Source: Pseudodesulfovibrio sp.
GTDB lineage: Bacteria; Desulfobacterota; Desulfovibrionia; Desulfovibrionales; Desulfovibrionaceae
DNA: 64,000 nucleotides
NCBI GenBank assembly: GCA_016342345.1
Contig: JAEINO010000001.1
Span: 62,001 to 126,000, forward strand
Reading direction: 5' to 3'
Shown: positions 1-64,000 of the stretch, one piece after another
Numbering within the stretch: the stretch's first letter is position 1
Layout of the letters: each line of letters begins with the position of its first letter
Made by a program: the position numbers and the translations under genes
The notes under the pieces: model-generated
Told to the model about the DNA's origin: nothing
Databases searched by the model: none
What the model saw: the letters and a program-made list of their open reading frames with translations, nothing else

Positions 1-41
1 ATGCAAGCTCAATTGAACATAGACATATGGAATTAGGATAA
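1..41 (+). CDS. 3' end of an upstream gene (possibly rapZ), partial
   Basis: One frame is open from the left edge and ends in TAA at 39-41, three bases before the IIA start codon. It reads ...SSIEHRHMELG. A tail of this kind, placed just before a mannose-type PTS IIA gene, would fit the RNase adapter RapZ that often sits beside PTS genes. Thirteen residues cannot identify a family, so this is a guess from context. Another frame stops at TAG 34-36 and cannot be excluded. Confidence 0.35.
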   Translation, partial: ASSIEHRHMELG

Positions 42-44
42 ATA

Positions 45-485
45 ATGGCTGCAAAATGTGAAAGTCGAGATAAAACATTTGTTGGTGTCGTTCTCGTTAC
101 TCATGGAGCCTTCGGGGAAACCCTTTTGGCTGCAGCAAAGACAGTGCTTGGCCCTCAGGATAATTGTCAGGCCATAGGCGTGGATGTAAACATCGGTGTG
201 GACGAAACCATGGAAGCAATTCGTTCGGCCATTCGTTCCGTCGAGAATGGAAAAGGTGTTCTGGCTTTGACTGATCTCTTTGGCGGATCACCAACCACCA
301 TGAGTCTTTCGCTCATGAAATCGGAGAATCTTGAAGTCATTACAGGTGTCAATCTCCCTATGGTTGTCGCCACGCTTCAGGCACGCCTTTTACCTTTGAA
401 TGAATTGGCTGAAAAAGCCAAGGACGCCGGACAGCAGGGCATCAAGGTGGCTGGCGCCATGTTACGCAAAAAAACCAAGAAATAG
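45..485 (+). CDS. PTS mannose-type IIA component
   Basis: A 146-residue cytoplasmic phosphocarrier of the PTS EIIA-Man family. It accepts phosphate from HPr on a histidine and passes it to IIB. The N-terminal strand ends in VVLVTHGAFGE, where His20 is the expected phosphorylation site. The middle holds the family signature LTDLFGGSP (about residues 76-84). Length fits a single-domain IIA of about 140 residues. An AGGA ribosome binding site lies 7 bases before ATG45. The IIB start follows 10 bases after the stop, so IIA, IIB and IIC form one operon. No HPr, enzyme I or IID gene is visible here, so whether the system transports sugar or only signals cannot be told from the window. Confidence 0.9.
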   Translation: MAAKCESRDKTFVGVVLVTHGAFGETLLAAAKTVLGPQDNCQAIGVDVNIGVDETMEAIRSAIRSVENGKGVLALTDLFGGSPTTMSLSLMKSENLEVITGVNLPMVVATLQARLLPLNELAEKAKDAGQQGIKVAGAMLRKKTKK

Positions 486-495
486 GTGTAGCTCC

Positions 496-960
496 GTGAT
501 TCTTGTTCGTATAGATAATCGTTTGATTCACGGTCAAATAATCGAGACGTGGCTTCCTTTTACCGGGGCGAATCATGTCATTGTTGCCAATGACGGATTG
601 GCAAATGACGTACTACAACAGGAAATCATGTCGCTTGCCATACCCCAGACAATCGAGAGTTATTTTATCAATGTTGATCGTTTGTCAGAAAAAATTGAAC
701 AGATTCAATTCATTAATGATGCGCAGGGTATAGTTGTCCTGTTTTCAAGTTGTCCTGATGCCAAACGAGCTTTTGACTCGGGTTTTGCATTTGATAACCT
801 TAATATTGGAAATGTTCATTACAGCCCTGGCAAGAAACAAGTGTCCCCAAGTGTTGCACTTTCAGATGAAGATGAAAGATGTCTCAGGCAATTGACCAGA
901 AAAGGGGTTGAACTCGATTTTCGTTGTGTTCCCAATGATCCCGTTCAGGTGAGGTTCTAG
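496..960 (+). CDS. PTS mannose/fructose/sorbose IIB component
   Basis: A 154-residue cytoplasmic IIB of the mannose family. It takes phosphate from IIA and gives it to the sugar bound by IIC/IID. The protein opens with VILVRIDNRLIHGQIIETW, the family's N-terminal signature; the histidine in RLIHGQ is the phosphorylated residue. An open frame extends upstream to 400, but that part overlaps the IIA gene and is not IIB-like. GTG at 496 is therefore the start, with AGGTG about 7 bases upstream. The length matches single-domain IIB proteins (about 155-165 residues). The stop lies 3 bases before the proposed IIC start. Confidence 0.9.
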   Translation: MILVRIDNRLIHGQIIETWLPFTGANHVIVANDGLANDVLQQEIMSLAIPQTIESYFINVDRLSEKIEQIQFINDAQGIVVLFSSCPDAKRAFDSGFAFDNLNIGNVHYSPGKKQVSPSVALSDEDERCLRQLTRKGVELDFRCVPNDPVQVRF

Positions 961-963
961 ATT

Positions 964-1661
964 ATGCAAATGAACGATCCATTCATGTGGTTTGCTTTGG
1001 TCGCTTTTTTTTTGCCTTGTTTTCCCTTTTTAGAAATTCGGTCAGTGTAGGGCTTCTTGAACGTCCTCTAGTCGTAGGACTGTTTTGGGGAGCTTTTACG
1101 GGCGAATATACTACAAGTTTGTATATTTCCATTTTTTTTGAGCTGTTTTGGCTTGATTTGATTCCTGTTGGTACCTTTATTCCCCCACATTTGACTGCTG
1201 CGACTTTTTCGGCTCTTTCGCTGACAACCTATTTGGGATTGGATCATCCTGCTCGAATAATGGGTGTACTTTTTGCCAGTATGCCATTTGCATGGCTCGG
1301 CACAAAAGTTGAAGAATTGCTTCGTGAACAGGAGCGGGGGAGTTATAACAAACTTCTTAGATGGGCTCGAAATCCTGAATCCCCGAATCTTCCAGGCACT
1401 CTCGTTTTACGTTCCCTGTTACGAACACTTGTCCTGTCTTGGGTGACATTCTATGTTTCCATTCTTTTACTGAAATATATTTTTCAGATGATATTTTCTT
1501 TGTATCCCGGTTTCTTGACATCAATCGACATTACATGGTCGCATCTATGGGTAGCTGCAACACTTGGTGGCCTGATGGCTCTTCGGCTTAAACGCGTCTA
1601 TGCCGTTCTCGCAACAGGGATTTGTATTTTTGTGCTTTTCTCTATTTGGGGCCGCTTTTAG
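964..1661 (+). CDS. PTS mannose-type IIC permease, interrupted by a -1 shift at a nine-T run
   Basis: Membrane permease of the mannose PTS family. From about 1040 on, the frame gives SVGLLERPLVVGLFWGAFTG and several hydrophobic segments, which match the start and core of IIC-Man. The continuous open frame begins only at a GTG (987) with no ribosome binding site. A better start is ATG964, preceded by GGTGAGG. It encodes MQMNDPFMWFALVAFF but would stop at 1045 in its own frame. A -1 shift on the T run 1005-1013 (codons GCT TTT TTT TTG) joins it to the main frame and restores the first membrane helix. This could be programmed slippage on T-TTT-TTT, a true frameshift mutation, or a one-base sequencing error. 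If unshifted, the product is the 224-residue form starting at GTG987. Confidence 0.75.
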
Positions 1662-1755
1662 CTTGGCAGCAGATAAAGGTTGTGATATTCCTCACATTCT
1701 ATTTCCAAAGGCACATTTCCTTTATGAAGGGTACATTTAATTAGGAGGACTTGAT

Positions 1756-2676
1756 ATGGCTATTCTGGTTGTTGGACACAAAAACCCTGATACTGATACC
1801 ATCGCTTCTGCGATTGCTGCTGCTGATCTGTACACCAAACGTGGTATGGATGCTAAAGCTATCTCCCAGGGTGAAATTGCTCCCGAGACTGCTTTTGTTC
1901 TTGGAAAATTTGGTTTTTCCGCTCCCGAGATCGTGACCGATGCTACAGACAAGCAGATCATTCTGGTTGATCACACTGATATTTCCCAGACCATCGACAA
2001 CCTGGACAAGGGCGAACTCGTCGCTGTCGTCGATCACCACAAGCTGGGTGATGTTACCACTTCCGGTCCGCTGGAAATGTGGGTCTGGCCTGTTGGCTGT
2101 ACTGGTACCGTTCTGAAGAACATGTACGACTTCTACAATGTAGAGATGCCCGCTAATGTTGCAGGTATCCTCTTGTGCGCCATCCTGAGCGACACAGTTA
2201 TGTTCAAGTCCGTCACCACTACCGATGCAGACAAGGTCGCTGTCGAAGCACTGGCCAAGATTGCTGGTGTTGCTGATGTCATGGCTCTGGGCATGGAAAT
2301 GTTCAAAGTCAAATCTGCAGTTGATGGAGCAACTCCCACCGAGTTGGTCTTCCGCGATTACAAGGATTTCGACATGGCTGGTCAGAAAGTTGGTATTGGC
2401 CAGCTCGAAGTTGTTGACCTGTCCATGCTGGATGCTCACAAGGATGCACTTCAGGCCGAGATCGAAAAAGTCAAGGCTGACGGTCGTCATTCCGTCTTCT
2501 TGCTCCTGACCGACATCATGAAAGAAGGCTCCGAGATGCTCATCGCTTCTGATGATATTTCTATCGTTGAAAAGGCTTTCGGCATAGCTCCTACAGGCAA
2601 GTCCGTTTACCTTGATGGCGTCATGAGCCGCAAGAAACAGGTTGCTCCCAACTTCATCAAGGCCTTTGAAGGCTAG
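1756..2676 (+). CDS. ppaC: Manganese-dependent inorganic pyrophosphatase
   Basis: Family II (DHH) soluble pyrophosphatase of 306 residues that hydrolyses PPi to two phosphates. Metal ligands are all visible: H8, D12 and D14 in GHKNPDTD, D72-H73 in VDHTD, and the D93-H94-H95 triad in VVDHHKLG. The C-terminal DHHA2 domain ends with the substrate-binding SRKKQ near residue 295. Length matches the family (about 305-310). The ribosome binding site TAGGAGGA precedes ATG1756. The gene lies 94 bases after IIC and is closed by a strong terminator at 2709. Sulfate activation produces large amounts of PPi, so such an enzyme is expected in a sulfate reducer; that link is inference. Confidence 0.95.
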   Translation: MAILVVGHKNPDTDTIASAIAAADLYTKRGMDAKAISQGEIAPETAFVLGKFGFSAPEIVTDATDKQIILVDHTDISQTIDNLDKGELVAVVDHHKLGDVTTSGPLEMWVWPVGCTGTVLKNMYDFYNVEMPANVAGILLCAILSDTVMFKSVTTTDADKVAVEALAKIAGVADVMALGMEMFKVKSAVDGATPTELVFRDYKDFDMAGQKVGIGQLEVVDLSMLDAHKDALQAEIEKVKADGRHSVFLLLTDIMKEGSEMLIASDDISIVEKAFGIAPTGKSVYLDGVMSRKKQVAPNFIKAFEG

Positions 2677-2708
2677 TTGAAGCGATCTAATTTATAGCGC
2701 AAAGTCAG

Positions 2709-2740
2709 CCTGGCGTGGATTGTCCACGCCAGGTTTTTTT
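2709..2740 (+). terminator. Rho-independent terminator of ppaC
   Basis: A perfect 11-bp stem (CCTGGCGTGGA / TCCACGCCAGG) with a three-base loop is followed by seven T. It ends the PTS-ppaC transcript. Confidence 0.92.
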
Positions 2741-2762
2741 GTGTCCAAAATTCAGACTTCAT

Positions 2763-2789
2763 AAAAAAAGAGGCGACCAAACGATCGCC
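2763..2789 (-). terminator. Rho-independent terminator of dapA, with two further hairpins
   Basis: Read on the minus strand, GGCGATC-GTTT-GGTCGCC forms a 7-bp stem with one G-U pair, followed by TCTTTTTTT. Two more small hairpins lie between it and the dapA stop: CTTGAG/CTCAAG at 2791-2810, and a CCCC/GGGG pair near 2820-2842. The convergent ppaC terminator is on the other side. Confidence 0.8.
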
Positions 2790-2847
2790 CCTTGAGAAAA
2801 AATGCTCAAGCAACAAAGTCCCCACCAAATGGCAGGGGCTTTATTGT

Positions 2848-3729
2848 TTACAATAATCCTGCGTTTTTAAGAACTTGCTCAAGTTTAGGTCTGTTTTCGG
2901 GAAGCAGGGGGACAATGGGCAGTCTAAATTCAGCAGTCGGAAAAATACCCATCATCTGAAGTGCGGTCTTGACAGGGATGGGATTACTTTCCATGAACAT
3001 AGCCCGGTTTACCGGTGCCATTTCAAGGCTCAAGTTCAAAGCTGTGTCCAGTTCCCTATCCATAAATGCCTTGCACATGCTGCTCATCGTCCTTGGCATA
3101 ATGTTGGAAACAACTGAAATAACACCTATACCGCCAGCGGCAAGCAGTGGAAGGACCGTAAAATCATCACCAGACAGCAACTGGAATTTTTCTCCACAGT
3201 ATTCCCTGATTTGAGCCACTTGGGTCAGGTTGCCGGTAGCTTCCTTGATAGCTATAGCTTCAGGAACTTGATCCACAATGCGTTTCAAATCCGCTGGGAG
3301 GAGATTCAAACCGGTACGTCCTGGAACATTGTAGATGACGAAAGGCATTGAGGCTTCGGCGGCAATGGCCTTGAAGTGGGCAATAAGGCCTTCGGGAGTT
3401 GGTTTATTATAATAAGGCGTTATGAGTAGAGCCGCGTTTGCTCCAGCTGCTTTGGCCATTTTTGTAAGTTCAATTGCTTCCTTGGTGCTATTTGACCCAG
3501 CACCAGCAATGACCGGCAAACGACCGTTGACTTGTTCCACACAAATCCTGATGACTCGTCCCTGCTCTTCGTGAGTCATGGTAGCCGCTTCACCTGTTGT
3601 TCCACACGGAACAAGACCGTTTATTCCTTGCTCAATTTGCCATTCGATGAAGTTACGATAGGTTGTTTCATCGATTTCCCCATCCTTGAACGGGGTCGAG
3701 AGAGCAGTAAAAGCTCCTCTGAATTCCAT
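2848..3729 (-). CDS. dapA: 4-hydroxy-tetrahydrodipicolinate synthase
   Basis: Class I aldolase of 293 residues that condenses pyruvate with aspartate semialdehyde in the diaminopimelate/lysine pathway. Lys162 in AIAIKEATGN is the Schiff-base lysine. Tyr133 and Arg138 (VIYNVPGRTG) and the CGTTGE loop at 42-47 complete the active site at the same positions as in E. coli. ATG at 3729 is preferred over ATG 3735, because AGGAGG lies 8 bases from the first and only 2 bases from the second. The gene follows the UshA-like gene by 44 bases on the same strand. lysA, later in the same pathway, is at 59.6-60.9 kb. Confidence 0.96.
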   Translation of the reverse strand: MEFRGAFTALSTPFKDGEIDETTYRNFIEWQIEQGINGLVPCGTTGEAATMTHEEQGRVIRICVEQVNGRLPVIAGAGSNSTKEAIELTKMAKAAGANAALLITPYYNKPTPEGLIAHFKAIAAEASMPFVIYNVPGRTGLNLLPADLKRIVDQVPEAIAIKEATGNLTQVAQIREYCGEKFQLLSGDDFTVLPLLAAGGIGVISVVSNIMPRTMSSMCKAFMDRELDTALNLSLEMAPVNRAMFMESNPIPVKTALQMMGIFPTAEFRLPIVPLLPENRPKLEQVLKNAGLL

Positions 3730-3773
3730 GATCATGTCCTCCTGAGTATATACATTCTGGGCATGCAGCGCCC

Positions 3774-4634
3774 TTACTGGAGGATTGCGCTCACGTCCGG
3801 GTTATCGTGATATTGGTCGCCAAGTCCGATGGAAAGGGCTTTGAAATTGCCAAGTTCCTTCCAAGCAAATGAGGCTGAGCGTTCAGGCCAACCGAATAAC
3901 AATACTTCACTTACAGTCCGGCCCTTATCATAGGGGCGAACCCAAGCACAGCGTCCGTTGGCTTCTATTCTACCAGTTACACCTGAACCTCGTCCGCTGC
4001 CAAATAGAAAATCGGGCACGAAGTCCGGGTTCTGAGCGAGGTATTCGCGTTCTCCGACCCAACCCCAATCTGAAAGCCCTACAATCAAACGAACATTATT
4101 TTGTTCATTCTTTACGGCTTTCGATATTTTTTTGATCAAATTGCCGGAAGGAATATCCTCTCCCTTTGGAAGTGAGGGAAATCGCAGAAATCCGATCTTG
4201 TCACCATTGCTTGATTTAATGATCGTGAAAGGAACTATTTCTTCTGTTTTTCGCCAATTTTCACTGGTTGCTCCGGCATCATGAAAAACATCAGCTTCAC
4301 TCTGTGCGAGCAATCCGATGTCATACTTCATTAAATCAAATGCTTTGGCAAGGCCATTTAAGGCCTGTAGAGTTGGTTTTTTGCCTTCTGGACGCATGAA
4401 TTCCCATCCACCGGATACCAATAGTCTCGGTGTATCCGTTTTGTGAATGTCAGTAAAATACGTAGCCCGCCGGGCCACGCCTCCGAGGGTTTTACCGCCT
4501 CATGAGGGGCATGGTCGCACCGTGCCATATGTATTCGCCGAATATAGGATGGTCAGAACAGGTTGTTTTGCTCGAACAATGTTGGGAATGAGCAAACTGG
4601 CCGCTAGAAGCAGGCAGTAGATAAACCTTCGCAT
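3774..4634 (-). CDS. UshA-like exported protein, probable selenoprotein with UGA recoded at codon 45
   Basis: The frame 3774-4478 (234 residues) starts only at a GTG without a ribosome binding site and lacks the domain's N-terminus. In the same frame upstream, ATG4634 opens a clean signal peptide (MRRFIYCLLLAASLLI, cleavage about VRA-KQ) and the first strand TILYSANTYG. It then reads VRPCPS, then TGA at 4500-4502, then GGKTLGGVARRATYF. GGxARxA is typical of the 5'-nucleotidase/metallophosphatase N-terminal fold, and the TGA falls on the second position of a C-P-S-x motif where cysteine is expected. A hairpin with bacterial SECIS geometry follows (4461-4479). Full length with selenocysteine is 286 residues. 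The usual metal ligands (D-x-H, GD) look degenerate (SANTYG, SGGWEF), so catalysis is doubtful. Function is unknown. The start codon lies one base after the IHF-like gene. An ordinary nonsense mutation is the alternative. Confidence 0.78.
4453..4495 (-). promoter_or_regulatory. Candidate bacterial SECIS hairpin
   Basis: Starting 20 bases after the in-frame TGA, CGTGGCCC pairs with GGGCTACG (8 bp, one G-U) around the loop GGC, at 4461-4479. An outer GTAAAA/TTTTAC pair (4490-4495 with 4453-4458) can close it below an internal loop. Bacterial SECIS elements need a loop whose first two bases include G, roughly 16-37 bases after UGA. Here the loop starts with G about 29 bases downstream. The fit was judged by eye, without a covariance model. 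Confidence 0.65.
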
Positions 4635-4635
4635 C

Positions 4636-4911
4636 CTAATCGTTGATAAATTCTTTCAGCTCTTTACCAGGGCGGAAGAAAGGAAGTTTTTTAGGTTTAA
4701 CTTGGACTACAGTGCCTGTTTTTGGGTTGCGTCCTGTGTAGCCTTCATATTCTTTAATCTTGAAGCTACCAAAACCTCTGATTTCAACACGGTCGCCGCG
4801 AAGGAGTGCTTCCTTGACGGAATCGACAAAGGCTCCAACCACCTTGGTGGCTTCGTCCACATGCATTTTCTTCTGTTCCGACAGAGCCTTGATCAACTCG
4901 CTCTTATTCAT
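4636..4911 (-). CDS. HU/IHF-family DNA-bending protein, IHF-beta-like
   Basis: A 91-residue nucleoid protein of the DNABII family; dimers bend DNA. MNKSELIKAL, RVEIRGFGSF and GRNPKTG (arm tip with the intercalating proline) are diagnostic. RVEIRG together with the C-terminal FFRPGKELKE makes it closer to IHF-beta than to the second family member at 17.8 kb. The ribosome binding site AGGGGG precedes the ATG. The TAG stop is one base before the ATG of the UshA-like gene, so the two are probably cotranscribed and translationally coupled. A candidate promoter lies at 5002-5031. Confidence 0.93.
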   Translation of the reverse strand: MNKSELIKALSEQKKMHVDEATKVVGAFVDSVKEALLRGDRVEIRGFGSFKIKEYEGYTGRNPKTGTVVQVKPKKLPFFRPGKELKEFIND

Positions 4912-5001
4912 GGTTTCCCCCTAAAAAAATTAATAAGCCACAGGCTGAGAAATCAGACCTGCGAGGAAACAAAACGTAAAACATTTCCATAATTCTCACT
5001 A

Positions 5002-5031
5002 ACTATGCCGAAAAATGACTCTTTTCGTCAA
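5002..5031 (-). promoter_or_regulatory. Candidate sigma-70 promoter of the IHF-like/UshA-like operon
   Basis: On the minus strand TTGACG (5026-5031) and CATAGT (5002-5007) are spaced by 18 bases. This gives a leader of about 85 bases before ATG4911. Matches are 5/6 and 4/6 to consensus. Confidence 0.45.
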
Positions 5032-5047
5032 CCCCTTATTTGAATTT

Positions 5048-5857
5048 TCAAAGAGAAGGGAAATTTTTTAAGATGGGACGGTCTACAATCCGTTCTTTAT
5101 TGTCTTCACGATACCTCATTAATCTCTTTGCAATAATCCGGATATCCTTGCTGGCCGTAGCTTCCGGGGCGTATTTCATTAAAGGGGTCTGGTGACGAAC
5201 AGATTCTACCAAAACCGGGTCCTGATGAATAAAACCAAGATTTGTCAGTTCAATATTCAAAAAGTTTTTGCATGCTGCTGCCAATCTTTCGAAGGTTTGC
5301 TTGGCTTCTCGGGCTGACATGGCCTGATTAACCAGAACAACAAAGTCTTTAACTCCATGTTGAGTGACGAGGACTTTGATCATGGCATAGCTGTCGGTCA
5401 GTGATGTTGGCTCCGGGGTTACGACCACAATACGCAATTGGGCCAATGCCGCAAACGACAGGACCGTATGGCTTATGCCAGCACCCAGGTCGAGCATAAG
5501 ATAGTCATATTTCCCTGCAAGCATGATCAGTTTTTTGAAAAGGATGTCTTGCATGTCCTCATCCATTTCGACGAGTTCAGGAACGCCACTTGTAGCCGGA
5601 AGCATATCAAATCCATTCTCTATACTGACCAGTACATCCTCTGCATTGACACCAGTTTGAAGGAGATCATGCAGATTTTTTTCAGGAGAAATACCGAGCA
5701 GAACGTCGAGGTTGGCGAGGCCCAAATCGCAATCCATGAGCATGGCAGTCATATTTGCCTGATTGAGGGCATAGCCGAGATTCAGGACTATATTTGTTTT
5801 TCCTACGCCTCCCTTACCACTCATGATGGAGAGACTTAGTGTGTTGTTCTTATTCAT
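5048..5857 (-). CDS. MinD/ParA-family ATPase, FlhG-like
   Basis: Deviant Walker-type ATPase of 269 residues. SGKGGVGKT at 13-21 is the deviant P-loop with the signature lysine; MDCDLGLANLDVLLG is switch I and YDYLMLDLGAG the Walker B strand. The overall pattern (DLGLANLDVLLG, a C-terminal IAKRLMRY helix) resembles FlhG/YlxH, which controls flagellar number and placement, more than chromosomal ParA or cell-division MinD. No FlhF or MinC/E gene is nearby to decide. The gene follows the diguanylate cyclase by 12 bases. fliM lies 24 kb away. Confidence 0.82.
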   Translation of the reverse strand: MNKNNTLSLSIMSGKGGVGKTNIVLNLGYALNQANMTAMLMDCDLGLANLDVLLGISPEKNLHDLLQTGVNAEDVLVSIENGFDMLPATSGVPELVEMDEDMQDILFKKLIMLAGKYDYLMLDLGAGISHTVLSFAALAQLRIVVVTPEPTSLTDSYAMIKVLVTQHGVKDFVVLVNQAMSAREAKQTFERLAAACKNFLNIELTNLGFIHQDPVLVESVRHQTPLMKYAPEATASKDIRIIAKRLMRYREDNKERIVDRPILKNFPSL

Positions 5858-5869
5858 ATCCTGTCTCCG

Positions 5870-6727
5870 TTATTTCCCGCCGAACAGGAATTGCTTTTCA
5901 TTTGCATGGACCAGAGTTTCCTTGGATACATTGTCTACAAACGACAATTTGGATACTTTAACCTGGTCTTTTCCAGAATCCTTGGCGTCATATAACGCCT
6001 CATCGGCTAGTTCAAGCAACTCCTTGACGGAGATGTCTATGGAGCCTTTATAGCAGGTAAGTCCAACAGAACAAGTAACATTAAATGTTCCGTTACCGTC
6101 AGATGTCTTGAATTCTATTTGTTTGAATTCATCGAGTAGTCTGGTCAGCAATCTTTGAGCTTTGACCACGCCGGACCCCGCCATGATAAGTGCAAATTCT
6201 TCACCGCCAAAACGGGCTGCGAGGTCATAGCGCCTAGTCGTTTCCTGAAGTTTCCTGGCGAATCCGGCAAGGACTTCATCTCCCTTGGGATGACCATAGG
6301 AGTCATTGACATTCTTGAAATTGTCCAAATCGAAAATAGCCAAGGACAATGGAGTCCTGGCTCGCTTGGAACGTTCTATTTCGATATCCAGAATCCGGTC
6401 AAAGGCTCGCCTGTTGGCAAGACCGGTAAGAGCATCGTGTTCGGTTTGATACGAAAGTTGTTCCAGATTTTCCTGAAACAGTTTGAGATGCGGAAAAGCA
6501 TCTCCGTTTATGGGAAGTGTCAACCATTGGCTGAAGTCGTGCTTGGCCGAAAGGGATTTCCATTTATCGGACGTTATGCCCTGAAAAAGCCTGAAGACCC
6601 AAACAGCTTCGGACGCTTTTATGACGTCACCGCAGGATTTTGAATAACCACACAGTTCTTCCTGGAGCGTGCTAAGCTCCGAGGCAAGTTCGTTTTCTTG
6701 AAATTTAATCTTATTTTCCTTGGGCAT
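5870..6727 (-). CDS. GGDEF-domain diguanylate cyclase
   Basis: A 285-residue soluble protein that should make cyclic di-GMP from two GTP. Residues 1-95 are a helical N-terminal region without a recognised sensor domain. The GGDEF domain runs from about 96 (EHDALTGLANRRAFD) to about 255. The active-site loop GGEEF (174-178) is intact. The inhibitory site RRYD (165-168) lies five residues before it, so product feedback inhibition is likely. No membrane segments or signal peptide. The start codon lies inside the end of prfB (17-base overlap) and the FlhG-like ATPase follows, which suggests coupling of c-di-GMP with motility; that is inference from neighbours. Confidence 0.88.
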   Translation of the reverse strand: MPKENKIKFQENELASELSTLQEELCGYSKSCGDVIKASEAVWVFRLFQGITSDKWKSLSAKHDFSQWLTLPINGDAFPHLKLFQENLEQLSYQTEHDALTGLANRRAFDRILDIEIERSKRARTPLSLAIFDLDNFKNVNDSYGHPKGDEVLAGFARKLQETTRRYDLAARFGGEEFALIMAGSGVVKAQRLLTRLLDEFKQIEFKTSDGNGTFNVTCSVGLTCYKGSIDISVKELLELADEALYDAKDSGKDQVKVSKLSFVDNVSKETLVHANEKQFLFGGK

Positions 6728-7824
6728 GAATGTATAATAGGTGGTTTCGAATCATTCCATCCAAATCCCCGTCCAGAAAAGCATCCACATTTCCACTTTC
6801 GCTGTTTGATCGATGGTCTTTGACCAAGCGATACGGTTGCAACGTATATGTGCGAATCTGGCTTCCCCAGGCGATGGTTTCCTTTGCCTGATAATCTTGC
6901 CTGCGGCTTTCCTCAATTTTTTTGAGTTCAACTTCATAAAGTCGAGATTTGAGGAGACGCATGGCTGTTGTCTTGTTTCTATGCTGAGATTTTTCGCTTT
7001 GGCATTGAGCAACTATCCCCGTGGGGATGTGTGTAATGCGAATGGCTGAACTGGTTTTATTGACACTCTGACCTCCCGGTCCGCTGGAGCGGAAGGTGTC
7101 AATGCGCAAGTCCTCGTCTCTGACATCAATTTCAATATCATCGTCCAGATCAGGATAAACATCTACGGAGGCAAACGAGGTGTGCCTTCTTCCTGATGAA
7201 TCAAATGGAGATATGCGTATCAATCTGTGTACACCGGCTTCGCCTTTGAGAAGTCCATAGGCGTGCAGTCCCTCGATCTGGAGAGTAACGCTTTTGATTC
7301 CGGCTTCGTCACCTGGCTGAAAGTCAAGCTGATTGACCTTGAATCCTTTTCGTTCAGCATAGCGATTGTACATGCGAAGCAGCATTTCGGCCCAGTCTTG
7401 AGATTCCACGCCGCCCGCCCCTGGATGAATTTCCAGGATAGCGTTGTACTTGTCGTGTTCAAAAGCGAACATGGTCGCCATTTCCGTGCTAATAAGCCGT
7501 TCCCTGAATACGTCAAGTTGAGCTTCAAGAGTTGTCAGAACCTCTTCATCTGGTTCTTCCTGAGCAAGTTCAAGCCATGCATCAAGTTCATCCTTGGCTT
7601 CGGACATGCCCTCATACATAGCAAGCTTTGAGGTCAGTTGACTTTTTTCCTTGAGGACAGGGGTAAGCGCTTCAGGCTTGTCCCAAGCATCAGGCTTGGA
7701 CAGTTCCTTTTCAATTTCATCCAGCCGTTGCTTAACCTCAGCGTAGTCAAAGACGCCCCCAAAGCGTCTTGAACTGATCAAGGAGTTTTGCTGACGCAGC
7801 TTTCAATTCCGGGTATTCAAGCAT
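6711..7824 (-). CDS. prfB: Peptide chain release factor 2, with programmed +1 frameshift
   Basis: RF2 recognises UAA and UGA and triggers peptidyl-tRNA hydrolysis. ATG7824 opens a 25-codon frame that ends in CTT TGA C (TGA at 7747-7749). A +1 slip on CTT continues in the frame covering 7748-6711 with DYAEVKQRLDEIE, which aligns with the post-shift start of E. coli RF2. A G-rich stretch (TGGGGGCG) just before the site acts as the internal Shine-Dalgarno-like stimulator. Total about 370 residues, normal for RF2. The recognition tripeptide SPF (RISPFDSSGRR) and the catalytic GGQ (SSGPGGQSVNKT) are present. The open frame from 7781 is only the post-shift frame. lnt ends 15 bases upstream. Confidence 0.95.
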
Positions 7825-7839
7825 TATGAGGCAATTCCT

Positions 7840-9345
7840 TTATTTCTTTAGTCTGGCTAAGTATCCGACCCTGAAGAATCCCAGGATGGTCAAACTGTAA
7901 ATCAAGTGTCCCAACCAGGGGAAAATTTGATGATATACGGTTTTTGTTTTTAATGGCGCAATTGTTGCGCTTAAGCTTTCTGCCTGAAACTGGGTTCCGA
8001 TCGATACAATGCGACCGACAGGGTCTACAAATGCGGAAATGCCTGTGTTGGTGCCTCGCACCAGCCAACGTCCTTGTTCAACGGCTCGCATTATAGACAG
8101 GTTGAGATGCTGTCTCGGGGCGGACGTGTCGCCAAACCATGCATCATTGCTGATATTGATCAAGGCATTGGCCCCAAGCTCTACCTGTTTTTGTGCAAGC
8201 TCCGGGAATATGGCTTCATAACAAATGAGCATGCCAAGGGCAACGCCATCGATGTAGAGTGGTTTATTGTCTTTTCCCGAAACGAAATTTCCTGCAGCCT
8301 GAACAAGTTTTTCAAAAGGCATCCATTCTTCAAAAGGCATGTATTCGCCAAATGGTACCAGATGTACTTTGTCATACGATTGTGTTGTACGACCAGCTTC
8401 ATCCACGAGCCATGCCCGATTAAACAAAACGTATTGATTCGTCTTCATGTCGGTAATTCGATAGGCAGGCGAACCTGTGATGATGCTGGTCTTGCTGTCC
8501 TGGGCAAGTATCTGAACCGCCTGACGAAAGGGCGTCTTGTCCTGAAGATAGAATGGCATGGCCGTTTCTGGCCAGATGACGACTTTTGGTGCTTTGTTAC
8601 GAATGGCATCAAGACTGATCTTGACGTATTTCCTGACAGTCTCAGCCTGATATTTGGGTATCCATTTCATGCCCTGATCCACATTGCCTTGGGCAATGGA
8701 AACCATGAAATTCGAGTTCCCGGTATCAAATGCAAGTCCTCGATAAAAACCGAATCCTGTCAACAAGACCACGAGGCCGACGGCAAGCAACAATGCGCTT
8801 CGGTAGGTGCGGTAAAGCAATATTGCCAAGGCCAGAGTGGTCAGTACCCCTGACAATCCATATGCGCCAAGAATCGATGCTCCCTGAATAGCAAATGGCC
8901 AGGGAGAGAATGCTGAAGCCAGATTCATCCATGGAAAACCTGATAAAATGGTTCCCATCAACATTTCCATGGTTGCCCAGGAAAACCCCGCAAGAATGCA
9001 TAAGGGGATGCCACTCGTCTGTCTTCCCGCGTAGAAGAGACCAACGGAAAACAAGCCATAATACACCCCCATAAACGCGGCCAGAAGGGCCGGGCAGGGA
9101 AGGGCTATGAACCACGGAAGACCGCCATATGTTTGAACAGGAATGACCATCCAGTAATAACAACCAGTGGCAGCAAGAAGACCTGCCAGCCAACCGAACC
9201 TGAAGGCTTTTTTGCCGGATGTGGCCCGGAGTCCTATCCAGGCGATTCCCATGGGAAAAGCCAAAGAGGCAAGCGGGAAATGGAAAAGTGGATTGGCAAA
9301 TCCTATCCAGGCACCAAGAGTTGCGAAGAGAACAAGGGAGAGCAC
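7840..9345 (-). CDS. lnt: Apolipoprotein N-acyltransferase
   Basis: Integral inner-membrane enzyme of 501 residues that adds the third acyl chain to lipoproteins. The first 200 residues hold several hydrophobic helices. The nitrilase-like periplasmic domain follows with the catalytic triad E260 (VIWPETAMP), K326 (SYDKVHLVPFGEY) and C375 (LICYEAIFPE). A final membrane helix precedes ARLKK. It starts with GTG three bases after the corC stop, so the two are translationally linked; corC-lnt is a widespread pairing. At least one lipoprotein substrate candidate is in the window (60916-61362). Confidence 0.95.
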   Translation of the reverse strand: MLSLVLFATLGAWIGFANPLFHFPLASLAFPMGIAWIGLRATSGKKAFRFGWLAGLLAATGCYYWMVIPVQTYGGLPWFIALPCPALLAAFMGVYYGLFSVGLFYAGRQTSGIPLCILAGFSWATMEMLMGTILSGFPWMNLASAFSPWPFAIQGASILGAYGLSGVLTTLALAILLYRTYRSALLLAVGLVVLLTGFGFYRGLAFDTGNSNFMVSIAQGNVDQGMKWIPKYQAETVRKYVKISLDAIRNKAPKVVIWPETAMPFYLQDKTPFRQAVQILAQDSKTSIITGSPAYRITDMKTNQYVLFNRAWLVDEAGRTTQSYDKVHLVPFGEYMPFEEWMPFEKLVQAAGNFVSGKDNKPLYIDGVALGMLICYEAIFPELAQKQVELGANALINISNDAWFGDTSAPRQHLNLSIMRAVEQGRWLVRGTNTGISAFVDPVGRIVSIGTQFQAESLSATIAPLKTKTVYHQIFPWLGHLIYSLTILGFFRVGYLARLKK

Positions 9346-9348
9346 TAT

Positions 9349-10170
9349 TTATTCTTGTCCAACGGGTCCGATCTTTATAGACCAGATCTGTCGTTCGTCG
9401 GATTCAAGAATTGTGAAAAGCCTATTGTCGAATGTGTAAAATTCTCCTTCACGAGGGATTCGGCCAGCCATTGCTGCCAAAAAACCACCAATTGAATCCA
9501 CGTCATTGCTTTCAAGTTCCAGAAAACATTGTTCACAGACTTCGTCCAAGGGAACGCGGCCTGAAACGATGAACGAACCATCAGGCAGTTTCAGTATTTC
9601 ATCAGGACGTTCCTGGTCATATTCATCAGCTATTTCGCCAACAATTTCCTCCAGGACATCTTCCATGGTAACCATGCCGGAAGTGCCACCATATTCATCC
9701 TGAACAATGGCCATATGGAGTTTTTCCTTTTTGAAGGCAGAGAGCACATCATCAAGGAAGACATTCTCAGGGACAAAAAAAGGAGGACGCATGAGATTCG
9801 TCACAGGTAAATCGATTTGTCCATCAAGAAGGTGGGGAAGAAGATCCTTGGCGTGTACCACACCTATAATGTGGTCCTTGTTGTCTTGAAATATGGGGAT
9901 TCGGGAGTGTGCTCCCTGCTTTATGATGATGTCGGCAACATCCTTGACGGAACTGTTTGTATCAGCACAGGCCATGTCCGTGCGTGGGACCATGATTTCA
10001 GTTACCTGCTTTTTATCGAACTCAAGAATATTGAGAAGCATGGAAACTTCATCGTTTTCAAGTTCGCCTTCTGCTTTGGCTTCAAGTATGTGTTCTTCAA
10101 GCTGTTGCCCATTGGTGCCGAATATCTTTTTGAAAATTGTGATAAATCGACTGTCAGATCCTTCGTCCAA
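9349..10170 (-). CDS. CBS-domain transporter-associated protein, CorC/HlyC type
   Basis: A 273-residue cytoplasmic protein with a tandem CBS pair (about 60-185; VPRTDM at the start of CBS1, AIVQDEYGGTSGMVTMEDVL in CBS2) and a C-terminal CorC/HlyC domain (about 195-273). It lacks the DUF21 membrane domain of full-length CNNM proteins. The family is linked to Mg2+/Co2+ efflux and hemolysin-like phenotypes, but its biochemical role is poorly defined. The start is TTG10170, chosen because AGGAG lies 8 bases upstream and no ATG fits. lnt follows immediately. Confidence 0.88.
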   Translation of the reverse strand: MDEGSDSRFITIFKKIFGTNGQQLEEHILEAKAEGELENDEVSMLLNILEFDKKQVTEIMVPRTDMACADTNSSVKDVADIIIKQGAHSRIPIFQDNKDHIIGVVHAKDLLPHLLDGQIDLPVTNLMRPPFFVPENVFLDDVLSAFKKEKLHMAIVQDEYGGTSGMVTMEDVLEEIVGEIADEYDQERPDEILKLPDGSFIVSGRVPLDEVCEQCFLELESNDVDSIGGFLAAMAGRIPREGEFYTFDNRLFTILESDERQIWSIKIGPVGQE

Positions 10171-10302
10171 GATCAGACTCCTTGAATAGGGTTAAATGGT
10201 AAATGCGCTGTTGATTAATCCCTGCTTCTATGCCGGTTTCATCACTCTTTAAATATTTAGTCGGAGAATCACTCGGTGTCAACACCAGGACTGACAGGTT
10301 GA

Positions 10303-12186
10303 TTACAATAGTCCCATTTTTTTCAAATGAATTTGAAGGCATGAAAGTGCGGCAGGAGTTATGCCGGAAATTCTTCCGGCTTGACCAAAAGTCATGGGTT
10401 GCACTTTTGTCAACTTTTCAACAACTTCAAAAGTCAATCCAGCTACCGATGAATAATCAAGATGATCCGGTAATGCCATTGTTTCCATGGTCTTGGACTT
10501 GGCAACCAATTCCATTTGCTTTTTCAAATATCCTTCATAGCGAACCCGTGTTTCAGCTTCGCGCAGGATATTTTCGTCCAGAGAGGAAATTTCAGGATGA
10601 AAAACAGCAAGTCTTTCGATGACCATTTGTGGCTGCCGCAGCAAGGCTGCCAATTCAACGGCCTTTCCGGGAATGGACGCACCGATTCTTTGCATTATCT
10701 CTCTGGTCGGAGCATCAGGCTTGATCCGTATTGAATTCAAGGCTCCGATGACAGATTGCAATTGTTTTTGTTTGTCAGAAAACAGTGACCACTGGTCGTC
10801 ATCGACAAGGCCTATATTGCGTCCGATGGCTGTCAGGCGCTCGTCTGCATTGCCTTCACGCAAAAGCAGCCTGTGTTCGGCCCGCGAAGTGAACATTCGA
10901 TACGGTTCTTCCGTCCCTTTTGTGACAAGGTCGTCAACCAGAACTGCCATATATGCCTGATCTCTGGAAAGAAGAAACGGATCGCGTCCCTGAACCTTGC
11001 TGCATATATTGAAAGCTGCCCATAATCCCTGAGCTGCAGCTTCTTCATAGCCAGAGGTGCCGTTTATCTGTCCTGCGAGAAAAAGACCTGGAAGAATCTT
11101 TGTCTCCAATGTCGGTTTGAGTTGCGTTGGCTGGCAATAATCATATTCGATGGCATAACCGGGACGAACTATTTGTGCATTTTCAAGCCCCACAATGGAA
11201 GCAACCATCTTTTTCTGGATATCAAACGGCAGACTTGTGGGAATGCCGCTTGGATACATTTCAGGATGATCAAGTCCTTCCGGTTCAATAAATATTTGAT
11301 GTCTGTCCTTTTCTGGGAAACGTGCAACCTTGTCCTCGATTGATGGACAATATCGCGCGCCAACACCTTCTATTGCGCCGGTAAACATAGGCGAACGATC
11401 AAATCCTGATCGGATTACTTCATGTGCATCAGGATTGGTGTACGTCAAGTAGCAAGGAACTTGCGGCATGGGGACGGTGGTATTCCGAAAGCTGAACGGC
11501 GCAGGAGGGGTGTCGCCATGCTGTATTTCCATCTTTTCGAAATCAATAGAGCTTTTGAGAATACGAGGCGTTGTGCCAGTCTTCAGCCGTCCCAATTCAA
11601 GGCCAATTTCCCGCAAGCTGTCAGACAGGGAATTAGAGGATGGGTCGCCAAGGCGTCCACCACTGAAATTGTTTAATCCAATATGAATGAGACCCTTGAG
11701 AAATGTGCCGGTCGTCAGCATTACCGTTTTGGAACGGATGTTTTCCCCAAGTTGTGTCCTGACACCGCAAGCTTGTCCATTCTCGATCATGATGGAGTCG
11801 GCTATGTCCTGAAATACCCACAGATTGTCTTGGGAAAAGATCGATTTCTGGACCACGCGCATGTATTCTGCTCGGTCCATCTGGGCACGACTGGAACGGA
11901 CAGCCGGACCTTTACTTGTATTAAGAAGTCTGAACTGAATACCCGCAGCATCGGACCAGAGGCCCATCATGCCACCGAGCGCATCAATTTCCTTGACCAT
12001 GTGGCCTTTGGCCAGCCCTCCGATTGCAGGATTGCAGGAGAGGTGACCAATTCGATCAACATTTATAGTCAACAGCAAGGTTTTGAGTCCAAGACGTGAA
12101 GCAGCCATGGCTGCTTCACATCCTGCGTGACCTGCGCCAACAACGATCAGATCGAATAGATCAGGAAAGAGGGCTTTATTTTCCAT
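10303..12186 (-). CDS. mnmG: tRNA uridine-5-carboxymethylaminomethyl modification enzyme MnmG
   Basis: FAD-dependent enzyme of 627 residues that, with MnmE, modifies U34 of several tRNAs. The N-terminal FAD fold shows [15 protein letters not shown], followed by [14 protein letters not shown], a GidA family signature. [19 protein letters not shown] is largely conserved as [18 protein letters not shown]. The C-terminal helical tRNA/MnmE-binding domain closes with the expected length (family about 620-630). mnmE is not in the window. M20 peptidase lies 20 bases upstream on the same strand. Confidence 0.96.
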
Positions 12187-12206
12187 TGGCCATCCAGACT
12201 TCCAGG

Positions 12207-13427
12207 TTATGACAAGAGCATGTCGGTGATAACCTTGGCATCACCGATAGTGCTCTTGATTGATGCCGACTCATTGGGCTGGTGGGCATTATGGTTGAGG
12301 GTAGCCCAGACCACGGCCTGATACCCTTTGCGTCTCAAAATTGCTGCGACAGTGCCGCCACCAATACCTACCACGCGCGGATTGTTGCCATAGATTTTCT
12401 TGACGCTCTGGATAACCTTGAGTGCTACTTCGCTGTCTGCAGGAGTCGCAGGTGCTGCCTGTTCGGCCATGATCAGATCATATGAAATTGTGACTCCATG
12501 CTCTTGTTCAACTTCAGCGCCAAATTCTTTTATCTTTTCAAGCACATCGGTCAATTCGATTTCGGGCAGCACACGGGAATCAATATAGAAAACATCACGC
12601 CCCGGGAGGGTGTTTATGTTTTCGACGTTGGCTTCCTTCATGGTGGGCTGGAAGGTGGAGCGAGGTGGATCGAAAATCGGATTCTCAGCATCGAAGATTG
12701 TTTCCAATTTCTTGACTTTGAGAATTAAATCAGCGGCAGCCACAAGGGAATTGATTCCCTGATTTGGGGTCGAGGCATGGCACTGCTTGCCGTTTACCGT
12801 GACCTTGAGCCAGAACATCGATTTTTCAGCCACTTCAATCATTTCGGAATTGGGTTCGCCAAAATCAGGAACGAGAAACAGGTCGTTCTTGCTGAAGATG
12901 TCTTCATGATTTTCAACAAGGTAATCCAGACCGAATGTATTTCCGGTTTCCTCATCTGCAACGAAAATCATGCCGAAGTTGATTTCAGGAATAATGTCAT
13001 GATCAATGAGAGCCTTAGCTGCAAGCAGGGAGGAGACTATGCCTTGCTGATTATCCTCGACACCACGACCAATTATCGTGTCCCCGTCGCGCACAAGTGT
13101 GTAGGGATCTGATTCCCACAAGATGCGGTCCCCTGGAGGAACGACGTCTATATGTGAAATGACCCACAGGGTCTTGTCTGTGTTCTTACCGGGAATGAAG
13201 GCTACTATGTTTGGACGAGATCCGCTTGAAACGGTGTCGTCTGGAGCGTTGAACTCACGAATATCTTCAATACCAATAAACTTGAGGTAATTGATTAGGA
13301 AATTTGCCTTTTCCGTTTCTCCAATACCTCCGTTCTTGGGTCCAAGGGCAGGAATGGCTGTAAGTTTTGTCTGGAGATCAACGACAGTTTCAGACTGTTG
13401 GTCCAATGTGGAAAAGAGAGTGTCCAT
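12207..13427 (-). CDS. M20-family metallohydrolase (ArgE/DapE type)
   Basis: Zinc exopeptidase-like enzyme of 406 residues. Metal-binding motifs are in order: [12 protein letters not shown] (first His and Asp), [10 protein letters not shown] (bridging Asp), VADEETGN (catalytic Glu) and the C-terminal [10 protein letters not shown] histidine. A dimerisation domain with GKQCHASTP lies between about 180 and 300. The substrate (an acylated amino acid or peptide) cannot be assigned. ATG13427 is the start, with GGAGG upstream; the longer frame to 13484 would run through the terminator at 13483-13514. Confidence 0.88.
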
Positions 13428-13482
13428 GAGGCCTCCGTTACAATTTTGATTGAAGATATCGTAAATGGATACCGTGAGAAAC

Positions 13483-13514
13483 AAAAAAAGGCGGGGAAAA
13501 GCCCCGCCTTTTTT
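13483..13514. terminator. Bidirectional-looking terminator between PxxKW gene and M20 gene
   Basis: GGCGGGG (13490-13496) and CCCCGCC (13502-13508) form a 7-bp GC stem with seven A on one side and six T on the other. On the minus strand it ends the PxxKW transcript before the peptidase gene. Confidence 0.85.
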
Positions 13515-13528
13515 GGATTTCCTGTTGT

Positions 13529-13813
13529 CTAGCGACCGCGTGCAGCGCGCTTGGAAGCCTTCAGCGGGTTGACTTTGACCTTACCGGTCTTGTCAACGTC
13601 TGCGCGAACGTGCGTGGCAAAGTTGCAGACGCCTTTGGCCCATTTGATTTCAGGTTGTGCGTAAGTAGGACAATACTTTTCATCCTCAAAAGGAACAATC
13701 CGTTCACAACCTTCACATTTCTCAACAATGGGTTCCATGACGACGCCCTTGTAAGTCAGACCGGCATCGGTCTTGATAGCGCCTTCCAGGGAAATGGTTT
13801 TCTTCTTAGCCAT
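13529..13813 (-). CDS. PxxKW family cysteine-rich protein
   Basis: A 94-residue protein with four cysteines in KCEGCERI, KYCPTY and GVCNFATH and the sequence PEIKW that names the family. The cysteines may bind zinc or a cluster; the function is unknown. The family is known mostly from deltaproteobacterial sulfate reducers. The C-terminus is basic (LKASKRAARGR). ATG13813 has AGGAGG 10 bases upstream and is preferred over the 13846 start. It has its own promoter (13894-13923) and terminator, so it is monocistronic. Confidence 0.87.
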   Translation of the reverse strand: MAKKKTISLEGAIKTDAGLTYKGVVMEPIVEKCEGCERIVPFEDEKYCPTYAQPEIKWAKGVCNFATHVRADVDKTGKVKVNPLKASKRAARGR

Positions 13814-13893
13814 GTTATGCCTTCCTCCTAAAATAATGCGGCTCACAGGATGCTAGCGGCATATAAAATTTCATATTAATGCAAGAGCAGAAT

Positions 13894-13923
13894 TCGATAT
13901 GCACCCATGGTGGGTGTTGTCAA
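13894..13923 (-). promoter_or_regulatory. Candidate promoter of the PxxKW gene with palindromic spacer
   Basis: A perfect TTGACA (13918-13923 on the minus strand) is followed after 18 bases by TATCGA (13894-13899). The spacer holds the inverted repeat CACCCA/TGGGTG, which could bind a repressor. Confidence 0.45.
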
Positions 13924-13941
13924 GTTTTTTACTGTTTTTTT

Positions 13942-15297
13942 TTACTGTTTTGCCTTTGAAATAATCCACTCAGAGGCCTTTAAGGATTCGAATTTCAATG
14001 ACTTTATGTCAATAGTCCTAAAATCTCCATAAAGGTAAATTATTTCACCGGCCACCATTGTCATGCACACTTCCATGCCGGTTGCGCCATAGACGGCATG
14101 AGAAACATGATTGTATAATGGCATGAGATTTGGATTCGCAAGATCCAATGCAATCATGTCTGCTGGACACCCGACTTCAATGCGTCCGAGCTCGGACCAT
14201 CCCAGGCATTGAGCAGAGTTTCTGGTTGCCATGTCCAAGGCTGTTTGGGCGCAGACGGCGGATGCATCATCATGTCTTACTTTACCAACAAGAGCGGCAA
14301 GGGCCATATCCCGAAACATGTTGAGTTGGTTGTTGCTGGCGGCTCCATCTGTTCCAAGCCCAACAGTCACTCCGGCATCTATCATTTTCTGAACTGGGGA
14401 TATGCCGGAACACAGTTTTAGATTGGAGGCAGGATTGTGAACAACATTCACGCAGGTTTCAGCCAAAAGGTCGATTTCCTCGTCCGTGATATCCACACAG
14501 TGGTGTAATGTTGTTCGCTTTGTAAGCAATTCGAGGCTACGAAGAAGCTCAATGGGGCGTTTCCCGTATTTTTTCAGACAGACCGCTGTTTCCGTTGGAG
14601 ATTCTGCCAGATGAATCTGCCAGGGGACATTCATTTCAATCGCAAGTTCGAAGCTGGCCACAAGTCCGTCCGGGCTGACTGTGAACGCGGCATGAGGAGT
14701 GACCGCCGTGCGTAGGCGCGGATGGTCAATGAACGATTGGTTCAAGTGCCGGATGGTCCGCCAACAGTCCTCCGCAGTAGGAAATTGCGGTGAGGGAAAG
14801 TCAAAAAAACCTTCTCCCAGGACAGCTCGAAGTCCGGCATCAGAAACGGCTTTTCCTGTTACGTGTTCATGAAAATAACCATTGAGAAATGACGTGCAAC
14901 CTGTACGAATCAACTCAGCACAACCAAGTCTTGCTCCAATGCCAAGCAATTCTTCGGTGAGCTTGGATTCCACAGGCCAGATGTGATCTTCAAGCCATCT
15001 CATGAGCGGCAAATCATCAGCAAAGCCACGAAACAAGGTCATTGGCAAATGGGTGTGACCATTGACCAAACCTGGCATAAGCATCTTGCCGGACATATCC
15101 AGACGTTCGGTTGGAACATGGGATGCGCAGAGCGTATCATAATCGCCAAGACTTTGAACAATGCCGTTGGAAATGGCGATGCCAGCATCGCTGATGACTC
15201 TTCGATCGTCATCCTGAGTTACAACGGCATCTGCCTTGATAAGCAAATCGCACTTTTCAGGCATGGATGGTATTGTTTGATTCTGTTCCATTTCCAT
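13942..15297 (-). CDS. mtaD: 5-methylthioadenosine/S-adenosylhomocysteine deaminase
   Basis: Amidohydrolase of 451 residues predicted to deaminate SAH and/or MTA to the inosyl compounds. It shows the metal motif GLVNGHTHLPMTLFRG (HxH), PHAAFTVSPDG, the third His in WQIHLAESPTE, the fourth in TLHHCVDITDEE and the Asp in GLGTDGAASNN. Length matches the MtaD/SAHD family (430-450). It follows mtnP by three bases and shares the operon apt-mtnP-mtaD, which supports an adenosine-thioether role over chlorohydrolase-like alternatives. Start could also be ATG15291. Confidence 0.9.
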   Translation of the reverse strand: MEMEQNQTIPSMPEKCDLLIKADAVVTQDDDRRVISDAGIAISNGIVQSLGDYDTLCASHVPTERLDMSGKMLMPGLVNGHTHLPMTLFRGFADDLPLMRWLEDHIWPVESKLTEELLGIGARLGCAELIRTGCTSFLNGYFHEHVTGKAVSDAGLRAVLGEGFFDFPSPQFPTAEDCWRTIRHLNQSFIDHPRLRTAVTPHAAFTVSPDGLVASFELAIEMNVPWQIHLAESPTETAVCLKKYGKRPIELLRSLELLTKRTTLHHCVDITDEEIDLLAETCVNVVHNPASNLKLCSGISPVQKMIDAGVTVGLGTDGAASNNQLNMFRDMALAALVGKVRHDDASAVCAQTALDMATRNSAQCLGWSELGRIEVGCPADMIALDLANPNLMPLYNHVSHAVYGATGMEVCMTMVAGEIIYLYGDFRTIDIKSLKFESLKASEWIISKAKQ

Positions 15298-15300
15298 TCT

Positions 15301-16050
15301 TTATTTAATTTTTTTAATAACTTCTGTAAGCAGTGATGTGACTTTTTCCACATTGCCTTTAAAAACTTCAAGAATTTCTTCCCAGGTGACTGGTTCCTCG
15401 TCAGTTTTCCAGCAGTCATAATCCGTGCTCATGGCAATTGCTGCATATGGAAGGCCAGCTTCGTTAGCGAGCAAGCATTCCGGTGCCACGCTCATGTTGA
15501 TGACATCCGCACCCCACATGCGAAACATGTTGGATTCGGCTCTGGTCGAAAAACGCGAACCCTCAATGGTCACAACCGTGCCCGTTTCATGATGTGCGAC
15601 ACCAAGGCTCTTGCATGTTTCATTCAACAATGAACGAAGGTTTTCGTCAAAGGGATCAGCCATTCCAGTATGTACAGCCCCATGCGGTTCAAACTCTTCA
15701 TGAAATGAGACTGGACGCATACGAGTGAAGTCGATGAACTGATCAAGTATGACAAGATGGCCACGATCGATCTCCTTTCGCAAGGAACCGCAGGCTGTTG
15801 TCGCAATAACCATAGTACAACCAACATCTTTCAAGGCCTGAATGTTCGCACGGTAGTTGACGAACGTTGGCGGAATGGTGTGCTCACGACCATGTCTGGC
15901 AAGGATGACAACATCCTTGCCACTGATGGTACCTGTCTTGAGTGGAGCGGAGGGTTTGCCGTATTTGGTGTCTACCTCGATATCGTGCGGGTTTTGCAAA
16001 AGATCGGGATTGTCCAGACCACTACCACCAATGATGCCTATCTTGATCAT
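15301..16050 (-). CDS. mtnP: S-methyl-5'-thioadenosine phosphorylase
   Basis: Trimeric purine-nucleoside phosphorylase family enzyme of 249 residues. It splits MTA with phosphate into adenine and methylthioribose-1-phosphate. KIGIIGGSGLD is the N-terminal phosphate-binding strand; ARHGREHTIPP, ATTACGSL and the NMSVAPECLLANEAGLPYA-type substrate region are all present. The adenine would feed apt, which lies 14 bases upstream in the same transcript. Confidence 0.93.
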   Translation of the reverse strand: MIKIGIIGGSGLDNPDLLQNPHDIEVDTKYGKPSAPLKTGTISGKDVVILARHGREHTIPPTFVNYRANIQALKDVGCTMVIATTACGSLRKEIDRGHLVILDQFIDFTRMRPVSFHEEFEPHGAVHTGMADPFDENLRSLLNETCKSLGVAHHETGTVVTIEGSRFSTRAESNMFRMWGADVINMSVAPECLLANEAGLPYAAIAMSTDYDCWKTDEEPVTWEEILEVFKGNVEKVTSLLTEVIKKIK

Positions 16051-16064
16051 ATCCTGATTCCTGC

Positions 16065-16586
16065 CTAGTCAAGTTCGAGAAGAAAACAATGATCCTGACC
16101 GGCATCTTTCATTCTTTGTGGACCATCAAGGAAACCGAGTTGGATTACAAAACCGCAGCCGACGATATCTCCTCCAGCTTCATTAACAAGCTGCAACATG
16201 CCTTCGGCTGTGCCACCTGTTGCCAGAAGATCGTCGATTACTAAAACTTTTTCACCTTCCTTGATGGCATCCTCATGCATGCACAGGGTGTCTGTGCCGT
16301 ATTCAAGGTCATAGGTGACGCAGTGACTCTTGTACGGAAGCTTGCCGGGTTTACGGACAGGAACAAAACCAATACCCATCTTGTAGGCAAGAGGGGCTCC
16401 AAATATGAATCCACGAGCTTCTGCTGCCACGATTTTAGTAGCTCCACAGTCCTTGAACTTTTCAGCAAGACAGTCGACGGTATGTCGAAAGGCGTCGGGA
16501 TCACTCAATATGGGGGTGATATCAAAAAAAACAATGCCTTTTTTGGGATAATCCGGAATGTCTCTGATGTACTCGCGCAAATTCAT
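16065..16586 (-). CDS. apt: Adenine phosphoribosyltransferase
   Basis: A 173-residue salvage enzyme that makes AMP from adenine and PRPP. The PRPP motif VLVIDDLLATGGTAEGML is intact, and LREYIRDIPDYPKKGIVF is the usual N-terminus. ATG16586 has AAGGAGG upstream; the frame open to 16658 lacks such a signal. First gene of apt-mtnP-mtaD, divergent from rsmA across about 115 bases. Confidence 0.95.
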   Translation of the reverse strand: MNLREYIRDIPDYPKKGIVFFDITPILSDPDAFRHTVDCLAEKFKDCGATKIVAAEARGFIFGAPLAYKMGIGFVPVRKPGKLPYKSHCVTYDLEYGTDTLCMHEDAIKEGEKVLVIDDLLATGGTAEGMLQLVNEAGGDIVGCGFVIQLGFLDGPQRMKDAGQDHCFLLELD

Positions 16587-16701
16587 ATAATCCTCCTTAA
16601 AATTTAAAACTGAAGAGTCATACGTTTCCAAATAAGATTGTGTCAATAATCTTGCCACTACGGTTAGCTTCGGCTATCGATTGCTACACGGAGAACAGGA
16701 C

Positions 16702-17487
16702 ATGCAAGATGAACGACCAAAATACAGAGCCAAAAAAAGTTTGGGTCAGAACTTTCTCATTGACCAGAATATCTGTCACAAGATTGTCAATGCCATTAAC
16801 CCTGGCCCGGATGATCATATTATAGAAATAGGTCCAGGGCGGGGAGCTCTTACCGAATTCATAGTTGAAGCATCCCCCAAAAAATTTACTGTTATAGAAA
16901 TGGACTCGAATCTTGCGGACAGACTTGAAGAGGATTGGCCTACTTTGAACGTTGTTCGAGCCGATGCCTTGAAATATCCATGGGAGGATCTCAATAATAA
17001 CGGTCCTTGTAAGATTATTGGCAATCTTCCCTATAATATAGGATCAAAGCTCATTTGGGACATCGTGAGTAAAGTAAAGACTCTTGAGCATGCCATTTTC
17101 ATGGTTCAACATGAAGTCGCCCTGAGGCTGACGGCTCAGCTTGATGGGAAAGCATACGGAGCACTGACTGCCTGGGTAAACAATTTTGCAGAGACCAGAT
17201 ATCTCTTCAAAGTTCCGCCAACAGTGTTTCGCCCACGCCCCAAGGTTGATTCTGCCGTGGTTGGTTTCAAACCATTGCCCTTGGAACAATGGCCAGCCAA
17301 TCCAGAAAAATTATCCGAGTTGATTAAGTTGCTTTTTCAAAAACGGCGAAAGCAAATGTCCACCATCCTGAAAAAACAATGGACATTGGAATTGGAGCAA
17401 TGGTTTGAAAAAGAAGGAGTTAGCCCGCAAGCCAGACCTGAAAATATTTCCCCAAAACAGCTCTTGAGTCTGTCAAAACACATTTAA
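16702..17487 (+). CDS. rsmA: 16S rRNA dimethyladenosine transferase
   Basis: Also called ksgA. A 261-residue SAM-dependent enzyme that dimethylates the two adjacent adenosines near the 3' end of 16S rRNA. KKSLGQNFLID is the signature N-terminus; VEIGPGRGALTEFI-like IEIGPGRGALTE is the SAM loop; IIGNLPYNIGS is the catalytic NLPY motif. ATG16702 has GGAG upstream; the frame also runs back to TTG16681. Length is normal (260-275). Confidence 0.95.
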   Translation: MQDERPKYRAKKSLGQNFLIDQNICHKIVNAINPGPDDHIIEIGPGRGALTEFIVEASPKKFTVIEMDSNLADRLEEDWPTLNVVRADALKYPWEDLNNNGPCKIIGNLPYNIGSKLIWDIVSKVKTLEHAIFMVQHEVALRLTAQLDGKAYGALTAWVNNFAETRYLFKVPPTVFRPRPKVDSAVVGFKPLPLEQWPANPEKLSELIKLLFQKRRKQMSTILKKQWTLELEQWFEKEGVSPQARPENISPKQLLSLSKHI

Positions 17488-17764
17488 TGTGCACTTTTTC
17501 TCAATTGGAAAGGGCCATATATGAGTTTAAGGTTTAAAAATATATTTTAGTTTTGATGCAAAAAAACGGGAAATTACCCCGGAAGCTCCATATAGCGTAG
17601 CTTTTTCGTTTTTTTTCTGCCCCTGGGCTAGACACAAGACAAAAGTTCAATTAAAGGCCTAAAGGGTAAGTTGTTAAGGAAACAAAGTGCGAATGCTGTT
17701 TTACATTCTGGCTGCACTTCAACCTGATACTTTAGGATAATTACCTTATTGAGGAGGAGGACTG

Positions 17765-18037
17765 ATGACAAAGGCTGAGTTGGTTGTCAAAATTGCGGAA
17801 AAGGCCAATCTGACCAAAGCAAATGCTGAACGTGCCCTGAATGCATTCCTGGAGACCGTTGAAGGTACTCTCGTGAGTGAGGGCAAGTTGACCTTGACCG
17901 GTTTTGGAACTTTCGTTGTAGAAGAGCGTAAGGCTCGCGTTGGTCGCAACCCTCGCACAGGTGCTGAGATCAAGATTCCGGCCACTAAGGTCGTCAAATT
18001 CCGTCCCGGCAAAATCCTTAAGGACGCCGTCAAGTAG
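17765..18037 (+). CDS. HU-family DNA-binding protein
   Basis: A 90-residue DNABII nucleoid protein. TLTGFGTF and GRNPRTG define the beta arm; the C-terminus VKFRPGKILKDAVK is HU-like. It differs from the IHF-beta-like paralog at 4.6 kb. A very strong ribosome binding site (GAGGAGGAGG) precedes the ATG, which fits an abundant protein. The 277 bases upstream must hold its promoter, but no clear consensus stood out. A 56-residue membrane protein follows 16 bases after the stop. Confidence 0.95.
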   Translation: MTKAELVVKIAEKANLTKANAERALNAFLETVEGTLVSEGKLTLTGFGTFVVEERKARVGRNPRTGAEIKIPATKVVKFRPGKILKDAVK

Positions 18038-18053
18038 ATTGGAGGAATTCCCA

Positions 18054-18224
18054 ATGATTCACGGTGAAACTGTACACAGTCCCTTACTTCAGGACCTTCC
18101 TTGGTGGATGCCCGATCACTTCGTTTTTTTCGGAGTTCTGTATATTGTTCTGGGCGTTCTTGGCATTGGCCTCACATATACAATCATTAAATCTTGGTGC
18201 GATGCCAAGTGTAGTGATCACTAG
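18054..18224 (+). CDS. Small single-span membrane protein (56 residues), unknown function
   Basis: ATG18054 has GGAGG 7-8 bases upstream. The product has a short N-terminal segment ending LPWWMPDHFVFF, one hydrophobic helix (about residues 24-44, VFFGVLYIVLGVLGIGL), and a C-terminal tail with two cysteines (SWCDAKCSDH). No family is recognised. It sits between HU and a strong terminator, so it is most likely cotranscribed with HU. The C-x3-C tail would lie on one face of the membrane and could bind metal or heme; that is speculation. Confidence 0.8.
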   Translation: MIHGETVHSPLLQDLPWWMPDHFVFFGVLYIVLGVLGIGLTYTIIKSWCDAKCSDH

Positions 18225-18250
18225 ACTCTGATTCAATATGATAAAAAAAG

Positions 18251-18284
18251 GCCTGCCGAGCTTCAAAACTTGGCAGGCTTTTTT
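18251..18284 (+). terminator. Terminator of the HU/small-membrane-protein transcript
   Basis: GCCTGCCGAG (18251-18260) pairs with CTTGGCAGGC (18269-18278) over 10 bp with one G-U, followed by six T. Confidence 0.9.
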
Positions 18285-18387
18285 GTGCAAACACGTCAAA
18301 TATTGCGTATTATTTCTTGATAGTTGAATTATAATTGTGGTTGCAATTTATTGTGATTACATATATGTAGACTTTCTTATTTCGCTG

Positions 18388-18406
18388 GCCCGCCAAGAGA
18401 GCGGGC
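18388..18406 (+). promoter_or_regulatory. Leader hairpin before rpsU
   Basis: GCCCGC and GCGGGC form a 6-bp GC stem with a seven-base loop. It ends about 8 bases before the rpsU ribosome binding site. It has no T tract, so control of translation is more likely than termination. Confidence 0.4.
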
Positions 18407-18430
18407 AGTTCACCGAGGAGGTGATTTACT

Positions 18431-18631
18431 TTGCCCGGCGTTTACTTTGATGAAAATGACAATTTCGATATCTCCCTGCGTCGCTTCAAGAAGCAAGTGG
18501 AGAAAGCTGGCATTCTGTCTGAACTGAAAAAACGTCAACATTATGAAAAGCCCAGCGTGCAGAAGAAGAAAAAGAAAGCTGCAGCTAAGAAAAGGCTTGC
18601 TAAAAAAATGCGTAAAATGCGCAGCATGTAA
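18431..18631 (+). CDS. rpsU: 30S ribosomal protein S21
   Basis: A 66-residue basic ribosomal protein. [19 protein letters not shown] and [15 protein letters not shown] are typical S21. The start is TTG18431, preceded by GAGGAGGTG; no ATG fits. S21 is needed for natural mRNA initiation. It heads a run rpsU-yqeY-mutS2-dnaG-rpoD, an expanded form of the classic rpsU-dnaG-rpoD macromolecular synthesis operon. Confidence 0.95.
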
Positions 18632-18633
18632 AC

Positions 18634-19077
18634 ATGAGTCTTTCCAAACAAATAGACACAGACTACATTGCGGCTTACAAAGCCCGAGCTACGGTAAAAG
18701 TGGCCGTCTTGAGACATCTCAAGACGGCCATTAAAAACCGTATGATTGAGGAAAAAGGCGAGGTCTCAGATGAGACCGTACTTGATCTGATTGCAAAACA
18801 GGTCAAGCAACGCAAGGAATCCTTCACTCAATTCACTTCGGCTGGTAGAAATGATCTTGCCGAAATTGAAGCTCTGGAACTCACTGAACTGGAGCAATAT
18901 CTTCCCAGGCCACTGTCCGATGATGAACTTGATGCAGCAGTGATCAAGGCTATTGAGAATACCGGTGCTTCCGGTATACAGGACATGGGCAAGGTTATGC
19001 AGGCAGTCCTGAATGCTCACAAAGGGCAAGTTGACGGCAAAAAAGCCAGCACCCTGGTTAAATCCAGGCTTTCCTAA
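18634..19077 (+). CDS. GatB/YqeY domain-containing protein
   Basis: A 147-residue soluble protein of the YqeY family, related to the tail domain of the GatB subunit of tRNA amidotransferase. LDLIAKQVKQRKES, LEQYLPRPLSDDEL and GKVMQAVLNAHKGQVDGK are the conserved segments. Its exact role is not established; tRNA binding is inferred from the GatB relation. It starts two bases after the rpsU stop, and the rpsU-yqeY-dnaG-rpoD order is common in many bacteria. Confidence 0.93.
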   Translation: MSLSKQIDTDYIAAYKARATVKVAVLRHLKTAIKNRMIEEKGEVSDETVLDLIAKQVKQRKESFTQFTSAGRNDLAEIEALELTELEQYLPRPLSDDELDAAVIKAIENTGASGIQDMGKVMQAVLNAHKGQVDGKKASTLVKSRLS

Positions 19078-19090
19078 CTTTTCAAAATAG

Positions 19091-21397
19091 ATGGCTCATA
19101 TGGAGTCCAGAACATATCAGGTATTGGAATTTCCCAAGATTCTCGATGCATTATCCGGTTTCGCTGTATCCGATCCCGGTGCATTGACGTGTCTTGCGAT
19201 TAGTCCATACAAAACGCTTGAAGCTGTCAATCGGGCTTCTGTTCTTTTTGAGCAGGCTGCAGCCTGGATAACTGAAACCGGTTATGCATTGCATCCGTTT
19301 CCAGAGCTTGACGGTCTTTTTACACATCTCGAAAGTCACATAACTGTCTTGGATCAAGACGCACTCTTTGCTCTTAAGGTAGTGCTCGACACAACGTGTA
19401 CTGCTCGAGAGTTGTTGAAAAAATACGAAGATCGCGAATGGAATATTCTTGTTGATACGCTCTTTGAATACGAATGGCCTGAGAAAACAGTTTCCGGTAT
19501 AGGTAGATGTCTTGATCCCGAAGGGCGCATCAAGGATGCAAGTTCACCAGGTCTTCTTGCGGTGCGTCAGGAAATACGTTCCATACATCAGCATTGCACG
19601 AAACGGGTTAAGGATTTTATCCTGGAAAACAACATGACCCATGCGATGCAGGACGATTTCATGACGATTTCGTCTGATAGATATGTTCTGCCAATAAAAG
19701 CAAATTTCAAGAACAAGACCAAGGGCATAATTCACGACTATTCCCAAACAGGCGAAACCTGTTATTTCGAACCCATGTTTCTTGTGGAGACAAATAACCG
19801 TCTTCAGGAACTCAAACGTGAAGAGCGTGAGGAAGAATTCAAGATTCTAAAATTCATCACGGATCTTGTACGTCAGGAACAGCATGGAATTCTGGGAGCT
19901 TATCAGGGACTCGTGTCACTTGATGTCCTTATTGCCAAAGTCAAGCTGGCACAATCGTATGACGGACGGGCCATCACCGTTGTGAAAAATGGCGAACCAA
20001 AGCTTATCAGGGCTCGTCATCCACTTCTCGCTCTTGTCGACAATTCTGTTCAACCGCTCAGTATTGAGCTTTTCGATGGACAGAAGGCAATGGTCGTCAG
20101 CGGAGGTAATGCAGGTGGTAAAACAGTCTGTCTCAAAACGGTCGGACTTATTGGACTTATGGCTTTTTCCGGGTTGCCTGTTCCTGCTGCGGAAGGAAGT
20201 TGTTTGCCTCTTTGGACAGATATTTTCGTGGTTATGGGTGATGAACAGAGTTTGGAGGAAAATGTTTCAACTTTTACCGCTCAGATTCAATATTTGCAAA
20301 GAGTCTGGGATAGAGTTGATGAAAACACCCTCTTTATTCTTGATGAATTTGGAGCCGGAACCGATCCGACGCAAGGCGCAGCTTTGGCCCAGGCAGTCGT
20401 GGACAGCCTGATTGAACGGAAAACAACTGCGTTTATCGCGACACATTTTCCTGCCTTGAAAGCGTATGCCATGGCCACTGAAGCCGTGTGTGCAGCCAGC
20501 GTCCTTTTTGATCCAGGCACCAAAAAGCCGCTTTTCAAACTTGCTTATGATCAGGTCGGTGCCTCCATTGCCCTGGATGTTGCACGTGAGCATGGGTTGC
20601 CCAGTGAAATCCTTGCCCGGGCCGAGAAATATTTATTACTGGACGGATCAGACACTTCTTCCGTGCTGGACCGCCTCAATGCAATGGCTGTCAAACGCGA
20701 AAGCGAATTAGAAGCAGTTGAGGCCGAACGAATCAAGATTGAAAAGAAACGCGCCAAACTCGAAACAACATTCGAGAAAGAACGAGGCGTACTTCTGAAA
20801 GAAATGCAGATTCAGGCTCAAACCATTATCAAGGAATGGCGTGCGGATAAGCTAGGTCGGAAAGAGACACGAAAAAAACTTTCCCAAGTCCGTGAACAAA
20901 TTGAAAAACTTGGAGCACCCAAGCAGGAAGTTCCAACCTTTTCTTTTAAGGACATTGTCCCCGGCAAAAAAGTGTCGTATTTGGCTTGGAACAAGATCGG
21001 CACTGTGCTGGAGATCAACGAACGGAAAAAACAGGTCAAAGTTGATATCAATGGTGTAGCCATGTGGGTCAAGGCTGAACATCTTGGCTTTGTTGATAAG
21101 GCTCCCAAGGTTATCACCAAAAATCTTGACGCTGTTTATTCTCCACCATCCGATTTGGTGGTTGAAGTTGACCTCAGGGGTAACAGGGCCGATGTTGCAA
21201 TAAGTGAACTTGAGCGAGCAATTGATGGTGCCTTACTCAAGGGTGCTGGAAAGATTGAGATCATTCATGGTCGAGGCACTGGAGCATTGAGGCGAGAAGT
21301 ACATGAATTTCTCAAGTATTATCCTGCGATAGAAACGTATTCCCTTGCACCGGAAGATCGGGGCGGGGATGGTATGACCGAAGTAACACTCAAGTAG
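19091..21397 (+). CDS. mutS2: Endonuclease MutS2
   Basis: A 768-residue MutS homologue without mismatch-recognition domain I. The ATPase core has Walker A GGNAGGKTVCLKT and the signature LDEFGAGTDPTQGAAL. A long coiled-coil (about 505-600, rich in E/K/R) follows. The C-terminal Smr nuclease domain shows VEVDLRGNRAD and IEIIHGRGTGALR. MutS2 suppresses recombination and has been linked to ribosome rescue; its placement among ribosomal and replication genes fits either role. Start could be the second methionine (MESRTYQ). Confidence 0.93.
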   Translation: MAHMESRTYQVLEFPKILDALSGFAVSDPGALTCLAISPYKTLEAVNRASVLFEQAAAWITETGYALHPFPELDGLFTHLESHITVLDQDALFALKVVLDTTCTARELLKKYEDREWNILVDTLFEYEWPEKTVSGIGRCLDPEGRIKDASSPGLLAVRQEIRSIHQHCTKRVKDFILENNMTHAMQDDFMTISSDRYVLPIKANFKNKTKGIIHDYSQTGETCYFEPMFLVETNNRLQELKREEREEEFKILKFITDLVRQEQHGILGAYQGLVSLDVLIAKVKLAQSYDGRAITVVKNGEPKLIRARHPLLALVDNSVQPLSIELFDGQKAMVVSGGNAGGKTVCLKTVGLIGLMAFSGLPVPAAEGSCLPLWTDIFVVMGDEQSLEENVSTFTAQIQYLQRVWDRVDENTLFILDEFGAGTDPTQGAALAQAVVDSLIERKTTAFIATHFPALKAYAMATEAVCAASVLFDPGTKKPLFKLAYDQVGASIALDVAREHGLPSEILARAEKYLLLDGSDTSSVLDRLNAMAVKRESELEAVEAERIKIEKKRAKLETTFEKERGVLLKEMQIQAQTIIKEWRADKLGRKETRKKLSQVREQIEKLGAPKQEVPTFSFKDIVPGKKVSYLAWNKIGTVLEINERKKQVKVDINGVAMWVKAEHLGFVDKAPKVITKNLDAVYSPPSDLVVEVDLRGNRADVAISELERAIDGALLKGAGKIEIIHGRGTGALRREVHEFLKYYPAIETYSLAPEDRGGDGMTEVTLK

Positions 21398-21425
21398 TCG
21401 GGACAACCCGGCGTGGAGGCGCTCA

Positions 21426-23180
21426 GTGGACAGAAGTGGTGTTGAAGCCGTCAAGGCACGTGTCAGCATCGCAGACATAGTGCGCCGTTACGTGGACCTG
21501 AAACCGGTATCTGGCCGATGGATGGGGGCTTGCCCTTTTCATCAGGAAACAAAACCGTCCATGTCGGTAAACGATGATGAAGGTTTTTTCTATTGTTTTG
21601 GATGTCAGGCTTCAGGGGATGTCATAGATTTTTATTCAAGAATTAATGGCCTTGATTTCAAGGAAGCTCTTGAACAATTGGCAGCAGAGGTCGGCATAGA
21701 GCTTTCAAATGTTCCACGTGACCCTCATGCCGCTGAACGAAAAGCTCGTAAGCTACTGCTTCTTGATATGCATAATGAAGCCAATGCATGGTTTCAACGT
21801 AACCTGCAAGTTGCTTCCGGTGATACAACCAAACGGTATCTGGCCGATAGAGGCATGACACAGGAAGTCATTGACAAATTTGAACTTGGGTACAGCCCTG
21901 ACGACTGGCATGGTTTGGCTAATCATTTGAAAAGCAAAGGAAGAACTCCAGATCAAGGGGTTGAAGCCGGACTTTTATCAAAGAACGAGAAAGGTAATAT
22001 ATACGACAGGTTTCGCGGAAGACTCATCTTTCCAATTCAAGATTTATCGGGTCGGGTCATTGCCTTTGGCGGTAGAATAATTACTGAAGGAGAACCCAAG
22101 TATCTGAACAGTTCGGATACGCCCATTTACAAGAAGGGAGATCACCTTTACGGATTGAATCTGGCGAGGCCTACCATGACCCGCAGCAAGCGGGCAATTT
22201 TGACCGAAGGGTATATGGATGTCATATCGCTTCATCAATTCGGCTACACTGACTCCTGCGGTGTTCTGGGTACAGCCCTGACTCCAGAACAGGTTAAGAG
22301 ATTGGCCGGGTTCTGTTCGCGTGTTGATCTTGTTTTTGATGGTGACGGGGCAGGACGCAAGGCCGCTCTAAAGAGTAGCAGAATGATTCTTTTGCAAGGC
22401 GTGTCTTGCAAGGTTGTTCTCATGCCTGATGGCGAGGATGTTGACAGCCTGCTTCAAACCAAGGGAGCAGAAGGGTTCGAGGCTTGCATGAATGAAGCCC
22501 CGGATGGTTTAACGTTTTGCATGAACACTCTGAGAGATGAACACGCTCCCAGAGATATTATGAAATGGGCCAAGAGTTTCTTGTCGGAATTGTCCGAAAC
22601 TGCCTTGCAGGCGTATTATCTGCCTCGCATTACAAAAGGACTTGGGTTGTCCGAGGCTGACTTCAGGCGCGATGCCGGTATCTCCGTACCGCCGCGCAAC
22701 ACAATTCAGCGGTCTCGGCAAGCACCCGATTCGCAAATGCAACAGGCAACAATGGCTTCAGGCAAGGAAAACAAGGATGACCGGTATTTTTTGATGTTTC
22801 CGATTCAGTATCCGGACTATGTTTCGGCTCTGGCGGAAAGAGGTTTTGGGCATATTCTGGGCACCGACTGGGCAAAGGCTCTTTGGGAGAAAATTGTCAG
22901 TACACAGCCTGGTCAGATCATGAATCTGTTGAACGAGCAGGAAAAGGGCTTCTACATCAGGTGCCGTGAGGAAATGCGTGAAAACATTCTTTCCGGACGT
23001 GATTTACTGGACGAGTGGGAACATATCTGTAATAAAATCGCGTCTGGACAGAATAAATTGGACAGACGACAGCTCAAAGAAGCCCTGCACCAGGCACAGC
23101 AGACAGGCGACAGCCAACGTGTGATGGAATGCTTACGGGCTTTAAATGAATCTCTCGGGAGGGATAATGAGCAACATTAA
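21426..23180 (+). CDS. dnaG: DNA primase
   Basis: A 584-residue primase that lays RNA primers for replication. The N-terminal CHC2 zinc site is C36-x2-H39 ... C57-x2-C60. The TOPRIM catalytic core contains [15 protein letters not shown] and [14 protein letters not shown]. The C-terminal part (from about 440) is the DnaB-binding region, divergent as usual. Start is GTG21426. The last 14 bases overlap the beginning of rpoD, so translation is coupled. Confidence 0.96.
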
Positions 23181-24909
23181 GGAAATCCAGCAGATTAAAA
23201 CTCTCATTGCTGAGGGAAAGAAAAAAGGATTCCTGACATATGAGGAATTGAACAAGGCTCTGCCTTCGGATTACAATACTCAGGAACAGCTTGAAGAAAT
23301 CCATACCATATTCGATCAGATGGATATCGCCATCGTCGATTCCGAGGAAACTCATAAGCAGTTGAACCCGGAAAAGGAATTGGAACTCGATAACAAGAAT
23401 GAAGATTCCGCAGATTATGCTTCACGAAGTACGGATCCTGTTCGCATGTATTTGCGTGAAATGGGTGCTGTGGGGCTTCTTGATCGTGAAGGTGAAGTTG
23501 TTATCGCCAAAAAGATTGAAAATGGCGAGATGGATGTTTTGTACTCTCTGGTTGAAGTCCCTGTTGCAGTCGAAGAGCTCATCGCCATTGGTGATGATCT
23601 CAGAGAAGGACGTATCAAGTTAAAAGACGTGGTAAAGACCATCGAAGAAGATGACCCAAGCGAAGATGAGATGAATCAGCGTCAGCGAGTCATCTTCCTG
23701 CTCGATGAAGTCAAGAAAATATATAAGAAAAAAAGAAAAATATACGAAAAACTCGATTATTGCGCTCAAACGGATCGTCGTGTTTATGGTGTGCAAATGG
23801 ACATCCTCCAGTTCAAGGATGATGTGGTCAACAAGCTTCGTGACATCAAGCTCGAAAAAACCTTGATCGATCGAATCAGTGAAACGGTCAACGATTATGT
23901 CCGGCAGATGCACAACTGTCAGCGAGATTTGTCCGCCTATGTCCTTTCCGTTGGTCAGACCAAGAGTGAGATTGAAGAACTTTTCAAGAAGGTCGATGAC
24001 CGCGAAATAAATCCGGTTGTGGCAGCAGACAAACTCGGCATGACGGTTGAAGAGTTTTTTTCCTTCAAGGAAATGCTGGCTGGCAAACTGGAGATCATGC
24101 ATCGTCTTCAGGACAAGTGCTGCCATTCCGTCCATGATCTGGAAGAAGTTCTGTGGCGTATCAAGCGCAGCAACATGTCTGCCATGAACGCCAAGCGGGA
24201 ACTTATCCGTGCCAACCTGCGTCTGGTCGTTTCAATTGCCAAAAAGTACACCAATCGAGGCCTCCAATTCCTGGATCTCATTCAGGAAGGCAATATTGGC
24301 CTGATGAAAGCTGTAGACAAATTCGAATATCAACGTGGTTACAAATTCTCGACATACGCCACCTGGTGGATCAGACAGGCCATTACTCGCGCCATAGCCG
24401 ATCAGGCCCGCACCATCCGCATCCCGGTACACATGATTGAGACCATCAACAAGCTCATTCGTACTTCTCGCTATCTGGTACAGGAACTTGGTCGCGATCC
24501 ATCTCCCGAAGAAATAGCCGAGCGTATGGATTACCCCTTGGAAAAGGTCAAGAAAGTCCTCAAGATTGCCAAGGAGCCCATTTCCCTTGAAACTCCCATC
24601 GGAGACGAGGAAGATTCAAGCCTGGGTGATTTCATTGAAGACAAGAAGGCCACTGCACCAGCAGAAGAGGTGGTTTCCACCAAACTTGGTGAGCAGATTG
24701 CTTCCGTGTTGTCCGACTTGACCCCACGTGAAGAACAGGTGCTTCGTAAACGTTTTGGTATTGGCGAAAAATCCGACCACACCCTTGAAGAAGTCGGAAA
24801 GCTCTTCAATGTCACTCGTGAACGTATTCGCCAGATCGAGGCCAAGGCCTTGAGAAAACTCCGCCATCCGGTCAGAAGTGCGCTTTTGCGTTCCTACTTC
24901 GAGAACTAG
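23167..24909 (+). CDS. rpoD: RNA polymerase primary sigma factor RpoD
   Basis: A 580-residue housekeeping sigma-70. Region 1.1 occupies the first 80 residues; [11 protein letters not shown] marks region 1.2; a non-conserved region lies between about 130 and 320; region 2 shows [20 protein letters not shown] and [17 protein letters not shown]; region 4.2 is the helix-turn-helix in [23 protein letters not shown]23167 has GGGAGG upstream; the in-frame ATG-like start at 23146 lies deeper in dnaG and has no site. A terminator follows at 24920. Confidence 0.97.
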
Positions 24910-24919
24910 ACTCAAACAG

Positions 24920-24953
24920 GGCCGGAAAGATTAACATCTTCCCGGCCTTTTTT
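24920..24953 (+). terminator. Terminator after rpoD
   Basis: GGCCGG and CCGGCC arms extended by AAGAT/ATCTT, with one mismatch, enclose a short loop; six T follow. It closes the macromolecular synthesis operon 24 bases before cbiB. Confidence 0.85.
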
Positions 24954-24976
24954 ATTACCGTAACTAGATAAAAACG

Positions 24977-25939
24977 ATGCAGGCTCCCATGGACTCGTAT
25001 GTTTTTGCATTTGTCATCCCCATTGCTGCAGTTATCCTCGATTCTCTTTTCGGTGATCCAGAGACTCTTCCGCACCCCGTCAGATATATAGGCAAGGGAC
25101 TTGATCTTTATGAAGCCGTTGTCAGAAGAATGAATCTTGACCTTTGCGTGGCAGGGTGGATTGCCGTCGTTCTGTTCTCGGCAGGCATTTGGATGATTAT
25201 TAAATTTCTCATGACAATCCCGTATATTGGCTTGATTGTGGCGATCTATCTGGGATTTGCCGGTTTGGCACTTGGTTGTCTGGTTCGTGAATCCCGTCAA
25301 GTGGCCACACTTCTTGATTCAGGCAATTTACAAGAAGCACGTCGGGCATTATCCATGCTTGTCAGCAGGGATACGTCCAATCTGGACCCAAATGGAATTC
25401 GTCGTACCTTGGCCGAAACCGTAAGCGAGAATTTGAATGACGGTTTTGTTGCTCCCATGTTTTATCTGACAATATTCGGACCTTGTGGTCTCTGGGCATA
25501 CAAGACTGTGAGCACAATGGATTCAATGTGGGGCTACAAAACTGAAAAATATTGTGATTTGGGTTACGCTGCTGCCAAAATTGACGATTTTCTTGCCTAC
25601 ATTCCAGCCAGAATAACAGCGTGGTTGATGCTTGCCATAGGCAAAAGACATAGATTGGAATACGCCTTGGCAAAGTCAAATTTTCAAACTGATGCCAAAA
25701 AAATGGAAAGTCCAAACGCTGGCTGGCCCATGGCTGCGGCCGCATGGCTATTTAGCGGACAAATGGGTGGGACCGCAGAATATTTTGGCAAGATAAAGGA
25801 AAAACCTCTGCTGGGACCTGCAAATGGCATTTGGAATAAAACAAAAATTCAATCCTTGATTACTTTTTGCAAGAAGACTGGATATGTTTCAGCGTGGGTG
25901 TTTATTTTGGGATTTGGATGGTTGCAGAGCGTCTTTTAA
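24977..25939 (+). CDS. cbiB: Adenosylcobinamide-phosphate synthase (CbiB/CobD)
   Basis: Integral membrane enzyme of 320 residues that attaches aminopropanol (or its phosphate) to adenosylcobyric acid in cobalamin synthesis. DSLFGDPETLPHPVRYIG is the family's start signature; RDTSNLD and SENLNDGFVAP are the other conserved blocks. Several hydrophobic helices are spread through the length. Ribosome binding site is weak, and ATG24989 (MDSYVF) is an alternative start. No cobalamin riboswitch is visible in the 67 bases upstream. Other cobalamin genes are not in this window. Confidence 0.93.
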   Translation: MQAPMDSYVFAFVIPIAAVILDSLFGDPETLPHPVRYIGKGLDLYEAVVRRMNLDLCVAGWIAVVLFSAGIWMIIKFLMTIPYIGLIVAIYLGFAGLALGCLVRESRQVATLLDSGNLQEARRALSMLVSRDTSNLDPNGIRRTLAETVSENLNDGFVAPMFYLTIFGPCGLWAYKTVSTMDSMWGYKTEKYCDLGYAAAKIDDFLAYIPARITAWLMLAIGKRHRLEYALAKSNFQTDAKKMESPNAGWPMAAAAWLFSGQMGGTAEYFGKIKEKPLLGPANGIWNKTKIQSLITFCKKTGYVSAWVFILGFGWLQSVF

Positions 25940-25960
25940 AGATGAAGAATAAACCGATTA

Positions 25961-25992
25961 AAGAGCACCTTGTAACACCGTGCTCTTTTTTT
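25961..25992 (+). terminator. Terminator of cbiB
   Basis: AAGAGCAC pairs with GTGCTCTT over 8 bp across an 11-base loop, followed by a T run. Confidence 0.88.
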
Positions 25993-26036
25993 GTTTTCGT
26001 AAAAGGCTGATCATATTGATAGTAATGATGGTTCAC

Positions 26037-26070
26037 AAAAAAAGGGAACTCCCAATGGAGCTCCCTTTTT
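26037..26070. terminator. Terminator of ndk-proC, also readable on the plus strand
   Basis: GGGAACTCC and GGAGCTCCC (26044-26065) form a 9-bp stem around CAAT. On the minus strand the one non-Watson-Crick pair is G-U and seven T follow, so proC is the likely user. On the plus strand five T follow, backing up the cbiB terminator. Confidence 0.82.
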
Positions 26071-26075
26071 AATTT

Positions 26076-26876
26076 CTATTCACCAAGTTCAATACTGCGC
26101 TGGTAAGCTTCAAAGATACCATCAATAATATCACCCCTGATCGCCTGGCGGTCAAAGTGAACGAGCGCGCTAATGGTCGTGCCTGCGGGGGATATGGACA
26201 TCTCGCGCATACCTGTAATGGAAAGATCGCTTTGATCAGCCATGTTGGCAACCCCAAGGAACAATCCCTTGACCATTTCGGTAACCTGCGGTCGAGTCAA
26301 ACCAAGGGAAACCCCGGATTCGATCATTGCTTCCATGAAATAGAAAACATATGCAGGTCCGGAGCCGATAACAGCGGTAAAAGCATCAAACATCTTTTCG
26401 GGAAGGATATGAACTTGCCCGATTCCTTCGAACACTGCCGGAACAAAGGCTTTCATGTCATCACTCAATTTCTTGTCCTCAAGACAAACCGCGGAAACCC
26501 CTTTGCCTACCAGTGCCGGGGTGTTTGGCATAACCCGAACCACCGGACAAAGTCCTTCGATCCAATCGCTGAACGTATCCTGAGTAATGCCAGCGCAAAT
26601 AGAGATAAGGCACTTGGATTTGGTAAGTTCGTTCGCGATTTCCTTGACGATGTGCTCGGCCTGCTGCGGTTTGACGGCAACAACGATGTAGTCGCAAGCT
26701 TTGGTCAGATCCGTGGCACTTTCATGTGCGATGAGACCATATTCCTTGTTCAGCTTGGTTAGGTTTTCCTTGTGCGTATCGACACCATGTAATTCGATGT
26801 AATCACGAGAAACAAGGCCCTTGATGATGGCCGAACCCATGTTGCCTACGCCTATGAATCCGATTTTTTTGGTCAT
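26076..26876 (-). CDS. proC: Pyrroline-5-carboxylate reductase
   Basis: A 266-residue NAD(P)H-dependent enzyme for the last step of proline synthesis. IGFIGVGNMGSAIIKGL is the Rossmann dinucleotide loop. The C-terminal dimerisation domain shows FDAFTAVIGSGPAYVFYFME and the signature SPAGTTISAL. Length normal. Its ATG overlaps the ndk stop by one base (TAATG), so translation is coupled to ndk. Confidence 0.96.
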   Translation of the reverse strand: MTKKIGFIGVGNMGSAIIKGLVSRDYIELHGVDTHKENLTKLNKEYGLIAHESATDLTKACDYIVVAVKPQQAEHIVKEIANELTKSKCLISICAGITQDTFSDWIEGLCPVVRVMPNTPALVGKGVSAVCLEDKKLSDDMKAFVPAVFEGIGQVHILPEKMFDAFTAVIGSGPAYVFYFMEAMIESGVSLGLTRPQVTEMVKGLFLGVANMADQSDLSITGMREMSISPAGTTISALVHFDRQAIRGDIIDGIFEAYQRSIELGE

Positions 26877-27298
26877 TATCCCACCAGCTCGTTGTCGTTA
26901 AAGAAGTAGGCCACTTCGTTCTTAGCCGTTTCCGGACCATCAGAACCATGGCAGGAATTATTTTGAATATTCACACCAAATGCAGCACGGATAGTGCCTG
27001 CCTCGGCATCTGCTGGATTAGTGGCGCCCATTAGCTTCCGGTAATGCTCGATGGCATTTTCACCTTCCAGACAGGAAACAACGACAGGGCCGGAAAGCAT
27101 GTAGTCAACCAGTTCGCCAAAAAAGGGACGTTCCTTGTGAACGGCATAGAAGCCTTCGGCCTTGGCACGATCCATCTGGATCATCTTCAGAGCTTTGACT
27201 TTCAATCCGGAATCGCTGATCATTTTGAGGATATCACCAATGAGATTGCGCTCTACAGCATCAGGTTTGATGATGGAAAATGTTTGTTCGATAGCCAT
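26876..27298 (-). CDS. ndk: Nucleoside diphosphate kinase
   Basis: A 140-residue enzyme that balances NTP pools through a phosphohistidine. [15 protein letters not shown] is the start signature and [11 protein letters not shown] carries the active-site histidine. First gene of ndk-proC. Confidence 0.97.
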
Positions 27299-27381
27299 TA
27301 TAAGCCTCCGTTTGTGTTGTTCAAATTATACGTATTGGCAAGAAATTGCCAGTTACACCAAATGGTCGGTCTAAAAAAAAT

Positions 27382-28176
27382 CTAACAAAGCAACATGCGG
27401 TCAGAGACTCCTTCCTCACCTCGTAACTCCGAAAAGCGCAGGAGCAAGTCGTTGACCTTGAGATTTGCTTTTTCCTTTCCACTAATATCCAGAACAATTT
27501 CACCGCGATGGAACATGATTAGACGATTCCCCATACTGATGGCCTGATTCATGTTGTGCGTGACCATAAGGGTTGTGAGACCCAGCGATTGAACTATTTC
27601 AGCTGTCAGGTCGAGAATCATGCCGCCTGTTTTCGGGTCAAGAGCAGCCGTATGCTCATCCAAAAGAAGCAGGCGAGGACGAACCATGGTTGCCATGAGC
27701 ATGGTCAGAGCCTGACGTTGTCCCCCGGAAAGCAGACCTGTATGGGATTTGAGGCGATCTTCCAGACCAAGTTTCAGTACAGCAAGTTTTTCACGGAAAA
27801 ATTCACGATCCCGATTTTTGACACCCAGACCGAGGCCGCGAACTTTGCCTCTCTTGTTGGCCATGGCCAGATTCTGTTCAATTGTTGCACCAGCGCATGT
27901 ACCAAGAAGCGGGTCCTGAAAAACGCGGCCAATAAGCGAAGCTCGTTTGTATTCGGCCCAATTGACGACATCATCGCCATCCAGAATGATTTGCCCTGAA
28001 TCAAGTGAAAAAGTCCCGGCAATGGCGTTGAGAAAAGTGGATTTTCCTGCGCCATTTGAACCAATAATGGTGATGAAATCACCATCGTGTACTTCAAGAT
28101 TTACTTTGCTCAAGGCTGCGACCTGATTAACGTCACCTTTGTTGAAGGTCTTGGTGATATCAATGATGGATATCAT
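27382..28176 (-). CDS. ABC transporter ATP-binding protein (TrpZ-like)
   Basis: A 264-residue nucleotide-binding subunit. Walker A IGSNGAGKSTFLNAIAG, signature LSGGQRQALTM and Walker B RLLLLDEH followed by the H-loop VTHNMNQA are all intact. It works with the permease whose end overlaps its start by four bases and with the binding protein upstream. This three-gene architecture is that of the TrpXYZ type of uptake system. The substrate cannot be read from sequence; aromatic amino acids or purine-like compounds have been proposed for relatives. Confidence 0.9.
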   Translation of the reverse strand: MISIIDITKTFNKGDVNQVAALSKVNLEVHDGDFITIIGSNGAGKSTFLNAIAGTFSLDSGQIILDGDDVVNWAEYKRASLIGRVFQDPLLGTCAGATIEQNLAMANKRGKVRGLGLGVKNRDREFFREKLAVLKLGLEDRLKSHTGLLSGGQRQALTMLMATMVRPRLLLLDEHTAALDPKTGGMILDLTAEIVQSLGLTTLMVTHNMNQAISMGNRLIMFHRGEIVLDISGKEKANLKVNDLLLRFSELRGEEGVSDRMLLC

Positions 28177-29072
28177 GAGGCTCTCCCGGCAAGTATCTTC
28201 TGTTTTACTCTTGGCATAACCAGAGCAAAAATTACAAGAAGGGCGGTTATCAAATTCAAATCACTGGGAGTTATGGAAAAGGCACCAAGCTTGAGTCCCA
28301 AGGCCAGCGCAATGGCAATTCTGTAAAGGACCGATCCAAGCAAGGCGGCAATAAGGGCGCGGCTGATGGTTTTATCACCGAATACGGTTTCGCCAATGAT
28401 GACTGAAGCCAGGCCTGCGACAATGGTGCCTATTCCCATGTTGACATCCGCTGCCCCCTGATTCTGGGCGACAAGCGCGCCGGAAGTGGCAACAAGGGCA
28501 TTGGAAAGTCCGACACCAAAAATAATAACAGTATCCGTGTTGACACCCTGGCTCGTGATCATTTGCATATTGTCACCAGTCGCAAGGAAGGTAAGTCCTC
28601 TCTCCGTATGAAGAAACCAGATAAGCAGCGCAACTGTCAGGAAACAGATAACACCAAAAAGAACGGGAGTTGAATAAATGGGAGGGATTCCTGCGGCCAC
28701 GGTAAACCAGTCAACCACGGTGTCCTGCCCCAACAATGTCATGTTTGGACGACCCATAACTCGCAGATTTATTGAATAAAGGGCAATCATGGTCAGAATC
28801 GATGCAAGTAAATGAAGAATCCTGAATTTTGTATTGAGTATCCCAGTCACAGCACCTGCCAGAAAACCGGCACAGGCAGCCATAAAAATAGCAAATACCG
28901 GAGAATAGCCAGAAGTTATTGCAACAGCGGAAACAGCTGCTCCAAGAGGGAGGCTGCCGTCAACAGTAAGGTCCGGGAAATCAAGCACTCGGAATGTCAG
29001 ATAAACGCCCATGACCATTAGGCCATAGGCAAATCCTTGTTCGAGAGCACCAAAAAATGCATAACTGGTCAT
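28173..29072 (-). CDS. ABC transporter permease (TrpY-like)
   Basis: A 299-residue integral membrane subunit of the BPD_transp_2 (branched-chain/ribose-like) permease fold with about eight hydrophobic helices. GVYLTFRVLDFPDLTVDGS is highly conserved in the TrpXYZ-type group. VGLSNALVATSGALVAQNQG lies in the coupling region. It overlaps the ATPase gene (ATGA) and is separated from the binding protein by 128 bases holding a strong hairpin. Confidence 0.9.
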   Translation of the reverse strand: MTSYAFFGALEQGFAYGLMVMGVYLTFRVLDFPDLTVDGSLPLGAAVSAVAITSGYSPVFAIFMAACAGFLAGAVTGILNTKFRILHLLASILTMIALYSINLRVMGRPNMTLLGQDTVVDWFTVAAGIPPIYSTPVLFGVICFLTVALLIWFLHTERGLTFLATGDNMQMITSQGVNTDTVIIFGVGLSNALVATSGALVAQNQGAADVNMGIGTIVAGLASVIIGETVFGDKTISRALIAALLGSVLYRIAIALALGLKLGAFSITPSDLNLITALLVIFALVMPRVKQKILAGRAS

Positions 29073-29129
29073 AATTGCTTCCCATTAAAATACCAGCCCA
29101 ATAACCTAGGCTATCGTGGCGAACACAAT

Positions 29130-29167
29130 GTATAAAAGGCGCATTGTGAACAACGCGCCTTGTATAC
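29130..29167 (-). terminator. Intercistronic hairpin between binding protein and permease
   Basis: AAGGCGC/GCGCCTT (7 bp) is extended outward by GTATA/TATAC after one mismatch and inward by TTGT/ACAA. On the minus strand a short T-rich stretch follows. It probably stabilises or partly terminates the transcript, making more binding protein than membrane subunits. Confidence 0.6.
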
Positions 29168-29200
29168 TGATTAGCGAGAATACGCAAATTGAGCCAACGG

Positions 29201-30151
29201 TTATTCTATGATCTTTGTTGCGCGATTGACTGTGGTTTCAGGAAGAGTGACTCCCATGGCTGCGGCAGCTTTCTTGTTAATATGCAAATTGAAATTTCTG
29301 AGAAATTCAATGGGCATTTTATTCGGTTTGACACCGTCAACAAGGATTCTGGCGACCATGTCACCTGTTTGCAATCCCATTTTGTAATAATCCACGGCCA
29401 CAGCAGCAATAGCACCCCGAGCTACGGAGTCAACATCGCCAACAATAAGTGGGAGTTGACTCTGAGTGCAAACCTTGATGGCAGATTCCAGGGCGGAAAT
29501 AGCCGTATTGTCCGTGGGGATATAAATGACATCAACGCGACCAATCAGGCTTTTGGCTGCCTGGTACACGCCGCTGGAATTGGCAATTGTGGCTTCTTCT
29601 ACATCGAGTCCTGCATTCCCGGCTTCCTCTTTCAGTTTTCCCACCAACGCAACGGAGTTGGGCTCGCCTGCGTTGTAAATGACACCAATCGTCTTTGTGG
29701 TGGGCACTATTTCCTTTATCAGAGCCACGTGTCTGTCCATGGGACTGAAATCCGACATGCCGGTAATGTTCTTGCCATCCGTGTTGTTCAGGTCCTTGAC
29801 AAGACCGGCTGAAACCGGATCGGTAACTCCGGTGAAAACAATGGGGCGATCGTGAATTTTCTGCGCTGCAGCCTGGGCACCAGGCGTGGCGATGGCAACA
29901 ACCAGATCAGGCTGTTCTCCTTGTATCTGGCTGATTATCTGGGCATTGGTTGCCTGATTTTCCTGGGCTATATGAATATTGAATTTCGCCTCAATACCTT
30001 TTTCTTTCAGACGATCAATCACACCGTTGCGCATTGCATCCAGAGCAGGGTGCTCGACGATCTGGGTCACCGAAATGACATACGTATCACCAGCAAAAGC
30101 CATAGTGGCAAGAAACAGAAAAGCCATGGTAGTCAATAGTATATTTTTCAT
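29201..30151 (-). CDS. ABC transporter substrate-binding protein (TrpX/DUF534-like)
   Basis: A 316-residue periplasmic binding protein. Signal peptide MKNILLTTMAFLFLATMAFA, with cleavage before GDTY. The mature part has VTQIVEHPALDAMRNGV, PDLVVAIATPGAQAA and GVIYNAGEPNSVALV, typical of the family of ABC-type binding proteins paired with TrpYZ-like subunits. The ATG, with GGGAGGAA upstream, is preferred over the TTG at 30217. Start may be off by one or two bases because I read it by eye. Confidence 0.9.
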   Translation of the reverse strand: MKNILLTTMAFLFLATMAFAGDTYVISVTQIVEHPALDAMRNGVIDRLKEKGIEAKFNIHIAQENQATNAQIISQIQGEQPDLVVAIATPGAQAAAQKIHDRPIVFTGVTDPVSAGLVKDLNNTDGKNITGMSDFSPMDRHVALIKEIVPTTKTIGVIYNAGEPNSVALVGKLKEEAGNAGLDVEEATIANSSGVYQAAKSLIGRVDVIYIPTDNTAISALESAIKVCTQSQLPLIVGDVDSVARGAIAAVAVDYYKMGLQTGDMVARILVDGVKPNKMPIEFLRNFNLHINKKAAAAMGVTLPETTVNRATKIIE

Positions 30152-30242
30152 GAAAACGAGTTCCTCCCATAAATTGATTTCACACAAATTTTGGGCTGCC
30201 AAAAGGAATAAAGTCAAGGTGTTTTAATTCATGGGACAGCAC

Positions 30243-30265
30243 AAAAAAGGCCACAAAGTGTGGCC
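30243..30265 (-). terminator. Terminator of fliM
   Basis: GGCCACA-CTT-TGTGGCC on the minus strand is followed by a T run. It separates fliM from the ABC operon downstream. Confidence 0.85.
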
Positions 30266-30291
30266 CTTGCAATTTGTTCAATAAAATTCAG

Positions 30292-31269
30292 TTAGAATCG
30301 GAGTTCTTCTTCCTTGACTACCTTGAAAGACTTGTTGCCTTTGACGCGTCCCGGAAGACCCTGGAATTTGCGCACTCCTTCAATCTCGGCTTCAAGCAGT
30401 TCGTCTTCATCCGTATCCAGAAGAATGATATCTCCTTCCTGGAGATAGAGAAGCTGACGGCCGCTGATAGTCGTGCGTCCCATGCGAACAACCAGTTCAA
30501 CCGGTGTTTCCATGAGCCGTTCCTTGAAGCGATTGATCCAGACGTGGTCCACTTCAAGACGCTCTGACTGGAATGAGGCGTGCAACTTGGAACGAATCGG
30601 TTCCATGGTGGCATAAGGCAGACAGACAATAAGTGAGCCTATGGCGTTTTCCAACTCAACTTCAAAGGTAATGACTATGACAACATCGGAAGGGGGAACG
30701 ATCGCTGCAAACTGCGGATTGACTTCGGTTCTGACCATCTCGACATGAACTTCATGCACCGGCTTCCATGATTCCTCCATGTTCGCCAAGGCAATCTTCA
30801 CTACGCGTTCGACAATGGCCTGCTCGATAGGCGTAAAGTCACGGCCTTCCACTTTGGGCTGACTGCCTGCACCTCCAAAGAAATTTTCGACCAGAGCAAA
30901 GACCAGACGGGAATCAACGACAAGCAGGGCATTACCGCGTAATGGGTCCATTTTAAAAATGGAAATGGAAGTCGGCACAGGAAGGGAACGCATGAAGTCG
31001 CCGAACTTGGACATGTCAATGGAAATGGGGTTGATGTCCACACGTTTGCGCATGGTGTTTGCCAAGGCATTTGTGCATAGGCGAGCGAAGCGATCGTTGA
31101 CGATTTCGAGAACAGGCATGCGGCCACGAATGATCCTGTCCTGATTGGCCAAGTCAAATGCGACCACACCGGTATCGTCTTCCGGTATCTCGGTTTCTGT
31201 TTCGACATCCCCTCCTGAAAGGCCTCGGAGCAGGGCATCAACTTCATCTTGTTCGAGGATCTTACTCAT
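30292..31269 (-). CDS. fliM: Flagellar motor switch protein FliM
   Basis: A 325-residue component of the C-ring. The N-terminal LEQDEVDALLRG binds CheY-P. The CheC-like middle domain (about 45-230) includes FARLCTNALANTMRKRVDI and the C-terminal SpoA/FliN-like domain (about 245-320) includes RTTISGRQLLYLQEGDII. No other flagellar structural gene is adjacent and a terminator follows, so it is a single-gene unit. A weak sigma-54-like promoter is noted upstream. Confidence 0.95.
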   Translation of the reverse strand: MSKILEQDEVDALLRGLSGGDVETETEIPEDDTGVVAFDLANQDRIIRGRMPVLEIVNDRFARLCTNALANTMRKRVDINPISIDMSKFGDFMRSLPVPTSISIFKMDPLRGNALLVVDSRLVFALVENFFGGAGSQPKVEGRDFTPIEQAIVERVVKIALANMEESWKPVHEVHVEMVRTEVNPQFAAIVPPSDVVIVITFEVELENAIGSLIVCLPYATMEPIRSKLHASFQSERLEVDHVWINRFKERLMETPVELVVRMGRTTISGRQLLYLQEGDIILLDTDEDELLEAEIEGVRKFQGLPGRVKGNKSFKVVKEEELRF

Positions 31270-31641
31270 CTGGGAAAAGCCTCACCTGTTCGCCGAATTA
31301 TCGGCCCGTTTGCTACCGGCTCATGCCGGGAAATTGAACATCTTGAAAGTACTAGCAAAAAGCGGACCGGACCACTTATCATCTTTTCGGCAGCAAAGTG
31401 ATTTTGCTTAATAAAAATATTACACTTGCCATGATCCTATTGCAATAAAAAGCGATAAATCAGGATCATTTTTTCATGATAAAATCTGGAAAGAATCTTG
31501 TAATAATCAATTGTCCATATCAAATTCGATGTATAGGGCTGTTAATTCAGTTGATTATGCATGAAAATGGCAATTGACCAGAATATTTTTTTCTAAAATA
31601 AAAATTCCAAAAGAAAAATATTTCTCCAACGAAATGACACG
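31270..31641. other. Gene-free AT-rich stretch between fliM and the deacetylase gene
   Basis: No open frame with a ribosome binding site was found. The stretch holds the fliM leader, the weak sigma-54-like site at 31354, and the inverted repeat ATGATCCT (31431-31438) / AGGATCAT (31462-31469) followed by a T run on the plus strand. The half next to 31641 is very AT-rich and lies after the deacetylase stop. Confidence 0.6.
31354..31369 (-). promoter_or_regulatory. Weak candidate sigma-54 promoter of fliM
   Basis: On the minus strand CGGTCCGCTTTTTGCT has the GG and GC dinucleotides 10 bases apart and a TTGCT -12 element, about 85 bases before the start codon. The -24 element is poor. Confidence 0.25.
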
Positions 31642-32874
31642 CTATTCAAAAGAAAGTTTGGAAATCGGAAGAATGATTATTGTTTTATCTCTGTTGTTTG
31701 ACCATTGTTTCAAGGCTGCCAAAGTTTCCGGATAGGGGTGACCAATGGCAATTGCATGCCCTTGCCTGATGGCAACTCGTTCAGTTTTTTTGAGTTGATG
31801 GACTATTGCACTCACATCTTTGACATTGTCTAAAAATGTATCCCGCTCATGAAATGGGATACCTGTTTTTTCGGCAACCTTTCTCCCCACACTTTCACCA
31901 GATGTAAGGCTGTCCAGGAAAAAGAGACCATGCCGTTTGAATTCAGCCATGGCAATGTCCATACCGGCTTCATAGGCTGTAAATTGGGAACCCATATGAT
32001 TATTGACGCCTATGGCTTCCGGTATTCTACCAAGATTTTCGGCAATTTGTTTTCTTATTTCAACTGCCGTCATTGATACAAAAAGCGCATCGTCTCCAGG
32101 TTTTACTTTTGGATATCCCTTGGGCTCCATGGGAAAATGAATGATGAGGTCATGTCTTTTCTGGGAAATCAGTTCCACGGATGCCCTAGTATTGGTTGCA
32201 TGTGGCCAAACAGCGAAAGTCAATGGAATATTGAGATCTACCAACCCCTTGAGGACCTTGTGATTCTCGCCAATGTCATCAATGACTATCACAAGTTTCG
32301 GTCCCTTTGATTCAGGCCTGGGAAGCCTCATTGGAACGGATTCAAGCAAGAGCCGATGTGTGCGGATTTCATTAATTGCAATAGCCGCCTCATATGTACC
32401 ATTATCAAGCAACGAGGCCTCAGGAACTCGTTTGTGAAGCTTGCTACTTAATATCCTGAGAAACAGATTTCGATCAATAACTGATGGGATTTGCAAAACC
32501 TGGAAGTGATAGCCGCGACCATTGAAACGTCGCAATTCAACATCCACGAGATCAAGTTCACTCATTTTGAGTTTTGTATCACGCATGGTTTCTATAATTG
32601 CAAGATCAGCCTGTTTGACTCTGTCCTCCATGTCGGAAACAGTTTCTTCCTCATAGACACGAGACGAAAGTTCTACGGATTTGCTCTTTGAAGAAGGTAT
32701 CAATACCGAGGGGGGAGGAGTCTCTTCGGTCAGAAGATGGTATCCAAGAGTTACCAATCCAATAAAGACTATTGAGAACAGAAAAACAAGAGGACCGGGC
32801 CGATACAGTCTCGTCAGGAGACTGTCTAGCCCGGTCTTTTCTTGGTGAGTTTCTTCGGAAGAATGATCGTCCAT
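31642..32874 (-). CDS. Divergent polysaccharide deacetylase family protein (YibQ-like)
   Basis: A 410-residue protein with one N-terminal membrane anchor (about 30-50, PLVFLFSIVFIGLVTLG) and a periplasmic domain. KLVIVIDDIGENHKVL, LIIHFPMEPKGYPK and NNHMGSQFTAYE are the conserved blocks of the divergent polysaccharide deacetylase (YibQ) family; IAIGHPYPETL is near the end. Enzymatic activity is not well defined in the family. It lies after envC and ctpA in the same order seen around envC-yibQ in E. coli, which points to septal peptidoglycan remodelling. Confidence 0.9.
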   Translation of the reverse strand: MDDHSSEETHQEKTGLDSLLTRLYRPGPLVFLFSIVFIGLVTLGYHLLTEETPPPSVLIPSSKSKSVELSSRVYEEETVSDMEDRVKQADLAIIETMRDTKLKMSELDLVDVELRRFNGRGYHFQVLQIPSVIDRNLFLRILSSKLHKRVPEASLLDNGTYEAAIAINEIRTHRLLLESVPMRLPRPESKGPKLVIVIDDIGENHKVLKGLVDLNIPLTFAVWPHATNTRASVELISQKRHDLIIHFPMEPKGYPKVKPGDDALFVSMTAVEIRKQIAENLGRIPEAIGVNNHMGSQFTAYEAGMDIAMAEFKRHGLFFLDSLTSGESVGRKVAEKTGIPFHERDTFLDNVKDVSAIVHQLKKTERVAIRQGHAIAIGHPYPETLAALKQWSNNRDKTIIILPISKLSFE

Positions 32875-32890
32875 GCGCGGTGACTCGTCC

Positions 32891-34174
32891 CTACTTGATC
32901 TGTTTCATTCTGGGGAGAGTCTTAACCAATTCTAAAGCAATCCTGAGTTGGTTGTCGCGTTCAAGCATTTCCTTGGCTTTTTCTGCGTCTTCGTCTGCAC
33001 CTTTTTTGGATTTGTCACCATTTTCCAGATGACGAGTCAGATCTTTTTCTCTGACCGTAAATCGGTCACGCATCTTGACATCCTCATCCTTGATCGGCGG
33101 AACAAAGGCAATCTTAAGATCTGGTTCAATACCCTTGGCCTGTATGGAACGACCATTGGGTGTGTAGTACAGAGCTGTCGTCAACTTGATACCGGAACCG
33201 TCAGCCATCGGTATGATTGTTTGAACCGACCCCTTGCCAAAGGAGCGTTCGCCGACAATCAGGGAACGTTTATGATCCTGCAATGCGCCAGCGACAATCT
33301 CGGAAGCCGAGGCTGAACCAGCATTGATCAGAGTCACCAGAGGGACGTGTATCTCGTTGGAATTCTTTGCCGCGTAAAAATCCTTACGGGTAGCTTCATC
33401 CTTGCCCTGGATATAAACGATTGTGCCATCTTCTATGAACGTATCTGCCACGGAAACGGCTTGTCCAAGCAGTCCACCAGGATTGTTGCGAAGATCGAAA
33501 ACGATACCCTTGAGAGTATGTTTTTTTTGGTATTCGGCAATCTCCTTGCGAAGGTTCTTAGTAGAAGACTCATGAAACTTGGTCAGTCGAAGGTAAAGGT
33601 ATCCGTCTTCAAGAGATTGGGATTTGACGCTGACAATGGGAATAGTCCCGCGAACAATCGCGACCTCTACAGGTTTGTTGGAATCCTTGTGCATGATCAA
33701 CAAATTGACAGTCGTGCCTTTCTTGCCACGAATAAGCTTGACTGCATCCATGAGAGTCATGTCCTGAGTGGAGTCCCGGTTAATCTCGAGAATCAGATCA
33801 CCGGCCAGAAGGCCCGCCTTGTAAGCGGGAGTGTCTTCGATGGGTGACACTACGATGATACGCCCTTGTTCCTGGCTGATCTCAATACCGATTCCGCTGA
33901 ATTTACCCGCAGTATCAACCTGCATTTCCTTATAATCTTCAGGAGTCAAATAAGCGGAATGCGGGTCGAGCTGTTCGATCATTCCCTTAATGGAATTGTC
34001 GATAAGATCTTTTCTTGAAATTGGTTTAACATAATAGCTCTCGACCATATCGAGAACCTGAGAAAAACGCTTGAGCGCTTCAAAGTGTGTATCCTTTGCA
34101 GCCATGGTCGGACCAGGTGCGAGGGAAAGTGTGAAGAGAAGAAAAAACGTAATTATCCAGAGCGTGACACGCAT
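32891..34174 (-). CDS. ctpA: S41-family C-terminal processing peptidase
   Basis: A 427-residue periplasmic serine protease. Signal peptide about residues 1-25 (ITFFLLFTLSLAPGPTMA). PDZ domain from about 95 to 180 (SGIGIEISQEQGRIIVVSP). The catalytic serine lies in NAGSASASEIVAGAL and the lysine in ERSFGKGSVQT. Such proteases regulate peptidoglycan hydrolases and their activators, which fits its position directly after the EnvC-like gene. Confidence 0.94.
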   Translation of the reverse strand: MRVTLWIITFFLLFTLSLAPGPTMAAKDTHFEALKRFSQVLDMVESYYVKPISRKDLIDNSIKGMIEQLDPHSAYLTPEDYKEMQVDTAGKFSGIGIEISQEQGRIIVVSPIEDTPAYKAGLLAGDLILEINRDSTQDMTLMDAVKLIRGKKGTTVNLLIMHKDSNKPVEVAIVRGTIPIVSVKSQSLEDGYLYLRLTKFHESSTKNLRKEIAEYQKKHTLKGIVFDLRNNPGGLLGQAVSVADTFIEDGTIVYIQGKDEATRKDFYAAKNSNEIHVPLVTLINAGSASASEIVAGALQDHKRSLIVGERSFGKGSVQTIIPMADGSGIKLTTALYYTPNGRSIQAKGIEPDLKIAFVPPIKDEDVKMRDRFTVREKDLTRHLENGDKSKKGADEDAEKAKEMLERDNQLRIALELVKTLPRMKQIK

Positions 34175-34222
34175 AAAAGCCTCCCGCGAATCGGAGTCGT
34201 AATATTTTGAGTTAACAACGCA

Positions 34223-35329
34223 TCAATTTAAAGCGGTTAACCAGAGTTTTGGATTAATTGGTTTTTGATGAAAACGCAATTCAAAATACAACCCAGGTCC
34301 ATTGGTAGTAGGATAGAAGCCAACAACACCAAGCGGTTCATCTTTTTCAACCTCCTGACCATTTCGAACGTATGTTTCCGATAAATAGGCGTAAAGACTA
34401 TAGTAATCGAATCCATGATAAACAATAACGACATGCCCGAACCCCCGCAAAGTGTCATTGTGAACAACTTTGCCCCAAAAAACAGATTGAACGCTAGCAC
34501 CTTCCTTTGTCTTAATGGCAAGACCGCGGACAGGCGGAGTTGCATCAGGGTTGAATCCGGCGACCAAGCGACCTTCGGCAGGCCAGGGGAGGGTACGCTT
34601 ATAAAGAGAAAATCGTTTGGTTTTCTGAAATTGAAGTTGGTATTTGAGATTTTCAATTGTCGAAAGAATCTCACTGAGTTCACTTTCAATGTCGTGCCGT
34701 TTGATTCTGATTTTTTTCAGATTCTTACGAAGGGCATACTTGTTTCCAAGGAGACGATCCTTGCTTTTATTGATTTGGGAAAGTTGCATTTCTGCTTCTT
34801 TTTCCAAAAGACGCTGCCTCTCCAGATTCCTGACAATTCGCTCCGAATTGATGCGAGCTTCAGTAAATTTGGCATTTGTGGCGTCATAAATATCCGTCAA
34901 CCAGTTGAAACGACGATCAAACATGTCCCAACTGTCCACCCCTTCAAAACGAGTTCTGACATTTTGCAGATGAACTGGCCATAATGTCTGAATCAGATTG
35001 GATAATTCAATGGTAATCCGCTTTTTTTCCGTTTCAAGTACAAAATGATATTTTCGAGCCTCTTGTTCACTTTTTCTGATTTCCTTGAGTGTCTTTTCCT
35101 GAGAACGAATTCTGGTTTTAAGCAAATTCACATCGTATTCAATATCAGAAAGACGCATGGATATTTGTCCGGCCTGTTGCGTGAGAGCCCGGACCTTTTT
35201 TTCATTTTCGTCTGCACGCTGATGTTCCTGCTGCAAAGTCTCATGGATAGTATCGTCCTGATCCTGAGCCGACATGATGGCAGGAGCAGTCAGAAAAACA
35301 ATGAATAGCGCAAAAGAGAATCTGTTCAT
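34223..35329 (-). CDS. EnvC-like murein hydrolase activator with degenerate M23 domain
   Basis: A 368-residue exported protein: signal peptide (about 1-21), a long coiled coil (about 30-245) and a C-terminal LytM/M23 domain (about 260-368). The zinc ligands of active M23 peptidases are missing: the H-x-G-x-D segment reads VRGLAIKT, LYAHLS reads LYAYLS, and the HxH segment reads LYFELRF. That pattern is typical of EnvC, which activates amidases and does not itself cut. It heads envC-ctpA-yibQ-like and follows the glycosylase gene by 5 bases. Confidence 0.9.
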   Translation of the reverse strand: MNRFSFALFIVFLTAPAIMSAQDQDDTIHETLQQEHQRADENEKKVRALTQQAGQISMRLSDIEYDVNLLKTRIRSQEKTLKEIRKSEQEARKYHFVLETEKKRITIELSNLIQTLWPVHLQNVRTRFEGVDSWDMFDRRFNWLTDIYDATNAKFTEARINSERIVRNLERQRLLEKEAEMQLSQINKSKDRLLGNKYALRKNLKKIRIKRHDIESELSEILSTIENLKYQLQFQKTKRFSLYKRTLPWPAEGRLVAGFNPDATPPVRGLAIKTKEGASVQSVFWGKVVHNDTLRGFGHVVIVYHGFDYYSLYAYLSETYVRNGQEVEKDEPLGVVGFYPTTNGPGLYFELRFHQKPINPKLWLTALN

Positions 35330-35334
35330 GTATA

Positions 35335-35985
35335 TTAATCAAGAAATGGTTGAAGCGGACAGGATTCGCATAATCCCTTCTTTTTTTTACACCAATCTTT
35401 ACCGACGCGAACGATAAGAGCATGATATTCATTATATACTGACACATTTTCAGGCAAAGCGTCCACGAAAAGGGCTTGAAGTTCGTGATAATCAATATCC
35501 TCATGAACCAAACCATGTCTGTTCATCATTCTGGCAGTATACGCATCAACAACAAATGTCGGAAAATCAAGCGCGTACAAAAGAATTGAATCTGCCGTTT
35601 CAGGCCCGATACCATTTACTGCAAGAATCTTGGGTCGTAACTCATCAAGGGAATGATTCTTGAGTTGCAACAAGTCAAACTCAGCTTCACTCTTGAGAAA
35701 GGAAAGAAAGTTTCGAATGCGCCTTGTTTTGATATTATAATAGCCGGCAGGACGTATCAATTCGGCCAGTTTATCTGAATCAAGGGCATATAAGGCCTGC
35801 GGGGTGAGCAGGTTGTGTTCTTTCAGATTGCCAATGGCTTTCTCGACATTTTTCCAGTTAGTATTCTGAGTCAGAATGGCACCTATAGCAATTTCAAAAG
35901 GAGAATCACCTGGCCACCAATGGCTCGGCCCCAACGTATCAAGCATGGCTTCATACATGCCAATGAGTTTCTTTGAATTGTTCAT
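35335..35985 (-). CDS. Endonuclease III-superfamily DNA glycosylase, MagIII-like
   Basis: A 216-residue HhH-GPD base-excision protein. The helix-hairpin-helix reads VNGIGPETADSILLYA and the conserved aspartate lies in TFVVDAYTARM. The catalytic lysine of endonuclease III, expected right after GxG, is replaced by glutamate. Together these point to a monofunctional glycosylase like MagIII (3-methyladenine). The C-terminal cluster motif has only three cysteines (WCKKKKGLCESCPLQPFLD); the fourth position is leucine, so a normal 4Fe-4S cluster is doubtful. Between prmA and envC with very short gaps. Confidence 0.87.
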   Translation of the reverse strand: MNNSKKLIGMYEAMLDTLGPSHWWPGDSPFEIAIGAILTQNTNWKNVEKAIGNLKEHNLLTPQALYALDSDKLAELIRPAGYYNIKTRRIRNFLSFLKSEAEFDLLQLKNHSLDELRPKILAVNGIGPETADSILLYALDFPTFVVDAYTARMMNRHGLVHEDIDYHELQALFVDALPENVSVYNEYHALIVRVGKDWCKKKKGLCESCPLQPFLD

Positions 35986-35991
35986 ATTGAA

Positions 35992-36855
35992 CTAGCGTTG
36001 AATTTTTTTCCATGCAAGACAGGCCCATTCGCCATCAATGAATACTTGAGGCATACCGATCCCGAGCTTTTCATAGGCTTTTGAAACAGCATCGGCCTGC
36101 TTTTCAGCCAGAATCCCGGATAGGATCAAACTTCCGCCGGGTTTGATGTGTGAAAGAATATCCACGGCCATTTCGATGAGTGGTCCGGACAGTATGTTGG
36201 ACACAATCAATTCAAAATCTCGATTATTATCCAGGCAATCAATGCTTCCGACAGCAAGATCAAATCTATCGGTCACACTGTTTGCGACAACATTTTCAAC
36301 AGCGCAGGAAATAGCCAAAGGATCAGTGTCCAAACCTGTCCCAATAAGACCGAGCTTGCTGAGACCTATGCCAAGAATGCCGGATCCGGTACCAAGATCG
36401 AGAAAAGTCTGCCCCGATTTAATGGTTCCGGTCTTGGCAAGCTCTCCAATTGTTTCAAGACATAAGGAGGTGGTGGGATGGTGACCGGTACCAAAAGCCA
36501 TTTTGGGTTCGATAACAATATGTGTAGTACCATTATCTTCTTCATTTTCGAGCCATGGTGGAAAAATCTTGAATGATTCACCACAATTGACTGGAACAAA
36601 GAATTCTTTCCAGGTCATTGCCCAATCCTCAGACTCTTGTTCGGAATATTTGACTTCAGAATCAGGAAAACGCGTTTCAAGCTCCTTCACAAGTTCCATG
36701 CCAAGTGAATGGTCTTCAAAATATACAGTAAACAACCTGCGAGTTTCTACCTGAGTCTCTTCCCAACCATTAGGAACTTTTGAAGAAACAAAAACTCCGG
36801 CTTCTTCGGCGGCTTCTTCGGCAATGAAAAATTCAATTTTGAAAAGGGTGGACAT
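35992..36855 (-). CDS. prmA: Ribosomal protein L11 methyltransferase
   Basis: A 287-residue SAM-dependent enzyme that trimethylates L11. The substrate-binding N-domain spans about 1-60 and the Rossmann methyltransferase domain shows FLDLGTGSGILGIGLSKLG and the catalytic-type motif LIVSNILSGPLIEMA. MAFGTGHHPTT precedes motif I as in other PrmA. First gene of prmA-glycosylase-envC-ctpA-deacetylase. Confidence 0.94.
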   Translation of the reverse strand: MSTLFKIEFFIAEEAAEEAGVFVSSKVPNGWEETQVETRRLFTVYFEDHSLGMELVKELETRFPDSEVKYSEQESEDWAMTWKEFFVPVNCGESFKIFPPWLENEEDNGTTHIVIEPKMAFGTGHHPTTSLCLETIGELAKTGTIKSGQTFLDLGTGSGILGIGLSKLGLIGTGLDTDPLAISCAVENVVANSVTDRFDLAVGSIDCLDNNRDFELIVSNILSGPLIEMAVDILSHIKPGGSLILSGILAEKQADAVSKAYEKLGIGMPQVFIDGEWACLAWKKIQR

Positions 36856-36886
36856 TGTGTGAAGTCTCCAAATGGTTGGATATGAT

Positions 36887-36914
36887 AAGGCCGGGAATCA
36901 GAGTTCCCGGCCTT
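36887..36914. terminator. Perfect 11-bp inverted repeat after the 70-residue gene
   Basis: AAGGCCGGGAA (36887-36897) and TTCCCGGCCTT (36904-36914) pair fully around six bases. The T tract on the minus strand is poor, so termination may be incomplete. It separates the small gene from prmA. Confidence 0.6.
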
Positions 36915-36939
36915 AGTGATTCATTACTATAGGATTTGA

Positions 36940-37152
36940 TCAGAAGACCTTGTCAACAAAAGACCCTTTGCCGGTATATTGAAATGCCTGCATTGTCGTT
37001 TTTTGAGCTTGCTGTTGATCAGCGGCCCTTATGAACGGGGATTGAACCTCGTCATTTGGCACCTGATTAGCCGGTTCAATCCGTTCCGGTTCTTCATCGG
37101 TTCGATTCGGCAAATACTCGCTCATAGAACCAAGAGCAGCAATTCCACTCAT
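36940..37152 (-). CDS. Hypothetical 70-residue protein
   Basis: Small acidic, polar protein (MSGIAALGSMSEYLPNRTDE at the start), without hydrophobic helix or cysteine; probably disordered over residues 12-50. No family recognised. Evidence that it is real: the AGAGGT ribosome binding site 7 bases before ATG37152, a candidate promoter immediately upstream with 17-base spacing, and an 11-bp hairpin just after the stop. It is therefore likely expressed on its own between argD and prmA. Confidence 0.62.
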   Translation of the reverse strand: MSGIAALGSMSEYLPNRTDEEPERIEPANQVPNDEVQSPFIRAADQQQAQKTTMQAFQYTGKGSFVDKVF

Positions 37153-37170
37153 GACATATACCTCTGATTA

Positions 37171-37199
37171 TTAATACGCTCCAGGCACAACCCGGTCAA
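37171..37199 (-). promoter_or_regulatory. Candidate promoter of the 70-residue protein gene
   Basis: TTGACC (37194-37199) and TATTAA (37171-37176) on the minus strand are spaced by 17 bases, giving a short leader of about 12 bases with the ribosome binding site. Confidence 0.5.
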
Positions 37200-37210
37200 G
37201 GTGATCAGTC

Positions 37211-38413
37211 TCAGATTTCTGCAAGCACGGAATCCAATACGGACATGAATGTCAGAATATCTTCTTTTCCGATGGTCAAAGGAGGCACAAGTCGTAAAAT
37301 TGTTCCTTGTGTCAAATTGCAGATAACCTTCTTTGAAAGCAGGGCATTCCATACTTTTGGACCATCACATTTCAATTCTATTCCGAAGAGTAATCCAAGC
37401 CCTCGTGTCCCGGCAATCTTGTCAGGATACTTGGTCTGCAGCTTCAATGCTTCAATCTTTGCAAATTCGCCCATTTCCATGGCACGATCCGCAAGTTTTT
37501 CTTCAAGCATAATATCAATAACTTTTGAAGCGACTGCGGAAACCACGGCTCCACCACCAAAAGTTGTTGCATGGGAACCAGGCCCAAAGCCTTTTGCCAC
37601 CTTGTCAGTACAAAGGACAGCCCCAATGGGAAGTCCGTTGGCTAGGGCCTTGGCTGATGTAAAGATGTCAGGCGTGATGCCATAGTGCTGATGCGCCCAG
37701 AATTTTCCGGTTCTGCACATGCCACTCTGAACCTCGTCCACGATGAGAAGAATGCCATTCTCTTTGCATAATGCAACAATATCGTTGACATACTCACTGG
37801 ACAAGGGGCGTACTCCGCCTTCACCCTGAATCACTTCCACCATAATGGCGGCAGTGTGTTTGTTGATGGCTCCACGAAGGGCATTTGTATTACCAAAAGG
37901 AACAGTGAGGAATCCTTCTGGCAATGGATTGAAACCGTCCTTGATCGGTCCTTGCTGACCTGTGGCAGTCAAGGTTGATAATGTCCTGCCGTGAAAAGAT
38001 CTTTCAAGAGTGATAATCTCGTGCCGATCTTCGTTCATCACCCTGTGCATGTACCTGCGAGCAAGTTTGATGGCCCCTTCGTTGGCTTCTGCGCCGGAGT
38101 TGCAGAAAAACACCTTATCGGCACCACAGGTACCAAGAAGTTTTTCGGCAAGATCCAATTGCGGCTCCTGATAAAAAAGATTGCTGACGTGAACCATTTT
38201 TTTTGCCTGTTCCGCCATGACTTCGGCAAGATCAACACGGCTGTGACCGAGACTGCAAACGGCAATGCCTGCCAGGAAATCCAGATATTCCTGTCCGTCC
38301 AGATCATATAGCTTGCATCCTTTTGCCTTGGATATGGCCAACGGATACCGGCCATATGTATTGCAGAGGAGAGCCTTTTCCCTTTCAACTATCTTATCAA
38401 ATTTATTACTCAT
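37211..38413 (-). CDS. argD: Acetylornithine aminotransferase
   Basis: A 400-residue class III PLP aminotransferase of arginine synthesis; many also act on N-succinyl-diaminopimelate. FCNSGAEANEGAIKLARRY is the PLP-phosphate region, LIVDEVQSGMCRTGKFWAH carries the cofactor aspartate, and SAKALANGLPIGAVL has the Schiff-base lysine. ATG38413 (MSNKFDK) is preferred; TTG38428 would add five residues. dut lies 18 bases upstream. Confidence 0.93.
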   Translation of the reverse strand: MSNKFDKIVEREKALLCNTYGRYPLAISKAKGCKLYDLDGQEYLDFLAGIAVCSLGHSRVDLAEVMAEQAKKMVHVSNLFYQEPQLDLAEKLLGTCGADKVFFCNSGAEANEGAIKLARRYMHRVMNEDRHEIITLERSFHGRTLSTLTATGQQGPIKDGFNPLPEGFLTVPFGNTNALRGAINKHTAAIMVEVIQGEGGVRPLSSEYVNDIVALCKENGILLIVDEVQSGMCRTGKFWAHQHYGITPDIFTSAKALANGLPIGAVLCTDKVAKGFGPGSHATTFGGGAVVSAVASKVIDIMLEEKLADRAMEMGEFAKIEALKLQTKYPDKIAGTRGLGLLFGIELKCDGPKVWNALLSKKVICNLTQGTILRLVPPLTIGKEDILTFMSVLDSVLAEI

Positions 38414-38431
38414 ATCATAACTCTTCAATTC

Positions 38432-38890
38432 TTAGTTTTTTCCTGTTGACCCAAATCCACCGGTTCCCCGTTCTGTGGAACCAAGTGTTTCGACCGGATT
38501 GATGACTGCCTGAAAGACAGGCATGAAAACCAACTGTGCGATGCGCTGTCCGCGCGTGATTCGTCGTACCTTGTCCGATGTATTGAGAAGGGAAACCTTG
38601 ATCTCGCCACGATAGTCAGGATCAATAACTCCCACACCCTGACTGACGGTCAAGCCGTCCTTGGTACCAAGTCCACTCCTGGAAAACACGTATGCAGCCA
38701 CGCTGGGTTCACGAATTTCAATAGCAACACCGGCTGGAATGGCTGTTTTTTCGCCAGGCCCGATTTCCAGGCTGTCGGTATCAATACAGGCCCTGAGGTC
38801 AAGACCTGCGGAATGTTCCGTTGCATAGGCAAGCTCGTTTTCATTCCAGACTTCGTGCAGAAAAGTAACATTTACATCGATCTTTCTCAT
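38432..38890 (-). CDS. dut: dUTP diphosphatase
   Basis: A 152-residue trimeric dUTPase. All five motifs are present: AGLDLRA, RSGLGTKDG, GVIDPDYRGEI, RGQRIAQLVF and the C-terminal glycine-rich RGTGGFGSTG. It keeps uracil out of DNA and supplies dUMP. Followed by argD. Confidence 0.96.
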   Translation of the reverse strand: MRKIDVNVTFLHEVWNENELAYATEHSAGLDLRACIDTDSLEIGPGEKTAIPAGVAIEIREPSVAAYVFSRSGLGTKDGLTVSQGVGVIDPDYRGEIKVSLLNTSDKVRRITRGQRIAQLVFMPVFQAVINPVETLGSTERGTGGFGSTGKN

Positions 38891-38968
38891 ATTTTCAGCC
38901 GATCCTTTTGTTTATGAATGCCTGTTTATTGGTCGCAAATGGTGTGACTGTCAATTGCAGAACAAAAA

Positions 38969-39000
38969 CTAAAGCCGGAGTTTACATGCTCCGGCTTTAG
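38969..39000. terminator. Terminator of the symporter operon
   Basis: CTAAAGCCGGAG pairs perfectly with CTCCGGCTTTAG (12 bp) across 8 bases. It lies just after the symporter stop on the minus strand, where a short T-rich stretch follows. Confidence 0.85.
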
Positions 39001-39023
39001 TTACTTTTAGTTATTGCAAACCG

Positions 39024-40631
39024 TTAACACAAATTGTCCCAGCAAATGTCCAAATGTTTTTGTTCCATGCGTCGGGAAGCATAACTAACAACAATCGCCA
39101 GGACCAAAGAAACAGGCAGGGCAACAACATTGGGATCAACCCATTGAAGCAGCCAGAGCCATGACCCTTTGGTTGCACCTTCCACCAATGTGATTTTGCC
39201 GGTCAATGCCTCGCAAAGGCCAACCGGAGCAGCTTCCTTAAGATGAATGAACAGCAGCCAGAACATGGAAAAACTGAATCCCCCAACCATGGATATCTTG
39301 GCTGCAATCTTGGTCATGCCTTTCCAGTACAAGCCCAATACATATATAGGAAGGAAAGACGCGGCGCAAAGACCAAAGAAGAATGCCGTGGCACGGGCAA
39401 TGATACTACCCGGCAAAACCCAGGCCCAAACCAGAGTAGCGATAACGGCAATTGAAACTCCCAACCGATTGAGTTTCAAAGAAGAACCGCCATTGCCTAT
39501 CTTGACATGCTGCTCCAAGAAATCACGGGCAAGCGAGGTACCACCTACATGATACTGGGAACTCATGGTGGACATGGCGGCTGCAAACATGGCGACAAGA
39601 AATAGGCCGGAAAACCAACCGGGCATGATCTTGTCAATATACAACGGAATGATCTTGTCGAAATTGCCACCAGCCATAGCAATAGAGATCTTTCCGAATT
39701 CCTTGTAAAAAACAACATTCGACAAGGCTCCGGCAAGAAAAGCAACACCAGTCATCAGCAAAATGAAGACACCCCCGATGGCAACAGCTCGATTCAACTC
39801 ACGGTCAGACGGGACAGTCATATACCGAATGGCAAGCTGAGGTTGAGCCAAAACACCGATGCCGACACCATATATGATTGTCGTGTAGATAGTCAGACCG
39901 ATGGGCGATTCCAGATGCGCCCCTTGTGTCCAGCCAATCATGCCGCCTTGTTGCAATTTGGCTGGGACAAGATTGATCATGTCCGTCAATGCCTGATGAG
40001 CTTCGGTAATGCCACCGAGCATCGAGTAGGTGGAAATGATAAGAATAAGCATCATCAAGGCCATGATGGATCCCTGAAAGGAATCGGTATACATGACAGC
40101 GCGCAAACCGCCGGTAATGACATACAAGGCAACAAGACCGGTGACAATCAACAACCATGCGCCATAACTGACTTCTGGAAAGGCAACCTCCAGCATGCGA
40201 CAGATGCCAATAAGTACGGCAGCCGCATAGACTGGAATGAACAGAAAGATAACAACACCGGAAAATTGCTGGATGAACTTGGACTTATACCGTCTTCCAA
40301 GCAATTCCGGGAAGGTATGAGCATCCAGGGCCAACCCCATGCGCCTTGTCCTTTTTCCAAAGAAAACCATCGCAATAAAAATACCCACGAAGATGGTCAG
40401 AAAAGTCAACCAGAGCAGAGACATGCCAAAAAGGCCTGCCACACCGCCAAAACCAATGATGGCTGAAGTGGATACGAATGTGGCACCATATGACATTGCC
40501 AAAATGAATGGATTCATCTGACGACCGGCAAGCATGTAGTCGGTGGATTGTTTGGTTTTTTTCCACGCCTTGTACCCCAGGTAAAAAATGATTATCAAAT
40601 AGATAAGAATACCGGGTATTTTGCCGTCCAT
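39024..40631 (-). CDS. Sodium:solute symporter family protein
   Basis: A 535-residue integral membrane transporter of the SSS family with about 13 hydrophobic helices. ADYML-type STDYMLAGRQMNPF, FVSTSAIIGFGGVAGLFG and AMSTMSSQYHVGGTSLARD are conserved SSS blocks around the sodium site. The relation is to the pantothenate/proline/acetate branch, but the substrate is not readable. The preceding 48-residue membrane protein starts the operon and ends immediately before this ATG. Confidence 0.88.
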   Translation of the reverse strand: MDGKIPGILIYLIIIFYLGYKAWKKTKQSTDYMLAGRQMNPFILAMSYGATFVSTSAIIGFGGVAGLFGMSLLWLTFLTIFVGIFIAMVFFGKRTRRMGLALDAHTFPELLGRRYKSKFIQQFSGVVIFLFIPVYAAAVLIGICRMLEVAFPEVSYGAWLLIVTGLVALYVITGGLRAVMYTDSFQGSIMALMMLILIISTYSMLGGITEAHQALTDMINLVPAKLQQGGMIGWTQGAHLESPIGLTIYTTIIYGVGIGVLAQPQLAIRYMTVPSDRELNRAVAIGGVFILLMTGVAFLAGALSNVVFYKEFGKISIAMAGGNFDKIIPLYIDKIMPGWFSGLFLVAMFAAAMSTMSSQYHVGGTSLARDFLEQHVKIGNGGSSLKLNRLGVSIAVIATLVWAWVLPGSIIARATAFFFGLCAASFLPIYVLGLYWKGMTKIAAKISMVGGFSFSMFWLLFIHLKEAAPVGLCEALTGKITLVEGATKGSWLWLLQWVDPNVVALPVSLVLAIVVSYASRRMEQKHLDICWDNLC

Positions 40632-40778
40632 TTACACATCCTCCCCGGACAGAGAAGTGTCGGTTTTTTTTCCCGTATTGTTCCAATTCACAATTCCATA
40701 CACAACGCAAAGTGCTGTTGCCCCGATACTGAGCCAAAAGGCCAATGCAATCTCAACGCTCCCAAATCCTAACATCAT
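40632..40778 (-). CDS. Symporter small accessory protein (48 residues)
   Basis: ATG40778 (or the next ATG, 40775) opens a 48-residue frame with one hydrophobic helix (about 8-28, EIALAFWLSIGATALCVVYG) and a polar tail. The stop TAA touches the symporter ATG, so the two are coupled. Small one-helix partners of this kind, such as MetS beside MetP, are known next to SSS and NSS symporters. The ribosome binding site AGAGGTAT precedes it. Confidence 0.82.
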   Translation of the reverse strand: MMLGFGSVEIALAFWLSIGATALCVVYGIVNWNNTGKKTDTSLSGEDV

Positions 40779-40834
40779 GACCTATACCTCTCTGGGTTGC
40801 GGGTAGCAGCGATAGCAGGCGGGAGACAAAAGAA

Positions 40835-40865
40835 AAGGGCCGCCAGCTTATCGCCTGCGGCCCTT
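40835..40865 (-). terminator. Terminator-like hairpin in the symporter leader
   Basis: AAGGGCCGC and GCGGCCCTT pair over 9 bp; on the minus strand TTTTCTTTT follows. It lies 57 bases before the small accessory gene. Bases in its loop can pair instead with GCGATA or GCAGGC at 40809-40820, so it may be an attenuator. Confidence 0.5.
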
Positions 40866-41123
40866 GTTGTTGATGTAAGTGATTACTCGTTACACGCACA
40901 CCTCAAGGCCGCAGACGCTTCTAAAAAAGCGAAAGCTAAAAAAGGAAAAGAAGTTAAAGCGGCTTTGATGAGTATTCATTCATAGATTCTTATTCTCAAA
41001 TTACACATTCTGTCAAGCGTGATGTCCCTTTATGATCTACCATACAAATAATTATGTCAGTTTTTCCAAAACATCCAAGCCACTAGGCACATATATTTAA
41101 AATATTCAAATTCGCGGACAATT

Positions 41124-41137
41124 TATCTGATCAGATA
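41124..41137. promoter_or_regulatory. Palindrome 1 upstream of the glutamate synthase operon
   Basis: TATCTGATCAGATA is a perfect 14-bp palindrome centred on TGATCA. It is a likely operator half of a pair with the site 53 bases downstream. Confidence 0.45.
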
Positions 41138-41173
41138 GACTCTCCAAAGACCGTAACGCTCCATCTCTCGGGC

Positions 41174-41193
41174 TTATTTTTGATCAAAAATAA
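41174..41193. promoter_or_regulatory. Palindrome 2 upstream of the glutamate synthase operon
   Basis: A perfect 20-bp palindrome (TTATTTTTGA and its mirror) with the same TGATCA centre as palindrome 1. It lies about 215 bases before the first gene. Binding by a dimeric regulator is inferred. Confidence 0.5.
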
Positions 41194-41408
41194 ATCCAAA
41201 CGACATTTTCAAAATTAAACAAGAATGGCAATATCAATAAAATTAGGTAGTTAAAAGACCTCTTGACAGTTTGCCAGTACATATGTTTTGTTCAAAATCG
41301 AAAAAGAGTTATGGCATATGCCCAAATTGTCAAAATCTTCAATATTTGTTCTAAAAATAATGCATAAAAAATGACTTTTTTAGCAACAAACGAAAGAGGG
41401 TACCTGTT

Positions 41409-42935
41409 TTGCTGTTCCAACCAATAAATAAAAACTACCATGAGTTTTGCATTGAGCGAGACAAGGACCTGTGCATTAACTGCAAGGTCTGCGTTCGTCA
41501 GTGCTCCTATGATGCTCATTTCTGGGATGAATCCCGACAAAAGGTCATGCACGATAATACCAAGTGCATTGGATGCCATCGTTGCGAGGCATTATGTCCA
41601 ACGGCAGCACTCAGCATACGCAACAAGCCATCGGATTTCAGGCCCCACAAGCTCTGGCGTCCAGTCTTCTTGCAGAATATATACAAACAGGCCGACACGG
41701 GAGGAGTGCTCCTCGCAGGTATGGGATCTCCTGTGGATATTCCTGTTTATTGGGATAGCATGCTGCTTGACGCCAGCCAGGTGACAAACCCTTCCATCGA
41801 TCCATTGCGTGAACCAATGGAACTCAAGACATTTCTTGGAGCAAAACCCAAAAGACTTTCCATCGTCACCGACAAAAACGGTAAACCGAAGCTGAAAACC
41901 AAACTCACTCCGCAGTTGGAACTGGATGTTCCGATCATGTTTGCAGCAATGAGCCTGGGTGCGATCAACTTCAATCTTCACCAGGCGATGGCTCGTGCCG
42001 CAACTGAAACCGGTACTGCGTACAACACTGGAGAGGGAGGACTGCACAAATCTCTCTACAAATACGGCAAAAACACCATTGTTCAGGTTGCTTCCGGCCG
42101 CTTTGGCGTTCATCTCGATTATCTCAAGGCCGGATCAGCCATTGAAATCAAGGTTGGACAGGGAGCCAAACCCGGTATTGGCGGGCATCTTCCCGGAGAA
42201 AAAATCAATTTCATGGTTTCGGAAACACGCATGGTTCCCATTGGTTCCGATGCCATATCTCCTGCTCCCCATCACGACATCTACTCCATCGAAGACTTGC
42301 TTCAACTCATTTATGCATTGAAGGAAGCTTCTGAATACAAAGTTCCCATTTCAGTAAAAATAGCCGCAGTGCATAATGTTGCTGCCATCGCTTCAGGCGT
42401 AGTCCGGGCGGGCGCAGACATAGTGACCGTTGACGGCATGCGTGGTGGAACTGGTGCAGCTCCGGCCATGATTCGCGACAACGTTGGTATTCCAATAGAA
42501 CTCGCGTTGGCTCAGGTAGATCAACGTCTCCGCGATGAAGGTATCCGCAACAAGGCCTCCATCGTAGCAGCAGGGGGCATTCGGTGTTCCGGTGACGTTG
42601 TCAAGGCAATCGCACTTGGTGCTGATGCCGTTTACATCGGTACGGCAACACTTATTGCCGTTGGATGCACTCTTTGCGGACGTTGTTACACCGGCAAATG
42701 CCCCTGGGGAATCGCCACCAATGACTCCAAGCTCTCCAAGCGACAAAACCCGGATATCGCAGCCAGAAAACTTGCGAATCTCATTCGTGCCTGGGGGCAT
42801 GAAATCGAAGAGATGCTCGGAGGCATGGGACTCAATTCCATTGAAAGCCTTCGTGGCAACCGCGACAAACTTCGCGGAGTGGGCCTTTCCGACACAGAAC
42901 TCGATATTCTCGGCATCAAGCATGCCGGGCGTTAG
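41409..42935 (+). CDS. Glutamate synthase, FMN/ferredoxin-type central domain subunit (archaeal-type GltB2)
   Basis: A 508-residue subunit that makes glutamate from 2-oxoglutarate and ammonia delivered by the glutaminase subunit. N-terminal two-cluster ferredoxin domain: CINCKVCVRQCSYDA and CIGCHRCEALCPTAAL (about 22-75). The FMN barrel follows (FAAMSLGAINFNLHQAMA, GRFGVHLDYL, TVDGMRGGTGAAP). CTLCGRCYTGKCPWGIAT binds the 3Fe-4S cluster. Start is TTG41409 with AGAGGG upstream. First gene of a five-gene operon in which the usual large GltB chain is split into separate polypeptides. Confidence 0.93.
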   Translation: MLFQPINKNYHEFCIERDKDLCINCKVCVRQCSYDAHFWDESRQKVMHDNTKCIGCHRCEALCPTAALSIRNKPSDFRPHKLWRPVFLQNIYKQADTGGVLLAGMGSPVDIPVYWDSMLLDASQVTNPSIDPLREPMELKTFLGAKPKRLSIVTDKNGKPKLKTKLTPQLELDVPIMFAAMSLGAINFNLHQAMARAATETGTAYNTGEGGLHKSLYKYGKNTIVQVASGRFGVHLDYLKAGSAIEIKVGQGAKPGIGGHLPGEKINFMVSETRMVPIGSDAISPAPHHDIYSIEDLLQLIYALKEASEYKVPISVKIAAVHNVAAIASGVVRAGADIVTVDGMRGGTGAAPAMIRDNVGIPIELALAQVDQRLRDEGIRNKASIVAAGGIRCSGDVVKAIALGADAVYIGTATLIAVGCTLCGRCYTGKCPWGIATNDSKLSKRQNPDIAARKLANLIRAWGHEIEEMLGGMGLNSIESLRGNRDKLRGVGLSDTELDILGIKHAGR

Positions 42936-42947
42936 ACGGAGAAGATC

Positions 42948-43394
42948 ATGAAAAGAGTCTATCCAGATAAAGAATATTGTATTGGCTGCCATCTTTGCGA
43001 ACTGGCCTGCATAACCGCTCATTCCAAGAGCAAGGATCTGATCATCGCCTATCGCGAAGAAAGAGGCAGGGACGGCCTGTCTCCATGCAAAAAGGTTTTT
43101 GAAAAAGGCGATACATGCGTTGCCATCAGTTGCCGACACTGTGACGAACCATCTTGTGTGGCTGCCTGCATTTCCGGGGGATTGTACAAGGACCCGGAAA
43201 CAGGACGTACTGTCTATGACCGCGATAAATGCGTTGGTTGCTGGTCCTGTCTCATGGCCTGCCCGTACGGTGCCATCCGCAGACATCCCATCGAAGCAAA
43301 AATCGTCAAATGTGACCTGTGCGAAGGTAGGGAAAATGGTCCGGCATGTGTGGAAGCCTGTCCGAATCAGGCCCTTAAATACGAAGAACGGTAA
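42948..43394 (+). CDS. 4Fe-4S ferredoxin-type electron-transfer subunit
   Basis: A 148-residue HycB/DmsB-like protein with four cysteine clusters: CIGCHLCELAC, CRHCDEPSCVAAC, CVGCWSCLMAC with CPYGAI, and CDLCEGRENGPACVEAC. It should wire electrons between the flavoprotein downstream and the synthase subunit upstream. The gene begins 12 bases after the synthase stop. The exact donor is not known. Confidence 0.9.
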   Translation: MKRVYPDKEYCIGCHLCELACITAHSKSKDLIIAYREERGRDGLSPCKKVFEKGDTCVAISCRHCDEPSCVAACISGGLYKDPETGRTVYDRDKCVGCWSCLMACPYGAIRRHPIEAKIVKCDLCEGRENGPACVEACPNQALKYEER

Positions 43395-43427
43395 CCGTCT
43401 ACACGACCAAAGAAAATTGAGGCATTC

Positions 43428-44708
43428 ATGAAATACGTCATTATAGGCAACGGAATCGCTTCCATAGGAGCCATCGAAGGCATCCGAAAAGTTGATACCG
43501 AAAATGAAATACTGGTTATCGGTTCCGAGGACTCTCCGGCATATGGCCGTCCGCTCATTTCATATCTTCTTGCCGGAAAGATCGGACCGGACCGACTCGC
43601 TCTTCGTCCGCAGGAATTCTATGAAAAGAGCATTGTCACCTTGAAGCTCGGCATTACGGTAACCGACATTGATATCAAGGCCAGGACTGTATCCACAGAC
43701 AAAGGCGAGAGTATCGAGTTCGAGAATCTCCTGATAGCCACGGGCGGAATACCTTTCACGCCTCCAATTCCGGGTTCAGATGGTACGGATGTATACAATT
43801 TTACCAACCTGAAACACGCCCAGGTTCTGATCTCCAAAGCCAAGACGATCAAGAAGGCGATTGTTATCGGCGGAGGATTGATCGGTCTCAAGGCTGGTGA
43901 ATCCCTCTTTGATCGTGGCGTGGATGTGACCATACTGGAATTATCCCCTCGCATACTGAGTCTGGCTTTTGACGAAAATGCTGCAGCTTTGGCCGGAGGA
44001 CGTCTTGCAGAGGTCGGCCTGAACGTCAAATGTGGTGTTACAGTCAAGGAAATACAGCGTGACGAAGAGGGCAACCTCAAAGGTGTTCACCTTACGGATG
44101 GAAATTTCATGCAAACCGATGTGGTTGTTATCGCCATTGGTGTCGTACCCAACTACAGTCTCGCCAAAGACGCCGGTATCACTGTGGATCGCGGCATAAA
44201 CGTCAATGACCATATGGCAACGAGTGCTGACAACGTATTCGCAGCTGGTGATGTGGCTCAGGCAAAGGACCTGCTGTTCGAGGACAACCGGGTCATTCCC
44301 ATCTGGACCAACGCATACAATCAGGGATTTTGCGCCGGTAAGAACATGGCTGGTGCCAAAATCGAATTCTCTGGAAGCCTGGCCATGAACTCCATCAGCT
44401 TCTACGGGTTGCCGACAATCTCTGTCGGCACAGTCAATCCACCCGAAGATGATGATTCCTATGAAGTTGCCATCACCTTGGATGAAAAAAAGAAATGCTA
44501 CCGCAAACTCGTATTCCATAACAATCATCTGGTTGGGTATGTTCTGGTAGGCGACATTGACATGGCAGGAATGTACACCGCCTTTGTCAAATTTCAGATG
44601 GCTGTCCCGGAAGATGCCAGGAAACAACTTTTATCAGGTGAGCCGGATGTGCTTATGTGGCCTGATGATTTCTTCCGTGAAACATGGAATCCTGAAACTA
44701 AGAATTAA
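43428..44708 (+). CDS. FAD-dependent NAD(P)H oxidoreductase subunit
   Basis: A 426-residue flavoprotein of the pyridine nucleotide-disulfide oxidoreductase superfamily. KYVIIGNGIASIGAIEGIRK is the FAD loop, KKAIVIGGGLIGLKAGESL the NAD(P) loop, and NVFAAGDVAQAKDLL the second FAD motif. No redox-active CxxC is seen, so it resembles rubredoxin/ferredoxin or nitrite-reductase-type reductases. By position it would feed electrons from NAD(P)H to the Fe-S subunit and synthase. The real substrate could be ferredoxin. Confidence 0.88.
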   Translation: MKYVIIGNGIASIGAIEGIRKVDTENEILVIGSEDSPAYGRPLISYLLAGKIGPDRLALRPQEFYEKSIVTLKLGITVTDIDIKARTVSTDKGESIEFENLLIATGGIPFTPPIPGSDGTDVYNFTNLKHAQVLISKAKTIKKAIVIGGGLIGLKAGESLFDRGVDVTILELSPRILSLAFDENAAALAGGRLAEVGLNVKCGVTVKEIQRDEEGNLKGVHLTDGNFMQTDVVVIAIGVVPNYSLAKDAGITVDRGINVNDHMATSADNVFAAGDVAQAKDLLFEDNRVIPIWTNAYNQGFCAGKNMAGAKIEFSGSLAMNSISFYGLPTISVGTVNPPEDDDSYEVAITLDEKKKCYRKLVFHNNHLVGYVLVGDIDMAGMYTAFVKFQMAVPEDARKQLLSGEPDVLMWPDDFFRETWNPETKN

Positions 44709-44748
44709 GATATGCTGGCCCGTTGATGGCTTTTCAAGAGAGGATAGA

Positions 44749-45846
44749 ATGAAAGCACCTGATAGATATTATGATTTTGAGAAGGATATTTCCGGTTGCG
44801 GAATATTCGGCGTCATCCACAAAAAACGGGGATTGATCTCCGGCGAAATGCCTATTGCCGCAATGACCTGCATGCATGATCGCGGCAATGGCCTGGGCGG
44901 TGGTTTTGCCGCCTATGGAATCTACCCTGATCATGCCGACAAATACTGTTTTCACATGATGTATGACGACAAAAAAGCCATTGAAAACTCCGAGCACGTG
45001 CTCAGAAAGTATTTCGATCTACACTTTCTGGAACCAATTCCGACCAGAAAGACCCTCGCAATCCCCAATCCTCCGATGTTTAATCGGTATTTTGTGACGG
45101 TTCCTGAAAAGCCAGTCAATGAATTTTCCGAGCTTGCTGAAGAGGATTACATTGTTTCCGTCGTCATGAAGATCAATACAACCATTCCTGGCGCGTTTGT
45201 CGTTTCCAGCGGGAAAAACATGGGGGCATTCAAGGGCGTAGGTTTTCCTGAAGACATTGCGGAATTTTTCCGTCTGGAAGAATACAAGGCATATATCTGG
45301 ACCGGCCACAACCGATTTCCCACAAATACCCCCGGATGGTGGGGGGGGGCCCATCCTTTCACCATACTGAACTGGTCAATTGTCCATAACGGCGAAATTT
45401 CCTCATATGGCATAAATCGTCGCTACCTGTGCGAAAATGACTACCTGTGCACCATGATGACTGACACTGAAGTCGTGGCTTACGAACTCGATATGCTCAT
45501 TCGCAAACACGGTCTTTCCTGGGAAATGGCAGCAAAGTGCTTTGCTCCGCCTTTCTGGGATGAAATCGAACGCATGAGTCCTGAAGACAAGGAGCTCTAT
45601 ACCACTTTGCGTGCGACATATGGTCCCGGCATGTTGAACGGTCCGTTTGCTATCCTCGTGGCCGACAATAACAGGCTCATGGGACTCAACGACCGCATCA
45701 AGCTGCGCCCACTGCTTGTTGCAGAAAAAGATGACATGATCTTCATGTCCAGTGAAGAATCTGCCGTGCGAGAAGTGTGCCCGGAACTGGACAAGGTTTG
45801 GATGCCCAAGGCGGGTGAACCGGTTATCATTGATCTGGAGGACTAG
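44749..45846 (+). CDS. Glutamate synthase class II glutamine amidotransferase subunit (archaeal-type GltB1)
   Basis: A 365-residue Ntn-hydrolase subunit that releases ammonia from glutamine. KDISGCGIFGVIHKKRG has the N-terminal nucleophile cysteine (about residue 19), so a short propeptide must be removed. HNRFPTNTPGWWGGAHPF and NWSIVHNGEISSYG are the glutamine-binding signatures, and MMTDTEVVAYELD follows. ATG44749 has AGAGGA upstream; the longer frame from 44557 overlaps the flavoprotein gene and is not plausible. A nine-G run at 45341-45349 lies in frame. Confidence 0.92.
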   Translation: MKAPDRYYDFEKDISGCGIFGVIHKKRGLISGEMPIAAMTCMHDRGNGLGGGFAAYGIYPDHADKYCFHMMYDDKKAIENSEHVLRKYFDLHFLEPIPTRKTLAIPNPPMFNRYFVTVPEKPVNEFSELAEEDYIVSVVMKINTTIPGAFVVSSGKNMGAFKGVGFPEDIAEFFRLEEYKAYIWTGHNRFPTNTPGWWGGAHPFTILNWSIVHNGEISSYGINRRYLCENDYLCTMMTDTEVVAYELDMLIRKHGLSWEMAAKCFAPPFWDEIERMSPEDKELYTTLRATYGPGMLNGPFAILVADNNRLMGLNDRIKLRPLLVAEKDDMIFMSSEESAVREVCPELDKVWMPKAGEPVIIDLED

Positions 45847-45847
45847 C

Positions 45848-46609
45848 ATGGTTGCCAAGAGAAAAAAGCGGACCCTGACGGCAGGACATACATACTACAA
45901 GCAGTTCAATGAAGAAATACGGGAACTTATCAAGGAAGGTGTGACCGATTTCACCATAAATGAGTGCAATGGTCAGAGGTACATCGGTATCGCCATGGAA
46001 GGGGATATCAGATTCCATATCAATGGTGTTCCGGGCCAGGATCTCGGGGCTTTCATGCGCGGACCCTACATACATATCAATAACAATGCGCAGGATGGCG
46101 TCGGCAACACAATGGATGATGGCAGAATCGTCATCGAAGGCATTGCCGGTGATGTTATCGGATATGCCATGCGGGGCGGTGACATTTTCATCAAGGGAGA
46201 CGTCGGATACAGGGTTGGCATTCACATGAAAGCCTATCTTGATCATCAACCGAAAATAGTTGTCGGAGGCAAGGCTGGTGACTTCCTCGGAGAATATATG
46301 GCTGGTGGAATTATTTTGCTCTTGGGTATGTTTTCTGGTAAGCCTGATTCGCCTGTTGCGGGACGAAATCTCGGAACAGGCATGCACGGCGGCGTCATCT
46401 ATGTACGCGGCGAAGTTCCAAAAGACCAACTCGGCCCAGGTCTGCATACGCAGCCAGTTGATTCCGGGGATTTAAAAGTCATTAAAGAACTCGTCAATGA
46501 TTACGCCAAAGAATTGAAGCTGGACAGCAAGGACATTTTAAGCGACAACTTCGTAAAAATTCGTCCGTTTTCGCATCGACCGTACGGCAATTTGTACGTA
46601 GCCTGCTAA
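45848..46609 (+). CDS. Glutamate synthase GXGXG-domain subunit (archaeal-type GltB3)
   Basis: A 253-residue subunit equal to the C-terminal beta-helix of large glutamate synthase. Repeated G-x-x-G-x-x-x-G turns are visible, as in GVGNTMDDGRIVIEGIAGD and GYAMRGGDIFIKGDVGYRVG, and GKAGDFLGEYMAGGIILLLG. It has a structural role, bridging the amidotransferase and synthase sites. ATG45848 lies one base after the amidotransferase stop. Last gene of the operon; yajC begins 44 bases later. Confidence 0.92.
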   Translation: MVAKRKKRTLTAGHTYYKQFNEEIRELIKEGVTDFTINECNGQRYIGIAMEGDIRFHINGVPGQDLGAFMRGPYIHINNNAQDGVGNTMDDGRIVIEGIAGDVIGYAMRGGDIFIKGDVGYRVGIHMKAYLDHQPKIVVGGKAGDFLGEYMAGGIILLLGMFSGKPDSPVAGRNLGTGMHGGVIYVRGEVPKDQLGPGLHTQPVDSGDLKVIKELVNDYAKELKLDSKDILSDNFVKIRPFSHRPYGNLYVAC

Positions 46610-46653
46610 AAGCTCAACGACGACAAACATTTTTAACCTGTCTGGAGGAACCT

Positions 46654-47004
46654 ATGTTCTTCGATTCCGTAGCCTTTGCTATGGCTCCGCCTGCTGGCGG
46701 TGGCGAGTCTGGTGGTTTGGGAGGCATTCTTGGTGGCCCGCTGCCCATGCTGGTTCTCATGTTCGCCATTTTTTACTTTCTGCTTATTCGCCCTCAGCAG
46801 AAGAAACAAAAACAGCAGAAAGCCATGCTTAATGCTCTGTCCAAAGGCGACAAAGTCTGGACTAATGGTGGCATCCGCGGCACTATTGTTGCTATCGATG
46901 GAGACAATCTTACCATTGAGATAGCCCAAGGTGTCAACGTCGTAATTAAGCGCGGTTTCGTCGCCGACAAGGACGGCGTTCCCGCAGCAGACAACAAGAA
47001 GTAG
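46654..47004 (+). CDS. yajC: Preprotein translocase subunit YajC
   Basis: A 116-residue membrane protein of the SecDF-YajC complex. One transmembrane helix (MLVLMFAIFYFLLIRPQQKK) followed by the conserved RPQQKK and the GGIRGTIVAIDGD domain. A Gly-rich segment precedes the helix. Strong ribosome binding site GGAGG. secD and secF follow. Confidence 0.94.
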   Translation: MFFDSVAFAMAPPAGGGESGGLGGILGGPLPMLVLMFAIFYFLLIRPQQKKQKQQKAMLNALSKGDKVWTNGGIRGTIVAIDGDNLTIEIAQGVNVVIKRGFVADKDGVPAADNKK

Positions 47005-47033
47005 ACTTGACAACCGACCCCTGAGACTTCCGT

Positions 47034-47069
47034 GCGGATCGGACCACGCATCAAAGTGGCCCGATCCGC
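47034..47069. promoter_or_regulatory. Long hairpin between yajC and secD
   Basis: GCGGATCGG pairs with CCGATCCGC (9 bp), extended inside by CCAC/GTGG after a mismatch. No T tract follows, so mRNA stabilisation or processing is more likely than termination. Confidence 0.5.
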
Positions 47070-47132
47070 GCTTGTGTTTATTGATGACATGTCTCATTTC
47101 GGTTGCAACTAGTTTATATTAAGGGAGTTTTC

Positions 47133-48728
47133 ATGCAGAGTCTGCGCTGGAAAATTATTTCTGTCCTCGCCATACTGGTCCTCGGACTGGCATATTTTCT
47201 GCCGTCCGTCCCCGGTGTCAAGGACACCCCGTTTGGCAAATTGTTGCCAAACGACTCCGTCAATCTTGGCCTTGACCTCAAAGGTGGTATCCATCTCACG
47301 CTCGGAGTTGATATGGATACAGCCATGAACAACAATCTCGCTCGCCTGGGTGATGATCTCAAAGCTTCTGCCCGTGAAGAAGAAGTCTTTGTCTTGCGCC
47401 CAACTGTTCTTTCCGAATCGCAAATTGAGATCGTTCTTCTCAAGGAAGATCAAAAGGATGCGTTCAAGAACATCATTGAAAAAACCAGTCCTTTTGCCAT
47501 TGAAGATTCTGAATCTCTCCAGAGCGGAAAGTACAAATTCACTTTATCAATTCCACCTCAATACAGAAGTGAAATCGAAAAGCTGACCATGGATCAAGCC
47601 ATCAAAACTATCCGCAACAGAATAGACCAGTTCGGCGTAGCAGAGCCTGACATCCGCAAACAACAGGACAACAGGATACAAATTCAGCTTCCCGGTCTTC
47701 AGGACCCGGAACGCGCTATCAAGATCATTGGTCAGACAGCTCATCTTGAATTCAAGATGGTTGATGACACGGCAGATATTGCAAAAGCCCTGGAGGGCAT
47801 CCTTGCTCCCGGACGCGAACTGACTGTCCTGCGCAACAAGCAGGATAACGGGTCCTATACGGAATCTCCCATTGTCCTTAAAAAAGATGCGGTGCTCACT
47901 GGCGAATACGTCACCGATGCCAAAGTCTCGCTGGACACCTGGAATCAGCCGTATGTATCCATTTCATTCAATGGTCGCGGTGGTCGCATCTTCGCCAATC
48001 TGACAGGTGAGAATGTAAATAATCGCATGGCCATTGTTCTGGATGGCAAGGTCTATTCGGCTCCAGTCATTCAGGATCGAATATCCGGTGGCCGCGCTTC
48101 CATCACTGGAAACTTCACAAAGGCTGAAGCTCGTGATCTCGCTGTGGTGCTTCGTGCCGGATCACTGCCTGCTCCGGTTATCATCCTTGAACAGCGCACA
48201 GTAGGTCCTTCCCTCGGTCAGGAGTCCATCGACAAGGGTGTCATGTCCGCACTTATCGGCATGGCTCTGGTTTTAGGATTCATGGTCGTTTACTACGGCT
48301 TTGGTGGTCTGATTGCCGACTTTGTCCTGTGCCTGAACATCATGCTGATCCTCAGCGGATTGGCAGTTTTTGGCGCAACCCTGACACTACCGGGCATAGC
48401 CGGTATCATCCTGACTATCGGTATGGCCGTTGACGCCAACGTAATCATCTTTGAACGAATACGTGAAGAATTGAGGCGCGGGTTGACCGCCAAGGCTGCT
48501 ATTGCCGAAGGCTACAGTCGTGCAACCTTGACGATTCTCGATGCCAACGTGACTACGGTTATCGCGGCCATTATTCTGTATCAATTCGGTACCGGTCCAG
48601 TTCGTGGTTTTGCCGTCACTCTGACTTTGGGCATCATCACCTCCATGTTCACGGCGATCTTCGTTTCGCGCGTTCTGTTCGACCTGTACATCAAAAGCCG
48701 CTCCGAAACCGCCAAGCTGAGCATTTAA
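47133..48728 (+). CDS. secD: Protein translocase subunit SecD
   Basis: A 531-residue inner-membrane protein that uses proton motive force to help pull proteins out. First helix about 7-25, then the periplasmic P1 domain starting NLGLDLKGGIHLTLGVD, and five C-terminal helices with GIAGIILTIGMAVDANVIIF. ATG47133 has GGGAG upstream; the frame back to 47103 lacks this. secF starts 10 bases after the stop. Confidence 0.96.
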   Translation: MQSLRWKIISVLAILVLGLAYFLPSVPGVKDTPFGKLLPNDSVNLGLDLKGGIHLTLGVDMDTAMNNNLARLGDDLKASAREEEVFVLRPTVLSESQIEIVLLKEDQKDAFKNIIEKTSPFAIEDSESLQSGKYKFTLSIPPQYRSEIEKLTMDQAIKTIRNRIDQFGVAEPDIRKQQDNRIQIQLPGLQDPERAIKIIGQTAHLEFKMVDDTADIAKALEGILAPGRELTVLRNKQDNGSYTESPIVLKKDAVLTGEYVTDAKVSLDTWNQPYVSISFNGRGGRIFANLTGENVNNRMAIVLDGKVYSAPVIQDRISGGRASITGNFTKAEARDLAVVLRAGSLPAPVIILEQRTVGPSLGQESIDKGVMSALIGMALVLGFMVVYYGFGGLIADFVLCLNIMLILSGLAVFGATLTLPGIAGIILTIGMAVDANVIIFERIREELRRGLTAKAAIAEGYSRATLTILDANVTTVIAAIILYQFGTGPVRGFAVTLTLGIITSMFTAIFVSRVLFDLYIKSRSETAKLSI

Positions 48729-48738
48729 GGGGACGATC

Positions 48739-49806
48739 ATGGGACTTCAATTAATCAAACCTGATACCAAAATAGACTTCATTGGATTCAGGAAAATTGC
48801 CTTTATCATATCTGCGGTGATTATCATGGCTGGTCTGGGATCACTCGTTATCAAGGGTGGACCCAAATACGGCATCGACTTTGCCGGTGGCATGATTGTC
48901 CAGGTAAAAATCGACAAAGACACAAATGTTGACGTTGTGAAAGACGCCATGGGCGGTGTCAATCTTCCCGGTCTTGTGGTTCAGACCCTTGGCCTGGAAG
49001 GTGACCATGAATACCTGATTCGAACCTCCAGTTCAGACATTTCCTCACAGGATGTCAGAACCAGGGTAACTGATGCGCTTACCTCCAATCTGGATGGTGC
49101 TCATTTCGAAATTCAACGTCTTGAAATGGTTGGCCCCAAAGTTGGTGCTGACTTGCGCCTGAAAGCCCTTGAGGCCATGTTCTACGCTGTTTTGCTCATT
49201 GCCGTATACATCTCCGGCCGTTTCGAGCAGCGATGGACTGCAGCTGCCATAATGGCCGCAGCACTTGCATCCAGTATCTATGGCATAGGCCTACTTGGTA
49301 TGGACATGGGATGGCTCATCATCATGGCTCTTGGCATTACCGTTGGTTTATGCTGGTACCTGAAACTCAACTACGCATTAGGAGCTGTTGCCGCTCTAAT
49401 CCATGATGTAATCATAACAGTCGGTATTTTCTCGATTCTGGGCAAGGAATTCGACTTGACCATTATTGCAGCACTGCTGACCATTATTGGTTACTCGCTC
49501 AACGATACAATTATTGTATTCGACAGAATTCGGGAAAACAGTATCGCACAAAAGGGCAATGAGAGTTTTGCTTCCGTAATCAACAAAAGCATCAATCAGA
49601 CACTATCTCGTACAATCATGACATCAATCACAACCTTACTGGTTGTCTTCTGCCTGTTTGTATTGGGTGGTAGTGTCATTCATGATTTTGCACTCGCTCT
49701 GCTCATAGGCGTAGGCGTCGGAACATATTCCTCCATCTTTGTCGCAAGTCCAATCCTTATGGGGTTCGGTCCGAGCGCGCACATCACAAAGGAAGTCGAA
49801 GCCTAA
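48739..49806 (+). CDS. secF: Protein translocase subunit SecF
   Basis: A 355-residue partner of SecD. First helix about 20-42, periplasmic part with YGIDFAGGMIVQVKI, then five helices with LTIIGYSLNDTIIVFDRIRE and RTIMTSITTLLVV. Followed by a strong terminator. Confidence 0.96.
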   Translation: MGLQLIKPDTKIDFIGFRKIAFIISAVIIMAGLGSLVIKGGPKYGIDFAGGMIVQVKIDKDTNVDVVKDAMGGVNLPGLVVQTLGLEGDHEYLIRTSSSDISSQDVRTRVTDALTSNLDGAHFEIQRLEMVGPKVGADLRLKALEAMFYAVLLIAVYISGRFEQRWTAAAIMAAALASSIYGIGLLGMDMGWLIIMALGITVGLCWYLKLNYALGAVAALIHDVIITVGIFSILGKEFDLTIIAALLTIIGYSLNDTIIVFDRIRENSIAQKGNESFASVINKSINQTLSRTIMTSITTLLVVFCLFVLGGSVIHDFALALLIGVGVGTYSSIFVASPILMGFGPSAHITKEVEA

Positions 49807-49830
49807 GTTCTCATTACCAATAGAATAAAA

Positions 49831-49861
49831 GGGAAGGGCCACACGGTCCTTCCCCTTTTTT
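49831..49861 (+). terminator. Terminator of yajC-secD-secF
   Basis: GGGAAGGGCC pairs with GGTCCTTCCC (10 bp, one G-U) around ACAC, followed by a T run. Confidence 0.9.
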
Positions 49862-49908
49862 ATCCTGTAGCAATATCAGACAACGCCCCTTGTCTCGCGG
49901 CAGAACCA

Positions 49909-49944
49909 TAAAAAAGCCCTTTCGGCATATGCCGGAAGGGCTTT
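49909..49944 (-). terminator. Terminator of adk
   Basis: A 14-bp stem (AAAGCCCTTTCGGC with GCCGGAAGGGCTTT, one G-U) with loop ATAT; on the minus strand a T run follows. Tail-to-tail with the secF terminator. Confidence 0.9.
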
Positions 49945-49964
49945 AAACATTTAGAACAAAAGAA

Positions 49965-50633
49965 CTAGACGAGCTGAGCCATCAATTTTTCCTTGATGGC
50001 ATCAATGGATTCTTCACCATCAAGTTCGATGAACTTGAAACCGCCGTCTTTCATGTTCTTGTAGAAGTTACAGGCAGCCATGGTACCGGTTTTTTCATCG
50101 TAGTAGATGTCGTGACGTTGACCGATAGCAGCTTCGTCCTGATCATCATCACGTGCGGACAGGGCACCGCCGCAAACACGGCATTTGTCGCCGTCAGGGG
50201 CGATAACCGGAATGCCTACATTGTTGGGATGATTGGGGTTGTTCTCACAGAGACGACGACCCATGATACGACCCTTTGCGATCTCGCGAGGCAGCTTGAT
50301 TTCAATGACGTAATCCAGCTTCTCACCGTCTTTCTGAAGGGATTCCCAAAGCTTTTCGCCCTGAATCAGGGAACGGGGGAAACCGTCGAGGAGCCAACCG
50401 TTCTCATCGGAGCTGGCCAAAACGTCCAAAACCATGGGAATGGTGATATCGTCAGGAACCAGTTCACCCTTGTTGATGAATTCCTTGGCCTTCAGACCAA
50501 GCTCGGTGCCGCCGCCGATATGCTTGCGAAAAATAGCACCGGATTCGATATGATCGAGACCGTACTTGTCTTTAGCCAGGGTGCCCTGGGTGCCTTTGCC
50601 GGAACCATTGGGTCCAAAAATCAGAATATTCAT
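49965..50633 (-). CDS. adk: Adenylate kinase with Cys-His-Cys-Cys metal site
   Basis: A 222-residue kinase that interconverts AMP, ADP and ATP. P-loop GPNGSGKGTQG at 8-18; DGFPRS at 83-88. The LID holds C129, H135, C151 and C154 (RRLCENNPNH ... KCRVCGG). These positions match the cobalt/zinc/iron-binding ligands described for Desulfovibrio gigas adenylate kinase, as I recall them. ATG50633 is the start, with AGGAGG upstream; the frame to 50678 has no family match there. AMP is also produced by sulfate activation steps, so high capacity is expected. Confidence 0.95.
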   Translation of the reverse strand: MNILIFGPNGSGKGTQGTLAKDKYGLDHIESGAIFRKHIGGGTELGLKAKEFINKGELVPDDITIPMVLDVLASSDENGWLLDGFPRSLIQGEKLWESLQKDGEKLDYVIEIKLPREIAKGRIMGRRLCENNPNHPNNVGIPVIAPDGDKCRVCGGALSARDDDQDEAAIGQRHDIYYDEKTGTMAACNFYKNMKDGGFKFIELDGEESIDAIKEKLMAQLV

Positions 50634-50707
50634 ACAAACTCCTCCTAATGATGAAAAAGCTGAATACCGTAGAGGCATTCAAGCACATTGTGCAAAAGAT
50701 CACATGT

Positions 50708-50734
50708 ATTATACCGGGGAGTCCCGGAAGTCAA
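50708..50734 (-). promoter_or_regulatory. Candidate promoter of adk
   Basis: On the minus strand TTGACT (50729-50734, over the tilS stop) and a perfect TATAAT (50708-50713) are spaced by 15 bases. The spacer is an inverted repeat CCGGG/CCCGG. Spacing is slightly short. Confidence 0.5.
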
Positions 50735-51741
50735 TGGGTGCAGGAGAAAACCACGCCGGAAGCGGTTATTGCGGCAGTTTTGTTACCAGGAAACTGAAAT
50801 TTTGAACCAACCCTGTTTTCAAGCCAGGCTCTGTCGAGCTTGAAAAGGGTGTTGGCCAATGCCTGACCCTGTCCATGTTTGTCCAGAGAAGCTTTGTACA
50901 ATCTGAGTCTGAGAGCCTGATGTGCATCTTTCAAAATTTCATTTGAAAGGGTGTCCGAAATATTTGTTGTCCGGGTAGCCCAATAGTGTTCTTCAATCCG
51001 TCCCAACTTCCAAAGTCGAGCAATTGACTCATGAAAATTGGGATTCTCTTTCATGAACAAGGGCAGAACATTATTTCTGATTCGATTTCTTGCCCATTCG
51101 GAATCGGTATTTGAAGCATCTTCACGCCACTCAAGATGAATATCTGTCAGAAATTCCATCAATGTTGTCTTGGACGTTAGCAGTAGAGGACGAATAAGAT
51201 TTCGGGCTGGATCATAACCAGCCATGCCGGATAGCCCCGGCCATCCGGTTCCGCGTGTCAATCGCATGAGAACGTCTTCACACAAGTCATCAAGGTGATG
51301 ACCAACGGCAAGATAATCAGCCGAACTCGCAATCATGACTTGCTGAAACAATTCATATCTCGCATTACGACCAGCTTCTTCGAGACCTATACTACATTCT
51401 TGAGCCAACGCCCGGATATCCTTTGACTCGACAACATATTTGATACCCATGGCGTCACATACGGACTGGACCCATCGGCTATCTTCTGCTGCCTCCAGAC
51501 GTAAATTGTGATTAAGATGGACAGCAACAACACGACCGCCATTCTTTAAGGCAAGGTACTGCATAATAAGCAGCAAACAGGTCGAATCAGCACCACCGGA
51601 AAATGCCGTTACAATGGATTTTCCGATCAAATCAATATTGAGATCCTCAGCAATGAATTTCTCGACATGAAGGCAGAAGTGGGCCCACTTGGGAGGCAAG
51701 TCCTGCAAGGTGTGCGGAATAACGAAGGGCGCTTGGGGCAT
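50731..51741 (-). CDS. tilS: tRNA(Ile)-lysidine synthetase
   Basis: A 336-residue ATP-dependent enzyme that changes C34 to lysidine in tRNA-Ile(CAU). The PP-loop is VTAFSGGADSTCLLL. VAVHLNHNLRLEAAEDSRWV and YLAVGHHLDDLCEDVLMRL are the following conserved blocks. The C-terminal domain is short. The stop overlaps the adk promoter. One base separates it from the upstream hypothetical gene. Confidence 0.93.
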   Translation of the reverse strand: MPQAPFVIPHTLQDLPPKWAHFCLHVEKFIAEDLNIDLIGKSIVTAFSGGADSTCLLLIMQYLALKNGGRVVAVHLNHNLRLEAAEDSRWVQSVCDAMGIKYVVESKDIRALAQECSIGLEEAGRNARYELFQQVMIASSADYLAVGHHLDDLCEDVLMRLTRGTGWPGLSGMAGYDPARNLIRPLLLTSKTTLMEFLTDIHLEWREDASNTDSEWARNRIRNNVLPLFMKENPNFHESIARLWKLGRIEEHYWATRTTNISDTLSNEILKDAHQALRLRLYKASLDKHGQGQALANTLFKLDRAWLENRVGSKFQFPGNKTAAITASGVVFSCTH

Positions 51742-51742
51742 A

Positions 51743-52090
51743 TCAGACCGAAACTTCGAGTTCCTCGATAAATTGGTCGAGATACTCGATCATGTGTTCA
51801 CGCTGCCCGGGTGTTGCGTAGCATACGCAAGAACAACGAATCTTGTTTCTGGAACGAACAAGCAACTCCAGTTTCATTTTGTTGTCGTCAAATTCTTCAA
51901 TACATTCGAGTGCCATGAAATATGGACCACATTCGTTCAAATGTTCAATTTGCTCGGACTGAAGCATGTCGTCAGGAACGGGAATATAATAAATTCCCTG
52001 CAGAGGACCTTTGAAACCAAGTTCGTCAAAAGCTTTGACAATGGTATCGTAATCCTTGTTGTAAAGATCTTCTATGAGATATGTACGCAT
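51743..52090 (-). CDS. Conserved hypothetical protein of 115 residues
   Basis: A small acidic soluble protein. It has LYNKDYDTIVKAFDELGFKG, IYYIPVPDDML and a pair of cysteines in IRCSCVCYATPGQREHM. No named family recognised. The start overlaps the hemA stop by one base and tilS follows by one base, so it is translated from the heme-tilS transcript. Similar small genes beside hemA are seen in other Desulfovibrio as I remember it. Function unknown. Confidence 0.8.
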   Translation of the reverse strand: MRTYLIEDLYNKDYDTIVKAFDELGFKGPLQGIYYIPVPDDMLQSEQIEHLNECGPYFMALECIEEFDDNKMKLELLVRSRNKIRCSCVCYATPGQREHMIEYLDQFIEELEVSV

Positions 52091-53463
52091 TATTGTTCCT
52101 TGTTTTTGGATACATCGATAAGATTTTCAATGTCTTCCGAAGAGCAGGTATCAAGTTTGCGATCAAGATGTGCGTCCGGTGGAATATTTTCCTCATCCAG
52201 ATTAAACATGCGCCTGGCCATGTCGATAAATCTTTCGGCAGAACCTTCTTCCTGAGTTCGACGCTTCAAAAAACAGATTGGCTCATGAAGAGATTTGTGG
52301 GCAACTGATAAAACAAGTGTTTTCAATGCATTTCTGGTCTTTTCATCAACCGGACCTATTTTTCTCAAAGTCTTGTTCAATTCCCGTTGTGCAATGTCTT
52401 CGATTTTGTCAACCAAATCAACAATCGTAGGTTGAAGCTCAAGTGAATTCAGCCAATGACCGAAAATTTCAGTTTCAAGTTCAACCACGGCCCTGGCCTT
52501 GGACGCCTCTTCATGCCGTTGGGCCATGTTTTCCTCGACAACCTCTGTGAGGTCATCAATGTCATAAAGATAAACGTTATCCAAACTGTTTACGTCAGGA
52601 TCAATATCCCGAGGCACGGCAATGTCTATAAAAAACATCGGTTTGTTTTTACGTTTCTTCAAAACATTTTTGACATCCTTGGCCTTGATCACGGCCACCG
52701 GAGAGCCTGTGGAACTGATGACAATATCCACTTCATGCAATCGATCAGACATGTTTTCGATCTGGATGGGTTCACCGCCCAGACTTTCCGCCAATTCCTT
52801 TGCCCGGGAAAAAGTGCGGTTAGCAATGATCACATCTTGAACGCCATTACGAAGAAGATGGGTTGCAGCCAATTCAGCCATTTCTCCAGCACCGACCAGC
52901 ATGGCCCGAGTGCCTTCGAGGTCACCAAAAATCTTTTTTGCCAATTCGACGGCTGCATAGCTGATGGACACGGCACTGGATGCAATGGCTGTTTCGGTCC
53001 GAACACGCTTGGCAACGGAAAAAGACTTGTGCAGCAAACGATTGACAATAGTCTTGGCTGTTCCTTTCGCCACTGCTGCACGATACGCGTCCTTGAGTTG
53101 GCCCAAAATCTGCGGTTCGCCCATAACCATGGAATCAAGGCTGCATGCCACGGTGAAGACATGATTAACCGCTTCCAAATCAGTATATTGATAAATATTA
53201 TCTACCAATAGTTCCGGAGACTTATTGCAGGCATTGGCCCAATATTGGATCAGGGAATCCAGTACCTCTCGTTCGGGAACATTCTTGGCAATGGCGATAA
53301 TTTCCACCCGATTGCAGGTGGACAAGGCCATACATTCATGTACGGAACAATGGGCCATGAGTCCCTTTTCAAAGGCCTCAACATCGGTCAATGCGAATTT
53401 TTCGCGAACATCGACGCCTGCTGTCCTATGATTGAGACCTATAAGAATTATCTTTTTGTTCAT
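52090..53463 (-). CDS. hemA: Glutamyl-tRNA reductase
   Basis: A 457-residue NADPH enzyme for the first committed step of tetrapyrrole synthesis. ILIGLNHRTAGVDVREKFA is the start signature, MALSTCNRVEI carries the catalytic cysteine, and AMLVGAGEMAELAATHLL is the NADPH loop. ATG53463 overlaps the HemX stop (ATGA). The longer frame to 53604 runs into the HemX gene and is rejected. Confidence 0.96.
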   Translation of the reverse strand: MNKKIILIGLNHRTAGVDVREKFALTDVEAFEKGLMAHCSVHECMALSTCNRVEIIAIAKNVPEREVLDSLIQYWANACNKSPELLVDNIYQYTDLEAVNHVFTVACSLDSMVMGEPQILGQLKDAYRAAVAKGTAKTIVNRLLHKSFSVAKRVRTETAIASSAVSISYAAVELAKKIFGDLEGTRAMLVGAGEMAELAATHLLRNGVQDVIIANRTFSRAKELAESLGGEPIQIENMSDRLHEVDIVISSTGSPVAVIKAKDVKNVLKKRKNKPMFFIDIAVPRDIDPDVNSLDNVYLYDIDDLTEVVEENMAQRHEEASKARAVVELETEIFGHWLNSLELQPTIVDLVDKIEDIAQRELNKTLRKIGPVDEKTRNALKTLVLSVAHKSLHEPICFLKRRTQEEGSAERFIDMARRMFNLDEENIPPDAHLDRKLDTCSSEDIENLIDVSKNKEQ

Positions 53464-54275
53464 GGCATCGCCCTGAATGTAATCGTATGATGGACAAGGG
53501 ATATGCACATGCCGGCAAATACCCAAATGGCGAGAATCGCGGGCTTGCGACCACGCCAGCCCAGAACAACACGCTGATGGAAGAGAAATGCATAAAGAAA
53601 CCAAACCACAAGCGAACCTATTTTCATGATGTCCCAGCTAAATTGCTTGCCCGGTGCAATCAAATACCAGAAAAATGTCGAAAACAAACCAAGAGTGAAG
53701 AGTGGAAAGCCAAGGGTTACGGCCCACTTGTTGACCGTGTCGAATTTATCCAGCGAAGGGACATCCTTGCCAATACTGGAGAGGCCCGCCTTGGTCTTGA
53801 TCTTTCGATTGTAATAGATAAAAGCAATCCCGGACCCAAATGCCATCATCAGCACACCAAGGGTTAGAACAAGCGAGCCTATATGCAAACCAAAGAAGAG
53901 GGCTGTCAGCTCCGGCGGCATGATCACTCGAACGCCTCCCAAGGCCATGGAAGTGACAAAAAGCAGCAAGGCAAGCGGAAGGGCAGTGATCGCCAAAAAT
54001 TCGAGGCGTAATCGCCACCAAAAGAAAAAATATAAGGCAAGCACACACCAGGCCAGAATATTGAAATAGAATTTACCGGCATTCAATGCAGTGGAATCCC
54101 GGCCAAGCACAAGAGCCAAGTCCGCGGTATTCAGAGTGAAACCGGCAACAGCAAGCCAAACGGCTATTCGTTTCAACTTCTCGTTATTAGTGGTCACACC
54201 AATAAGAAAAAGTATAGTACCGAGGGCATAGAGTGCAATAATGCAAATATGAAGCGATTCAAACAAGCCCATCAA
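53460..54275 (-). CDS. CcsA/HemX-like cytochrome c biogenesis membrane protein
   Basis: A 271-residue protein with about eight hydrophobic helices. QFSWDIMKIGSLVVWFLYAF and VVLGWRGRKPAILAIW match the C-terminal half of the CcsA/CcmF heme-handling family, but the tryptophan-rich WWD loop is largely lost. This is usual for HemX-type relatives beside hemA. HemX is linked to control of glutamyl-tRNA reductase level in Bacillus. Overlaps both neighbours, so sirC-hemX-hemA is one translational unit. Confidence 0.85.
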   Translation of the reverse strand: MMGLFESLHICIIALYALGTILFLIGVTTNNEKLKRIAVWLAVAGFTLNTADLALVLGRDSTALNAGKFYFNILAWCVLALYFFFWWRLRLEFLAITALPLALLLFVTSMALGGVRVIMPPELTALFFGLHIGSLVLTLGVLMMAFGSGIAFIYYNRKIKTKAGLSSIGKDVPSLDKFDTVNKWAVTLGFPLFTLGLFSTFFWYLIAPGKQFSWDIMKIGSLVVWFLYAFLFHQRVVLGWRGRKPAILAIWVFAGMCISLVHHTITFRAMP

Positions 54276-54936
54276 GCAGCTCCATTATGTTGACGTACAA
54301 CTGGTCGGGCAAAGATTCTTTAAGTATTTCCATGGAAGCGTCAAGGTTTTGGTCCTTGATAGCTACCAAGAGTTCAGAGTTGACCAAATTTCTGAACACA
54401 ACAGTATTCTCTTTCGTGTCAAGCCCCAACCCGAGCAGGAGTGGTCGAATCCGTCCCATTAGGGTCAATAGCTTGGCATACTCATCACCAAAATTCTCCT
54501 GCAATTCCTTACGAATACGTTTTGCCATGGCCGGACTCTGTCCGGCTGTGGAAATGGCTAACGTCAAATCCCCACGCTTGACCGTAGCAGGGACGATAAA
54601 ACTGCATTTTTCCGGTTGGTCCACTATATTACAAAGTATACCACGGTCTGCGCACAAATTGCTGATACGCCAATTGACCGCCTCACTGGAAGTACAGGCC
54701 ATAACAAGAAATTTCTCGTCAAGATCAGTATCCAGGAATTCACGACATTCAAAATTCACATTACCCAGAGAAATGATCGAATCCATTTCTGAATCAGCGG
54801 GGCACGTTTCTATGATGGTCACATGCCCGGCACCGAAATCAATGAGGGACTGGATTTTCCGTTTGCCCACCTCACCAGCACCGACCACGAGACAGGCCTT
54901 GTTTTCCAAATTTACGAAGATCGGATAATATCGCAT
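54259..54936 (-). CDS. Precorrin-2 dehydrogenase (siroheme synthase N-terminal type)
   Basis: A 225-residue NAD-dependent enzyme that oxidises precorrin-2 to sirohydrochlorin. MRYYPIFVNLENKACLVVGA is the family's N-terminus with GAGEVGKRK; KCSFIVPATVKRGDLTLAIS and AGQSPAMAKRIRKEL are the following conserved segments. In sulfate reducers sirohydrochlorin leads to siroheme for sulfite reductase and to heme by the alternative pathway. ATG54936 is preferred over 55005 by family match. The last 17 bases overlap hemX. Confidence 0.9.
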   Translation of the reverse strand: MRYYPIFVNLENKACLVVGAGEVGKRKIQSLIDFGAGHVTIIETCPADSEMDSIISLGNVNFECREFLDTDLDEKFLVMACTSSEAVNWRISNLCADRGILCNIVDQPEKCSFIVPATVKRGDLTLAISTAGQSPAMAKRIRKELQENFGDEYAKLLTLMGRIRPLLLGLGLDTKENTVVFRNLVNSELLVAIKDQNLDASMEILKESLPDQLYVNIMELLDGLV

Positions 54937-55043
54937 AGGTCTTGATAACCAATGCCAGCACGCATGTAAAATGAGAAATTGCCCGGTTCTTGCAATATCC
55001 ACCAAAATTACGATAAGAATTTGACACCAACTCCTTATACATA

Positions 55044-56294
55044 ATGAAAAATTATCTTGTTATACAACTCGCCCGGTTCGGGGACCTGATGCAGACCAAA
55101 CGTCTTTTGGCGACTTTGTGTGCTCGTAAAGACGCTGTCGTTCACCTCTGTATTGATAACTCACTGCAATCATTAGCGTACAAAATCTATCCTCAGGTAG
55201 TCATTCATCCAGTTGCAGCTCATGGTACCGGTCTGAACCGCTCGGAAGCAATGCGGGCCATGTTGCAGGACAATCGAAAAGCCTTTGCACGACTCAAGTC
55301 CATTGATTTTGAAACAATCTACAATCTCAATTTTTCCGGTTTGAATTTCAGAATGGCAGGACTTTTCGATCCTGAAAAAACAAAAGGCTATTCCTGGCAA
55401 AATGGACAGGAAATAGTCGGGTTGTGGCCCTCAATGGCTATGCGCTGGTCAAAATTTCGTCGTATTGCTATTAATCTCGTGGATTTCTGGGCCGGATATT
55501 GCCCGGACATGATTGCACCAGAATCTGTCAATCCTGCAGCACAGGGCAAAGGCGGAGGTATTGGCGTTGTCCTGGCCGGACGCGAGTCACGTCGTTCTCT
55601 CCCTGCCAATATTCTTGCAAAAATTACGGCCACCCTTGGTAATTCAGGAAAAGTTGACAGAATCGTACTTCTTGGGGGAAAATCAGAACAGGCAGCAGGA
55701 CAATCCGTTATCAAGGGACTTCCTCGAAATCTTCAGGAAAAAACGAAAAATCTGGCTGGAAAAACCGATTGGACGCATCTCGTGGAGACAATTAACTCCC
55801 TTGACATGCTTCTGACACCGGATACCGGGTCCATGCATCTGGCTGCTCACCTCGGAACACCGGTCAAAGCTTTTTTCCTTTCATCAGCATGGTGTTTTGA
55901 AACAGGTCCCTATGGTCTTGGACATACCGTCTACCAAGCTGTCAGCGACTGTTTACCATGCCTGGAAAACAGGCCGTGCAATAATGACCTGAAATGCCTT
56001 GAATGTTTTACTGATCCATCTTTTCAACGATTTCTTGTAACAGGAAAACCAGAACATGCACCCGCAGGCATTATTGGTTTCAAATCTGATTTCGATCAAC
56101 TTGGACAAATATACACATCGTTTGCAGGGATAAACACAGACATGGAACAGCGAATGAAATTTCGTGAATTCATCCGTCAGCACCTGTTCAAGGACGGCGG
56201 TAAAATTTCAGATTTGGAAAAGTTGTTTGCAGAAAGAGTCTACCGAGAAAAAGACTGGATGACATTTCCACAACCTATTGCAACTTTTGGATAA
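55044..56294 (+). CDS. Glycosyltransferase family 9 protein
   Basis: A 416-residue heptosyltransferase-like enzyme, probably in lipopolysaccharide core synthesis. NYLVIQLARFGDLMQTKRLL is the N-terminal signature, and LLTPDTGSMHLAAHLGTPVK the donor-binding region. A cysteine-rich segment (CLPCLENRPCNNDLKCLECF) lies near residue 310, as in several deltaproteobacterial members. Divergent from sirC. No clear ribosome binding site at ATG55044. The next glycosyltransferase starts 4 bases after the stop. Confidence 0.9.
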   Translation: MKNYLVIQLARFGDLMQTKRLLATLCARKDAVVHLCIDNSLQSLAYKIYPQVVIHPVAAHGTGLNRSEAMRAMLQDNRKAFARLKSIDFETIYNLNFSGLNFRMAGLFDPEKTKGYSWQNGQEIVGLWPSMAMRWSKFRRIAINLVDFWAGYCPDMIAPESVNPAAQGKGGGIGVVLAGRESRRSLPANILAKITATLGNSGKVDRIVLLGGKSEQAAGQSVIKGLPRNLQEKTKNLAGKTDWTHLVETINSLDMLLTPDTGSMHLAAHLGTPVKAFFLSSAWCFETGPYGLGHTVYQAVSDCLPCLENRPCNNDLKCLECFTDPSFQRFLVTGKPEHAPAGIIGFKSDFDQLGQIYTSFAGINTDMEQRMKFREFIRQHLFKDGGKISDLEKLFAERVYREKDWMTFPQPIATFG

Positions 56295-56298
56295 TACC

Positions 56299-57570
56299 AT
56301 GAAGACCCTGCGAATACTCGTCATTTTGCCCTTTTATGGAGGCTCACTTCCTATCGGACGATACGTCACATCGGCTCTCAAGGAAGACGGGCATCTGGTG
56401 GAAGTCTTCGAAGCACCGGACTTTTATTCAGCTTACGATTCGTTGAAAAACCTTAAAGTTACCACTGACCGTTTGGATTATTTACAGAATTCATTTTTGA
56501 ATGTGATCAGCCAATCGATTCTGGCAAAAGTGGAAACCTTTGAGCCGGACTTGGTTCTTTCCATGGCACAGGCTCCGCTCAATCATCAGGCTCTTAAACG
56601 ACTCCGGCGAGACGGTGTCACCACAGCCATGTGGTTTGTGGAAGATCACCGACTCTTCACTTACTGGAAAACGTTTGCTCCATTTTATGATATTTTTGCA
56701 GTAATTCAAAAGGATGTGTTTTTTGATGAATTGTATGCGGTCGGTCAACCCAATGTTCTCTATCTGCCTTTAGCCGCCCAGCCAGACTTCCACAAATCGA
56801 TCGAACTGACTTCTGTAGAGCAGCGAAAATTCGGATCAAACATTTCTTTCATGGGGGCCGGATACCCTAATCGCAGAATTGCATTCAGAGAATTGGTCAA
56901 TCATAACTTTAAGATATGGGGTACTGAATGGGAAGGAGATCATGTTTTGGAGCCTTTGGTGCAACTCAAAGGTGCACGGATTTCATCAGAAGATTGCGTA
57001 AAAATCTTTAATGCCACCAAAATCAATCTGAATCTCCATTCCAGCATTCAGGCTGATGAGTTGGTGACCTTTGGTGATTTTATTAACCCCCGTACATTTG
57101 AATTGGCTGCTTGTGGCGCATTTCAATTGGTGGACAAGAGAAGTCTTCTTCCTGAAGCCTTTGAAGAGGATGAACTTGCCACATTTTCAAACATGAATGA
57201 ACTAATTGAAAAAATTGAATATTACACAACAAATCCCAAAGAGTGCGAAGAGATTGCCAAGAAGGGCAGGGAGCGGGTTCTCAAAGATCATACTTACCTG
57301 AAACGCATGAGAACACTCATTGAGTTTACGACAGAAAGAATTGATGGATGGCCCAGACAACAAGTTCATTCAAAGATTTTTTCAAAAGATTATCCCCCCG
57401 AACTTGAACAGGATATTCGGAAATTGCTGAAAAAACTGAACCTGCCCGAGGATATATCCTTTGAAGATTTGGTCTGGGCAGTCAGACAACAGCAGGGCAC
57501 AATGTCAGACCTTGATACAGCGATACTGTTTCTGGACGAATGGCAAAAACTCTATAAAGAACGAAATTAA
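56299..57570 (+). CDS. CgeB-like glycosyltransferase
   Basis: A 423-residue GT-B protein. RILVILPFYGGSLPIGRYV is the N-terminal strand; ADELVTFGDFINPRTFELAA and AFQLVDKRSLLPEAF, followed by EEIAKKGRERVLKDHTYLKR, are typical of the CgeB/glycosyl transferases group 1 C-domain. Substrate unknown. It pairs with the GT9 gene, suggesting a surface glycan or flagellin-glycan job; the ATG lies 4 bases after the GT9 stop. The longer frame from 56278 overlaps GT9. Confidence 0.87.
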   Translation: MKTLRILVILPFYGGSLPIGRYVTSALKEDGHLVEVFEAPDFYSAYDSLKNLKVTTDRLDYLQNSFLNVISQSILAKVETFEPDLVLSMAQAPLNHQALKRLRRDGVTTAMWFVEDHRLFTYWKTFAPFYDIFAVIQKDVFFDELYAVGQPNVLYLPLAAQPDFHKSIELTSVEQRKFGSNISFMGAGYPNRRIAFRELVNHNFKIWGTEWEGDHVLEPLVQLKGARISSEDCVKIFNATKINLNLHSSIQADELVTFGDFINPRTFELAACGAFQLVDKRSLLPEAFEEDELATFSNMNELIEKIEYYTTNPKECEEIAKKGRERVLKDHTYLKRMRTLIEFTTERIDGWPRQQVHSKIFSKDYPPELEQDIRKLLKKLNLPEDISFEDLVWAVRQQQGTMSDLDTAILFLDEWQKLYKERN

Positions 57571-57590
57571 TTTGTTGAAGTAATACATGA

Positions 57591-57627
57591 AAAAAACCTT
57601 GATTACATATGTAAACGAGGGTTTTTT
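57591..57627. terminator. Bidirectional terminator between glycosyltransferase and rarA
   Basis: AAAAAACC and GGTTTTTT flank a stem whose loop contains the palindrome TTACATATGTAA. It has T runs on both strands and lies between convergent genes. Confidence 0.75.
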
Positions 57628-57635
57628 ATGATGAA

Positions 57636-58859
57636 TTATCTTTGTCGCTTGAATTGCTTAAGCCAAGACAGAAGTCTGGGTTCCTCTCCCTGATCTTTAG
57701 GGTGATAAAATTTACGACCACTGAGTTCGCTGGGGAGATAGTCCTGATCTGCCCAAGATTTGGGGAAATTATGCGGATACAAGTAGCCGCGTCCATACCC
57801 CCATTCGCGTTGCAGGGACGATGTAGCATTTCTCAAATGAAGCGGTACAGGTTTCGGACCATTTTCACGAACTTCCTTTTGCGCTGTACGGTACGCTGCA
57901 TAGGTCGTGTTGCTTTTGGGAGCAAGGGCGAGATATACGACAGTCTGGGACATTGGGATAAAACCTTCTGGCATTCCAATCGTTTCGACCGCTTGATGAC
58001 ACGACATGGCCTTGGTCAAAGCAGTTGGGTCTCCAAGGCCGATATCTTCTGAAGCTGAAATAATTAGCCGCCGTGTAACAAACCGCGGGTCCTCGCCGCT
58101 CTCAAGCAAACAGGCAAGATAGTACAACGCAGCATCGGGATCACTGCCACGAATGGACTTGATAAGAGCTGAAGCGAGTTCATAGTGCGAATCTCCATCA
58201 CGATCTCCTCGCACCACAATCTCGGGCAAAGATTCCTTCAAACTCTCCGGCGTCCTTTTGTCTTTGGGCAACTCAGACGCATATTCAAGTAAATTCAATA
58301 GAGTTCGTGCATCTCCACCAGACATTGCTGCAAGAAGCTTATGACTCTCTTCTTCAAATTCAATGTTGAGTTCTTTGGTGCCCCGCAAGCAGACATCAAC
58401 CAATTCTTCCCGACTCAAAGGACGAAGCCGAAGGACATGCAATCTGGATAGCAATTGCCGGGTGACACTAAACGAAGGATTTTCTGTTGTAGTCGCGAGT
58501 AGAGTGATTTTACCGGTTTCAAGAAGTGGCAGGAAAAAATCCTGCTGCGCCTTTGAAAAACGATGCAACTCGTCAAGGATAAGAATATCATGACCAGGAA
58601 GTTTCTTTCGCAGGGCGGTCAATCCGGCTTCAGGCGCACTGACACGCAAATAATTCTTTCCGGTCATACTCGCCAAAAGAAGCGCAAGCGTTGATTTTCC
58701 ACAGCCTGGCGGCCCGAACAACAAGAGACTCGGCAACCTTTTTGACTGCGTAAACGCCTCAATTCTATTGCGAATATGCCCTTGCCCAATAAACTCATCA
58801 AGAGATACCGGTCTAATACGATCGGCAAGTGGTTGGGTTTCTTCTATTTCAAGCTTCAT
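57636..58859 (-). CDS. rarA: Replication-associated recombination protein A (AAA+ ATPase)
   Basis: A 407-residue clamp-loader-like ATPase (MgsA/RarA) acting at stalled forks. Walker A LFGPPGCGKSTLALLLA, Walker B ILILDELHRFSKAQQD, sensor 1 LLATTTENPSF. The C-terminal tetramerisation domain shows SHYELASALIKSIRGSDPDA and the final YLYPHNFPKSWADQDYLP. ATG58859 overlaps the rsmE stop (ATGA). The longer frame lies inside rsmE. Confidence 0.94.
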   Translation of the reverse strand: MKLEIEETQPLADRIRPVSLDEFIGQGHIRNRIEAFTQSKRLPSLLLFGPPGCGKSTLALLLASMTGKNYLRVSAPEAGLTALRKKLPGHDILILDELHRFSKAQQDFFLPLLETGKITLLATTTENPSFSVTRQLLSRLHVLRLRPLSREELVDVCLRGTKELNIEFEEESHKLLAAMSGGDARTLLNLLEYASELPKDKRTPESLKESLPEIVVRGDRDGDSHYELASALIKSIRGSDPDAALYYLACLLESGEDPRFVTRRLIISASEDIGLGDPTALTKAMSCHQAVETIGMPEGFIPMSQTVVYLALAPKSNTTYAAYRTAQKEVRENGPKPVPLHLRNATSSLQREWGYGRGYLYPHNFPKSWADQDYLPSELSGRKFYHPKDQGEEPRLLSWLKQFKRQR

Positions 58860-59596
58860 GATACTTTCTGTCCTGCGTAAAAACCAAGGCTGAGACAATA
58901 TGTCGCGGCAGTTTCCCATCGCAAAACACTGTCACCAAGCGTTACCGGTACAAAATCCGCCTTGATTAATTTTTCGGATTCCGACTGCTCAAAACCGCCT
59001 TCAGGACCAATGACGACTAGATTCTGGCCATTGGACAAAAGGGAAGGAGAGAGAGGGGTTGTCGCCTCATCAGACTCCCATGCCAAATAACATTGATCAA
59101 AATATCGACCAAACTGAATCAAGTCATTAACACCTCCGGGAAGGGTGTGCAAAGTCGGAAGATAAGGATTACCGCATTGCTTGGCAGCCTGAATGCACTT
59201 GTCTTCCCAAGTATCCTTGGGCTTGGCAGGCACACTTCCCTGACTCCTTTTGGCTTGCCAGAAAACAACACCAGTCCCTTTCAATTCAACAGTTTTTTCA
59301 AACAGATAACTTCGACGCTTGGACTTTCCCCATCCAATGGCAATAGTGATGCCATATCCAGATTCAGGGTGCTGATTCAATTGAATAGTCTCAAGCAATG
59401 CCCGATTTCTATTTGTATTCTGCACACGGAAAAGACCATCGCGTCCCTGACCGTCAAAAAGACGAACCGTCTGATCATTTTCCGTACGAAGAACTGTCAG
59501 CATATGACGTGCTTCAGTTCCGTCCAGAACAACAATATCACCAACAAAGGAAGGCCACATGTCTGCCGGAAGATGGAATGAATTGATTCGTGTCAT
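58856..59596 (-). CDS. rsmE: 16S rRNA (uracil-1498-N3)-methyltransferase
   Basis: A 246-residue SPOUT methyltransferase. The knot region VVIGPEGGFEQSESEKL and the C-terminal SVLRWETAATYCLSL are diagnostic; a PUA-like N-domain covers about 1-70. ATG59596 starts MTRINSFHLP; the longer frame runs back into the terminator at 59616. Coupled to rarA. Confidence 0.93.
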   Translation of the reverse strand: MTRINSFHLPADMWPSFVGDIVVLDGTEARHMLTVLRTENDQTVRLFDGQGRDGLFRVQNTNRNRALLETIQLNQHPESGYGITIAIGWGKSKRRSYLFEKTVELKGTGVVFWQAKRSQGSVPAKPKDTWEDKCIQAAKQCGNPYLPTLHTLPGGVNDLIQFGRYFDQCYLAWESDEATTPLSPSLLSNGQNLVVIGPEGGFEQSESEKLIKADFVPVTLGDSVLRWETAATYCLSLGFYAGQKVS

Positions 59597-59615
59597 GCGT
59601 TTATCCTGAAAAAGA

Positions 59616-59641
59616 AAGGCCGGACGTGAACATCCGGCCTT
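59616..59641. terminator. Terminator of lysA
   Basis: AAGGCCGGA and TCCGGCCTT pair over 9 bp around 8 bases. On the minus strand TTCTTTTTC follows, so it ends the lysA transcript before rsmE. Confidence 0.85.
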
Positions 59642-59646
59642 CATTA

Positions 59647-60885
59647 TCAAAGTTCATTTTCAATTAGATCTTCGTAGGTTTCTCGTTTTCTTGCAACCGA
59701 TACTGTATCACCATCAACCATCAATTCACATGCACGCGGACGGGAATTGTAATTGGATGACATGGTAAAACCGTATGCTCCTGCCGAATAAACTACCAAT
59801 CGCTCTCCATCAACGACACGTGGCAATTCTCGCTCTCGAGCCAGAAAATCGCTGGATTCGCAGATGGGACCAACCACATCGTACTCTTCGGTATTGCGAC
59901 CATTTTGTTCGACTTCAGCGATTCGATGATAGGAACCATAAAGACTGGGACGAACCAGATCATTCATTGCCCCGTCAACAATCAAAAAATTCTTGGTAGG
60001 GTTGGACTTGGTATAAAGCACCTCGGTAACCATGATTCCGGCATTTCCCACGATAACCCGACCTGGTTCAAGAATGACCTTTAACGGAACATCCTTGAGC
60101 ATGTAGGTCAGAGCCCGTCCGAATTCATTGGGGTGAGGTGGTTCTTCCTCATCATAGGAAATACCCAATCCACCGCCCAAATCCAAATATTGAATATCTA
60201 TTCCCAATCCCTTGAGTTCTTTGTAAAAATCAAGCAATTTTTCAAGAGCTTCAAGAAATGGATCAATACTAGTGAGCTGAGAACCTATATGACAATCCAT
60301 GCCAACGGCCTCGACATGATCCAGATCGGCTGTCATCTTATAGGCTTCCAAAGAATGCTGAATATCCAAACCAAATTTATTTTTCTGCATACCTGTTGAA
60401 ATATAGGGATGGGTCTGCGGGTCAACGTCCGGATTAACTCGAAAGCTGACCTTGGCAATTGTATCCATTTCCTTTGCAATCTCGTTAATCTTGAGCAATT
60501 CGGCCACGGATTCGACATTGAACAACAGTATTCCGGCTTCCAGAGCCTGTCTGATCTCGGAAGAGCGCTTGCCCACGCCTGAATAGACGATTTTTTCGGG
60601 AGCAACGCCAACCTTGAGTGCTCGATATAACTCACCACCGGAGACAATATCCATGCCTGCACCTTGCTCTGCCAACATTTTGAGCACTGACAGATTGGAA
60701 TTGGCTTTGACCGAATAGCAGGTCATATGATCAAGACCATCAAACGCCGAATCAAACGCCTTGAAGTGACGCTTTATGGTCGCAGCGGAATATATATACA
60801 ACGGTGTACCATATTCCTTGGCAAGAGCTGTAACGCGCATATCTTCAGCAAACAAACTTCCATTACGATATTCAAAATGATTCAT
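59647..60885 (-). CDS. lysA: Diaminopimelate decarboxylase
   Basis: A 412-residue PLP enzyme for the last step of lysine synthesis. CYSVKANSNLSVLKML has the Schiff-base lysine, GAGMDIVSGGELYRA and YLDLGGGLGISYDEEEPP are core motifs, and CESSDFLARERELP supplies the conserved active-site cysteine. Length normal. The lipoprotein gene lies 30 bases upstream on the same strand, as in other bacteria where a lipopeptide precedes lysA. Confidence 0.96.
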   Translation of the reverse strand: MNHFEYRNGSLFAEDMRVTALAKEYGTPLYIYSAATIKRHFKAFDSAFDGLDHMTCYSVKANSNLSVLKMLAEQGAGMDIVSGGELYRALKVGVAPEKIVYSGVGKRSSEIRQALEAGILLFNVESVAELLKINEIAKEMDTIAKVSFRVNPDVDPQTHPYISTGMQKNKFGLDIQHSLEAYKMTADLDHVEAVGMDCHIGSQLTSIDPFLEALEKLLDFYKELKGLGIDIQYLDLGGGLGISYDEEEPPHPNEFGRALTYMLKDVPLKVILEPGRVIVGNAGIMVTEVLYTKSNPTKNFLIVDGAMNDLVRPSLYGSYHRIAEVEQNGRNTEEYDVVGPICESSDFLARERELPRVVDGERLVVYSAGAYGFTMSSNYNSRPRACELMVDGDTVSVARKRETYEDLIENEL

Positions 60886-60915
60886 TTTGGATATTTCTCC
60901 TCGAAAAAAAGTATA

Positions 60916-61362
60916 TTACGGTTCCGCGACAAAAACATCGGTGTACTCAAGCGGGCTAATTGACAATTCACTTTTGCCAGCAACACGAAAACGATATTCC
61001 TTGCCTTGTTCAAGATTGCAGATACTGAGCTTCAGATTATTGCCTTCAAGGACAAATCCTTTCTGATTTCGCGTAAAATGAACAGCGTCTCTCGGCACAA
61101 ACGGACAGCCAATGCATCCTTCACTATCATCGCCTCCGACTGTCTCAAGCTGAATACTGGCACGCCAGAGACGGTGTGCAGCACCTTTGACTGCAACCTC
61201 CAGAAGCAAACAGTTGTCCTGCCTGACTCCCTGAATAAGTTCCAGGCTGAAACTGTCTTCGCTTTCCTGTGCACTCGGCCATTCCTTTTTACCCAAGGCG
61301 CAACCCAAAAGGGCTGATTGGGCAAACAGGAGCAGGGTGATTATAATGATCATCTGTCGCAT
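60916..61362 (-). CDS. Putative lipoprotein of 148 residues
   Basis: Signal sequence MRQMIIIITLLLFAQSALLGC ends in the lipobox SALLGC-like LLGC, with the acylated cysteine at about 21. The mature part is a predicted beta-rich domain resembling a fibronectin-like fold (LELIQGVRQDNCLLLEVAVK ... YRFRVAGKSE). It has a C-x2-C pair in EGCIGCPFVP. Family not recognised. It lies between mutS (4 bases upstream) and lysA. Confidence 0.82.
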   Translation of the reverse strand: MRQMIIIITLLLFAQSALLGCALGKKEWPSAQESEDSFSLELIQGVRQDNCLLLEVAVKGAAHRLWRASIQLETVGGDDSEGCIGCPFVPRDAVHFTRNQKGFVLEGNNLKLSICNLEQGKEYRFRVAGKSELSISPLEYTDVFVAEP

Positions 61363-61366
61363 GAAA

Positions 61367-63997
61367 CTAGTCCTTAATCATGTCTTTCCATTGATTGAGC
61401 AACATCATTGCCTGGATTGGTGTCATGTCATTCACATCCAAATCAACAAGTTGGGTAATGATAGGGTGCTCGACCAATTCTCCAGAAATTTCAATAGGCG
61501 GAGCTCCAAATCCAGGCAGCAATGTTTGCGATGCCTGTTCCACAACTCCCTTGGAACGCTTATCCTGCGATTTTTCTTCGAGGTTCGCAAGGATTTCCCG
61601 CGCTCTATCCACAACGCTTTGCGGAACACCGGCAAGACGAGCAACTTCAATTCCGTAACTCCGATCAGCTGGGCCTGGCACAAGTCTGCGCAAAAAGACA
61701 ATGTCGCCTTTCCATTCCCTGACAGCAATATTAAAATTGCGAAGGCCATCTATCTTGCCTTCAAGAGCCGTTAATTCATGATAATGAGTGGCAAACAAGG
61801 TCCGTATACCACCACGAGCGCGGGTTGAAAGCTCTTCGACAACAGCCCAGGCAAGAGAAAGGCCGTCATATGTGCTGGTTCCACGGCCTATTTCGTCTAG
61901 AATAACAAGACTGCGTTTGGTTGCCTGTCTGAGAATACGTGCGGTCTCAGTCATTTCGACCATGAAAGTGGAATGCCCCTGAACCAGGTTGTCGGATGCG
62001 CCTACACGAGAAAAAACACGATCTGCCAACCCAAGACGGGCTTGCCGGGCAGGAACGAATGAACCAATCTGGGCCATAATGGAAAAGATAGCCACCTGCC
62101 TGAGAACTGTAGACTTTCCAGCCATGTTTGGGCCGGTGATAAGCAGAATTCGATGCGTTGCATCCATCTTGAGATCGCCAGGAATATAATTCGATGCACC
62201 CATGGCATCTTCGACAACAGGATGCCGTCCTGCTTTGATTATGATTTCCATTCCTTCATGAAGTTCAGGACGATTCCATTCATTGACCCGGGCGGCCTCT
62301 GCCAATCCTTGCCAGTAATCCAGATTGGCCACAACGTCAGCCATGAAGAGAAATCGGGGACGAGCAGCAGCAAGGCGTTCCCGCAATTCCTGAAATAACC
62401 TGTACTCCAAACTCTTGCGCTCTTCAGAAGCGGATATAATTTTGTCTTCCATTTCTTTCAGATCAGGGGTGATATATCGTTCACTGTTGACCAGAGTTTG
62501 ACGACGAATAAAATGGTCTGGAACTTGTCCTCTATATGCCTTTGAAATTTCGAAATAATAACCGAAAACCTTATTGAATCCCAACTTGAGTTTGGGAATA
62601 TCATTGGCTGCCAATTCTTTTTGATGAAGTGCGTTGAGAAGATCCTCTCCGTGTTCGTTGAGTTCTATCAACTCGTTCAGATCAGCGTCATATCCTTTTC
62701 TGAAAAGACCGCCATCCGTAATCGTTGGGGGAGGGTTATCAACCAACGCTGAACCAAGCAGTGAGGACAAGTCCTCCATATCATCCCATTTGGTGATGAT
62801 TTTGCGCAATTCTGGAACGCTCTCCAAAACTTCATTTTCCAAATAGGTGCGAAGCCTTGGCAGCATAGTAAGACTTTGACGTAATGCTGCAAAATCCTTT
62901 GGATTCGCTCTTCCTAAGAAAACACGAGTGGAAAGCCGTTCCAAGTCATACACAGAATCCAGTGCCTGCCTGAAATCACTTCTGAGTTGATCGCGTTCAA
63001 ACAAAAAGGAAACGCACTGCAAACTTTTTTCAATAGGTGCAAGGTCCCGCCATGGCTGACGCAAACGAGCTTCCAGTAACCGACCGCCCATGGCGGTCAT
63101 GGTCTTATCAAGAACACGCCACAAGGTGCCTTTGCCAGTCTTTCCGTCAAGCCTTCTGAATATTTCAAGGTTTCTTTCAGTCACCTCATCAAGAAGAAGA
63201 TGCTTTCCCAGATTCAAGGGCTTGAATTCACCAAGGTGGCCAAAGTCGCCTTTTTGCGTGTGTTCAAGATACGTCAAAAGCGCACCACAGGCCCGAACCA
63301 ATTCTCCCTTATCTTTCAAGTCAAGACTATCAAGATTTGCCGTGTTCTGTGTTTCTGTAATTTTATTGGAAGCTGAAGTTACATCAAAATACGCACCAAG
63401 AGGAACCGAAGTAACCTGGGAGGACAATTCACCGTATTGTGGAGGAATTTTAATCCCTTGGGGAAGAAGCAACTCCCGTGGATCTATCTTCATCATCCAT
63501 TGCCACAACTCAGACTCGCGGCGACCATGAAGACCAGACCATTGTCCAGTGGAAAAATCCACCCATGCAATGCCACCTGCATTCTTTACGGAATCCCAAT
63601 ACATTGAGGCAAGATAGTTGTTTGTCTTGGACTTGAGATTCGAATCCTCGACGACCGTCCCTGGTGTCAGGACACGCGTAACATCGCGCTTTACCAGTCC
63701 CTTTGCCTCTTTTGGATCTTCAATCTGATCGCAAATGGCTATCTTGTAGCCCTTGTCTAGAAGTTGACTCAGATAGGGATCGACCGAATGATGCGGCATG
63801 CCGCACATGGGGATGGGATTTTTGTCATTGGGATTTCGACTGGTCAGAGTTATCTGCACAGCCTTTGCCACGATTTCTGCATCTTCAAAAAATAATTCAT
63901 AAAAATCTCCCATGCGGAAAAATAGCAGGCAATCTGGATACGCTTCCTTGAAACCAAGGTATTGCTCAAGCATGGGAGTCAGTTTATTCTTTACCAC
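61367..63997 (-). CDS. mutS: DNA mismatch repair protein MutS (5' end at the window edge)
   Basis: An 876-residue mismatch-recognition ATPase. LLFFRMGDFYELFFEDAEIV contains the mismatch-wedge F-Y-E motif. Walker A LITGPNMAGKSTVLRQVA, Walker B LVILDEIGRGTSTYDGLSLA and the C-terminal helix motif complete the protein. No mutL is in view. The frame opens at GTG63997, three bases from the window edge; the true start may lie just outside. The lipoprotein gene follows by 4 bases. Confidence 0.95.
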   Translation of the reverse strand: MVKNKLTPMLEQYLGFKEAYPDCLLFFRMGDFYELFFEDAEIVAKAVQITLTSRNPNDKNPIPMCGMPHHSVDPYLSQLLDKGYKIAICDQIEDPKEAKGLVKRDVTRVLTPGTVVEDSNLKSKTNNYLASMYWDSVKNAGGIAWVDFSTGQWSGLHGRRESELWQWMMKIDPRELLLPQGIKIPPQYGELSSQVTSVPLGAYFDVTSASNKITETQNTANLDSLDLKDKGELVRACGALLTYLEHTQKGDFGHLGEFKPLNLGKHLLLDEVTERNLEIFRRLDGKTGKGTLWRVLDKTMTAMGGRLLEARLRQPWRDLAPIEKSLQCVSFLFERDQLRSDFRQALDSVYDLERLSTRVFLGRANPKDFAALRQSLTMLPRLRTYLENEVLESVPELRKIITKWDDMEDLSSLLGSALVDNPPPTITDGGLFRKGYDADLNELIELNEHGEDLLNALHQKELAANDIPKLKLGFNKVFGYYFEISKAYRGQVPDHFIRRQTLVNSERYITPDLKEMEDKIISASEERKSLEYRLFQELRERLAAARPRFLFMADVVANLDYWQGLAEAARVNEWNRPELHEGMEIIIKAGRHPVVEDAMGASNYIPGDLKMDATHRILLITGPNMAGKSTVLRQVAIFSIMAQIGSFVPARQARLGLADRVFSRVGASDNLVQGHSTFMVEMTETARILRQATKRSLVILDEIGRGTSTYDGLSLAWAVVEELSTRARGGIRTLFATHYHELTALEGKIDGLRNFNIAVREWKGDIVFLRRLVPGPADRSYGIEVARLAGVPQSVVDRAREILANLEEKSQDKRSKGVVEQASQTLLPGFGAPPIEISGELVEHPIITQLVDLDVNDMTPIQAMMLLNQWKDMIKD

Positions 63998-64000
63998 GAG

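What the first reader, a model, noticed from the sequence alone, without database searches (positions are those of the whole stretch)
3774..4634. Probable new selenoprotein: UshA-like exported protein with in-frame UGA
The downstream open frame is truncated and has no start signal. Continuing upstream through a single TGA (4500-4502) restores a clean signal peptide, the first domain strand and an ATG one base after the preceding gene. The TGA replaces a cysteine-like position in CPS-x-GG before a conserved GGVARRA. No other stop or shift is needed. Metal ligands of the phosphatase fold look lost, so a redox role for selenocysteine is possible.
Basis: partly seen in the sequence, partly recalled or inferred. 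Interest (0 to 1): 0.85.

Follow-up and report, generated by a model that had tools for sequence, protein, structure and literature searches.

The report
Exported selenoprotein of a known family
This bacterial gene almost certainly reads one UGA stop codon as selenocysteine, but it belongs to an already catalogued selenoprotein family of sulfate-reducing bacteria whose function is still open.

Summary
One in-frame TGA (4500-4502) splits a 286-residue, probably exported protein (3774-4634, minus strand). Homologues have TGA or TGC at that codon and nothing else: 86 and 16 of 102. Codons just before the TGA are under purifying selection in this frame only (dN/dS 0.11). A hairpin meeting published bacterial SECIS constraints follows, though its shuffle z-score is only -1.58. 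The genome has selA, selB, selD and tRNA-Sec. In 28 rechecked genomes selB passes its cut-off in 14 of 16 with TGA and 1 of 12 with Cys only.

It is not a new selenoprotein family: NCBIfam NF049981 matches at 323 bits, cut-off 140, and a 2026 review lists it.

Added here: a 5'-nucleotidase-type fold with changed metal-ligand positions; at least six Sec/Cys switches on a tree; further copies beside ccmF-type or prepilin-type genes; and nine distant CPxU/CHxU relatives below both NCBIfam cut-offs. Best guess: a periplasmic thiol/selenol redox protein on a dead phosphoesterase scaffold. That function is inference.

The parts
3774..4634 (-). UshA-like (seleno)protein family 2 gene, 286 aa with Sec45 (stop TAA included)
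   Evidence: NF049981 322.9 bits, cut-off 140, residues 27-286 matched to profile 1-262 of 262; translation
4500..4502 (-). UGA codon read as selenocysteine 45
   Evidence: column is 86 TGA, 16 TGC, 0 other in 102 homologues
4509..4511 (-). Cys42 of the CPSU (CxxU) motif
   Evidence: Cys in 138 of 140 family rows, 131 of them distinct (rows were picked with a motif pattern, so the number is biased); the two exceptions are L076 and L077
4460..4480 (-). bacterial SECIS-like hairpin, 9 bp stem, apical loop GGC (4469-4471), 28 nt after the UGA
   Evidence: constraints as printed in PMC13188914
4569..4634 (-). signal peptide, residues 1-22, probable cut after VRA
   Evidence: read from the sequence by eye and helix 2-14 in the model; no signal-peptide program was run
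4636..4911 (-). HU-type DNA-binding protein gene, directly upstream
   Evidence: ORF; HU match within 300 bp upstream on the same strand in 102 of 121 loci with over 600 bp of upstream flank, some loci fetched twice; the name is recalled from the sequence, not from a search
2848..3735 (-). dapA-type gene downstream
   Evidence: ORF; same-strand match within 1.5 kb in 75 of 118 loci with over 1 kb of downstream flank; name recalled

Best explanation
The gene is a true selenoprotein gene. SelB with Sec-tRNA decodes UGA 4500-4502 with the help of the hairpin 28 nt downstream (inferred from sequence; no protein data). The product is exported, folds as the N-terminal domain of 5'-nucleotidases, and has changed metal-ligand positions, so it is unlikely to be a phosphoesterase. 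The Sec/Cys45 with its near-invariant partner Cys42 (CPxU) lies in the loop after the first strand, close to the vestigial active site by fold topology. Most likely it acts as a periplasmic thiol/selenol-disulfide redox protein, perhaps on c-type cytochrome precursors or other exported thiol substrates. Shown: recoding signature, co-distribution with selB, fold model, ligand changes, gene neighbourhoods. Inferred: export, redox chemistry, substrate. The recoding part alone I hold at about 0.97; the confidence below is for the whole statement with the redox function.
For: Sec: 86 TGA and 16 TGC of 102; dN/dS 0.108 for residues 27-44 in 24 genus sequences, against 1.6 and 3.4 in the other two frames; tRNA-Sec 76.2 bits with TCA anticodon, selA 608, selB 391, selD 333 bits, each over cut-off; SelD itself carries an in-frame TGA in KAAGU. 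selB over cut-off in 14 of 16 TGA genomes and 1 of 12 Cys-only genomes, p 5e-5 ignoring kinship. Hairpin stem of 6 bp or more in 78 of 83 distinct Sec genes against 6 of 15 Cys genes. Fold: model pLDDT 96.0; the 50 listed PDB matches are 5'-nucleotidases, best E 3e-14 (one of them named so only). Ligand positions changed. Redox hint: 6 of 6 fetched non-tandem second Sec copies sit between a TPR gene and a P-type ATPase gene, with CcmF seen before the TPR gene in 5; the related family 1 protein L157 ends in a multihaem cytochrome.
Against: No expression or mass-spectrometry data. Window hairpin z-score only -1.58; 16 of 200 shuffles fold as well. The inner stem encodes the conserved LARRA, so its pairs hardly vary; 43 of 44 both-sided changes fall in two outer pairs, which are themselves paired in only 40 and 51 of 83. 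7 of 83 Sec genes miss the hairpin criterion and 9 of 15 Cys genes meet it. Two Sec homologues lack the partner Cys, so CxxU chemistry is not universal. N34, Q111 and D189 could in principle still bind a metal. The usual neighbours, HU and dapF/dapA, say nothing about redox. The TPR gene's match to the CcmH/CycH TPR model is below its cut-off, 34.5 of 42 bits.
Confidence: 0.5

Rival explanations
1. True selenoprotein, but Sec/Cys45 with Cys42 binds or carries a soft metal or a sulfur/selenium species (selenopersulfide or persulfide carrier) rather than exchanging disulfides; a descendant of a SoxB-like sulfur enzyme.
For: The nine distant CPxU/CHxU relatives match thiosulfohydrolase SoxB well below its cut-off (36-96 of 550 bits); the ccm-linked copies lie next to a P-type ATPase gene; 15 of 16 record titles name Desulfovibrionales-type bacteria (sulfate reducers, recalled).
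Against: The window protein itself shows no SoxB match at E up to 1; most metal-ligand positions are changed; no metal or sulfur gene was seen at the usual locus.
Confidence: 0.25
2. True selenoprotein with a structural or binding role in cell-wall or envelope precursor handling, tied to the dapF-dapA neighbours, with Sec serving a minor protective purpose.
For: Recurrent position before dapA or dapF-dapA; metal-ligand positions changed.
Against: Position 45 is one of only five invariant columns of the 87-row alignment; the further copies fetched elsewhere showed no dapA match.
Confidence: 0.17
3. The TGA is a real stop: a decayed gene, or a short gene starting at GTG 4478.
For: Table 11 gives an open 234-aa frame from 4478.
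Against: Conservation upstream of the TGA in this frame; same TGA in 86 of 102 homologues; TGA goes with the presence of selB.
Confidence: 0.02

Closest known systems
UshA-like (seleno)protein family 2 (NCBIfam NF049981; PMC13188914 table: CxxU, WP_420705249.1, 'GenBank annotated')
   Same: Whole-length match well over cut-off, CxxU motif, Sec or Cys at the position
   Different: Nothing essential; this is a member
UshA-like (seleno)protein, family 1 (NF041198, CxU; COG0737 'UshA-like' of PMC2398784, passages read)
   Same: Same fold region, U before GGLAR
   Different: PCGU not PCPxU, profile of 519 positions, multihaem C-terminus in L157, keeps more ligand-type residues in the rows looked at; window protein scores 37 bits against a cut-off of 275
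UshA / CD73 5'-nucleotidases
   Same: N-terminal domain fold and the GGxARR motif
   Different: Ligand positions changed, C-terminal nucleotide-binding part absent (286 aa against over 500), no Pfam match
Thiosulfohydrolase SoxB
   Same: Profile A1 finds SoxB structures at 3e-7
   Different: No match of the window protein to TIGR04486 at E up to 1

Membership tests
NF049981 UshA-like (seleno)protein family 2 | Score over the curated cut-off (140 bits), full length | tested here: met
   322.9 bits, profile 1-262 of 262
NF049981 UshA-like (seleno)protein family 2 | CxxU motif with Sec or Cys at the last position | tested here: met
   CPSU; 86 TGA and 16 TGC of 102
Bacterial selenoprotein | Sec machinery in the genome | tested here: met
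   tRNA-Sec, selA, selB, selD over cut-off; TCA anticodon. Weak matches to tRNA-Sec, selB and selD ring in all 14 control genomes, so only the over-cut-off scores count
Bacterial selenoprotein | bSECIS: loop 3-9 nt, stem 4-16 bp, G in first two loop bases, 16-37 nt from UGA, energy -7.5 or lower (PMC13188914) | tested here: met
   loop GGC, 9 bp, 28 nt, -14.3 kcal/mol; but the 53-nt fold has z only -1.58
Bacterial selenoprotein | Selenium in the purified full-length protein | not testable with these tools
   needs culture and mass spectrometry
NF041198 UshA-like (seleno)protein | Score over cut-off 275, CxU | tested here: not met
   37.3 bits and CxxU
UshA-type 5'-nucleotidase | Two-metal ligands D, H, D, N, H, H (list recalled) | tested here: not met
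   Window N34, Y36, W77, Q111, D189, G214; the ligand residue stands in 4, 4, 4, 1, 2 and 0 of 140 rows
UshA-type 5'-nucleotidase | N-terminal metallophosphatase fold | tested here: met
   The 50 listed Foldseek PDB hits (105 at E 0.001 or less) are 5'-nucleotidases; 6vc9_A is titled otherwise there but is CD73
UshA-type 5'-nucleotidase | Phosphoesterase activity | not testable with these tools
   needs purified protein
Thioredoxin-fold oxidoreductase | Thioredoxin fold | tested here: not met
   model is a 5'-nucleotidase-type fold

The most novel reading that the evidence does not exclude
CPxU/CPxC proteins on a metal-free 5'-nucleotidase fold are a separate class of periplasmic thiol/selenol oxidoreductase outside the thioredoxin fold, used for c-type cytochrome maturation (ccmF-linked copies) and pseudopilin assembly (prepilin-linked Cys copies). 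It arose from a Sec-bearing phosphoesterase ancestor by stepwise loss of the metal site, with the unassigned CPxU proteins of other families of the phylum as intermediates.
Probability: 0.18. Interest if true: 0.65.

Novelty: new member of a known kind. Interest (0 to 1): 0.35.

Why it matters
The family is catalogued, but I found no function for it in the papers searched. This order offers a natural comparison: TGA mostly where selB is present, Cys mostly where it is not found, and one genus with Sec and Cys copies in tandem. The ccmF-linked and prepilin-linked copies give a testable lead on function. If the redox reading is right, it would be a thiol/selenol catalyst on a phosphoesterase fold.

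Tried and rejected
Two-gene or pseudogene reading: rejected by conservation across the TGA. Altered genetic code (TGA as sense throughout): not supported; 9 of 46 long window ORFs end in TGA. Active phosphoesterase: ligand positions changed, no Pfam match. Rfam scan of the window at gathering thresholds: nothing; tRNA scan of the window: none. A possible second selenoprotein (443 codons open after a TGA, 32891-35329) looks by eye like two neighbouring genes in one frame. Shuffle test of the window hairpin alone is not significant. NF041198 in the own genome: 7 matches, none over cut-off. The VIA library could not be used. The named-genome scan gave 16 loci. deep-Sep paper (PMC12013277): one passage seen, 'UshA' occurs 0 times. 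Papers were seen as search listings or passages only; none was read whole.

The codon column printed caught Cys42 instead of position 45, so for those loci I use the residue letters only.

Rows left out of counts: the locus L001 (copy of the window) was dropped, and the second copies of L053 and L056, which lie in one joined frame with the first, were not counted. The 140 family rows hold 131 distinct sequences. The 6 ccmF-linked and 4 prepilin-linked second copies are the non-tandem second copies I fetched, not all that exist. L151 was not sent to the family search. Start codons of homologues were chosen by script (nearest ATG to an expected place).

Full report
Observation. On the minus strand, 3774-4634 reads as an ATG-started frame of 286 residues with a single TGA at codon 45 (4500-4502) and a TAA stop. 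The ATG lies one base after the stop of the HU-type gene 4636-4911. Standard translation gives only the 234-aa frame from GTG 4478. An open frame after a TGA is not rare enough alone: 1 of 9 long TGA-ending ORFs in the window has one, and there it looks like a neighbouring gene.

Identity. The read-through protein matches NCBIfam NF049981, 'UshA-like (seleno)protein family 2', at 322.9 bits (cut-off 140) from residue 27 to the end; the downstream part alone scores 255.9. Pfam gives nothing. The family is listed in the review PMC13188914 (Appl Environ Microbiol, May 2026; passages seen) as CxxU, WP_420705249.1, 'GenBank annotated'. A search of the paper library for NF049981 finds that paper only; 'UshA-like' with 'selenoprotein' finds three, of which PMC2398784 and PMC9312934 (passages seen) name the CxU UshA-like protein. 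So the finding is real but the family is known. Whether this very gene is annotated in its public record I could not check.

Recoding evidence. (1) In 102 homologues the codon is TGA in 86 and TGC in 16, nothing else. (2) Among 24 sequences of the genus, residues 27-44, before the TGA, have dN/dS 0.108 in this frame; the other frames give 1.6 and 3.4. (3) The genome has tRNA-Sec (76.2 bits, anticodon TCA), selA, selB and selD, each over cut-off; weak matches to tRNA-Sec, selB and selD ring in all 14 control genomes, so only the cut-off counts. selD itself has an in-frame TGA in KAAGU. (4) Co-distribution: 186 of 348 genomes of the order hold a match to the family and 280 of 348 one to selA. 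Reading the two listings against each other, 24 family-bearing genomes lacked selA; these and four of genus g21 with selA were rechecked. Of 16 genomes with a TGA copy, 14 have selB over cut-off (two of these cover only part of the profile, G181 and G338); the other two (G229, G329) show shorter pieces below cut-off. Of 12 genomes with Cys copies only, 1 has selB over cut-off (G183); Fisher p 5e-5, ignoring kinship. Several of these genomes are incomplete (54-97%). Cys at the position was read in all 12: by letter in L122, L125, L126, L128, L131, L134-L137 and L129, and as codon TGC in L160, L161 and L167. Cys also occurs where selA is present (G065-G067), as expected if only Sec needs the machinery. 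(5) On a 69-row tree the Sec/Cys label needs at least 6 changes, one of them at the outgroup row L153; the direction is not fixed, but mostly Sec to Cys is the simplest reading. The bootstrap of that tree had not settled.

SECIS. The hairpin 4460-4480 has a 9-bp stem, loop GGC, 28 nt from the UGA, -14.3 kcal/mol, meeting the four constraints printed in PMC13188914. Stems of 6 bp or more occur in 78 of 83 distinct Sec genes and 6 of 15 distinct Cys genes (p 5e-6 ignoring kinship). Synonymous resampling of the window stretch reaches the observed stem in 2.4% of 20000 and the observed energy in 0.36% of 5000. Against: the whole 53-nt fold has z -1.58 with 16 of 200 shuffles as good; by the published criteria 76 of 83 Sec and 9 of 15 Cys genes pass, so the hairpin is partly forced by the conserved LARRA. 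Both-sided changes were 44 cells in the Sec set, 43 of them in two outer pairs that pair in only 40 and 51 of 83; slid versions gave 2-18 such cells.

Fold and active site. AlphaFold2 on an 87-row alignment gives mean pLDDT 96.0, pTM 0.91. The 50 listed PDB matches, of 105 at E 0.001 or less, are 5'-nucleotidases (best E 3e-14, TM 0.58-0.67 by query; 6vc9_A by its name). A sequence profile also finds 5'-nucleotidases (5e-13) and SoxB (3e-7). Ligand positions of the nucleotidases (their identity recalled) are N34, Y36, W77, Q111, D189 and G214 in the window protein. The ligand residue stands there in 4, 4, 4, 1, 2 and 0 of 140 rows. In ten CPxU/CHxU relatives from other families of the phylum it stands in 1, 0, 5, 0, 1 and 1 of 10, and in four PCGU/PCGC rows in 4, 0, 2, 0, 2 and 3 of 4: a gradient, on few rows. 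Position 45 is C or U in 140 of 140 rows and Cys42 is present in 138, but rows were picked with a motif pattern, so these numbers are biased; the less biased count for position 45 is.

Relatives outside the order. A draw of 395 genomes of the phylum gives 153 with a match, 6 over the family cut-off, all six in the window's own family, and most of the weaker matches that are listed carry one TGA (the list is cut). Nine CPxU/CHxU proteins from such loci, all with TGA (L146-L150, L152, L154-L156; L151 is similar but was not sent), score under both cut-offs: 81-111 of 140 for NF049981 and 135-237 of 275 for NF041198. They look like an unassigned intermediate group; in the tree they fall with the family 1 rows, apart from family 2 (midpoint root).

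Neighbourhoods (gene names recalled unless a search is cited). The usual place is prfB, GGDEF, ParA/MinD-type, HU, this gene, then dapA directly or dapF and dapA: HU match just upstream in 102 of 121 loci, dapA within 1.5 kb in 75 of 118. One genus (g39) has a Cys copy and a Sec copy in tandem. Six further Sec copies fetched from elsewhere (L094, L095, L098, L110, L188, L189; three genera of two families) lie between a TPR gene and a P-type ATPase gene; CcmF precedes in 5, and the sixth contig starts too late to tell. Pfam was run on the L095 neighbours only: CcmF 137.5 bits over cut-off, the TPR protein 34.5 of 42 bits for the CcmH/CycH TPR model, below cut-off. Four second copies without TGA (L197-L200) have Cys at the position (TGC in three, TGT in L200) and lie among genes with prepilin-type N-termini, recognised by eye. 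In 4 of 10 distant loci (L146, L147, L152, L155) a CCG/4Fe-4S protein gene is near.

Reading. I take recoding as nearly certain (about 0.97). For function I prefer a periplasmic thiol/selenol redox protein on a scaffold that has lost phosphoesterase metals (about 0.5): the conserved centre is CPxU, the metal site is changed, and some extra copies sit with a cytochrome c maturation gene, in line with a family 1 protein fused to a multihaem cytochrome (L157). This is inference. A metal or sulfur carrier role, and a wall-linked role, remain open.

Noticed in passing
window 7746-7752 (-), with ATG at 7822-7824: prfB-type gene shows the usual release factor 2 arrangement: an upstream short frame ending CTT TGA C after a G-rich stretch, then the main frame. 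Ordinary; the rule is recalled. CTTTGAC itself occurs 20 times in the window.
   Followed up: partly
L051-L058, L060-L063, L066, L067 (genus g39): Cys copy and Sec copy of the same gene in tandem behind HU: a natural paired comparison.
   Followed up: partly
L146-L152, L154-L156: UGA-containing CPxU/CHxU UshA-like proteins from other families of the phylum; nine scored, nine under both NCBIfam cut-offs (L151 not sent): possibly an unassigned subfamily.
   Followed up: partly
L094, L095, L098, L188, L189 and cut-off L110: Cassette CcmF, TPR protein, UshA-like Sec gene, P-type ATPase, and M23 peptidase where visible, shared by three genera of two families.
   Followed up: partly
L197-L200: Cys-type paralogues among genes with prepilin-type N-termini.
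   Followed up: partly
G282:C6:67181-67943 (same genus): The family match is split into pieces, one with a TAG, so this copy looks broken or misassembled.
   Followed up: no
L076 and L077: Sec homologues in which the partner Cys is replaced (PLRAU, PIKAU).
   Followed up: no
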